Virus record (IMG/VR): IMGVR_UViG_3300033153_007823
Span: 1-32,361 of that record
Length of the DNA stretch: 32,361 nucleotides
Reading direction: 5' to 3' (one strand)
Origin: a virus
Part shown: positions 1 to 32,361 of the stretch, piece after piece
How the letters are laid out: every line of letters starts with the position of its first letter
How positions within the stretch are numbered: position 1 is the stretch's first letter
The notes under the pieces: model-generated
What the model was told of the DNA's origin: nothing
What the model saw: only the letters and a program-made list of their open reading frames with translations
The model's database searches: none
Position numbers and translations under genes: made by a program

Positions 1-1
1 T

Positions 2-139
2 GAAGAGAAAGGCAAGGAAAAGGAATCCAAGAACAAGTGCCCGGCCGGGTTCCAGTTCGGCGAAGATTTTGACGACCATGTGGAGTGCGATGACTGCGAT
101 GTCTGGAAAGAGTGCATGAAAGAGGCAGAACAAGGATGA
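2..139 (+). CDS. C-terminal end of a Cys-rich protein (partial, left edge)
   Basis: An open frame enters from the left edge and ends at TGA 137-139. About 45 residues are visible. They start with a Lys/Glu-rich stretch and then carry four cysteines spaced C-x15-C-x2-C-x5-C inside an acidic context (ECDDCDVWKEC), which looks like a small metal-binding tail. The stop overlaps the ATG of the recombinase gene in an ATGA arrangement, so the two genes are probably translationally coupled. Its position at the head of a recombination operon makes a DNA-binding or replication-associated protein plausible, but that is inference. I do not recognise the family, and most of the protein is outside the window. 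Confidence 0.6.
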   Translation, partial: EEKGKEKESKNKCPAGFQFGEDFDDHVECDDCDVWKECMKEAEQG

Positions 140-1245
140 AAAGGACGAGAACACGGTCATCCAAGTTGGCCGAGTCAGTTAAGCGGGGCATAGTCCGACG
201 TTCGACTGAGAAGACGGACGAAGATACCCTAAAAGGCCACATAAGTTCGGGCTGCGCTCTGCTTAACCTGGCTCTTTCCGATAAGGTGGGAGGCGGATTC
301 GGTCTCGGGAAAATGACCAATATCATTGGAGATAGCAGTAGCGGGAAGAGTTTTTTGGCATTGTCCTTATTGGCGGAGTGTGCGAACTCGCCCCGTTTCG
401 ATGACTACACCTTGGTGTATGACGATGTAGAACAGGCGTGCGAGTTCGATATCAAGAAGTTGTTCGGTTCCCGCGCCGCCCAGAAAATCGTTCCCCCCAT
501 ACCGGACCCCGAAGAGGACGAACCCGCCTATTCGGAAACTATCCAAGATTTCCACGCTAACGTATTTCGTTACCTCGACAGAGGGGACCCTTTCATCTAT
601 GTCCTCGACTCCTTGGACGCCCTGGACGCGGAAGAGGACCAGAAGAAAGCCCGGGAAATACTGAAAGCCCGGGAAACGGGAAAGGACATCACTGGGACCT
701 ATGGGATGGCCAAGCCAAAGGCCATGAGTTGGCTTCTGCGGCAGATTGTTTCCAAGGTGAAGAAGACCGAATCGGCCTTGGTGATAATTTCTCAGACCCG
801 TGACGATATCAACCCCATGTCTTTCACTAAGAAGATCCGTTCAGGTGGGCGGGCATTGAAGTTTTACTGTACCCACGAAATTTGGTTAGCAGTAGCTTCC
901 ACGATCAAAAAGAAGGACCTCCCTGTCGGGGTTAATGTGCGGGTGAAGATTTCCAAGAACAAGTTGACGGGAAAGATGAGACAGGTCGAATTTCCATTGT
1001 ATTATTCTTACGGGGTGGACGATATAGGGGCCTCGGTTGATTGGATGATCAAAACAAAAACATGGAAGAAAAAGGGCGGAAAATATGAGGCCCCGAGTCT
1101 CGGTCTGTCCGCAACTAAGAAAGGCTTGATCCGCGCCATTGAAGACGATCCAAATTTGAAGAAACGACTAGACCGGGAACTCCAAGAGACTTGGGATGAG
1201 ATTGAAAGGAGCTTGGATCTCGGAAGAAAGCCGAAATACTCATGA
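136..1245 (+). CDS. RecA/UvsX-like recombinase ATPase
   Basis: Probable strand-exchange recombinase of the RecA/UvsX/Rad51 group, which coats single-stranded DNA and drives homologous pairing. Numbering from ATG 136, a Walker A loop GDSSSGKS lies at about residues 65-72 and a Walker B strand FIYVLDSLD at about 153-161. IISQTRDDI fits the glutamine-bearing switch strand before loop L2. The C-terminal half has the KNKLTGK and YGVDD signatures seen in phage RecA-like proteins. The frame is open back to ATG 112, but ATG 136 overlaps the upstream stop and has AAAGAGG (119-125) ten bases before it, so I chose 136. It heads a cluster with an exonuclease and an SbcCD pair, which supports a recombination role. 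It is about 370 residues, similar in size to UvsX. Confidence 0.85.
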   Translation: MKRTRTRSSKLAESVKRGIVRRSTEKTDEDTLKGHISSGCALLNLALSDKVGGGFGLGKMTNIIGDSSSGKSFLALSLLAECANSPRFDDYTLVYDDVEQACEFDIKKLFGSRAAQKIVPPIPDPEEDEPAYSETIQDFHANVFRYLDRGDPFIYVLDSLDALDAEEDQKKAREILKARETGKDITGTYGMAKPKAMSWLLRQIVSKVKKTESALVIISQTRDDINPMSFTKKIRSGGRALKFYCTHEIWLAVASTIKKKDLPVGVNVRVKISKNKLTGKMRQVEFPLYYSYGVDDIGASVDWMIKTKTWKKKGGKYEAPSLGLSATKKGLIRAIEDDPNLKKRLDRELQETWDEIERSLDLGRKPKYS

Positions 1246-2114
1246 CCACACTTGTCATCGATTGCAACAACCTGGGGTATGCGGCGGCCTACACAACGGG
1301 ATCCTTTTCCTTTGGAGGCCACCCCACTGGGGTTATCTATGGATTCTTGTCTCAGGTCTTATCCTTGAGCGGTCGATTTCAGACTTCCCGTTTTGTGTTT
1401 TGTTGGGACTCCCGCCAGTCTTACCGAAAGTTGATCTATCCCAGATACAAGGAGAATCGTCACAAGAAGAACTTATCCGAAGAGGAGCAGGAAAATCTTC
1501 GAATCATATTTCACCAATTTCAACAGTTGCACCAGGAGATTTTACCGAAGCTCGGTTTCAAGAATAACTATCGACAGACTGGGTATGAGGCTGATGATTT
1601 GATCGCTCACGTTGTCCAGAGATTCCCAGGCAACCACGTCATAGTCAGTTCGGACAACGACCTTTGGCAATTGATCGATCTGGGGCACGATACTTCCACA
1701 GTTATTTTCAATCCCAGAAAGAAAAACATCCTTGACCACGGGCGTTTTATGTCCTCCTTTGGGATCCCCCCTCGAAAATGGGCGGAGGTCAAAGCCATTG
1801 CCGGGTGCTCCTCGGACAACGTTGAAGGGATTCCGGGGGTCGGGGAAAAGACCGCCATCAAGTACCTTACAGGGGGCTTGACCAAGGGAAAGGTGTACCA
1901 GAAAATCGTGTCTTCCGATCCGATTATTCGAAGGAACAGGGAATTGGTCTATCTGCCTTTCGCCGCAAAGATCCCTATCAAAATCAAGAGGCTTTACCAC
2001 CATGAGGTTTTTTCTCCTGATAGGTTTGTCGAAGTATTTGATCAGTTTGGGTTCGAGTCCTTCCTGGAAAGAGATAAATTCAGAAGATGGGTCAGGGGGT
2101 TTTGTGATGCCTAA
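1242..2114 (+). CDS. 5'-3' exonuclease / flap endonuclease
   Basis: A 290-residue FEN/T5-type 5' nuclease, expected to remove RNA primers, process flaps or resect ends. Seen in the sequence: the N-terminal metal-binding Asp in LVIDCNN (D7), CWD (D56), the acidic cluster GYEADD (about 114-119), SSDNDLWQL (about 136-144), and a helix-3-turn-helix DNA-binding segment SDNVEGIPGVGEKTA (about 191-205). These are the classical catalytic and H3TH elements of the family, in the usual order. The start overlaps the recombinase stop by four bases (ATGA). A full-length DNA polymerase is absent here, so this is a stand-alone exonuclease, as in T4 RNase H and T5 D15. Confidence 0.92.
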   Translation: MTTLVIDCNNLGYAAAYTTGSFSFGGHPTGVIYGFLSQVLSLSGRFQTSRFVFCWDSRQSYRKLIYPRYKENRHKKNLSEEEQENLRIIFHQFQQLHQEILPKLGFKNNYRQTGYEADDLIAHVVQRFPGNHVIVSSDNDLWQLIDLGHDTSTVIFNPRKKNILDHGRFMSSFGIPPRKWAEVKAIAGCSSDNVEGIPGVGEKTAIKYLTGGLTKGKVYQKIVSSDPIIRRNRELVYLPFAAKIPIKIKRLYHHEVFSPDRFVEVFDQFGFESFLERDKFRRWVRGFCDA

Positions 2115-2496
2115 AGGAAAGAGGATTTTGGTGTCTAGTGCGAAGGCGAAAGGAAGACATCTTCAGAGGATGGTAGCGGCCAAGATCTCGGAGTTGACGG
2201 GTCTTGCCTATGGAAAAGATGAGCAGATTGCCCCTCGGGAAATGGGCCAGAGTGGGGTGGATATCCGTCTAGTCGCCGATGCTAAGTATCGTTTTCCCTG
2301 GTCGGTGGAGTGTAAATTCCAGGAGACTTGGTCGGTTCCCGCTTGGATTCAGCAGGCCGAGACTAATAGAATGCCGGGCACCGACTGGCTGTTGGTGATG
2401 AAGAAGGCGCGAAGGGATCCCGTGGTTGTTCTTGATATGGATGTTTTCTTTGATCTCCTCCGCCTTATACCCGGCGAAAAGAAGGGGCGCAAATAA
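2107..2496 (+). CDS. PD-(D/E)XK family endonuclease-like protein
   Basis: A 129-residue protein with the pattern of a small PD-(D/E)XK nuclease: SGVDIRLV (D52), then VECKF (E68-x-K70), then a Gln (Q83) in a helix, preceded by an N-terminal helix with Glu. This order resembles Holliday-junction resolvase/RecB-type nuclease folds in phages. The frame extends upstream to 2002, but that part overlaps the exonuclease gene, so ATG 2107 (overlap 8 bases) is the sensible start. Next to recombinase, exonuclease and SbcCD-like genes it could resolve branched DNA, but the substrate is inference. The last base of its stop is the first base of the next gene's ATG. Confidence 0.72.
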   Translation: MPKGKRILVSSAKAKGRHLQRMVAAKISELTGLAYGKDEQIAPREMGQSGVDIRLVADAKYRFPWSVECKFQETWSVPAWIQQAETNRMPGTDWLLVMKKARRDPVVVLDMDVFFDLLRLIPGEKKGRK

Positions 2497-3560
2497 TGAT
2501 CGAATCAATCAGGATCAAGAATTTCCAAAGCCATGAGGATACCATTCTCCGTTTCTCTAGCGGCGTTAATGTGATAGTGGGGTCCTCCGATTCGGGCAAG
2601 TCCGCCATATTGAGGGCGATGATCTGGGTGGCACAGAATCGACCTTCGGGGGACTCCTTCATGTCCTGGGGTCAGAAGGAAACCTCCGTAACTCTAGGTG
2701 TCGACCATCTCCAGGTAACACGATCGAAAGGGTCTAGTAAGAACGAATACCGGATCGAAGGGCAAGAAATGGACCAGGTTTTCACTGCCTTTGGCCAAGA
2801 TGTGCCCGATGATATATCCCGAATTTTGGGAATTGAGGATCTCAATATCCAAAGACAGATGGATGCCCCCTTTCTGCTCTCTGATTCTTCGGGGGAGGTT
2901 GCCCGGCGGTTAAATTCTGTGGTCAATTTAGACAAGATTCACACCAGCCTGTCCAATATCGCCGCAATTAAGAGGGAAGAGACACGCGAATTGTCTTTTG
3001 TGGAAGAAGAACAGTCTAGGGCGCAAGAAGAGACAAGACAATATTCTTGGATTCCGGACTTCGAGGCCAAGTTAGGCGTAGCCTCTCACGCGTTCCAGTC
3101 ACTGAAAGGCGTCTCGCTCAAACTATCAGAATCCAGATCCTTGTTAGATGACTGGAGAGGTTTGGCCACTCAGTTGGAAAAATTCGACGAAACAGAGCGC
3201 CTCGCTGCAAGAGTGGACAAAGCCATGTCTCATCTTAGCCATATCGAGCGCACCAGAAAACAGTTAGACGAGATCAATGCATTAATACAAGAATGGACCA
3301 GGGCGAAGAATCAAAAGAAAAAACTGACCCACATATCCCGGCTCAAGGACAAGATCGAAAAGGCTCTTGGGATCCACAGTGAACTGAAACAGGTTATCCG
3401 GAAAGAAAAGCAAGCCACTTCCCTGATCTATCAGATGGAAGAAGTTAGTGATGATCTACGGGTGGCGAAAACTGACTACGAGCAAGCTAGTCGGGAGTTT
3501 GATGAGAAGATGAGCGGTCTTCGCGAATGCCCCTTGTGCGGTTCGGTTTTGGAGGCTTAG
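2496..3560 (+). CDS. SbcC/Rad50-like ATPase, N-terminal half ending at a zinc hook
   Basis: A 354-residue protein matching only the N-terminal half of an SMC-type Rad50/SbcC/gp46 ATPase. It starts with the family's typical opening strand (SIRIKNFQSHED) and a Walker A loop GSSDSGKS at about residues 29-36. A globular lobe follows to about residue 150, and then a long charged, helical coiled-coil arm. It ends with ECPLCG, a CxxC zinc-hook motif at residues 345-348, only six residues from the stop. There is no ABC signature, Walker B or H-loop; those are in a separate gene at 4778-5404. The SbcD-like nuclease gene starts one base after its stop. I infer that the two half-proteins assemble into one ATPase head. 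Confidence 0.88.
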   Translation: MIESIRIKNFQSHEDTILRFSSGVNVIVGSSDSGKSAILRAMIWVAQNRPSGDSFMSWGQKETSVTLGVDHLQVTRSKGSSKNEYRIEGQEMDQVFTAFGQDVPDDISRILGIEDLNIQRQMDAPFLLSDSSGEVARRLNSVVNLDKIHTSLSNIAAIKREETRELSFVEEEQSRAQEETRQYSWIPDFEAKLGVASHAFQSLKGVSLKLSESRSLLDDWRGLATQLEKFDETERLAARVDKAMSHLSHIERTRKQLDEINALIQEWTRAKNQKKKLTHISRLKDKIEKALGIHSELKQVIRKEKQATSLIYQMEEVSDDLRVAKTDYEQASREFDEKMSGLRECPLCGSVLEA

Positions 3561-3561
3561 G

Positions 3562-4527
3562 ATGAGGAAAAGGACCAGACGGACTAAGCAGAGTGAGATT
3601 GGAAGAGTGGATTGTATTTTCACAGCAGACTGGCACTTGCGCCTATCCACACCATCATGCAGAACGGATGAAGACTTCTTTTCCAACCAGATTTCTAAAG
3701 TTGCCCAAATCTTGGAGTTGTCTCGTGAGAATGGTCATTGTCCCGTCGTGGTCGCAGGGGACGTGGGCCATAGGCCCCAATGGGAAAATCCCCTCCTTGC
3801 CGAAGTTCTCATTTTGCTAGGGGGGCACAGGAAAGTTCCCCTTTGTCTTCTTCCCGGTCAGCACGATCTGCCTTACCATGTCTTGGCCCATTGGTGGAAA
3901 GGGGGTTTAGGTGTTTTGAACACCCTTTCGAATGTCTCGGTCTTCCATAATCCGGGACAGGTAAGAGTATACCTCGGTTATGGCCTTCATTTCTTCCCTT
4001 TCGGTTGCGAGATTCGTCCCCCGAAGGTCGAAAGCGGCAATCATAGACGAGTAGCGATAGCGCACACAATGGTATATAAGGGGAGGCCCGAATGGCCGGG
4101 GCAAGACAAACAAGGAAACACAGCCAAGAACCTCCTGAAAAGTCATCCTGAGTACGACCTGATCGTCACCGGCGACAACCACGTGACGTTCGTGGAGACT
4201 TACGAGGACAGACTCTTGGTCAATCCAGGATCTTTATTGAGGGCGACAGCGGATCAGGCCAACCACCGACCTTGTGTTTTCTTGTGGGATGCCGAGAGGA
4301 ACCAAGTGATGCAAAAATTCTTAAAGGTCAAGAAAGGAGTGATAGAGACGGAACGAGTGGAGAGGGAACAGAAACGGAATGAAAGAATTGAGGCGTTCGT
4401 CGCCCGACTGGGTCAGCAGGAGAAGGACGTGAGCCTGTCCTTCGAAGACAACCTCAAGAAGTACCTATCAGAGAACAAGGTGCCCAAATCAGTTTCCAGA
4501 AAGATCTGGAACGCAGTGGAGGACTAA
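3562..4527 (+). CDS. SbcD/Mre11-like metallophosphoesterase nuclease
   Basis: A 321-residue calcineurin-type phosphoesterase, the likely nuclease partner of the split SbcC-like ATPase. Motifs in order: FTADWHLR (D23, H25), VVAGDVGH (D67), LPGQHD (Q100-H101-D102), IAHTMV, and VTGDNHVTF. The usual GNHD is GQHD and the usual GHxH is GDNH, so two metal-site positions differ from cellular Mre11. A Lys/Glu-rich C-terminal segment follows the nuclease core and could contact the ATPase. By family knowledge the complex would process double-strand ends. The gene sits between the two ATPase half-genes, with one- and two-base gaps, so stoichiometric co-translation is likely. Confidence 0.9.
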   Translation: MRKRTRRTKQSEIGRVDCIFTADWHLRLSTPSCRTDEDFFSNQISKVAQILELSRENGHCPVVVAGDVGHRPQWENPLLAEVLILLGGHRKVPLCLLPGQHDLPYHVLAHWWKGGLGVLNTLSNVSVFHNPGQVRVYLGYGLHFFPFGCEIRPPKVESGNHRRVAIAHTMVYKGRPEWPGQDKQGNTAKNLLKSHPEYDLIVTGDNHVTFVETYEDRLLVNPGSLLRATADQANHRPCVFLWDAERNQVMQKFLKVKKGVIETERVEREQKRNERIEAFVARLGQQEKDVSLSFEDNLKKYLSENKVPKSVSRKIWNAVED

Positions 4528-4529
4528 AA

Positions 4530-4781
4530 ATGGATCAGATCGCCGACGAATTGATCAGGATGAAGAAGAAAGTCCAGAAAAGCCTCATCGAGAAGGCCGA
4601 ACTGGAAGGCCGTCTCAAGGGAGTGAAAGACCAAGCCAAGGAGAGGTTTGGCGTGAACAACATCACTGAACTCAAGGAACTCCGGAACCAATTAGAAGAA
4701 CAGGTAGACAAATTGGTCGATGAGGTGGAAGGAATGGTCGAGGAACTGAAGGAAGAATTCGAAAGGATCCAACAGCCATGA
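4530..4781 (+). CDS. Small coiled-coil protein between SbcD and SbcC C-half
   Basis: An 83-residue protein that is almost entirely heptad-like charged helix (KKKVQKSLIEKAELEGRL; later NQLEEQVDKLVDEVEGM) with one short break near FGVNNITE. It has no catalytic motif. It starts two bases after the SbcD-like stop, and its own stop overlaps the start of the SbcC C-terminal half (ATGA at 4778-4781). From position and composition I infer that it is an accessory arm or adaptor for the split Rad50-like complex, perhaps supplying part of the coiled coil that is shorter than usual in the two half-genes. The gene is clearly real from packing; the function is unproven. Confidence 0.75.
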   Translation: MDQIADELIRMKKKVQKSLIEKAELEGRLKGVKDQAKERFGVNNITELKELRNQLEEQVDKLVDEVEGMVEELKEEFERIQQP

Positions 4782-5404
4782 ATCTCGAAACGGAATTGAA
4801 GGAGCTGAGGACCGCCCTGGAGCAAGAAAAAGGGAAGTTCGCCGAAATACAACGCCGCCTGGACCAGCTTCGAGACCGAGCCGTGGGGCTGGAAAGAGAA
4901 GTGATGAGAACCCTAAAGGCCCAGGCCATCCTACAACAAGTGGCCCAGAAGACTCAACAGGAACTCCAGTACCGAATATCTGAGTTGTGCTCCTTGGCCT
5001 TGTATGGAGTGTTCGAGGAGCCATACGAGTTGGTACTGGAATTCGTGGTCCGAAGAGGGAAGACGGAAGCCGATATCTATTTCTTGAGGGATGGGGAGAG
5101 GGTTGACCCCTTGACAGCTGCAGGGGGAGGAGTGGTGGATGTGGCATCCTTCGCCCTACGGATGGCTCTGTGGACATTGAAACAACCCAGGAGCCGCAAC
5201 GTGATCCTCCTCGATGAGCCGTTCCGGTTCGTGTCCCGGGAACTGCAGCCCAAGGCCAGTGCAATGCTCAAGGAACTATCCAGAAGGCTAGGCGTACAGT
5301 TCATCATGGTTAGCCATAGCACCGATCTGGTCGCGGCGGCAGACAAAGTGTTCGGATGCGCCCAGAACTCAAAAGGAATCAGCATCGTCAAAGAAGCGGA
5401 ATGA
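4778..5404 (+). CDS. SbcC/Rad50-like ATPase, C-terminal half
   Basis: A 208-residue protein carrying the C-terminal half of an SMC-type ATPase. An N-terminal coiled coil (about residues 1-65) leads into an ATPase lobe. The signature-like segment is AAGGGVVDVASFALRMAL (about 114-131), followed by Walker B NVILLDEPF (D146, E147), a D-loop region near SRELQPKAS, and the switch His in IMVSHSTD (H180). Walker A is absent; it is in the gene at 2496-3560. The two proteins together contain the full ABC motif set in the correct order. The start overlaps the coiled-coil gene by four bases. The ATPase motifs are clear; physical assembly with the other half is inference. Confidence 0.88.
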   Translation: MNLETELKELRTALEQEKGKFAEIQRRLDQLRDRAVGLEREVMRTLKAQAILQQVAQKTQQELQYRISELCSLALYGVFEEPYELVLEFVVRRGKTEADIYFLRDGERVDPLTAAGGGVVDVASFALRMALWTLKQPRSRNVILLDEPFRFVSRELQPKASAMLKELSRRLGVQFIMVSHSTDLVAAADKVFGCAQNSKGISIVKEAE

Positions 5405-5760
5405 TGCCCACCTCTCCCCGCATGATAGGCCGCTGCGAACACTGTGGCCGAACGTACCCGAAAACCTCCTCCCGTTGTCGGTTCTGTCCCCATCCCGCCT
5501 GTCAACGCGACCGGCAGGAAAAGAAGAAAGCCCGCCTCCGCCAATACTCCCTCCAATGGCGAAGCCCCCGGCGCGCGAGAACAAAGAAACGCCTCCGCCC
5601 CTGCCGCTCCAAGGACCTCCTCGGCTACAGCCACCCCGAGTGCGACGGCTACATTCACAATGACAATTGGTGGTTCTGCTCCCTGTGTATTACAAAGCGA
5701 AATGAGGTCCTGGCCGACAAAGACGAAAGGACGGACGGGGAGTACCTCTTCTGGACATAA
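5401..5760 (+). CDS. Zinc-ribbon-like basic protein at the operon end
   Basis: About 119 residues from ATG 5401, which overlaps the previous stop as ATGA; the frame stays open to 5356 but that would overlap the ATPase gene. It has paired cysteines near the N terminus (CEHC then CRFCPHPAC), a strongly basic middle (RQEKKKARLRQ and RRARTKKRLR) and a late CSLC pair, as in a small zinc-binding nucleic-acid-binding protein. The C terminus is acidic. It is the last gene before the structural-operon promoter, so a role in switching to late transcription is possible, but nothing in the sequence proves it. I do not recognise a named family. Confidence 0.65.
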   Translation: MMPTSPRMIGRCEHCGRTYPKTSSRCRFCPHPACQRDRQEKKKARLRQYSLQWRSPRRARTKKRLRPCRSKDLLGYSHPECDGYIHNDNWWFCSLCITKRNEVLADKDERTDGEYLFWT

Positions 5761-5779
5761 AAAATTCCCACCATAAAAT

Positions 5780-5808
5780 TTGACCCATCCCCCCGAATTC
5801 ATTATAAT
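5780..5808 (+). promoter_or_regulatory. Sigma70-type promoter of the structural operon
   Basis: TTGACC at 5780-5785 and a perfect TATAAT at 5803-5808 are separated by 17 bases, close to the bacterial housekeeping consensus. The site lies in an AT-rich gap between the last recombination gene and the small terminase gene. The predicted start of transcription is near 5815, giving a leader of about 35 bases. It would drive terminase, head and tail genes using host RNA polymerase. Confidence 0.75.
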
Positions 5809-5848
5809 ATCCTAATATAACAGATAACGAAGACATGGAAGCAAAGAA

Positions 5849-6346
5849 ATGACCAGAACCAAGAAAAATGGAAACAACAAGAAAAACAACACCTTAGCCC
5901 CGAAAGATGCCCGAGGTAAATACTATCTCACTGAGGAACAGGTGATACAGGTAGAAGCCTTGGCCGCCGCAATGCCCCTACACTTTATCGCGGATTACTT
6001 TGGTATTGGACAAGAGACCTTTGCCCGGATACGGAAAGAAAACCCAGAGGTTGACAGAAGATATAAAATCGGGTTGGCCAGAGCGGTGAAAGACCTTTCC
6101 AGTAACCTGCTCCAAGACGCGCGCAATGGGGATAAGGTGGCCCGCATGTTCTGGCTCAAGACACGGGCTGGATTCCGTGAGACGAACAAGGTGGAAGTCA
6201 CGGGACAGGGCGGAGGGCCCGTGCAGGTGGATGTGGGGGTGAAGTTGCGATCCCTAGACCTATCGGACTTTACGGACGAGGAGTTGGCCCTGGCTGAGAA
6301 GCTAGGCCTACAGGTTAAACAGAAAGACAAGGCGGACGAAAACTAG
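5849..6346 (+). CDS. Terminase small subunit-like protein
   Basis: A 165-residue protein placed directly before the large terminase and fitting a small terminase, which recognises packaging sites on the phage DNA. After a basic, Asn/Lys-rich N-terminal tail, residues about 28-70 form a helix-turn-helix-like segment (EEQVIQVEALAAAMPL and IADYFGIGQETFARI). A helical middle (ARAVKDLSSNLLQDARNGD, then VARMFWLKTRAGF) matches the common 'fewer than all substrates, AGWRET-like' pattern of phage small terminases. A Gly-rich linker follows, and an acidic C-terminal tail. The start is ATG 5849 with GGAA upstream. The gene is first in the operon served by the 5780-5808 promoter. Confidence 0.8.
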   Translation: MTRTKKNGNNKKNNTLAPKDARGKYYLTEEQVIQVEALAAAMPLHFIADYFGIGQETFARIRKENPEVDRRYKIGLARAVKDLSSNLLQDARNGDKVARMFWLKTRAGFRETNKVEVTGQGGGPVQVDVGVKLRSLDLSDFTDEELALAEKLGLQVKQKDKADEN

Positions 6347-6348
6347 AC

Positions 6349-7902
6349 ATGCCTCGCACCCAGACAAGAAGAAAACCCATTTGTATGATGCGCAGGACGC
6401 GTTTCTCGTCCGCTATGGAGAAAAGGCGTAAGTTCAAACTCCTCGTCTCCCACCCGGAACGCGCCACGGCGGAAAGATGCCGAAGGTCCTTTCCTTACTT
6501 CATTCGTACCTTTTGGGATGAGGTTTCCCCGGACGCATTGAAATGGAATTGGCACATAGACGTGTTGTGCGAGGAGTTGACCGGGTTGGCTGAACGGGTG
6601 GCGAAAGGCCTGCCCAAGAAACATGACCTGGTCATAAACGTCCCCCCGGGCACTACGAAATCCATCACCTGCAGCATTATGTTCCCAGTGTGGTGTTGGA
6701 CGAGGTGGGAATGGATGCGGTTCATCACCTGTAGCTATTCGGGCGCTCTGTCCTTGGAGCATGCGGAGTATAGCAGGGAGTTGGTCCGGTCCGATACTTT
6801 CCAGAAACTCTTCCCCGACCTCTCTATTAAATATGATAAGGATACAAAGTCGAATTTCCGTATCCAGAGAAAAACCCTGGACGAGAATGGACAGGAGAAG
6901 ATCATAATCGGCGGCAACCGTTACAGTACCTCAGTGGGCGGTACCTTGACTGGGTTCCATGGCCATGTGTTGATCGTAGATGATCCCCTGGACCCACAAC
7001 GGGCCGTCAGTGACGTCGAGGTCAAGAAAGCCAACCGATGGATCGAACAAACTCTCAGCACCCGTAAAGTGAACAAGGCCGTCACCCCGACCATCCTTAT
7101 CATGCAGCGGCTTCACCAGAATGACCCCTCGGGCCACCTGTTGGCGAAGGAGAAGAAGAACCTTCGGCACGTCTGTCTGCCCGGCGAAATCCGCCATTAT
7201 CGCGAGGAGGTCAAGCCCACCCACCTAGTAGAGCGGTACGTAGATGATCTCCTCGACCCGGTGCGAATGGACTGGGATGTCTTGGAGGAGATGGAACAGG
7301 ACTTGGGACAGTATGGTTATGCAGGCCAAGTGGGCCAGCGCCCCACACCCCCGGGTGGCGGCATGTTCAAGGTGGATATGTTCGAAGTCGTTGATCACAT
7401 TCTGTCCCCGCCCGTGAAGACGGCTCGCTATTGGGATAAGGCAGGGACGCAGGACGATGGGGCCTTCAGCGTGGGCGTTAAGATGTCTCAACTTAGGAAT
7501 GGAAAGTTTCTCATCCATGATGTCAAACGCGGTCAATGGTCATCGGACATAAGGGAACAGCACATCCGCAGCAGGGCGGAAGCGGATGGACGGGACGTGA
7601 CGGTGTGGATTGAGCAGGAGCCCGGCAGCGGGGGCAAGGAGAGTGCAGAGAGCACCATTAAGAACCTGGCCGGTTTCGTGGTCTACGCGGACCGCCCCAC
7701 GGGGGACAAGGTTTACCGCGCCGACCCATACAGTGTTCAGGTCAACTCTGGGAACGTCCTCCTGCTGAGGGGGGATTGGAATAGGGACTTTATCGAGGAA
7801 CACCGTTTCTTCCCCTTCAGCACATACAAGGACCAAGTGGACGCGGCCGCAGGGGCCTTCGCCAAGTTAACGAGCAAGAAAAAGCGAGTGGGTACATTCT
7901 AA
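6349..7902 (+). CDS. terL: Terminase large subunit (ATPase-nuclease)
   Basis: A 517-residue packaging motor. The ATPase domain shows a P-loop VPPGTTKS (about residues 98-105), where the usual glycine before Lys is Thr, a variant I associate with this terminase group. Walker B is VLIVDDPLDP (D211, D212), and IMQRLHQNDP fits the coupling motif region. The RNase H-like nuclease domain has ARYWDKAGT (D363), VWIEQEPGSGGK (E422) and a final Asp in KDQVDAAAGAF. These match the expected three acidic residues. The gene starts two bases after the small terminase stop. It uses the energy of ATP to fill the prohead and cuts the concatemer. Confidence 0.95.
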   Translation: MPRTQTRRKPICMMRRTRFSSAMEKRRKFKLLVSHPERATAERCRRSFPYFIRTFWDEVSPDALKWNWHIDVLCEELTGLAERVAKGLPKKHDLVINVPPGTTKSITCSIMFPVWCWTRWEWMRFITCSYSGALSLEHAEYSRELVRSDTFQKLFPDLSIKYDKDTKSNFRIQRKTLDENGQEKIIIGGNRYSTSVGGTLTGFHGHVLIVDDPLDPQRAVSDVEVKKANRWIEQTLSTRKVNKAVTPTILIMQRLHQNDPSGHLLAKEKKNLRHVCLPGEIRHYREEVKPTHLVERYVDDLLDPVRMDWDVLEEMEQDLGQYGYAGQVGQRPTPPGGGMFKVDMFEVVDHILSPPVKTARYWDKAGTQDDGAFSVGVKMSQLRNGKFLIHDVKRGQWSSDIREQHIRSRAEADGRDVTVWIEQEPGSGGKESAESTIKNLAGFVVYADRPTGDKVYRADPYSVQVNSGNVLLLRGDWNRDFIEEHRFFPFSTYKDQVDAAAGAFAKLTSKKKRVGTF

Positions 7903-9290
7903 TGACGAGACGAGTGACGGATTTATCGGCAGAGAGGCGGCGGAAGTTGACCAGGGAATTGTTCAAGATCGCCTCGGTCATTTCCAAACGGTCGGACCTC
8001 GCGGGTCGCCTCGGCAAGTCCTTCATGAAGACCACCGGGACCTTTGCTCGCGAACTGTACACAGCCCTTGGCTATCTGGTCAACCCCACGTATGAGGACT
8101 ATGAAGCGTGTTACTCTAGGCAGGACATCGCCTCGACCATCGTAGACATCCCCGCGGAGGGGAGTTGGGAGTTGGAGCCGGTCATTACGGACAGCGTAGA
8201 CCCGGGGCAGAGTGCCTTCGACAAGGCGTGGGTGGAGTTGAATTCTCGCGTTGGCGTCATCCAAACCCTGGTCAAGGCGGACAAACTCGCGGGCATCGGT
8301 TGTTACGGGGTGGTTCTGTTGGGATTCTCGGACGGGGCGGAACTGAGCCAACCGATCACACTCAACAAGAATAACGACCTGCTCTTCTTGCGGCCTGTGA
8401 GCGAAGGCGATGCCATGATAAAGAAACTGGAGACGGACACAACCGATCCCCGCTATGGGCTGCCCCTTTACTACGAGATCAACCTCGGGGGCAGTACGAC
8501 CAAGAGCACCAACGTGAGGGTCCACTGGTCACGGGTGATCCATATTGCGGAGGGGGCCCTGAAGGATGAGATTTACGGAACGCCACGGTTGAAGAAGGTC
8601 CTGAACCGTCTATTGGACCTGGAGCGGGTCGCGGGCGGCTCCAGTGAAATGTTCTGGCAAGGGGCGTTCCCTGGGTTCGGGATCATTGCGGATGCCGATG
8701 CCGAGTTCGACTCCGATGCCAAGGAGGACATCGAGGACGAACTCGAAGAATATGTCCATGGCCTCAAGCGTTACCTCAAGCTCCAGGGGGTCAAGCTGGA
8801 GAGCCTCACCCCTCAGGTCGAGTCCCCGAAGGATCACGTGGACATCCAATTGACCCTCATCGCGGCCGCCACGCGAATCCCGAAACGGATATTGATAGGG
8901 AGCGAGAGGGGGGAGTTGGCTTCCTCCCAGGATGAACGCGCATGGGCTCGCTACAAGGACCTGCGGAGACGCAAATTCGTGGAGCCCCGCATCCTTCGCC
9001 CCTTCATCAATCGATGTATTGAGGCGGGGGCGCTCCCCGAGCCCGAGGGCGGGGAGTACCGCGTGGAATGGCCGGAGATAATGGTGTTGACCGAGGAGGA
9101 CAGGGCAAAGGTCGGGGAAAAGAAGGCCAACGCCCTCGCTAAATACGCCTCCGCACCCGGGGCGGATATGGTAATGCCCCCGGATGTGTTCTTGAAAGAA
9201 ATCATGGAACTGGACGATGATCAAATAACCGCCATTATGGAAGAGCTTGCGGGGCAGTTGAAAGGGGAAGAGGAGGTCCCGGAAGAGTAA
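7902..9290 (+). CDS. Portal protein (DUF1073-like)
   Basis: A 462-residue portal protein forming the ring at the head vertex through which DNA passes. It resembles the DUF1073 portal group: DIASTIVDIPAEGSW near residues 70-85, the central VHWSRVIHIAEG, YGTPRLKKVLNRL and ERVAGGSSEMFWQGA segments, then a long stem helix region and SSQDERAWARYKDL. The acidic C terminus is typical. It overlaps the terminase stop by one base (TAATG) and the next gene by one base, in the standard terminase-portal-minor head order. Assignment rests on these motifs and position. Confidence 0.92.
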   Translation: MTRRVTDLSAERRRKLTRELFKIASVISKRSDLAGRLGKSFMKTTGTFARELYTALGYLVNPTYEDYEACYSRQDIASTIVDIPAEGSWELEPVITDSVDPGQSAFDKAWVELNSRVGVIQTLVKADKLAGIGCYGVVLLGFSDGAELSQPITLNKNNDLLFLRPVSEGDAMIKKLETDTTDPRYGLPLYYEINLGGSTTKSTNVRVHWSRVIHIAEGALKDEIYGTPRLKKVLNRLLDLERVAGGSSEMFWQGAFPGFGIIADADAEFDSDAKEDIEDELEEYVHGLKRYLKLQGVKLESLTPQVESPKDHVDIQLTLIAAATRIPKRILIGSERGELASSQDERAWARYKDLRRRKFVEPRILRPFINRCIEAGALPEPEGGEYRVEWPEIMVLTEEDRAKVGEKKANALAKYASAPGADMVMPPDVFLKEIMELDDDQITAIMEELAGQLKGEEEVPEE

Positions 9291-10249
9291 TGGAAGCCCT
9301 GGCCCACATACATGACCATGGAACCGCGCGGGGCATGTCCTTTAACAGCGTCCTCCGCCAGGATCCCACCCGCACCACTCAACTCCGTGCCCAGTTCATG
9401 GCGGACGTGAACCGCAGGTTCCGCGCCCTCCAGAAGCTCATCCGCCTGGTCGTCGGGGAGCGGGATTGTTTCGGGCTAGGGAACATGAGGGCCCTGGTCC
9501 TGGACCCGCAGGAGGCCGCCCGTTTAGTACAGACGAGGGCATTCGCTTTCGGTACCTCACGGGAGAAGGTCGAGAGGTTCATGTCTTGGCTCCAGGAGCA
9601 AGAGAAGCTAGGAATTCTCGAAGTGATCACTCGCCCCGGCACCCGCCCCGGAGTGGAGGAGGTCTGGACGGATAAATACATCCAGACCGCTTACCAGAAG
9701 GGCATCATCCGTGCGAGGAAAGAACTAGAGAAGGCGGGTTACACAGTGGGTCCGGCGGAGGTGGAAGGGCTGCCCGGGAGGATTTCCGGGGCCTTCCTAC
9801 AACCAGTCCACGCGGATAAGGTCGGGATGTTGTTCTCCCGTACCTTTTCAGAACTGAAGGGGATCACGGCGGCGATGGATCAGTCGATTTCCCGCATTCT
9901 CGCCACTGGTATAGCCGAGGGGCGCAATCCCATGGAGTTGGCCCGGGACATCAACGCGCAGGTCAAGAAGATCGGGATAAACCGGGCGCGCACCATGGCG
10001 AGGACGGAAGTGATCCGCGCCCATCACGTGGCCACTGTCCAAGAGTACCGCCTCGCGGGCCTCGAAGGAGTACGGGTCAAGGCCGAGTGGGCGACGGCGG
10101 GTTACGACGTATGCCCGATATGCGAAGCATTGGAAGGGAAGGTGTTTTCGTTGGATGAAATTGAGGGGATGATCCCAGCGCACCCAAACTGCCGATGTGT
10201 TGCCCTTCCCTTAACCAGACATACGCCAAGGACCAGAGGAAGACGATAA
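9290..10249 (+). CDS. Minor head protein (SPP1 gp7 / Mu F-like)
   Basis: A 319-residue head morphogenesis protein of the SPP1 gp7/Mu gpF type, thought to sit at the portal and help DNA exit or prohead assembly. The C-terminal domain has the typical elements ILATGIAEGRNPMELAR, RARTMARTEVIRAHH and the Cys/His-containing end CPICEALEGKVF plus PAHPNCRCVALP. The N-terminal half is helical and less conserved. The stop is followed by a 21-base gap before the protease-scaffold gene. The gene order portal, gp7-like, protease is standard. Confidence 0.92.
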   Translation: MEALAHIHDHGTARGMSFNSVLRQDPTRTTQLRAQFMADVNRRFRALQKLIRLVVGERDCFGLGNMRALVLDPQEAARLVQTRAFAFGTSREKVERFMSWLQEQEKLGILEVITRPGTRPGVEEVWTDKYIQTAYQKGIIRARKELEKAGYTVGPAEVEGLPGRISGAFLQPVHADKVGMLFSRTFSELKGITAAMDQSISRILATGIAEGRNPMELARDINAQVKKIGINRARTMARTEVIRAHHVATVQEYRLAGLEGVRVKAEWATAGYDVCPICEALEGKVFSLDEIEGMIPAHPNCRCVALPLTRHTPRTRGRR

Positions 10250-10270
10250 CGAGTGGAGGAATAACACACA

Positions 10271-11995
10271 ATGCCTATACCGAGACCAAGAGCAGGAGAG
10301 GCCAAGGACGAGTTCATCTCTCGTTGTATGTCCAACGCGACGATGGTGAACGAGTACGGGCAGGATCAATGGTATGCCATCTGTAACCAGGCATGGGAAG
10401 ACCGCCGCTCCGTCTCTTCCAGTATGAAGATCATTCCGACCGCCCATGCCAATGTGAAGACCCGGATGGAGTCCCTCGATGGCCGGACCCACGTTGTCGT
10501 TCCTATGGTGGCACTGGTGGAGGGGGTTCACTGCGGATCCGAGGGCTGCAATTTGTACCTCAAGGAGGAGTTAGGCAAGTTCGTCGAGGCGTGGAACGGG
10601 GTGCCTATCCCCGTGATGCATCCACAGAGGGGGGGCGAGTACACCTCCGCCAATATCCCCGAGGTGCTAGAGACACAGGTGGTCGGCCGTTTCTTCAACG
10701 CCCGTTTCGAGGAAGGCAAACTTAAGGGCGAGGCATGGATAGACATCGAGAAAGCCAAGTCGATTTACCCCGATCTGTTGACGATGCTAAACTCCTCGGC
10801 CCGCCTGGAGGTGTCTACGGGGCTGTGGTCCGATGATGAGATGGTGACGGGGGAGTGGAACGGGGAGCGTTACGAGGCGATAGTAAGGAATATCCGTCCT
10901 GACCACATTGCCCTCTTGCCGGGGGCGGAAGGGGCATGTAGTTGGGAGGACGGATGCGGGGTCAGGGCAAATCAGGACAAGAAAGGAGGGGAAGGCATGA
11001 ATGTAGATGAGGTGGTCGGTGAATTGGAAAATAAGGCCGGGGGCAAGGGGAAGATCCGAGAATTCTTCGGGATCCTAGCCAAGAAACTAGGATTCCGCGC
11101 CCAGGAACTTTCTCATGACGAGATCCGGTCCAAGCTCCAAGAGGAGGTAGACAAGTTGGATGTGCCCCCGTCCGAATCCCCGTCCATTCTCCATTATGTG
11201 GTGGACGTGTTCGACGATTATTTCGTGTACGAGAAGAGGCAGAGTGATGGGGATTCGGAACTATACAAACAGGAGTTCGAGGTACGGGAGGATGGATCGG
11301 TCGCGCTCAAGGGCCAGCCCGAGAAGGTGATGAAGAACGTCGAGTATGTCCGAGCGCAAGGCAAGGTAGTGGCGAACTTTGACAAGAAACCGAAAACTGG
11401 ACAAGGAGGAGAACAAATGGGATGTTGTGAGGAGAAGATTCAGGCATTGATCGAAGGCGGCAAGTTCGCGGAGGAAGAGCGCGAGTGGCTGTCCACCCTG
11501 GAGGAGGACAAGATTGACAAGTTGCTCGCCCTGGCCGAGGGGAAGAAGGATGATGCGGATGCTGCGAGTCAGCCCAAGGACGAGCCCAAGGACGATCCTA
11601 CGGCTAATCAGCAGCAGACTACGGGCGACGGCGGGGATTCGGCTACCGGGGACGTCGAGCCCAAGGACAAGAAGCCCCTGGACGTTAACCAGTTTCTGGA
11701 AACGGTCCCGGCGGAATTTCGTGAGGTTCTCGAATCGGGGGTCAAGATGCACAGGGAGAGAAAAGAATCCTTGGTCAAAGCCATCCTGGCCAACGAACGG
11801 AACAAGTTCACTCAGGAGTACCTCCAGGAGCGCTCCATCGATGAGCTTGAGGCCCTCGCGGCCCTCGCCATCAGGGACTATTCCGCACGCGGCATCGCGG
11901 AACCCCCGAACGATGGGACCAAGGCCAACGTCCGTAGGAATGATGGAACGGGTGTCCCGGAGATGCCCAAGATGTTTGCACAGGACAACAAGTAA
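10271..11995 (+). CDS. Prohead protease-scaffold fusion (DUF2213-like)
   Basis: A 574-residue protein combining several parts. Residues 1-45 form a small N-terminal region (KDEFISRCMSNATMVNEYG). Residues about 46-240 look like a DUF2213/prohead-protease domain with a plausible His-Ser-His set: H117 in VMHP, S182 in EVSTGL, H212 in RPDHIALLP. Residues about 243-380 form a middle domain (DVFDDYFVYE, then VMKNVEYV). The C-terminal part is charged and scaffold-like, with EKIQALIEGGKFAEEEREWL and a Pro/Asp/Lys-rich linker. ATGs at 10997 and 11417 are in frame and each follows a strong Shine-Dalgarno sequence, so shorter scaffold products are likely made. It would guide capsid assembly and then be cleaved out. 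Confidence 0.85.
   Translation: MPIPRPRAGEAKDEFISRCMSNATMVNEYGQDQWYAICNQAWEDRRSVSSSMKIIPTAHANVKTRMESLDGRTHVVVPMVALVEGVHCGSEGCNLYLKEELGKFVEAWNGVPIPVMHPQRGGEYTSANIPEVLETQVVGRFFNARFEEGKLKGEAWIDIEKAKSIYPDLLTMLNSSARLEVSTGLWSDDEMVTGEWNGERYEAIVRNIRPDHIALLPGAEGACSWEDGCGVRANQDKKGGEGMNVDEVVGELENKAGGKGKIREFFGILAKKLGFRAQELSHDEIRSKLQEEVDKLDVPPSESPSILHYVVDVFDDYFVYEKRQSDGDSELYKQEFEVREDGSVALKGQPEKVMKNVEYVRAQGKVVANFDKKPKTGQGGEQMGCCEEKIQALIEGGKFAEEEREWLSTLEEDKIDKLLALAEGKKDDADAASQPKDEPKDDPTANQQQTTGDGGDSATGDVEPKDKKPLDVNQFLETVPAEFREVLESGVKMHRERKESLVKAILANERNKFTQEYLQERSIDELEALAALAIRDYSARGIAEPPNDGTKANVRRNDGTGVPEMPKMFAQDNK
10985..10999 (+). promoter_or_regulatory. Internal ribosome binding site and start (first nested product)
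   Basis: Inside the protease-scaffold frame, GGAGG at 10985-10989 (within AAAGGAGGGG) precedes an in-frame ATG at 10997 by seven bases. The site falls exactly at the end of the protease domain, so initiation here would give a 332-residue protease-less protein. Confidence 0.65.
10997..11995 (+). CDS. Nested scaffold-type product (internal start 1)
   Basis: In-frame product of 332 residues starting MNVDEVVGELENKAG, residue 243 of the full protein. It lacks the protease domain but keeps the middle domain (DVFDDYFVYE, VMKNVEYV) and the scaffold-like C terminus. The start has a strong Shine-Dalgarno sequence at good spacing. Nested scaffold genes inside protease genes are known in lambda (C/Nu3); here the arrangement is inferred from sequence alone. 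Confidence 0.55.
   Translation: MNVDEVVGELENKAGGKGKIREFFGILAKKLGFRAQELSHDEIRSKLQEEVDKLDVPPSESPSILHYVVDVFDDYFVYEKRQSDGDSELYKQEFEVREDGSVALKGQPEKVMKNVEYVRAQGKVVANFDKKPKTGQGGEQMGCCEEKIQALIEGGKFAEEEREWLSTLEEDKIDKLLALAEGKKDDADAASQPKDEPKDDPTANQQQTTGDGGDSATGDVEPKDKKPLDVNQFLETVPAEFREVLESGVKMHRERKESLVKAILANERNKFTQEYLQERSIDELEALAALAIRDYSARGIAEPPNDGTKANVRRNDGTGVPEMPKMFAQDNK
11403..11419 (+). promoter_or_regulatory. Internal ribosome binding site and start (second nested product)
   Basis: AAGGAGGA at 11403-11410 lies six bases before an in-frame ATG at 11417. The coding need for these residues is only Gln-Gly-Gly-Glu-Gln, so the strong match to the 16S rRNA tail is notable. It falls at the boundary between the middle domain and the scaffold-like C terminus. 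Confidence 0.65.
11417..11995 (+). CDS. Nested scaffold-type product (internal start 2)
   Basis: In-frame product of 192 residues beginning MGCCEEKIQALIEG, residue 383 of the full protein. It holds the helical segment GGKFAEEEREWLSTLEEDKI, a low-complexity Asp/Lys/Pro/Gln linker (about residues 50-95 of this product) and the C-terminal helices. Size and composition suit a scaffolding protein that fills the prohead. Expression from this start is predicted from the ribosome binding site, not shown. Confidence 0.55.
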   Translation: MGCCEEKIQALIEGGKFAEEEREWLSTLEEDKIDKLLALAEGKKDDADAASQPKDEPKDDPTANQQQTTGDGGDSATGDVEPKDKKPLDVNQFLETVPAEFREVLESGVKMHRERKESLVKAILANERNKFTQEYLQERSIDELEALAALAIRDYSARGIAEPPNDGTKANVRRNDGTGVPEMPKMFAQDNK

Positions 11996-12035
11996 ACTCA
12001 ACCCGAGAAAGAAAGAGAGAAGGAGGTAACTAAAC

Positions 12036-12488
12036 ATGGCTTTCAGGACTATTGTATTGAAAGGTGATCCGATCAGGAAAGAGGCCAAGGCTGGTGGCAC
12101 CATTACCCCTGGGCACCTCTTGTATTACAGCGCGGCGGACACGGTGAAGGTCCATGCCAGTTCGGGCCAGCCCACAGGGGCTATGTTCGCCATCGAGAAT
12201 TCCCTGGAAGGTGGCGAAATCGGGGACGATTACTCCACCGGGGACCGCGTCCAGTACGTCCACGCGAGGCCGGGCGATGAGATCTACGCTTGGCTCAAGG
12301 ACGGTGAGAACGTGTCTGTTGGGGACTATCTCCAGAGTGGGGGCAACGGGGACTTGATCAAGTACGTGGCCTCCTCGGCTGGTAAGATAGAGTACCCGAA
12401 CAGCATCGTAGCCGTGGCGTTGGAGGCGGTGAATCTGTCGGCTTCCTCGAACACGACCCACGGAAGGATCAAGGTTGCAGTAGTGTAG
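12036..12488 (+). CDS. Capsid decoration/stabilisation-type protein
   Basis: A 150-residue, mostly beta protein located between the scaffold and major capsid genes, the usual place for a head decoration or cement protein. It starts MAFRTIVLKGDPIRKE, with repeated Gly-rich turns (AGGTITPGHLLYYS, then NVSVGDYLQSGG) and ends in a short beta strand (RIKVAVV). AGGAGGT at 12021-12027 is eight bases before the ATG, a strong initiation site fitting a protein needed in many copies. Its exact family is not certain; the call rests on position, size and fold-like pattern. Confidence 0.7.
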   Translation: MAFRTIVLKGDPIRKEAKAGGTITPGHLLYYSAADTVKVHASSGQPTGAMFAIENSLEGGEIGDDYSTGDRVQYVHARPGDEIYAWLKDGENVSVGDYLQSGGNGDLIKYVASSAGKIEYPNSIVAVALEAVNLSASSNTTHGRIKVAVV

Positions 12489-12537
12489 TCGCGGTAACGA
12501 ATAACTGAATCTCATATGTGGAAAAGGAGGAATGAGA

Positions 12538-13509
12538 ATGGATTATTTTATTGAAGGCAAAGCTCATGGCCCTGTAGCCCATAGGCTTCTTGCGAATGGA
12601 ATGAACGTGAATGCCTTGCGGACCAACGACACCTTGCTCTATGATGAGTGGAAGCAGATCGACAACGCCGTTGTCAAGGCCGCTCTCCGCCGCGCGGTAG
12701 GTGTCGCGGATCTCCAGGCCGCTGGTTTGACTTATGGCGGATTCAATGGGATGGCGAAGACCGTCCTCGGGTATCAGGATGCGAGCGATATCTCCGACGC
12801 CAACATGAACATGGACGGCGTCAACGAAGGGGATCGTGACCGGATGGAATTTGATATCCATTACCTCCCGTTGCCCATTATCCATAAGGATTTCTCTTTC
12901 AGCATTCGGGAGATCAACGAGAGCCGCAACGGGTCCATGCCTCTGGACACCAGTATGGCGGAGATGGCAGCGACCAAGGTGATCGAGAAGGTGGAAAGCA
13001 TCATCTTCGCTGGGGCCAGTTCGTACAAGTTTGGCGGCGGGACCCTCTACGGCCTGTCCGATTACACCAACGTGAACTCGGTTTCCCTGTCGACCAATTG
13101 GGACGCGAGCGCGAAGACCGGAGCGGATATCGTCGATGATGTTCGGTCTATGAAACAGGCGTCGATCAACGACCGTTTCTTCGGCCCCTGGAACCTGTAC
13201 GTGCCCACGGCCTACGAGACGGTGCTGGACGATGACTATGCCAGCGGCTATCCCAAGACCATCCGTCAGAGGATCCTGGAGATTGACGGTATCCAGTCGG
13301 TTAAGGTTTCCGATTTCTTGGCGGCCAATACCGTGATCCTGGTCCAGATGACCCCGGACGTGATCCGCCTCGTCGAAGGCCTGCCCATTACCACGGTTCA
13401 GTGGGACACCGAGGGCGGAATGAAGGTGCGGTTCAAGGTCATGGCCATCATGGTTCCGCAGATCCGGGCTGCCCAGGATGGCAAGTGTGGTGTCGTGAAA
13501 TTGGCCTAG
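12538..13509 (+). CDS. Major capsid protein (encapsulin/HK97-like)
   Basis: A protein of about 323 residues that should form the icosahedral shell. It resembles the encapsulin-like (linocin/bacteriocin-annotated) branch of the HK97 fold: an N-terminal region with a long helix (VVKAALRRAVGVADLQAAGL), YLPLPIIHKDFSFSIREI, a spine-helix-like segment AEMAATKVIEKVESIIFAGA, YGLSDYTNVN, and a C-terminal beta part ending in KCGVVKLA. Two ATGs (12532 and 12538) are in frame. AAAGGAGG at 12523-12530 leaves one base before the first and seven before the second, so 12538 is the better start. It follows the decoration gene in the standard order. Confidence 0.88.
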   Translation: MDYFIEGKAHGPVAHRLLANGMNVNALRTNDTLLYDEWKQIDNAVVKAALRRAVGVADLQAAGLTYGGFNGMAKTVLGYQDASDISDANMNMDGVNEGDRDRMEFDIHYLPLPIIHKDFSFSIREINESRNGSMPLDTSMAEMAATKVIEKVESIIFAGASSYKFGGGTLYGLSDYTNVNSVSLSTNWDASAKTGADIVDDVRSMKQASINDRFFGPWNLYVPTAYETVLDDDYASGYPKTIRQRILEIDGIQSVKVSDFLAANTVILVQMTPDVIRLVEGLPITTVQWDTEGGMKVRFKVMAIMVPQIRAAQDGKCGVVKLA

Positions 13510-13551
13510 TGTTTAAGGCCTTTGTCCTAACCAAGGAAGGAGGTTTTCGCA

Positions 13552-13926
13552 ATGCCTATTTGGAGAGTGAAGAGTGGTAAGTATTACCGGCGAGGAGAGG
13601 TAGATGGACAGACTCAGTTAATATGTCATTGTCCTGGGGACACCTTCGAGGCGGAAGAGTGGGAAGTAAAGGGGGTGTTGTCTCAGTTAGAAATGGTAAC
13701 GCCCCCTTCCCCTCCCCCCGCCCCGGCGCCCGGCCTCGTGAAGAGGGGGATCGAAGAGGACCAAGGGGACTGGTTCGAGGTGATAAACCCGGCCACTGGA
13801 GAGCCCATTAACGATAGGCCATTGACTGAGGAGGAAGCCGATGCCCTCATTAACAAAGAAGCCGGTGAGGAGAACACGGCGGAAGACCAAGACTCGGAGG
13901 ACCCGGTCCCAGGGCAGGACGAATAG
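13552..13926 (+). CDS. Small protein with Pro-rich linker after the capsid gene
   Basis: A 124-residue protein with a strong ribosome binding site (AAGGAGG about ten bases before the ATG). The N-terminal 50 residues look like a small beta domain (WRVKSGKYYRRGEV, FEAEEWEV). A Pro-rich linker follows (TPPSPPPAPAPG), then a second short segment (WFEVINPATGEPIND) and an acidic C terminus rich in Glu/Asp. No catalytic motif is seen. It may be a head accessory or neck-associated protein by position. I do not recognise the family. Confidence 0.7.
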   Translation: MPIWRVKSGKYYRRGEVDGQTQLICHCPGDTFEAEEWEVKGVLSQLEMVTPPSPPPAPAPGLVKRGIEEDQGDWFEVINPATGEPINDRPLTEEEADALINKEAGEENTAEDQDSEDPVPGQDE

Positions 13927-13942
13927 GTGGCATCCTCCGAGA

Positions 13943-14518
13943 ATGTGGCCGGAACGCACCGTGTTTATCCTTGGTGGTGGACCGAGCCTCCTCAAAACGG
14001 ATCTTCGCCCCCTGTACCGAGGGCAGAGGGTTATCGGGGTGAATAACGCCTTTGAGTTGGGTCCATGGGTAGATGTATGTCTCTTTGGTGACATTCAATG
14101 GTTTCACTGGAATCTAGAATCTCTGAGGAGGTTCGGGGGGTTGGTGGTTTCGGCACATCCAGGAACATGGCCTGCGTGGGTTAAGCCGATGCTTCGAGGC
14201 AAGCCTGAGGGGATCGAAACCCGCCGTGGATTCCTATCATGGAACCGTTCCAGTGGCGGGGCGGCAGTGAACCTCGCCGTCCACCTCGGGGCGAAGCGCA
14301 TAGTGTTAATTGGCTATGATATGCGATTAGTGGACGGGAAGAAGAATTGGCATAACAAACATAAGGAAAGGCCCCATGATCCTTTCGAGAGGTTTTTGCG
14401 GCCGTGGAAACTGATCCGGGCGGATTGTGCGAAATTGGGGGTGGAGATTTTTAACGCCACGCCCGGAAGCGCCTTAACCCTGTTCCCTTTCGTTACGGTG
14501 GAGGAGATGGCGAAATGA
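13943..14518 (+). CDS. MptE/DUF115-like enzyme of the carbohydrate cassette
   Basis: About 191 residues. It starts with a nucleotide-binding-like motif VFILGGGPSLLKTDL (GGGPS at residues 11-15), followed by VIGVNNAF and VDVCLFGDIQWF. It later has FLSWNRSSGGAAVNLAVHLGAKRIVLIGYDM, a pattern seen in DUF115/MptE-like and sialyltransferase-related phage proteins. These families transfer or handle activated sugars or nucleotides; the substrate here is unknown. The frame extends upstream to 13841, but that part is an Arg/Lys-rich shadow overlapping the previous gene, so ATG 13943 is preferred. It is the first gene of a four-gene modification cassette, and its stop overlaps the next start. Confidence 0.7.
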   Translation: MWPERTVFILGGGPSLLKTDLRPLYRGQRVIGVNNAFELGPWVDVCLFGDIQWFHWNLESLRRFGGLVVSAHPGTWPAWVKPMLRGKPEGIETRRGFLSWNRSSGGAAVNLAVHLGAKRIVLIGYDMRLVDGKKNWHNKHKERPHDPFERFLRPWKLIRADCAKLGVEIFNATPGSALTLFPFVTVEEMAK

Positions 14519-15201
14519 GAACGTCAGAATCCTATTTCTATGATATGAAATGCTCGGATCTTAACCATGTGCCTAATCCTGAAACCTTTCTTGAGGAGAT
14601 CATAATGGGGGATTCTATTAATAAGATTTCGCACCCAGATTTCGCAAGCCGATCCAGCGCATCTAACCAATCGTGTTGTTTTGTGTCGGCCGAAGGGGCG
14701 GTTGTTAAGCCCCCTGTCCGCATAGGTCGGGGCGTGGTCATCGACCGAGGGGTGCTCATCGAGGAAGGCGTGTTTATTGGGCACAATACTGTGGTGAGGG
14801 AAGGGGTGAAACTGTACCGAGGGGCTACTGTCGGCCATAATGTAGTGATCGAAGCCTTTACTTCTATTGGCGAAGAGACGACCATCCAATCCCAATGCCA
14901 CATCACCAAGAATGCGGTCATTGGCCCTTGTTCCTATTTCGGCCCTTGCGTCGTCATGATCAATGACCAGACCCTGTCTTCAGTCAAAGGCCGCCCGGGA
15001 ACCCCCCGCTTAGTGGGTCCCCGCATCGGTCGTGGGGTACGTATCGGGGCGGGGGCCCTCATTATGCCCGGAGTTAGCATAGGGGACAACGCCTTCATCG
15101 GGGCAGGCAGCGTAGTGACCAAAGACGTGCCCTCGGGGCAGATGTGGTTCGGCTCCCCGGCCACCTATCGAAGGGAGGTGCCGAAGGATGAATGGATATG
15201 A
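14515..15201 (+). CDS. Left-handed beta-helix (hexapeptide-repeat) acyltransferase
   Basis: A 228-residue protein with many [LIV]-G-x4 hexapeptide repeats between about residues 60 and 215 (VRIGRGVVIDRGVLIEEGVF, then IGRGVRIGAGALIMPGVSIG). It ends in the typical loop VVTKDVPSGQMWFGSPA. This is the left-handed beta-helix fold of acetyl/acyltransferases such as those acting on nucleotide-linked amino sugars. The extra 55-residue N-terminal segment has no clear motif; an internal ATG at 14605 is an alternative start. The start overlaps the previous stop (ATGA). With neighbouring glycosyl- and sulfotransferase-like genes it probably acts on a glycan, but the acceptor is unknown. Confidence 0.85.
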   Translation: MRTSESYFYDMKCSDLNHVPNPETFLEEIIMGDSINKISHPDFASRSSASNQSCCFVSAEGAVVKPPVRIGRGVVIDRGVLIEEGVFIGHNTVVREGVKLYRGATVGHNVVIEAFTSIGEETTIQSQCHITKNAVIGPCSYFGPCVVMINDQTLSSVKGRPGTPRLVGPRIGRGVRIGAGALIMPGVSIGDNAFIGAGSVVTKDVPSGQMWFGSPATYRREVPKDEWI

Positions 15202-15859
15202 ACTGCCGCGCCTAGCCTGTGCGTACCGAAGGGGGGCGGGATATGTCCCCCAGTCGGTGGCGAGACTCCGTTCTAGCGCGGACCTTCACGTGCGTTCGGA
15301 CTACGCCTGGGATTTTGTCTGTGTGACGAATGAACCCGATCATCCTCTGTTCGCTCAGGAAGACATAGTCACGGTGCCGATGCTGAATGATTTCCCCGGA
15401 TGGTGGTGTACAACGGAGCTTTTTCGCCTGAAGGGGCCGGTGGTCGTGGTTGGGCTGGATACGGTGTTTGTCGGCGACATAACCCCCTTATTCGAGATGG
15501 CGGTGAATTGCCCTTCCGACGAATTTTACATGATCCGACCTTTTAACCCGAGGGAGAAATGGGCTTCGGGCATTATGATTTGGAATGGGGACTGGGAATG
15601 GATGTTCAGTTCCTTCAACCCCTCGATCGAGATCCCCTTATATGACCTGGAGCAACGGAGAGTGTGGGACAAGATCGAAGGCATGGGCCTTACCATTCGA
15701 TGCGTTCAAGACGAATTCCTCGGCGTCTACAGTTATAAGCACCACTGTAGGTCTCGGGGGAGGCCCCCGAAGGATGCCCGAGTGATTCTTTTCCATGGCC
15801 AACCGCGCCCAGATCAGTGTTCCGAACCGTGGATAAGACGTAACCAGGGGGAGATTTGA
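15188..15859 (+). CDS. Glycosyltransferase-like protein
   Basis: A 223-residue protein with features of a GT-A-fold nucleotide-sugar transferase. VCVTNEPDHP is followed by GWWCTTELFRL (71-81) and a DxD-like acidic segment VVVVGLDTVFVGDI (about 85-98). Later come ASGIMIWNGD and a C-terminal VILFHGQPRP, which fits a metal- or donor-binding His. Together these resemble small phage and bacterial sugar transferases, though a precise family cannot be fixed by eye. GGGAGGTG (15173-15180) is seven bases before the ATG, and the gene overlaps the acyltransferase by 14 bases. It is likely to act with its cassette neighbours. Confidence 0.72.
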   Translation: MNGYELPRLACAYRRGAGYVPQSVARLRSSADLHVRSDYAWDFVCVTNEPDHPLFAQEDIVTVPMLNDFPGWWCTTELFRLKGPVVVVGLDTVFVGDITPLFEMAVNCPSDEFYMIRPFNPREKWASGIMIWNGDWEWMFSSFNPSIEIPLYDLEQRRVWDKIEGMGLTIRCVQDEFLGVYSYKHHCRSRGRPPKDARVILFHGQPRPDQCSEPWIRRNQGEI

Positions 15860-15862
15860 GAC

Positions 15863-16570
15863 ATGGAACAGGATCTTCATATCATCTTGGTGACCGGAGC
15901 TGCGAGGTCGGGCACATCTATGGTCGGGGGCGTCCTGGATCGGTGTGGCGCGTATGGCGGAGTCTTGGCAGGTCCCACAGGAGCAAACCGGCGGGGGATG
16001 TTCGAGAATAACGAGATCCGTGAAAAGATCCTCAAGCCCTATCTCAAATCTATTGGATGCGACCCCATGGGGCAAAGCGTCCTTCCCACCAAAGAACAAC
16101 GATGGGCCTACACGAAGGAACAGGCCGAGAAACTGCGCAAAGACGTCCTCTCAGTGTTCGTCAGACAGGGATGGGACCAGAAATCCCCCTTATTCTACAA
16201 AGGGGCGAAGGTGTGCCTTGTTTGGCCCTTGTGGGCCGCCGCCTTTCCCGAAGCCAAATGGATTGTGGTTAGGAGGGACGCGGAATCCATCGTGCTGTCC
16301 TGCCTGAAAACTGGGTTCATGAGGGCGTTTACCTCCCGAGCAGGGTGGCTGGCCTGGGTCGCCATACATGAAAGTGTGTTCGAGGAGATGATCGACCACG
16401 GGTTGGATTTGGTTGAAGTATGGCCCGAGAGGATGATCAATGGGGATTTCACTGGGATGCAGAACACAGTTAACCGCGTAGGGTTGGAGTGGAGGGAAGA
16501 CCCTGTGAGAGATTTCATTTCGCCCGAGCTATGGCATTTTCGTGGTAGGCAGAGGGGGATTTCACTATGA
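15863..16570 (+). CDS. Sulfotransferase-like protein
   Basis: A 235-residue protein with the two PAPS-binding signatures of sulfotransferases. The 5'-phosphosulfate loop is LVTGAARSGTSMVGG (GAARSGTSM at 12-20), and the 3'-phosphate segment is WIVVRRDAESIVLSCLKT (about 132-149). The N-terminal loop can also be confused with P-loop kinases, but the RRDxxS-type second motif favours sulfotransferase. It would transfer sulfate from PAPS to a hydroxyl or amine of a sugar or protein. It is the last cassette gene, and its stop overlaps the first neck gene (ATGA at 16567-16570), which couples modification and virion genes. Confidence 0.78.
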   Translation: MEQDLHIILVTGAARSGTSMVGGVLDRCGAYGGVLAGPTGANRRGMFENNEIREKILKPYLKSIGCDPMGQSVLPTKEQRWAYTKEQAEKLRKDVLSVFVRQGWDQKSPLFYKGAKVCLVWPLWAAAFPEAKWIVVRRDAESIVLSCLKTGFMRAFTSRAGWLAWVAIHESVFEEMIDHGLDLVEVWPERMINGDFTGMQNTVNRVGLEWREDPVRDFISPELWHFRGRQRGISL

Positions 16571-16938
16571 GCACGCGGGTCACTGATGCCGAGGTAAAGA
16601 GGATCGTTGATACGTCCATCGACACGACCCCCTTTATCCAGGCCGCAAATTTGGTAATCACAGAAAAGCTAGGGTCGGAGGGCCTCGGTTCGGCCCTCCT
16701 GAAGGAGATCGAGAGGTGGTTCGCCGCACATTTGGTCGCGGTTCGGGACCCCATGATTCGCCAAGAGAAGGTAGGGGATGCCACGATCACTTATGACCGC
16801 CCGACACCCGGGAAAGGCCTGGAGTCCACCATGTACGGGCGACAGGTGTTGATGCTCGATACCTCGGGCGTCCTCGCAAGCCTGGGGAAGAAGAAGATTT
16901 CCCTTGAAGCCCTCGACTACACAGACGGGGGGACATAA
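16567..16938 (+). CDS. Head-tail connector (adaptor) protein
   Basis: A 123-residue helical protein at the start of the neck genes, consistent with a gp6/gp15-type adaptor that binds the portal. The N terminus (VTDAEVKRIVDTSID, FIQAANLVITEKL) and ALLKEIERWFAAHLVAVRD form the helix bundle typical of such adaptors. The later part (ITYDRPTPGKGLESTMYG, then QVLMLDTSGVLAS) resembles a recurring feature of these proteins. The call is supported by size, pattern and order (adaptor, stopper, completion, terminator). Confidence 0.78.
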   Translation: MSTRVTDAEVKRIVDTSIDTTPFIQAANLVITEKLGSEGLGSALLKEIERWFAAHLVAVRDPMIRQEKVGDATITYDRPTPGKGLESTMYGRQVLMLDTSGVLASLGKKKISLEALDYTDGGT

Positions 16939-17279
16939 TGCCCACAGCGATTGGATCTCGACAATTAAACCAAACCGCCACCTATTGGGGCAATCCATCG
17001 AGTGATGGTTGGGGGGTGGACACATTCGATTCGCCCGTCTCGGTCTCTGTCCGCTGGGAAGATAAACAGGAGATGTTCATTGATGAGAATGGGCAGGAGA
17101 AGATTTCCAAGGCCGTTGTGTTCTTGTCCCAAGACGTGGATGTGGGGGGATGGTTGTATTTAGGGACTTCCACGACCTCGAATCCCAAAGATGTCTCCGG
17201 GGCGCGGAAGATCTCTGCCTTTGCCAAGATCCCCTCCCTGTCCGGCGCGAACTACATGAGGAAAGCATGGCTGATATGA
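16938..17279 (+). CDS. Head-closure (stopper)-like protein
   Basis: A 113-residue, mainly beta protein directly after the adaptor gene, sharing one base with its stop. Features include NQTATYWGNPSSDGWG, VSVSVRWEDKQEMFIDENG and the C-terminal AKIPSLSGANYMRKAWL, which fit small phage head-closure/stopper proteins that seal the head after packaging. Similarity is by pattern, size and gene order rather than a diagnostic motif. Confidence 0.7.
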   Translation: MPTAIGSRQLNQTATYWGNPSSDGWGVDTFDSPVSVSVRWEDKQEMFIDENGQEKISKAVVFLSQDVDVGGWLYLGTSTTSNPKDVSGARKISAFAKIPSLSGANYMRKAWLI

Positions 17280-17728
17280 TCACAGGAGTGGACCGGGCGA
17301 TAAAGGGCCTGGAATTGGCGCAGGAGGAACTGAACCAAAGGTTCCGCGCGGGACTCCTCGACGCAGGCCTAAACGTCCGCCGTTGGGCACAGCAGGATTG
17401 CCCACGTCGCACGGGCAATCTCCGCTCCAGTGCATACACGCTGCTGATCCCAGGGCAGAAGGCCTCCCCCGCTCCAAGATTCACGGGGGAAGACGCCGCC
17501 CGGTTGTCCGCCGATCATTCTAAGGTCATCTCTCAAGCTAAATCGAAGTTGGCGGGCCTGGGCAAGGTGGTGGTCGAGCTGGGATTCACTGCCTATTATG
17601 CGGTATTCGTTCACGAGACGAATAAGAATTACCGCAAAGGGAGTTGGAAGTATTTGGAAAAAGCCCTGGCTCGGACTAATGCCATTCGTCGCATAATCGT
17701 AGCTCGGATGAAAGGAGGACTCGGATGA
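17267..17728 (+). CDS. HK97 gp10-like tail-completion/neck protein
   Basis: About 153 residues resembling the HK97 gp10 group of neck proteins. A long N-terminal helix (GVDRAIKGLELAQEELN) is followed by RRWAQQDCPRRTGNLRSS, and later GFTAYYAVFVHETNKNY and KYLEKALAR. The 'cPxdTGnLrsS' and 'YaxyVHe' patterns are characteristic. The frame opens at 17150, but ATG 17267 (or 17276, which overlaps the previous stop as ATGA) is the likely start; GAGGA at 17258-17262 suits the former only loosely. It helps join the tail to the head. Confidence 0.82.
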   Translation: MADMITGVDRAIKGLELAQEELNQRFRAGLLDAGLNVRRWAQQDCPRRTGNLRSSAYTLLIPGQKASPAPRFTGEDAARLSADHSKVISQAKSKLAGLGKVVVELGFTAYYAVFVHETNKNYRKGSWKYLEKALARTNAIRRIIVARMKGGLG

Positions 17729-18117
17729 ATCCGCCTTCTGAAGACATAAAGGACATCCTGGAACAGAGTTCGGTGGGAGTGGGGACTTTCGGCACTGATC
17801 TGTTCATCGGCCGAGAACCAGACTCACCGAACGACTGCGTGACGATATATGATACGGGCGGCCAAGAACCTGTGATGAACTACACTTACGACTATCCTAC
17901 GGTTCAGATCCGGGTCCGGGGAAGTCGGATGGGGTATAAGGCGGCATGGACGAAGGCGAACAGTATCAAGGAAGCCCTAAACGGTCTCACGAACGAGACC
18001 TGGAATTCGACAAGGTACATCCAGATTGAGGCCATGGGGGATCCCCTCTTTCTGGGATATGATAAGGAACAGAGGCCGGTTTTTGTGATAAACTTTTCAA
18101 TCCAAAGAACAGCATAG
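17725..18117 (+). CDS. Tail terminator-like protein
   Basis: A 130-residue protein between the gp10-like gene and the tail tube gene, the standard place for a tail terminator that caps the tube. It has DCVTIYDTGGQEPVMNYTY, a following beta strand VQIRVRG and helix AWTKANSIKEALNGL, then PLFLGYDKEQRPVFVINF, resembling small phage minor-capsid/terminator proteins. It overlaps its upstream neighbour by four bases. Confidence 0.78.
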   Translation: MNPPSEDIKDILEQSSVGVGTFGTDLFIGREPDSPNDCVTIYDTGGQEPVMNYTYDYPTVQIRVRGSRMGYKAAWTKANSIKEALNGLTNETWNSTRYIQIEAMGDPLFLGYDKEQRPVFVINFSIQRTA

Positions 18118-18133
18118 AAGGGAGGAACTGATT

Positions 18134-18553
18134 ATGAGCAATGCTTTTTCTGGCGTAGGAGCCGAATTCAAACGAGGTGATGGGGCGAGTAACGAGAGCT
18201 TCACGGTTATTGCGGAAATCAACTCCATCGATGGTCCCAACAAATCGAGGGACACCATTGACGTGACCAATCTCGATTCCAGTGGAGGGTATCGGGAGTT
18301 CATCGCTGGATTCCGGGACGGGGGCGAGGTGTCCTTGACCATGAACTTCACCAAAACTGGGTTCGATGACATGAACACGGACTTCGAGTCGGACTCTTCG
18401 GTCAACTACCAGATCGTTCTGCCCGACACAGGGAACACCACCTTTGATTTCGCGGCCTATGTGACCAGCTTAGGCATGTCTGTGCCCACCGATGACAAGG
18501 TCACGGCTTCGGTGACTCTTAAAATCACCGGCCAAGTGACGATGTCTAGCTAA
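18134..18553 (+). CDS. Major tail tube protein
   Basis: A 139-residue protein, probably the tube subunit of a non-contractile tail. It has the usual tube elements: FTVIAEINSIDGPNKSRD, TIDVTNLDSSGGYREFIAGF, GGEVSLTMNFTKTG and a final beta segment VTASVTLKITGQVTM. A strong ribosome binding site (AGGGAGGA) precedes the ATG, consistent with a high-copy product. No sheath gene accompanies it, which argues for a siphovirus. The next genes are the chaperones and tape measure, as expected. Confidence 0.9.
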   Translation: MSNAFSGVGAEFKRGDGASNESFTVIAEINSIDGPNKSRDTIDVTNLDSSGGYREFIAGFRDGGEVSLTMNFTKTGFDDMNTDFESDSSVNYQIVLPDTGNTTFDFAAYVTSLGMSVPTDDKVTASVTLKITGQVTMSS

Positions 18554-18576
18554 CTGATGCGCAAAGGAGGAATGAC

Positions 18577-18975
18577 ATGAGCGAAGACATGAAGGTCCTA
18601 ACCAGGGATGATATTCTTAGTGGATCTGCGGAAGAAGTGAAGATTGAGAAGGTCTGGGTCCCAGAGTGGAATGGGTATGTGTATGTTAAGGAGATGACGG
18701 CGAGAGAGTTGGAAGAATTTGAGGAGGCCATCGCAGGGGACAGGCGGGGGGAAGGGCTTGTACGGGCGGCCCTGGTCGCGGCTTCGGTTGTAGACGAAAA
18801 GGGCAAACGCCTCTTCTCCCAGGATGACGTGGCTGAGCTTGCGAATCGTAAGGGGAAGGCTCTGAGTCGAATCTTCATCGTTTCCCAAAGACTCAATAGT
18901 ATGGGGGAAGAGGCGGAACGGAACTTCATTGAAAATTTCGACGAAGGCCAGGGCGAAGATTCCTCTTCCGTCTAG
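18577..18975 (+). CDS. Tail assembly chaperone (G-type frame)
   Basis: A 132-residue protein between tail tube and tape measure, the usual position of the lambda gpG-like chaperone. It contains VPEWNGYVYVKEMTARELEEF and a middle helix region (RAALVAASVVDEKGKRLFSQDDVAELANRKG), typical of this chaperone group. It ends in an acidic/serine-rich tail (EGQGEDSSSV). AAAGGAGG with six bases spacing precedes ATG 18577; a decoy ATG at 18572 gives only Met-Thr-stop. Near its end lies a possible -1 slippery sequence leading into the next frame. It is needed for tape-measure folding and is not part of the virion in related phages. Confidence 0.85.
   Translation: MSEDMKVLTRDDILSGSAEEVKIEKVWVPEWNGYVYVKEMTARELEEFEEAIAGDRRGEGLVRAALVAASVVDEKGKRLFSQDDVAELANRKGKALSRIFIVSQRLNSMGEEAERNFIENFDEGQGEDSSSV
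18933..18939 (+). other. Putative -1 ribosomal frameshift site (A AAT TTC)
   Basis: Read in the chaperone frame, A-AAT-TTC fits the X-XXY-YYZ heptamer pattern. It lies exactly where the -1 frame becomes open (the last upstream stop in that frame is TGA 18930-18932) and 33 bases before the G-frame stop. A -1 shift here would make a fusion of about 232 residues. I did not establish a stimulatory stem-loop. Confidence 0.55.
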
Positions 18976-19274
18976 CTCTGGCCCTCGGAAAGACCGTGGA
19001 TGAATTATTGTCGAATATTTCAGCGAGGGAACTCTTAGAGTGGAGGGCCTACAGTATGGTGGAGCCTTTTGGGATGGAGGAGCACTACCGAAGGACGGGG
19101 ATCATCGCTTCTATCCTCGCCAATGTCCACAGGAAGAGGGGCTCCTCGCCGTTTAAGGTCGATGATTTTGTGCCCGAGCGTTACAAATACCCTTCCACTA
19201 AGAAACAGAAACTACAGGAAATAAAATCTATTCTTTCCTCGTTGGCGACGAGAAAGGTCAAACGGAATGCTTGA
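18939..19274 (+). CDS. Tail assembly chaperone T-type extension (via -1 frameshift)
   Basis: The -1 frame relative to the previous gene is open from 18933 and continues through RLALALGKTVDELLSNIS, then ARELLEWRAYSMVEPFG, to the stop at 19274. The LALALGKT-ELL-RELxEWxAY pattern is the one expected for the T half of GT tail chaperones. The conserved part begins upstream of any good start: the first candidate is GTG 18996 or ATG 19000, both without a good Shine-Dalgarno sequence. Translation by frameshifting is therefore more likely than independent initiation. It overlaps the tape measure start by eight bases. Confidence 0.75.
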   Translation, partial: RRRPGRRFLFRLALALGKTVDELLSNISARELLEWRAYSMVEPFGMEEHYRRTGIIASILANVHRKRGSSPFKVDDFVPERYKYPSTKKQKLQEIKSILSSLATRKVKRNA

Positions 19275-21585
19275 TCTTGGCAATATCGTAGCACACCTCG
19301 TCGGGGACTCCTCCAAGCTAGAGGTTGCCGTCCGGAAGGGCAAGGGCCTCCTGCGGGGGTACGAAAGGGCGGCAGATTCTTCCCTTGGAAAATCTAGCCG
19401 AGCCTTTTCTTCCTTGGGCCGCTCAGTGACCAAGGGAGCAAAGACCGCCGCCTCCGCCGCACGGACCTTTAAGACAGCCATGGTCAAATTCGACACCACT
19501 GCCCATTCCATGGCGCGGACGGTGGGGCGGTCTTTCGACAAAGTGTCCGCAGAGGCCAGTGCTCTCCAGGGACGTCTTTTGGGCCTTCAAGGGACCGTGC
19601 TCCTATTGGCGGGTGGGTACGGAGTGACCAGACTTGCCTCGGGATTCCTCGACACAGCCACGTCCTTCGAACAGATGCGCTTGAAGCTGGATGCGCTCAC
19701 TAAGGGCAAGGGCTTGGAGACCCTAGAAGCCATCAACGCATGGGCCTTGCGCATGCCTGTCAATACCCAGAAGGCCGTGAACACCTTTGTGATGATGAAG
19801 GCCATGGGTTTGGATCCCACCATCCAATCTATGCAAACCTTGGTGGATGTCTCCGTTCTCTTCGGTGAGGACGCGATGCCGAGGGTGGCCCGCTCCTTGG
19901 GGCAGATGAAAACCTTGGGGAAATTGTCCGCCGAAGAACTCAACCAATTGTCCGAGGCAGGGATCAACGCCCGCAAATACCTTACTGAGGCCTTTGGGAT
20001 GTCGGTGGAAGAGATCCAGAAGGCCGGCATCTCCATCGACCGAGTCATAAAGGCCATAATGCGGGGATTAGATAAGGATTTCGGGGGTGCCGCTGAACGG
20101 GCCATGAACAATTGGCAAGGGCTGACGGCCGCCTTCCAGAGCTATGTCACCGAGATCCAAAGGGAGGTCATGTCCGCAGGGGTATTCAGGGCGTTGAAGG
20201 ACGAACTGTCCAGCATCAACACCGAGTTGTCTAACTGGCTCGAAAACAATCGCGAACTGATCCGCCAAAAAGTTCCTGAGTATGTAAAGAATGTGAGAGA
20301 ACAAATCAAAGATACTTGGAATTTCATCAAAGCCAACGAGTCTATGCTGGAGTACGGCTTGGTGGGCTTAGCCTTACTGGGGCGTAAGGGTTTGCTGGTT
20401 GGTGCGGCAATAGGCAAATTCAACGACTACCTCAAATCCACCATCGGACAACGGGGAACCGAGTTTGAGGCTCTGAGCAAGAAGGTACAGGAAGCCAAAC
20501 GCCACCTAGCCGATCTTCGGATGGAGCTGAGCAGCCTTAATGAGGAGGAAAGTCCAGAGGCCCTTTCCGACGATCCAGCGAGAAGGGCTCAGATCATAAA
20601 AGACATTGAACTATGGACTGCCCGACTCAATACCGCGCAGGCAGCTTTGGAAGGCTTTAAGACTCAGGTTAAAGCCGTCAAGGATCTCACCGCTCTTCAA
20701 TCCGCAATGATGGAAGAGTCGGATTATATTACGAAGGGTTTGTCCCCCGGCCCGACGACGAGTCAGGGGAAGAATGGGGAGGAAAAGAAGAAAAAGAAAC
20801 CGACGCCCTTGGAAGATTGGTGGCCTGCCTACATGAACCAGAAAAAACAAGAATATCAAACTTTGCACGACCAACTCTATGCCTTCCATGAGGTGGAACT
20901 TGCTGAGAAGCAGAAACACATGGAGGAAATGTCTCAGATAGATCTTCAGGCGTTGGAACAGAATGAGCAGCATTTACAGACTATGCTCGATAATGCCCAT
21001 AAATTCTACGGAAATTTGGAAGATGCGAACCGCCAGTACAACAATACCGTGACTAGTATGGACAAGAAGATGGCGGACAAGAAGAAAGAGCTGTCCAAAG
21101 ACGCATACAACAACGCCGTCTACTTCCTCAACCAAATGGGCAAACACAGTAAATTCGCCTTTAAGATGAGCAAGGCGATAGCCATAGCCGACGCCACTAT
21201 CAAGGGCATTCAAGCTACCATTGACGCCTGGGAATGGGGTATGAGGCTAGGCGGTCCTTGGCTGGCAGTAGCTTTTGCGGCTGCATCAGCGGCTAAAACC
21301 GCCGCGGACATCGACAAAATCAGGAGCATAGATGTCGGCTCTTCTACCGGGGTCAGTTCCTCAGGGGCTGGAATGCCCACGGCCGCGGGGGGCGGATACG
21401 CGGCCGAAGGGGAGACCTTCGACGAAGGCGAAAAGAGGGGCAACCTGATTATAACGGTCCATGGCGATTTCATCGGGGACGAGGCCTACATCGAGAAGAT
21501 GGCTGAAAAGATTAGCGAAGCGGTGGAAAACAGGAACGTCACGCTGATAGCCAGCCACGCCGTGACTGCCGAAGAGGTACAATAA
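19267..21585 (+). CDS. Tape measure protein
   Basis: The longest gene, 772 residues. After a basic, Ser/Ala-rich N-terminal region it has a hydrophobic segment (LLGLQGTVLLLAGGYGVTRL) and a tape-measure domain (TSFEQMRLKLDAL, then WALRMPVNTQKAVN, LFGEDAMPRVARSLGQM, GKLSAEELNQLSEAGI). Long helices follow (about 390-640), then an Ala-rich hydrophobic stretch (AIADATIKGIQATIDAW, LAVAFAAASAAKTAADID) and a glycine-rich region. At the known rough scale of 0.15 nm per residue, the tail would be about 115 nm. It sits directly after the chaperones. No peptidase or lytic transglycosylase motif was noticed. Confidence 0.95.
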   Translation: MLDLGNIVAHLVGDSSKLEVAVRKGKGLLRGYERAADSSLGKSSRAFSSLGRSVTKGAKTAASAARTFKTAMVKFDTTAHSMARTVGRSFDKVSAEASALQGRLLGLQGTVLLLAGGYGVTRLASGFLDTATSFEQMRLKLDALTKGKGLETLEAINAWALRMPVNTQKAVNTFVMMKAMGLDPTIQSMQTLVDVSVLFGEDAMPRVARSLGQMKTLGKLSAEELNQLSEAGINARKYLTEAFGMSVEEIQKAGISIDRVIKAIMRGLDKDFGGAAERAMNNWQGLTAAFQSYVTEIQREVMSAGVFRALKDELSSINTELSNWLENNRELIRQKVPEYVKNVREQIKDTWNFIKANESMLEYGLVGLALLGRKGLLVGAAIGKFNDYLKSTIGQRGTEFEALSKKVQEAKRHLADLRMELSSLNEEESPEALSDDPARRAQIIKDIELWTARLNTAQAALEGFKTQVKAVKDLTALQSAMMEESDYITKGLSPGPTTSQGKNGEEKKKKKPTPLEDWWPAYMNQKKQEYQTLHDQLYAFHEVELAEKQKHMEEMSQIDLQALEQNEQHLQTMLDNAHKFYGNLEDANRQYNNTVTSMDKKMADKKKELSKDAYNNAVYFLNQMGKHSKFAFKMSKAIAIADATIKGIQATIDAWEWGMRLGGPWLAVAFAAASAAKTAADIDKIRSIDVGSSTGVSSSGAGMPTAAGGGYAAEGETFDEGEKRGNLIITVHGDFIGDEAYIEKMAEKISEAVENRNVTLIASHAVTAEEVQ

Positions 21586-21586
21586 A

Positions 21587-22177
21587 ATGGCATTGGCAAA
21601 AATAGTATACAATAGCAAGACGGTTAATTTCGGCATCAAGCCCGATTCACTACGGTTGAATATGTCAGAAGACATGAGTCAGAGGCAGACCGGATCGGGG
21701 AAGACAGTAACCTCTGCTCGGTTTCATGCCATCGAGTTTGATGTTAATTGCATAGGCACCGAATCGCAGATGTATGATCTTATTGGTTGGTGGTCTTGGG
21801 CTAGGCAGGGGAAAACGTTTTCGTTCGCTGTTGATGGTGATGAGGTGTCGGATACCGATCTTTCCTCGGCGGCATCCTCCGGACAAAAAGATTTGCTGGT
21901 TGATTCAGTAAGTGGATTTTCCGTTGGGGACTTGGTTTTGGTAAGGGCGGAGGATAACGACGATGAGTTTGAAGTAATAGAGATAGATTCGATAACGGCT
22001 GATCCTGCTACGTTGACAGCCACCGAAAACTTGGTGTTTTCCTATTCTATTGACGACACGGTCAGGCATTTATTCTATCTGCCTTCGGCGGTCGCTACCA
22101 TGAAAAAGTTCAGCCCTCGACGGATGGCCAATACTAGTTATTATTCGTTTAGTCTTTCGGTGAGGGAGGCTCTGTAA
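21587..22177 (+). CDS. Distal tail-like protein
   Basis: A 196-residue protein in the first position after the tape measure, typical of a distal tail protein. The first half has beta strands (IVYNSKTVNFGIKPDSL, FHAIEFDVNC) and YDLIGWWSWARQGKTFSFAVD, a pattern common in small phage distal tail proteins. An inserted segment SGQKDLLVDSVSGFSVGDLV then resembles a beta module, and the C terminus ends in SFSLSVREAL. From here on the coding sequence is visibly less GC-rich than the head genes. The gene shares one base with the next (TAATG). Confidence 0.72.
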   Translation: MALAKIVYNSKTVNFGIKPDSLRLNMSEDMSQRQTGSGKTVTSARFHAIEFDVNCIGTESQMYDLIGWWSWARQGKTFSFAVDGDEVSDTDLSSAASSGQKDLLVDSVSGFSVGDLVLVRAEDNDDEFEVIEIDSITADPATLTATENLVFSYSIDDTVRHLFYLPSAVATMKKFSPRRMANTSYYSFSLSVREAL

Positions 22178-23772
22178 TGAGAGCGTCCAATGCAACATAC
22201 GACACTAACGCTGCCTACGACTACCAGCGTGTCGTGTATTTGATTCACTTCGATGGTGAGACGGCCGATTATGTGAATCGGAAAATTGGATCTCCGACCA
22301 ATACCCTTAAACAATATCTTATGAAACTCACCGGACTTTCACAGTCGGTCGTTCCGGAAGAAGGCCGCGCGTCAATAGGGAATGTTGTTGCTACCATCGC
22401 AGATGTGGACGATGAAATAACGGCCTTATTGGCTACCGATAACTATTATTTTCACAGGCGGAAAACCACGGTTAAGGTTGGTTATGTAGGCATGAACGAA
22501 TCTGATATGCTCACTATTATGACCGGATGGGTTACCGGCCTAAAAATGACAAAGGATTTGGATGCCTGGGAATTTACGATAACCGACCCTCAACGGTGGA
22601 TGCAACGTAAAATCTTTCGTGGTGCCGAAGATACTTCCGTTTCCATCCAAGGGAACCCCTTGAATCTTTTGCTGGCATTGTTGACCTCTACTGGCAACGG
22701 TACAAACGGTGATTATGACTGGTATGAGTCTTCAGTCGGACTTGGCATGAGCACCGATTACATTGACGTCACCGACATTGAGTCTGTCAGGGATAATTGG
22801 TTTCCCGGCGATTCCAACTATATGAAATTTACTATCACAAAAAGAGAAGTTGCCTTGAAATGGTTTCAACGTGAGATATTCAAGCCGTTGAACATTTACC
22901 CTGCCATTACTGGTGAGGGGAAGTTTACGGTTAAACCATTGAAACCACCTATCCCAGCCATCCAGACGGTCCAGACATTCTCAGATTCAGACATGATTGG
23001 GCCCCCATCTTATGACATGAACCTTGACGCCATGATAAATGAGGTTGAGTTTTTCTATGATCATGATGGCGATGAATTTCAAACCCAAAAGTTTGATGTA
23101 GACGGCACCAGTTTGAACAACAGGGGGCCTGGCTCGAAGGTGCTGCAAATAAAGAGTAAGGGGTATCACAGCAGCGATCCGCATACCACGGATGCGGTAA
23201 GTAATAGAATTGCCCATGTTTTGGAAAGGTGGTCCACGCCGCCCCTTGCCATATCGTTTAAGACAACATTTGATAAGTGGTTGTCGGAACCGGGCGATGT
23301 GGTTCCCATTACTCATTCGATGTTACCCGACGTTGAGGCCGGAACGAAAGGTCTGTCCGATTACTATATGGAGATAATCAATAGGAGCGTCGACTGGCAC
23401 AATAACCTGGTAACGATGAAATTGTTGGGTACTGGATTTGATAGGGGGTCCTACGGTGCCATATCGCCGATAATGACTATCACGTCAGGAAGTTCCGGAA
23501 CCTCTTGGAGCGTCTCGGTTGCGGATGCTGCTAAGTACGAGGAAGGTTGGGAAGTCAACATCTACGATTCCGCCATGAGGAAAAAGGCCACTGTAACCAT
23601 ACTGACAATAGACACGGAAACGGGGGACATAACTTCCGATGATATAGGAGAAACGCCACAAGCTGGTTGGGTGGTTTCTTTCGCGGATTATAGCAGTTGC
23701 ACGGATGAACAGAAACGATGGGGATTTGTTTTCACGGTAGGGATGGCACAGGCGTCCCTCATCATACCATAA
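22177..23772 (+). CDS. Tail hub / tail-tip protein
   Basis: A 531-residue protein after the distal tail gene, in the hub position. The N-terminal 150 residues are rich in beta strands (DYQRVVYLIHFDG, VGYVGMNESDMLTIMTGWV, DLDAWEFTITDPQRWMQRKI), followed by a hub-like middle (NPLNLLLALL, FKPLNIYPAITGEGKFTVKPL). After about residue 430 comes a C-terminal beta domain (SGSSGTSWSVSVADAAKYEE). These fit hub proteins that sit at the tail tip and anchor fibres. No enzymatic motif was noticed. The assignment is from position and pattern; a homology search would be needed for the exact type. Confidence 0.68.
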   Translation: MRASNATYDTNAAYDYQRVVYLIHFDGETADYVNRKIGSPTNTLKQYLMKLTGLSQSVVPEEGRASIGNVVATIADVDDEITALLATDNYYFHRRKTTVKVGYVGMNESDMLTIMTGWVTGLKMTKDLDAWEFTITDPQRWMQRKIFRGAEDTSVSIQGNPLNLLLALLTSTGNGTNGDYDWYESSVGLGMSTDYIDVTDIESVRDNWFPGDSNYMKFTITKREVALKWFQREIFKPLNIYPAITGEGKFTVKPLKPPIPAIQTVQTFSDSDMIGPPSYDMNLDAMINEVEFFYDHDGDEFQTQKFDVDGTSLNNRGPGSKVLQIKSKGYHSSDPHTTDAVSNRIAHVLERWSTPPLAISFKTTFDKWLSEPGDVVPITHSMLPDVEAGTKGLSDYYMEIINRSVDWHNNLVTMKLLGTGFDRGSYGAISPIMTITSGSSGTSWSVSVADAAKYEEGWEVNIYDSAMRKKATVTILTIDTETGDITSDDIGETPQAGWVVSFADYSSCTDEQKRWGFVFTVGMAQASLIIP

Positions 23773-23784
23773 AGGAGGAATGCG

Positions 23785-24600
23785 ATGTCCTTTTGGTCAG
23801 GTTTATTCCAATTGAGGACTATACTAGATACTGAAACGGATGGTGAGAGTCCCCTTAGCCAGGCTCTTATGGATCAGATCCGTGAGAATATTGAAGTGTT
23901 GTTTATGCTGGTCGCAGGCACGGGGCCTGGCGGTCAGGCAAGCTCCGACCCTCCCAACGACACCACCGGTTATTTTTATGATGCCGCCGCCGGCTGGTCC
24001 GACGATCAGCACAACGGCAGGACCCTGCTCATTACCTCCGGGGCTGCCAAGGGCAATATGTATACCATCGACGACACGGATGCTGCTAACAACCGTTTAG
24101 TCTGTACGGGGGACAACCTGTATGCCGACGGGGTCCGCAGCGGGGACTATTATGCCATATTGATGGATGTCTTGAATAATCCGTCTTGGGGGCATAACCA
24201 CGATAACGTGAACAGCCGGGAGGTGGTGCTGCCCGACGGCACGGTGTCGGCCTGGTCGGGTGAACGCGAGGTCTCTGGTTCACAAACGGGCTACGACACG
24301 ACTAATGCCAAACATATTCGTATTTTTTATCCCGGCACATTTACACATTTGAAATTCTCCGCAGAAATTAAAGCCGATTCAGGTGATACCGCCTATTGCC
24401 GGCTTTCGGATGGAACAAACGACTCATCGGAGGTATCTCGTGGAAGCACCACTTATGGATGGCAAGATTCCTCATCATGGAACATTAGCGGATTAGGTTG
24501 GACTCCCAACTCATGGCAAAGTTTATATGTTCAGGGTAAGTGTTATGCAGGAGGGGGCTGGTGGATTCGCGGGGTTAACATCGTTTGGGCCAATAGTTAA
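23785..24600 (+). CDS. Tail-tip or tail-fibre protein
   Basis: A 271-residue structural protein. The N-terminal part has SPLSQALMDQIRENIEVLFM and then DPPNDTTGYFYDAAAGWSDD, NGRTLLITSGAAKGNMY and NLYADGVRSGDYY, repeated in style in other siphovirus tail genes. A GHNHDNVNSREV motif leads to a C-terminal beta-rich domain (about residues 165-271) rich in Gly, Ser and Trp (WNISGLGWTPNSWQSLYVQG), which could bind a receptor. AAAGGAGG with six bases spacing precedes ATG 23785; a decoy ATG lies at 23780. It is likely exposed at the tail tip. Confidence 0.7.
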   Translation: MSFWSGLFQLRTILDTETDGESPLSQALMDQIRENIEVLFMLVAGTGPGGQASSDPPNDTTGYFYDAAAGWSDDQHNGRTLLITSGAAKGNMYTIDDTDAANNRLVCTGDNLYADGVRSGDYYAILMDVLNNPSWGHNHDNVNSREVVLPDGTVSAWSGEREVSGSQTGYDTTNAKHIRIFYPGTFTHLKFSAEIKADSGDTAYCRLSDGTNDSSEVSRGSTTYGWQDSSSWNISGLGWTPNSWQSLYVQGKCYAGGGWWIRGVNIVWANS

Positions 24601-24613
24601 ATGGAGGCCAATC

Positions 24614-24811
24614 ATGATTAACAATGCTACGGTTTTTGTATTATGTCAGATGGTTGGGGACAGCACCACCATTAAAGGATTGTTCACCTCTGAGGAGCGG
24701 GTCAAATCCGCAATATTGGAAGGCAACTGGTTGATTGTTCCAGTCAAAGTAAATCAATTGGCGGATGTTACTTTATCGGATAAAGCCCCTGGGGCCTTAC
24801 TGATAGAATAA
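24614..24811 (+). CDS. Small protein, ended by TAA with an open in-frame extension
   Basis: A 65-residue protein starting MINNATVFVLCQMVG with GGAGG (24603-24607) six bases upstream. The longer frame from 24527 overlaps the fibre gene and is not preferred. After LLIE it stops at TAA 24809-24811. The same frame then stays open to TAG 24911-24913, encoding a lysine/glutamate-rich coiled-coil-like segment. Either a short product is made, or a longer form arises by readthrough, or a former 98-residue gene was cut by a nonsense change. Its beta-like N-terminal part resembles small tail-associated proteins only in position. Confidence 0.7.
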   Translation: MINNATVFVLCQMVGDSTTIKGLFTSEERVKSAILEGNWLIVPVKVNQLADVTLSDKAPGALLIE

Positions 24812-24913
24812 ACCAAAGAAGAGTCGCTCAAGGAACTGGACGATAAATATAAGGCCTTGGAGGCGCGCATAGCTGCTATTGAAAAAGCGAAGTCCGATCT
24901 CGGAGGAACGTAG
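24812..24913 (+). other. In-frame open extension after TAA (coiled-coil-like)
   Basis: Thirty-three sense codons follow the stop at 24809-24811 in the same frame. They encode TKEESLKELDDKYKALEARI, then an Ala/Lys-rich end, which has clear heptad character. No ATG or obvious ribosome binding site starts it independently. The rest of the gap to the next gene (24914-24975) contains no gene. Confidence 0.6.
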
Positions 24914-24975
24914 TTAGAGGACACGTGAGCCCCTTTGGTGATAGTATAATATAAGAAAAAGGGGATAAGAAAAAC

Positions 24976-25194
24976 ATGAAAACTGATTTCAGTACTGATA
25001 CCAAAATGAGAGCAATTAACCTTGCCGATGAGCATTGGGAATATGTTCGCGGCGTGATAGAAAGGGAGCACCCCAAGTTGTCCGAGACTTCCCCCGAGGC
25101 GTTGACATCGTACCTGGAGGCAATTGAGTACCACTTTAAAACCGCATTCGTTCACGGGTACAAACATGCTATAGAAGACATATCCAGTCCATAG
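24976..25194 (+). CDS. Small unknown protein
   Basis: A 72-residue, mainly helical protein starting MKTDFSTDTKMRAINL and containing DEHWEYVRGVIE and ALTSYLEAIEYHFKTAFVHG. There are no Cys pairs, membrane segments or catalytic signatures. An AAGGGG lies upstream at a rather long spacing (about eleven bases). It starts a block of small genes after the tail cluster. It is tightly packed and has normal coding character, so it is likely real; the function is not recognised. Confidence 0.7.
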   Translation: MKTDFSTDTKMRAINLADEHWEYVRGVIEREHPKLSETSPEALTSYLEAIEYHFKTAFVHGYKHAIEDISSP

Positions 25195-25222
25195 GCAGAC
25201 AAGAAGAAATAGAGGGACACTC

Positions 25223-25384
25223 ATGAGAAACTCAAAAGCCAAGAAACTGAGGAAAATGATATACGGGGACAAATCAATCAGAGGCACCGAGTATCGAATC
25301 CATATCGCCGACGGACATATCATCGCCGACGATACCCGCCGCCTATACAAGAAAGCGAAACGATCTAGTTATATGAAGGCTTGA
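25223..25384 (+). CDS. Very small basic protein (53 residues)
   Basis: An ATG at 25223 opens a 53-residue frame ending at TGA 25382-25384, with AGAGGGA seven or so bases before it. The protein is basic: MRNSKAKKLRKMIYGDKSIR, then TEYRIHIADGHIIADD and a Lys/Arg-rich end. The KKLRK-(I/L)YGD opening recalls small proteins found in other tailed phages, but I do not know their function. The next gene starts one base after its stop. Confidence 0.7.
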   Translation: MRNSKAKKLRKMIYGDKSIRGTEYRIHIADGHIIADDTRRLYKKAKRSSYMKA

Positions 25385-25385
25385 T

Positions 25386-25703
25386 ATGAAACCCGGTACC
25401 CAAGGAACTATTATTTTCGTGGTGCTTCTGTTTGTTTGCAACTTGCTCATAGTCACGAGTCTTTTTTGGCTCAGTGGGATGATTTCTTCGCAGGATGAGG
25501 GAGCTCGATCCTATTATCAGGTCAAGATCCTGGCCCCCGAGGAGCCCACAGAAGAGAACATAAACAGATGGCTAAAGAACCACCCAGGATGGGAACCCAT
25601 TTACATCAACTGGGGGTCTTATGTGGTGCCCCACTTCTGGGTGAAGAAAGAGTTTATTAACCACCGGCGTAAGAAAGGGTTGAAAAGTGTTTCAGTGAAA
25701 TAG
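25386..25703 (+). CDS. Membrane-anchored small protein
   Basis: A 105-residue protein with one N-terminal hydrophobic segment (IIFVVLLFVCNLLIVTSLFW, about residues 9-28), then an outside or cytoplasmic domain with LKNHPGWEPIYINWGSYV and WVKKEFINHRRKKG. The lysine-rich tail after the single membrane segment and the absence of catalytic motifs fit an accessory membrane protein. It might be exclusion- or lysis-related, but this is not supported by a motif. It precedes the strong hairpin at 25724. Confidence 0.7.
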   Translation: MKPGTQGTIIFVVLLFVCNLLIVTSLFWLSGMISSQDEGARSYYQVKILAPEEPTEENINRWLKNHPGWEPIYINWGSYVVPHFWVKKEFINHRRKKGLKSVSVK

Positions 25704-25723
25704 GCGAGCCACAAGGTCACACG

Positions 25724-25756
25724 CCCTCCCCTCACTAAGGCCGGGGGAGGGGAGGG
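25724..25756 (+). terminator. Intrinsic-type hairpin terminator
   Basis: CCCTCCCCTC (25724-25733) and GAGGGGAGGG (25747-25756) are perfectly complementary over ten base pairs, with a 13-base loop. The stem is followed by TATTT, a weak U tract. It lies 21 bases after a gene and before a new ribosome binding site, so it can end transcription of the tail operon, at least in part. Confidence 0.65.
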
Positions 25757-25796
25757 TATTTCAAACTCTATGAATGACTAGATAAGGGGAAATGTT

Positions 25797-25997
25797 ATGA
25801 CATATTTGATTCAAGGGGGAGGGAACACTTGCGAGGATTGCCGGCGGGGATTGGGAATACATGTTACAATGGATTATGAGACCCACACAGAGTATTTGTT
25901 AACCTGTAACCGAGAAAACAGCTCACACTACGGACACGCAATTGTTGTATTTCACCCTGCCTGTGCATTATTTGAACCAAGAAAGAACGAAGTATAA
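25797..25997 (+). CDS. Small Cys-rich protein (CxxC, HPAC-F motif)
   Basis: A 66-residue protein with GNTCEDCRRG near the N terminus and FHPACALFEP near the C terminus, plus a middle Cys. The pattern C-x2-C ... C ... HPAC-x2-F is shared with the gene at 27465, which suggests related small metal-binding domains. AAGGGGA precedes the ATG. It is the first of several Cys-rich genes in this AT-richer block. The function is not recognised. Confidence 0.7.
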   Translation: MTYLIQGGGNTCEDCRRGLGIHVTMDYETHTEYLLTCNRENSSHYGHAIVVFHPACALFEPRKNEV

Positions 25998-26036
25998 AAT
26001 GGGAGAAATTGTGGTAATAGTGGATAGGAGCGTATA

Positions 26037-26285
26037 ATGAAGAAAATAATTGGGTTGCCAGAAGATCATTGGAAATGTACGTATTGGGCATATAAATTTG
26101 AAAATATGACTGATGATCACGGAAACACTGATGAGCACGAAAGCATAGTAATGCACCCCATGCCCTCCGTTTTGGCGTTACATGTTGAGTTATCTTTTAC
26201 GGTTGTTCCTTCCAAACTTCAAGAGGCTTGTGATGATCTTAACAAATTGATTTCTTATTTAGAGACACATAATGAAAATAGTTAG
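26037..26285 (+). CDS. Small unknown protein
   Basis: An 82-residue protein starting MKKIIGLPEDHWKCTYWAYK, with a His/Asp-rich patch (TDDHGNTDEHES) and a C-terminal beta-helix segment (SFTVVPSKLQEACDDLNKL). There is no membrane segment or clear catalytic motif. AGGAG lies about six bases upstream of the start. It ends 99 bases before the next gene; that gap has no gene that I can support. Confidence 0.65.
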   Translation: MKKIIGLPEDHWKCTYWAYKFENMTDDHGNTDEHESIVMHPMPSVLALHVELSFTVVPSKLQEACDDLNKLISYLETHNENS

Positions 26286-26384
26286 TGTTACTGGGATTAC
26301 CAACAGGTGCGGGGATGAACAGAATTGAAAGCGAATATTAATAGGAGTCTGTAATATCAATCTTTCCGAGAAAGGAGAAATTCG

Positions 26385-26636
26385 ATGGATGGTAAAGTGG
26401 TTATCGGGGGATATGAGTTTGATAAGGAATGTCCCAAGGAATGTCCTGGGCATGGGGAGCACCTTGAACAGGGTGGTCTGTGTCATAGGTGCCCAATTTT
26501 TAATTGTCTTCCTATTCCTGGCAGTGTTGATGATTTTGTTTTATTAAGGCCTGATGAATATCGGAATGATTGGGCAAAGGCGTGGAAAGAATGGTTTGAT
26601 AAAGGCATGGTAGGGTTTCCCGATCTTCGTATTTAA
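26385..26636 (+). CDS. Small Cys-rich protein with CPxxC and CxxC motifs
   Basis: An 83-residue protein with cysteines grouped as ECPKECPGHGEH and LCHRCPIFNC, an arrangement suggesting a zinc-binding domain. The C-terminal half is without Cys and contains LLRPDEYRNDWAKAWKEWF, a helical amphipathic stretch. GAAAGGAG precedes the ATG. It may bind nucleic acid or metal; no family is recognised. Confidence 0.7.
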   Translation: MDGKVVIGGYEFDKECPKECPGHGEHLEQGGLCHRCPIFNCLPIPGSVDDFVLLRPDEYRNDWAKAWKEWFDKGMVGFPDLRI

Positions 26637-26700
26637 GCAACAAACCAGAAGAAAAATTGCGGTGAATAGCATTCGTATTATAGAGGTGTTAGATAACCGA

Positions 26701-27039
26701 ATGAAAATTGTTATTATTCCCGGACTTGGGGCAACCCCGGACAATATAGATGATGTGATTGCTTCTACAGGGTTAGACGAAATAACACTACGTGATACGA
26801 ATATTGATTACATAAGAAAACACTCGATAACAGGCGGTTATGAAGGTTCGTCCCGAGGTGATTTGGAAAGACATCTGTCAAATTTAGGGTGGAAACAATG
26901 GAGATACGATGAAAATATTTGGCTGAAACCCGGTCACAAATGTTTTTCAGAAACAATTCCTACTAGCAGAGAAATTAGGGCATTGTTCGCTCGGCGCCGA
27001 ATAAGAACGCGGATAAGAACTTCTACTATTAGCATATAA
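26701..27039 (+). CDS. Unknown protein (start uncertain)
   Basis: About 112 residues from ATG 26701. It begins MKIVIIPGLGATPDNIDDVI, continues with SRGDLERHLSNLGWKQWRYD and ends in a basic stretch (RRRIRTRIRTSTISI). The frame is open from a GTG at 26662, but neither start has a convincing Shine-Dalgarno sequence. No domain or metal-binding pattern is clear. It is one of the less certain genes in the block. Confidence 0.55.
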   Translation: MKIVIIPGLGATPDNIDDVIASTGLDEITLRDTNIDYIRKHSITGGYEGSSRGDLERHLSNLGWKQWRYDENIWLKPGHKCFSETIPTSREIRALFARRRIRTRIRTSTISI

Positions 27040-27065
27040 TATAAATTTTAGAGAGGAAGCCCAAG

Positions 27066-27194
27066 ATGATCAAATCACTGGTAAATGCTTTCAGGGAAAT
27101 CGTAACCGGTGAATGTTTCCGGCAAAATGAATGCGGGCGTTGTCGCCGTTGTAAAAAAGGTGGTTTGAATCAGAACCTCACGTTACTATGGTAA
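27066..27194 (+). CDS. Very small Cys-rich protein (42 residues)
   Basis: An ATG at 27066 with AGAGGAAG upstream opens a frame to TAA 27192-27194. The 42-residue product has a helical start (MIKSLVNAFREIV) and four cysteines in ECFRQNECGRCRRCKK, with spacing C-x5-C-x2-C-x2-C, so it may bind zinc. It overlaps the next gene's start by seven bases. The ribosome binding site, overlap and Cys pattern make it plausible despite its size. Confidence 0.6.
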   Translation: MIKSLVNAFREIVTGECFRQNECGRCRRCKKGGLNQNLTLLW

Positions 27195-27433
27195 ATCGTT
27201 ACCAGGGTTGTTTTGCTGTCTGCGAAAAATGTTGGCATGAACTGGGCACCTTTGGAAAACGGCTACCCTATTATAGGATGTTGTTGGATGAATGGGACAA
27301 AAGTGGATTACCTCCATGCAGTTTGTCATACAGGAGGGATTTGATGAGTGCGCTGGCCAAGGAATCGTGTGAGGATTACCTGAAGAAGTTAGACAAGGAA
27401 AAGGAAAAGATGGTAAGTTCTCTGTTCTCCTGA
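27188..27433 (+). CDS. Small Cys-containing protein
   Basis: An 81-residue protein with GCFAVCEKCWHELG near the N terminus (C-x3-C-x2-C) and later cysteines, then a charged helical C terminus (SCEDYLKKLDKEKEKMV). It starts inside the end of the previous small gene. The N-terminal cluster is similar in style to the other small Cys-rich proteins here and could form a zinc knuckle. The function is unknown. Confidence 0.65.
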   Translation: MVNRYQGCFAVCEKCWHELGTFGKRLPYYRMLLDEWDKSGLPPCSLSYRRDLMSALAKESCEDYLKKLDKEKEKMVSSLFS

Positions 27434-27464
27434 AATCCTTATTTTCCATGGGAAGGATGATGAA

Positions 27465-27662
27465 ATGACTAGGGCAGATAAAGATGTCGAAAACGTTTGT
27501 GGTAATTGTCAACATTCTGAATATAACTACACTGGCTCAGTTAAGGCATGTGCCTGTATTTCATCGGACCATTTTGGTCATTACATAACAGACGATCACC
27601 CAGCATGTAAAAAATTCGTTTCCAAGGCCGAGAGGAATGACCATGAAACTAACAGCCTGTGA
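27465..27662 (+). CDS. Small Cys-rich protein (CxxC, HPAC-F motif)
   Basis: A 65-residue protein with NVCGNCQHSEYN, then ACACIS, then DDHPACKKFV. The spacing and the HPAC-x2-F ending match the gene at 25797, suggesting two copies of one small metal-binding family. I associate the C-x2-C-x-H ... PACxxF style with small phage and bacterial zinc proteins, but no function is known to me. It overlaps the next gene by about twenty bases. Confidence 0.68.
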   Translation: MTRADKDVENVCGNCQHSEYNYTGSVKACACISSDHFGHYITDDHPACKKFVSKAERNDHETNSL

Positions 27663-28047
27663 TTATTGCGGGAAGGTGGGCAGCGATGTGAAGAGTCACC
27701 GTTTTCCATATGGGAGAACCCTCGATCCATCGGGCAATGGGTACGATGACATCACCATTTCTTTCGACGCCTGTTCAAATTGTTATGCCGAGATTTTGTG
27801 CGATGCCTTACGTGATGCCGTAATCAATGGCGTCATGAAGCGTCGTGCTGACAACAAAAAGCAAATTGAATACGAAATAGGCGAGCGGATAAGAAGGGCG
27901 ATAGGCAAGAAGGAAAAGGCAAAGCTAAAAAATTCCACTTCATCTCTTTCGATAAAGATAGATCCTGTGAGTCTTTTTGAGGATGAGGTATTCTTGGACA
28001 GATTAACCCAGAGGATAAAAGACAGCATGAAGAGCGATCCCGATTAG
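27643..28047 (+). CDS. Small protein with N-terminal zinc-knuckle-like motif and helical tail
   Basis: A protein of about 134 residues. TACDYCGKVG and FDACSNCYAEI give two CxxC pairs, so the N-terminal half probably binds one metal ion. The remainder is helical and charged (RADNKKQIEYEIGERIRRAI, then LTQRIKDSM). AGAGGA at 27631-27636 is six bases before ATG 27643 but touches ATG 27637, so 27643 is preferred. It is the last gene of the small Cys-rich block, before the lysis region. Not recognised. Confidence 0.68.
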   Translation: MKLTACDYCGKVGSDVKSHRFPYGRTLDPSGNGYDDITISFDACSNCYAEILCDALRDAVINGVMKRRADNKKQIEYEIGERIRRAIGKKEKAKLKNSTSSLSIKIDPVSLFEDEVFLDRLTQRIKDSMKSDPD

Positions 28048-28057
28048 GAGTAAGAAA

Positions 28058-28588
28058 ATGCATGTAGTCGATCCCAGTGCCATTGTTCCTGTATCCGTTT
28101 CTCAGGTCCTGCTGGCATCGTTGGTGGTTTTGTGTGGTTTGTCCCTGCTAACCGTGGGACTCATAAAATTCATCTTGGGTAAGATCATCAAGGATGTTGA
28201 ATCCGAAGAGCGCGTCACCAGCGATATGATGAAGTCGATAAAAGAAAGCATAGATGTTTTGGGCAGGTCATTCGTTGATTATAAGGATTCATGGCCACAA
28301 AGGCGCGAAGCATTGTTAGAAACCTTTGATCATATATGCGATAGGAAACAAGAGGCATGTTCAAAACTAATGGAACAACGCATAACTAATTCTGAGCTTT
28401 CTATGCAGACAACCCTTGCATCAATACAGAGTAACCAGGAACACCTTTGCGGCATGGTGGAGGGGATGAGAAAGGAAATCGACGCCAAGTGGAAGGAGAT
28501 AGAACGAAATAGAAGAGAATTATCGGACAGGATAGACAAACTGGTGCTATCTAATAGGCAGAGTGAGCGGGAATTTGGTGCGATATGA
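28058..28588 (+). CDS. Membrane-anchored coiled-coil protein
   Basis: A 176-residue protein with a long hydrophobic N-terminal segment (about residues 14-40: VLLASLVVLCGLSLLTVGLI) that could be one or two short membrane passes. It is followed by a long charged coiled coil (EEALR-like heptads through KWKEIERNRRELSDRIDKL). Its place just before an endolysin suggests a lysis accessory such as a spanin- or holin-associated protein, but a diagnostic motif is missing. Its stop slightly precedes the likely start of the next gene. Confidence 0.68.
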   Translation: MHVVDPSAIVPVSVSQVLLASLVVLCGLSLLTVGLIKFILGKIIKDVESEERVTSDMMKSIKESIDVLGRSFVDYKDSWPQRREALLETFDHICDRKQEACSKLMEQRITNSELSMQTTLASIQSNQEHLCGMVEGMRKEIDAKWKEIERNRRELSDRIDKLVLSNRQSEREFGAI

Positions 28589-28589
28589 A

Positions 28590-28994
28590 ATGCCTTATTA
28601 TAGATGGGGTCATGCAGTGAATATGGCATTCAGAAAAATAACACTGGTAACGTCTGCTGTCTTGGGAATAGGCGGCGTTATCAGTTTAGGTGCCGCAGTG
28701 GATGAGAGACATACCCACCAAGATGTTACACGTCCCGAATTTATAACTGTCTGCAAGAACGTAACCTCCCTGATGGTTTGGCGCGAACAACAAAACCTTT
28801 TCAGTGCTCGTGAGAATGTCCAAAGGCAGATTTGGAACCTGCAAGATCGTTGGCGCGGTAAGGAAATGCCCCAGTCTGCTATTGACGACCTAAGGTCGTT
28901 GAAGCAGCAGAAGAGTGACATAGACAGAGATCTGAACGAAGTTATTCGCAAGATAAGGAAAGAGGCTGGTGACAGCATATACAAAACGAGGTAA
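28590..28994 (+). CDS. Membrane-anchored helical protein (spanin-like candidate)
   Basis: About 134 residues from ATG 28590. A GTG at 28563 and an ATG at 28623 are alternatives. There is a hydrophobic N-terminal segment (ITLVTSAVLGIGGVISLGAA, roughly residues 16-35) followed by a periplasmic-type helical domain with Arg/Gln/Glu-rich heptads (NVQRQIWNLQDRW, LKQQKSDIDRDLNEVIRKIR). This topology matches an inner-membrane spanin (Rz-like), and its place next to the endolysin agrees. A separate outer-membrane spanin with a lipobox was not found, so the call stays tentative. Confidence 0.6.
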   Translation: MPYYRWGHAVNMAFRKITLVTSAVLGIGGVISLGAAVDERHTHQDVTRPEFITVCKNVTSLMVWREQQNLFSARENVQRQIWNLQDRWRGKEMPQSAIDDLRSLKQQKSDIDRDLNEVIRKIRKEAGDSIYKTR

Positions 28995-29000
28995 AAGACC

Positions 29001-29447
29001 ATGTCAATTTCATGGGATAAAGTACCGCATTTTACCAGGGAAGAATTTGACGATCCCCTTTACCCAGGATCGGGAGATTTTATTGACGGCGTGTTGTTGC
29101 ATCTTTTGGTTAAGACGCGACTCGAAACTGGTTGGTTCATGATAACACACGCTGCAGTTGGTGGGTGCGTGGACGTTGACGGCAAGCATGGGCACAGTCC
29201 CCATTCTTATCATCGTAAAGATATGGGATGTAAAGCATGTGATTTTCATTTCAAGACTAAGGTTTCACCAAGAGAGCAATTTTATGTTTTGATGCGTATG
29301 GGGTTTACCGGCATCGGGGTTTATTTTGACTGGAATTGGGGTGGTGAGCTCCTGCCGATAGGGTTTCATGTTGATACCAGGCCGCGTATTTGTTGCCAGG
29401 TATGGACACGGAGAAACGGTAAGTATATTTATTTATTGGAGGGTTGA
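29001..29447 (+). CDS. Endolysin-like peptidase (M15 family)
   Basis: A 148-residue protein resembling the M15 (VanY/peptidase M15_3) metallopeptidases used as phage endolysins to cut peptidoglycan cross-links. The motif SYHRKDMGCKACDFH carries H71 and D81, and GFHVDTRP gives H123, which together match the zinc-binding His-Asp-His set. The spacing between H71 and D81 is slightly longer than the classical SxHxxGxAxD. It has no signal peptide, so it would need the holin to reach the cell wall. A holin gene follows immediately. Confidence 0.8.
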   Translation: MSISWDKVPHFTREEFDDPLYPGSGDFIDGVLLHLLVKTRLETGWFMITHAAVGGCVDVDGKHGHSPHSYHRKDMGCKACDFHFKTKVSPREQFYVLMRMGFTGIGVYFDWNWGGELLPIGFHVDTRPRICCQVWTRRNGKYIYLLEG

Positions 29448-29450
29448 TTT

Positions 29451-29978
29451 ATGGATTGGAAAGACGTTGGCCGATCTATTCTGAGTTTCGCACCTGCTAT
29501 TGGAGGCGCTTTGTTGGGTCCGCCTGGTGCCGCTATGGGTGCGGGGGTGTCGGCTTTGGCGAAAGCACTGGGTGATGATGAGAGTAACATAACACCGGAG
29601 AAGGTACTTAGTAAACTACGTACCGAGCCCGAGGAGACCGCCCGGGCCCTCACCCGGGCGGATCTCGAATACGAACGCGAATTGACCCGACGTCTGGACA
29701 TCGTCAACCGCACCATGCAGGCAGAAGCCAAGTCGGAGCATTGGCCGCAGTACTCATGGCGCCCCTTTTGTGGCTTTCTGTGGCCTGTTGCCGTCCTCGG
29801 TATCTACGTGCTCCTGCCGCTTGCGGGAAAGACGGTGCCCGAGGTGCCCCAGTGGATCTGGCTGGGCTGGGCGTCCATCCTGGGAGTGTCCGCATGGCAC
29901 AGGGGCAGGGAGAAACGTGCGCAGGCGGGGGATGTTGAAGGAGTTCTGGGTAGTGTGATCAGGGCGATAAGGGGGTAG
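29451..29978 (+). CDS. Holin of the 3TM (GTA-type) family
   Basis: A 175-residue protein that looks like the 3TM holin family also seen in gene-transfer agents. A glycine/alanine-rich hydrophobic N-terminal region (about 11-38) is followed by a charged linker, then NRTMQAEAKSEHWPQYSWRP. Two further hydrophobic segments follow (FCGFLWPVAVLGIYVLLPLA at 106-125; WIWLGWASILGVSAW at 135-149). It would form the lesion that releases the endolysin. The second half has a distinctly higher GC content than the preceding genes, and a perfect 9-bp GC hairpin lies within the linker codons. Confidence 0.85.
   Translation: MDWKDVGRSILSFAPAIGGALLGPPGAAMGAGVSALAKALGDDESNITPEKVLSKLRTEPEETARALTRADLEYERELTRRLDIVNRTMQAEAKSEHWPQYSWRPFCGFLWPVAVLGIYVLLPLAGKTVPEVPQWIWLGWASILGVSAWHRGREKRAQAGDVEGVLGSVIRAIRG
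29638..29661 (+). repeat. Perfect GC inverted repeat inside the holin gene
   Basis: CCGCCCGGG (29638-29646) and CCCGGGCGG (29653-29661) form nine G/C pairs around a six-base loop. The site is inside coding sequence and falls where composition turns from moderate to high GC. Confidence 0.7.
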
Positions 29979-29982
29979 GGAG

Positions 29983-30213
29983 ATGGCAATACTTTCATTG
30001 ACCAACCAGAAGACTGCACGAGACACCATAGCACCAAAGATCGCAAACCTTCAGAGTGCTATGGAGACCAGGAAAGAAGTCTGGCAGCGGCTCCCCATTG
30101 AAAAGAAAAAGAAATGGATCAAGTCCGGCAAGGACCCTATCATGACGCTGGCGTGGAGTATTTATCGCTACCTGGACCAAAACTTCTTCGGGGAGGTGGA
30201 AGACGATGGCTAA
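29983..30213 (+). CDS. Small unknown protein before the spike genes
   Basis: A 76-residue, basic, helical protein (TARDTIAPKIANLQSAMETR, then WQRLPIEKKKKWIKSGKDP and LAWSIYRYLDQNFFGEVE). There are no cysteines or membrane segments. It follows the holin with four bases between and overlaps the next gene by eight bases. The WxRLPxxKKxxWIxSxxDP pattern appears in small phage proteins near tail fibre genes, as far as I remember; the function is unknown. Confidence 0.7.
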   Translation: MAILSLTNQKTARDTIAPKIANLQSAMETRKEVWQRLPIEKKKKWIKSGKDPIMTLAWSIYRYLDQNFFGEVEDDG

Positions 30214-30553
30214 CTATAGTTTTAGAGACCCGGTAAAAGAAATCCCTGATGGTGCGGTGATCAATAGCGGGAACTTTTCACAACTGGTTCCCGGCACGGA
30301 GATCCTGAAGGATAAGAAACTCACCATCAATGGCGGCAACTGGACCAATGTCAAGAAGCAGCCTCAGTGGACGGTGAACGGAGGAAACTGGACGCAGATA
30401 AGTCGGTGCTCTCACCTGCACCCTGAATGGGTCTCAAGGGGCTTGCCGAAGTGCTCGGTTGAGTGTGAGCATCTGGTGGAAACGGATGAAATCAGGATCG
30501 ACGGTGAGTTGATTGATACTGTCTACCATTACAAAGACAAGGTGATAGAATAA
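30206..30553 (+). CDS. Fibre-associated protein with GGNW repeats
   Basis: A 115-residue protein with three imperfect repeats: VINSGNFSQL, TINGGNWTNV and TVNGGNWTQI, each a short beta strand-turn unit as in a small beta-solenoid. They are followed by SRCSHLHPEWVSRGLPKC and a C-terminal beta segment IDGELIDTVYHYKD. Similar small proteins accompany phage tail fibre genes, but I know no experimental role. GGGAGGTG precedes the ATG with good spacing. It shares one base with the spike gene, so coordinated expression is likely. Confidence 0.7.
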   Translation: MANYSFRDPVKEIPDGAVINSGNFSQLVPGTEILKDKKLTINGGNWTNVKKQPQWTVNGGNWTQISRCSHLHPEWVSRGLPKCSVECEHLVETDEIRIDGELIDTVYHYKDKVIE

Positions 30554-31572
30554 TGACTACCTACTATGTAGACCCGACGGCAACAGGCTCGGATGATGGT
30601 AGCAGTCAGGCTGATGCGTGGACCAGCCTACAGCGCGCCATTGACGGCACTGGGGGGACGCAACCGACAGCAGGAGATACCGTCCTGCTCCGGCATACGG
30701 GATCTCCAAATGATGAAACGCCCTCCGCAGAAATTGACTTTGACGGAAACGGAGGAGACACCACAAATGGGTATGTTAGCTATATTGGCGTAAACTCTTC
30801 TTGGGAAGAGGACGGCACCAGGTACGTGATTGATGGGGGAAGTCTCGGAGCCGGGCTGAGTCTTGCTGTAGGCTATGACACTGTTGACAGAATATTCATT
30901 GCGAATGTGGAGTTTAACAATGCTAAGGACAACGCCTGGGAAGCCTCGGGAACATATCCGGAACATTGGGTATTCTACAACTGCATCTTCTCCGGAGCAA
31001 CCAACGCTGCGTTTGATACCTATTTTCAGAATGTTACCTTTATTCGGTGCGCCTTTTTGGATAATGGTGGAGATGGGTACTATAGACCCCTCTCAGGGAG
31101 ATTTATCCACTGCGCTTTTATGGGAAATAGTGGGAACGGTTTCGGAAACTATCATTCTGGTTGTGTTCTTATCGGTTGTTTATTTCACGATAATGGTGGA
31201 AAGGGGATAAACTTTTCCCATTCCGGAGCGTATGGCTTTGATGTATTAATGCACAATGTAGTTGACGGTAATACTGGTGATGGGATTTACCATAATGGAG
31301 ATCTAATAGATTTTTATATCGGAAACAGAATCACGAATAATGGTGGTTATGGCATTAACCTGGAAGGTGCGTCCCATAGGCTCTTTGACAGCTACAATTT
31401 TATTCAGAACAATACCAGTGGCGCAAGAAACGGTTCCCCGTTAGGACAATACGGATCATTGACTTCCGGGACGGAAGGATATGAGGACAGAGCTAACGAC
31501 AATTTTAATTTGACGTCGTCTGCATCGCTGAGACGGACTGCGGTATCAATTCCAACTGCTCCGACTACTTAA
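30553..31572 (+). CDS. Tail spike-like right-handed beta-helix protein
   Basis: A 339-residue protein that begins YYVDPTATGSDDGSSQADAW, the typical opening of pectate-lyase-like parallel beta-helix proteins. It then has many short coils containing Asn, Gly and aromatic residues (VFYNCIFSGATNAAFDTYF, FIRCAFLDNGGDGYY, DGNTGDGIYHNGDLIDFYI, RITNNGGYGINLEG). Such spikes bind or cleave surface polysaccharide in other phages. No acidic catalytic pair can be assigned by eye. It lies in the host-recognition end of the window, just before a serine-rich protein. Confidence 0.82.
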   Translation: MTTYYVDPTATGSDDGSSQADAWTSLQRAIDGTGGTQPTAGDTVLLRHTGSPNDETPSAEIDFDGNGGDTTNGYVSYIGVNSSWEEDGTRYVIDGGSLGAGLSLAVGYDTVDRIFIANVEFNNAKDNAWEASGTYPEHWVFYNCIFSGATNAAFDTYFQNVTFIRCAFLDNGGDGYYRPLSGRFIHCAFMGNSGNGFGNYHSGCVLIGCLFHDNGGKGINFSHSGAYGFDVLMHNVVDGNTGDGIYHNGDLIDFYIGNRITNNGGYGINLEGASHRLFDSYNFIQNNTSGARNGSPLGQYGSLTSGTEGYEDRANDNFNLTSSASLRRTAVSIPTAPTT

Positions 31573-31577
31573 ACAAC

Positions 31578-32361
31578 ATGGCAAACGAATACTACATAAG
31601 TGCAGGACTGGTTCCGATTGACAATAGCTCCGGGGCAACTGCGAACACGTACTATATCTCTGCGGGGCTGGTGCCGGATGATGAGGCTTCTTCGAGTTCA
31701 AGCAGCTCAAGTGCCTCTTCTAGCAACAGTTCATCATCGTCTAGTACCGGCTCCAGCACAAGTTCGTCTAATAGTTCGTCAAGCTCAAGCAGTAGCAGTT
31801 CGACCTCATCCAGCAATTCAAGTTCATCCAGTTCTACCAGCTCAAGTACCAGCACCAGTTCAAGTTCTTCATCTGAGTCAGTGTCGTCTAGCACAAGTGT
31901 ATCGAGCAGTTCATCGAGTACCAGCAGTTCGGAGTCGGTTTCATCAAGTTCCAGTAGCACAAGTTCGAGCAACAGTTCATCTAGCAGCAGTCATAGTGTT
32001 TCAAGCTCAAGCTCTTCACATTCATTAAGCTCTAGCAGTTCATCTAGCAGTACCAGTTCTTCCGAGAGCAGTAGTTCATCATCGGAGTCCAGTAGTTCAT
32101 CGTCGGAATCCAGCAGTTTTTCATCAAGCACCAGTTCGAGTTCTAGTAGCACGAGCAGCAGTAATTCAAGTAGCAGCAGTTCATCATCTACCAGCACAAG
32201 TTCGTCCACTAGCAGTTCGTCGTCTAGCACCAGTTCCTCTAGCAGTAGTTCATCATCGAGTTCTGAGTCAAGTTCTAGTAGCAGTTCGGAATCTGTTTCT
32301 AGCAGCAGCTCATCCTCATCGCTGTCTTCATCGTCATTGTCTTCCAGCTCATCGTCTTATA
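31578..32361 (+). CDS. Poly-serine-rich protein, partial (runs off right edge)
   Basis: An ATG at 31578, five bases after the spike stop, opens a frame without stop to the window end (261 complete codons). The N terminus has an approximate duplication, NEYYISAGLVP and NTYYISAGLVP. From about residue 37 the protein is almost only serine, in runs of three to ten broken by single Thr, Glu, Asn, Val, His or Leu. All six serine codons are mixed. Such segments may be flexible stalks, exposed and possibly glycosylated, but that is inference. The C-terminal part, which may hold a binding domain, lies outside the window. No clear Shine-Dalgarno sequence is seen; coupling to the spike is likely. Confidence 0.82.
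   Translation, partial: MANEYYISAGLVPIDNSSGATANTYYISAGLVPDDEASSSSSSSSASSSNSSSSSSTGSSTSSSNSSSSSSSSSSTSSSNSSSSSSTSSSTSTSSSSSSESVSSSTSVSSSSSSTSSSESVSSSSSSTSSSNSSSSSSHSVSSSSSSHSLSSSSSSSSTSSSESSSSSSESSSSSSESSSFSSSTSSSSSSTSSSNSSSSSSSSTSTSSSTSSSSSSTSSSSSSSSSSSESSSSSSSESVSSSSSSSSLSSSSLSSSSSSY
31686..32361 (+). repeat. Protein-level serine repeat with scrambled codons
   Basis: About 675 bases encode serine runs interrupted by one residue or by short steps such as ESV. TCA, TCT, TCG, TCC, AGT and AGC are intermixed, so the repeat is strong in protein but irregular in DNA. It continues to the window edge. Confidence 0.85.

Follow-up and report, generated by a model that had tools for sequence, protein, structure and literature searches.

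Many uncultured phages encode Rad50/SbcC as two halves, cut just past the zinc hook

We analyzed a viral stretch of 32,361 nucleotides (IMG/VR record IMGVR_UViG_3300033153_007823; hereafter, the window). The ORF list and the sequence agreed with the first-pass annotation of the window in placing four ORFs, here called genes A, B, C and D, on the + strand, with the nuclease gene B and the 83-residue gene C lying between A and D. The three genes upstream of A give the locus a recombination context. The features are as follows.

112-1245, + strand: UvsX/RecA-like recombinase
1242-2114, + strand: 5'-3' exonuclease
2002-2496, + strand: PDDEXK_15 / RusA-like nuclease
2496..3560, + strand: gene A (354 aa), the N-terminal half of Rad50/SbcC, comprising the N-lobe that contains Walker A, the ascending arm and a zinc hook at the C-terminus
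2580..2603, + strand: GSSDSGKS, Walker A of A (residues 29-36); 60 homologues all have G29, G34 and K35
3024..3446, + strand: three 47-residue repeat copies in the A arm, residues 177-223, 224-270 and 271-317, from sequence analysis
3528..3539, + strand: CPLC zinc hook of A, residues 345-348 (both Cys invariant in a 60-sequence alignment)
3562..4527, + strand: gene B (321 aa), encoding an Mre11/SbcD-like phosphoesterase whose C-terminal region occupies the position of the Rad50-binding helices of Mre11
3856..3867, + strand: GQHD of B, in place of the canonical GNHD, with Gln for the metal ligand Asn
4171..4182, + strand: GDNH of B, in place of the canonical GHxH, with Asp for the metal ligand His
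4530..4781, + strand: gene C (83 aa), encoding a conserved coiled-coil protein of helix-loop-helix form and overlapping D by 4 bases
4778..5404, + strand: gene D (208 aa), the C-terminal half of Rad50/SbcC, comprising the descending helix (residues 3-78) and the C-lobe
5117..5131, + strand: ABC signature of D in a variant form, AAGGG (residues 114-118), where most homologues have SGGG
5201..5218, + strand: VILLDE, Walker B of D (residues 142-147), in which D146 and E147 are invariant
5315..5317, + strand: switch His of D, H180 (at least 90% conserved)

The annotation had read the locus as a single Rad50-like ATPase divided, at the apex of the hook, into two genes around an Mre11-like nuclease, and this reading was supported by the complementarity of the motifs, by profiles and models that match opposite halves, and by near-universal co-occurrence of the genes. 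As it had described, A has Walker A and a long arm and ends in ECPLCGSVLEA, with the stop six residues past CPLC. A matched AAA_23 in Pfam (3.6e-13) and phrog_16465 in PHROGs (7.8e-38), a profile built from 60 A proteins matched the N-halves of Rad50 (1f2t_A, 1.3e-12; 1ii8_A, 4.9e-14), and the AlphaFold model of A (pLDDT 88, pTM 0.45) matched 1f2u_A in a structure comparison (2.7e-7). A is a Rad50-type N-terminal lobe with Walker A. The CxxC lies 2-25 residues before the stop in 191 of the 193 complete A proteins, and, judged from the sequence, the motif at the end of A appears to be a Rad50-type zinc hook at the arm apex.

D is the corresponding C-terminal lobe of Rad50 type with Walker B and the switch His. 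Its motif stretches are AAGGGVVDVASFALR, NVILLDEPF and FIMVSHS, so that Walker B and the switch His stood as annotated, and the signature is a variant; the position that aligns with SGGE of Rad50 reads AGGG in the D of the window, which is neither LSGGE nor the SGGG usual among the homologues. The Pfam match of D (SMC_N, 8.7e-5) was under the curated cut-off, the PHROGs match was to phrog_15167 (5.4e-28), and a profile from 60 D proteins matched the C-halves of Rad50 (1f2t_B, 2.7e-13; 1ii8_B, 6.1e-15). The AlphaFold model of D (pLDDT 94) matched 1f2u_B (1.6e-8, structure comparison). The two halves did not fall into unrelated folds, as both models matched a common set of Rad50 entries (1f2u, 1f2t, 1ii8, 3qkr and 9a9j), D through chain B and A through chain A; because these entries have the halves as separate chains, a two-chain head is physically possible. 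Neither did either half carry a complete motif set, each being devoid of the motifs of the other. Note that five matches to a P-loop regular expression in the D family were all to the helix beside Walker B (...SLGKT/S...) and are not P-loops. One scan for relatives of D in bacterial genomes returned an ABC transporter only.

B matched Metallophos in Pfam (1.1e-5), and its profile matches to Mre11 (4hd0 and 1ii7) ranged from 4.6e-10, for 4hd0, to 8.2e-10, which shows an Mre11 nuclease-domain sequence. The metal-site motifs of Mre11/SbcD are DxH, GD, GNH(D), H and GHxH; in the B alignment the phosphoesterase residues D23, H25, D67, H101, H168 and H207 were invariant. Among 170 B proteins, 76 have GQHD/GDxH and 48 have GNHD/GDxH. 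Given the two altered metal-ligand motifs of B and an AGGG signature without Ser in D, the nuclease or ATPase activity may be non-canonical.

The annotation had said that similar arrangements exist in other phages, which is correct, and had suggested a search for the four-gene order. We found 213 distinct A loci; at 70% identity, 192 complete A proteins fell into 175 clusters, all of which share the break site. Co-occurrence was counted over the 105 distinct related phage loci with sufficient downstream sequence, of which 99 have all four genes and 96 have them in the order A-B-C-D. B adjoins in nearly all loci, and its binding to the Rad50 halves is predicted. Instead of a single polypeptide with both lobes, both arm strands and a central hook, each locus has two ORFs, and no ORF matching both A and D was found among the loci except in the distant outgroup, Achromobacter phage JWF, which has a single-chain SbcC. 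A, B and D all occur in Magritte, LR745208 (an uncultured 485-kb phage), Bacillus phage vB_BboS-125, Microcystis phage Mvi-JY20 and Tunturi_5. All four genes are present in Mvi-JY20 and vB_BboS-125, and also in LR745208 if a C-like ORF is counted, which was assigned by eye as the C profile did not match there. In vB_BboS-125 an AP2-domain gene, presumably of homing type, lies between A and C. In two isolate phages the halves are widely separated: they are far apart in Magritte and about 108 kb apart on opposite strands in Tunturi_5. The A of Magritte has no hook and no match to C was found in Tunturi_5, suggesting that distant lineages do not strictly need the hook or C. No published naturally split Rad50/SbcC was found in the open literature, to which the search was confined.

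The arm of A consists of 47-residue repeat units, and its length varies among homologues from 130 to 298 residues in steps of roughly 47 residues; this repeat, as read from the protein sequences, is a new finding. C and D are constant in size, and the arm length of A was correlated with neither the length of C (rho -0.15, p 0.12) nor that of D (rho -0.09, p 0.36), which indicates that C and D are not simply a matched descending arm. The annotation had also raised the idea of C as a third arm, which in its simple form is unlikely because C does not lengthen along with the arm of A. C is a two-helix protein whose loop, in mid-protein, has an N-cap box and tolerates insertions, so that it looks like a hairpin, and its heptads and almost invariant Gly (97%) suggest packing against another helix. 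The C profile was specific (139 of 149 matches were within 1 kb upstream of D), and C is the nearest neighbour of D, with a median gap of -1 and a gap of 30 bases or less in 88 of 147 cases. Comparison of C with solved structures gave generic coiled-coil matches only.

We consider it very probable that A, B, C and D form a phage Mre11-Rad50 (SbcCD) complex in which Rad50 has a natural break at the zinc hook. Each ATPase head would be assembled from parts, as follows from the encoding of Rad50/SbcC, an ATPase of DNA-end repair, as two halves, A providing the N-lobe with Walker A and D the C-lobe with the signature, Walker B and the switch His, and, as Rad50 does, two A-D heads would close upon ATP. 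D would lay its 76-residue helix along the base of the A arm (estimated A residues ~149-201), beyond which the arm would continue alone for about 140 residues, in 47-residue segments, to the free C-terminal CxxC hook; the path of the arm is uncertain because of the pTM of 0.45 of the A model. Two A hooks may share one zinc ion and so join two complexes, or both arms of one dimer. B would dock at the arm base via its C-terminal helices and presumably trims DNA ends for recombination with the adjacent UvsX-like recombinase. C would be a helical-hairpin subunit of the complex, most likely bracing the region of D and the arm. It is also possible, if on balance doubtful, that this is a new architecture among SMC/Rad50-like machines. 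Each protomer arm would then be a single segmented helix instead of an antiparallel coiled-coil hairpin, longer or shorter according to how many 47-residue modules it has. In a dimer, both A arms would run side by side from the heads to a zinc hook shared by two free C-termini, and D helices together with C hairpins would brace either the base or every module.

The A-D head may be as proposed while C is an unrelated small phage gene that accompanies D, a regulator for example; catalytic motifs are absent from C, no fusion of C with A, B or D was found among the homologues, its length is independent of that of the arm, and Tunturi_5 lacks a match. We nevertheless regard this as rather unlikely, since C, lying nearest to D, occurs at 101 of the 105 loci, is retained in vB_BboS-125 and Mvi-JY20 (with the C-like ORF in LR745208), and has heptads and a Gly that suggest helix packing. 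Less probable still is that C supplies the distal part that the descending arm lacks, so that a Rad50 chain in three pieces (A, C and D) rebuilds the normal antiparallel arm. The coiled-coil nature of C, its place directly 5' of D and the sum of A, C and D (645 aa), which is near the 670 aa of the JWF protein, agree with such an arm, but C looks like a hairpin, with its N-cap loop in mid-protein, and the arm of A varies from 130 to 298 residues with no matching change in C or D.

Another function for the whole set, as a counter-defence or DNA-protection device in which the altered B is a DNA-binding or non-nucleolytic partner, would fit the prevalence of GQHD/GDxH and GNHD/GDxH among the B proteins, but appears improbable, as the remaining phosphoesterase residues are invariant, the adjoining genes are recombination genes, and Asp is able to bind metal. 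That the split merely reflects decay, a frameshift, an intein or an assembly artefact of one normal SbcC gene is scarcely conceivable. Homing nucleases sometimes break phage genes, and vB_BboS-125 has the AP2-domain gene, but no support was found for this explanation, against which stand the same break site across the 175 clusters, the other genes between the halves, and the distant halves of Tunturi_5 and Magritte; recurrence over the 213 loci rules out chance, frameshift, intein and assembly error.

Rad50 and SMC proteins are understood as a single chain folded back at the hook or hinge. A large and diverse set of phages dispenses with the continuity of the Rad50 chain and carries the hook at the extreme end of one of the halves, and the change of arm length in discrete modules, with the other half constant, allows direct tests of the purpose of the descending arm and the hook. 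A natural two-chain Rad50 also becomes available for biochemistry, and the annotation of hundreds of phage genes (as 'exonuclease', 'ATPase', 'chromosome segregation protein' or hypothetical) would be corrected.

Compared with the SMC-like ABC ATPases Rad50/SbcC and T4 gp46, A and D together share the N-lobe with Walker A, the C-lobe with Walker B and the switch His, the helical arm and the CxxC hook, and an Mre11-type nuclease is the partner in both; the phage locus differs in having two genes, cut just past the hook, instead of one, an arm of 47-residue repeats with no covalent descending arm past D, the additional subunit C, and a signature of SGGG or AGGG rather than LSGGE. B resembles Mre11/SbcD and T4 gp47 in its calcineurin-like phosphoesterase motifs, whereas many B proteins, including that of the window, have GQHD and GDNH for GNHD and GHxH. 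Among viral rearrangements, Bacillus phage 0305phi8-36 has been reported to have a fused SbcDC without one NTPase segment (PMC3175470), and Mimivirus R555 is an Mre11-Rad50 fusion protein (PMC3175470), which rearranges the same two genes in the direction opposite to the phage split. The predicted head has the two-chain form of the Pyrococcus furiosus Rad50 constructs (1f2t, 1f2u, 1ii8 and 3qkr), whose chains A and B the models of A and D match; those two-chain heads were made in the laboratory, whereas the phage split is natural and keeps the long arm and the hook on A.

The split of a Rad50/SbcC-like ATPase at its zinc hook into two genes around a nuclease, proposed in the first-pass annotation, was borne out by the ORFs and the sequence, which agree on four consecutive genes on the + strand of the 32,361-base viral record (IMG/VR):

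2496-3560, + strand: A, the N-terminal half of Rad50/SbcC (354 aa)
3024-3446: 47-residue repeats in the arm of A, the helical stretch between its N-lobe and hook
3562-4527, + strand: B, the Mre11/SbcD-like nuclease (321 aa)
4530-4781, + strand: C, an 83-aa helix-loop-helix coiled-coil protein
4778-5404, + strand: D, the C-terminal half of Rad50/SbcC (208 aa)

The start of A lies within the stop codon of the preceding gene (TAATG), B begins 1 base past A, C begins 2 bases past B, and D overlaps C by 4 bases; these abutting or overlapping genes are therefore read as one operon. As had been noticed, A stops six residues beyond CPLC, with the C-terminus ECPLCGSVLEA, and D carries the motifs AAGGGVVDVASFALR, NVILLDEPF and FIMVSHS. 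According to Pfam and PHROGs, genes for a PDDEXK_15/RusA-like nuclease, a 5'-3' exonuclease and a UvsX/RecA-like recombinase lie directly 5' of A, and terminase genes lie 3' of the four genes. Between D, whose end it overlaps, and the terminase genes is a 134-codon ORF (5356-5757) with paired cysteines (weakly C5HCH-like).

Family searches matched A to Pfam AAA_23 (3.6e-13) and PHROGs phrog_16465 'exonuclease' (7.8e-38), B to Metallophos (1.1e-5), D to SMC_N (8.7e-5, under the curated cut-off) and phrog_15167 'ATPase' (5.4e-28), and C, weakly, to phrog_11953 (6e-5). The N-terminus of the NCBIfam Rad50 models was matched by A and the C-terminus by D; in NF003034 (878 positions), A covered 3-49 and D 670-876. 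When profiles of 60 sequences each were searched against solved structures, A matched Rad50 (5f3w, 1.8e-16; 1f2t_A, 1.3e-12) and D matched Rad50 C-halves (3aux, 2.8e-16; 3qkr_B, 1.7e-15; 1ii8_B, 6.1e-15; 1f2t_B, 2.7e-13), the position aligned to the Rad50 signature SGGE reading SGGG in the majority of homologues, with AGGG in the window. The AlphaFold2 model of D (pLDDT 94) has a single helix (3-78) followed by the C-lobe, and that of A (pLDDT 88, pTM 0.45) has the N-lobe, a helix (145-182), a break, a second helix (185-340) and the hook. The expectation that A and D correspond to two halves of one Rad50 fold was supported, the A model matching 1f2u_A, 1ii8_A and 3qkr_A and the D model the opposite chains 1f2u_B, 1ii8_B and 3qkr_B. 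Since these are two-chain crystal entries, the cut is tolerated by the head, as is known.

Searching viral contigs with D yielded four more loci and one near-identical locus. The scan with A matched 326 contigs (the best 80 entered the set), and three further scans with other members brought the total to at least 213 distinct A loci. Because these scans relied on short motifs, most of them from the N-terminal lobe, single-chain relatives would also have been caught; ranking by whole-A similarity favours the same architecture, but one scan, which included the single pattern spanning the hook, covered all 74 of its matches, with identities as low as 25%. Among 105 loci in which A is complete and followed by 5 kb or more of sequence, all four genes were present in 99, and the order A-B-C-D, searched for in phage genomes, was found on one strand in 96; in one of the remaining loci (L057), D lies elsewhere on the contig. 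The only ORF among the loci collected that matched both A and D was the SbcC of Achromobacter phage JWF (670 aa), an ordinary one-chain protein, distantly related, that was used as the outgroup. Clustering the 192 complete A proteins gave 175 groups at 70% identity and 60 groups at 40%, which points to a diverse family of long standing.

All four genes occur in the order A-B-C-D in Microcystis phage Mvi-JY20 (PP438412), where each is annotated as hypothetical. In Bacillus phage vB_BboS-125 (NC_048735), the order is A, an AP2-domain gene, C, D, one small gene and B; this Mre11-like B (NC_048735.1 22423-23403, 326 codons) is without annotation in the record. The genome of an uncultured phage (LR745208, 485 kb) has A, also with a C-terminal hook (CPVC), B, a C-like ORF, a clamp-like gene and D inside 8.3 kb; the gene between the C-like ORF and D (457123-458256) was judged sliding clamp-like by eye. 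Tunturiibacter phage Tunturi_5 (308 kb) carries D at 19071 (+), A at 127624 (-) and B at 124535 (-), and the C-terminus of A reads LCGKCGDPISKSAA. A, B and D are scattered over the genome of Microbacterium phage Magritte, whose A-type half (OR553905.1 93838-94890) has no CxxC hook and a replaced C-terminus.

The CxxC lies 2-25 residues before the stop in 191 of 193 complete A proteins, the exceptions being Magritte and the JWF outgroup. The arm of A is built from a 47-residue repeat: in pooled arms, similarity at lag 47 exceeded that at every other lag tested (z relative to shuffled arms, 29.9 at lag 47, 21.8 at lag 7 and 15.2 at lag 94), and an ungapped 47-position profile located 136 copies, distributed over 57 of 58 sequences, with successive spacings of exactly 47 in 71 of 79. 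This exact spacing carries more weight than z, since the shuffles preserve composition only and the sequences are related, so that z is descriptive and gives no probability. The arms fall into length classes of about 130-140, 169-194, 209-229 and 278-298 residues, varying by roughly 47-residue steps, and the interval between the PFL motif of the N-lobe and CxxC groups at 171, 218 and 261. The repeat unit is shorter in distant A proteins, 44 residues in LR745208 and 38 in Tunturi_5, and each unit contains prolines. No significant correlation with arm length was seen for C (aligned length; rho -0.15, P = 0.12) or for D (length; rho -0.09, P = 0.36). This modular arm, its length independent of the other subunits, is the most surprising result and was absent from the first-pass annotation. 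Judging from the register of the 1f2t_B alignment, the D helix would be able to accompany A only near the arm base, probably along residues 149-201, and an estimated 140 or so residues of the arm would have no D partner.

C was present in 101 of 105 loci, and its profile was specific, 139 of 149 matches in loci with A and D lying on the strand of D and no more than 1 kb upstream of it; C-D is the tightest of the three neighbouring pairs (median gap -1). Its alignment shows two heptad helices and a connecting loop with insertions ([FWY]-G ... C-x-[TS]-x-x-E-A); a single glycine of the first helix is nearly invariant (97%). No catalytic motif was found in C, and no fusion to A, B or D among the homologues. 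C had been suggested as a possible third arm; the arm-length test speaks against one matched to A, and our best guess is that C is a helical hairpin packing near the free N-terminus of D and the arm base.

The B profile, searched likewise, matched Mre11 (4hd0, 4.6e-10), and six of the phosphoesterase residues are invariant in the alignment. Canonical Mre11 has the motifs GNHD and GHxH; in the window these metal-ligand motifs are altered to GQHD (3856-3867) and GDNH (4171-4182). Among 170 distinct B proteins, 76 have Q and D, 48 N and D, 39 N and H, and none Q and H, the Gln form never occurring with canonical GHxH. These counts, which ignore relatedness, suggest that H may have changed to D first and N to Q second.

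T4 gp46/gp47 act in end processing for recombination-dependent replication or repair, and the natural reading, drawn from known pathways, is that the four genes would have this role. No published split Rad50/SbcC was found in searches of open-access journal papers, and the main text of the vB_BboS-125 genome paper mentions neither SbcC, Rad50 nor a split (PMC6375668). Parts of a jumbo-phage review describe SbcC and SbcD as near-universal in jumbo phages, and these parts note no split of SbcC (PMC7824862). The reverse rearrangement, an Mre11-Rad50 fusion, has been described (PMC3175470); there the genes are joined, whereas here Rad50 is split. The A-B-C-D system probably works like an Mre11-Rad50 complex, but compared with the strict single-chain Rad50/SbcC family, it departs in one feature, its ATPase being more than one polypeptide.
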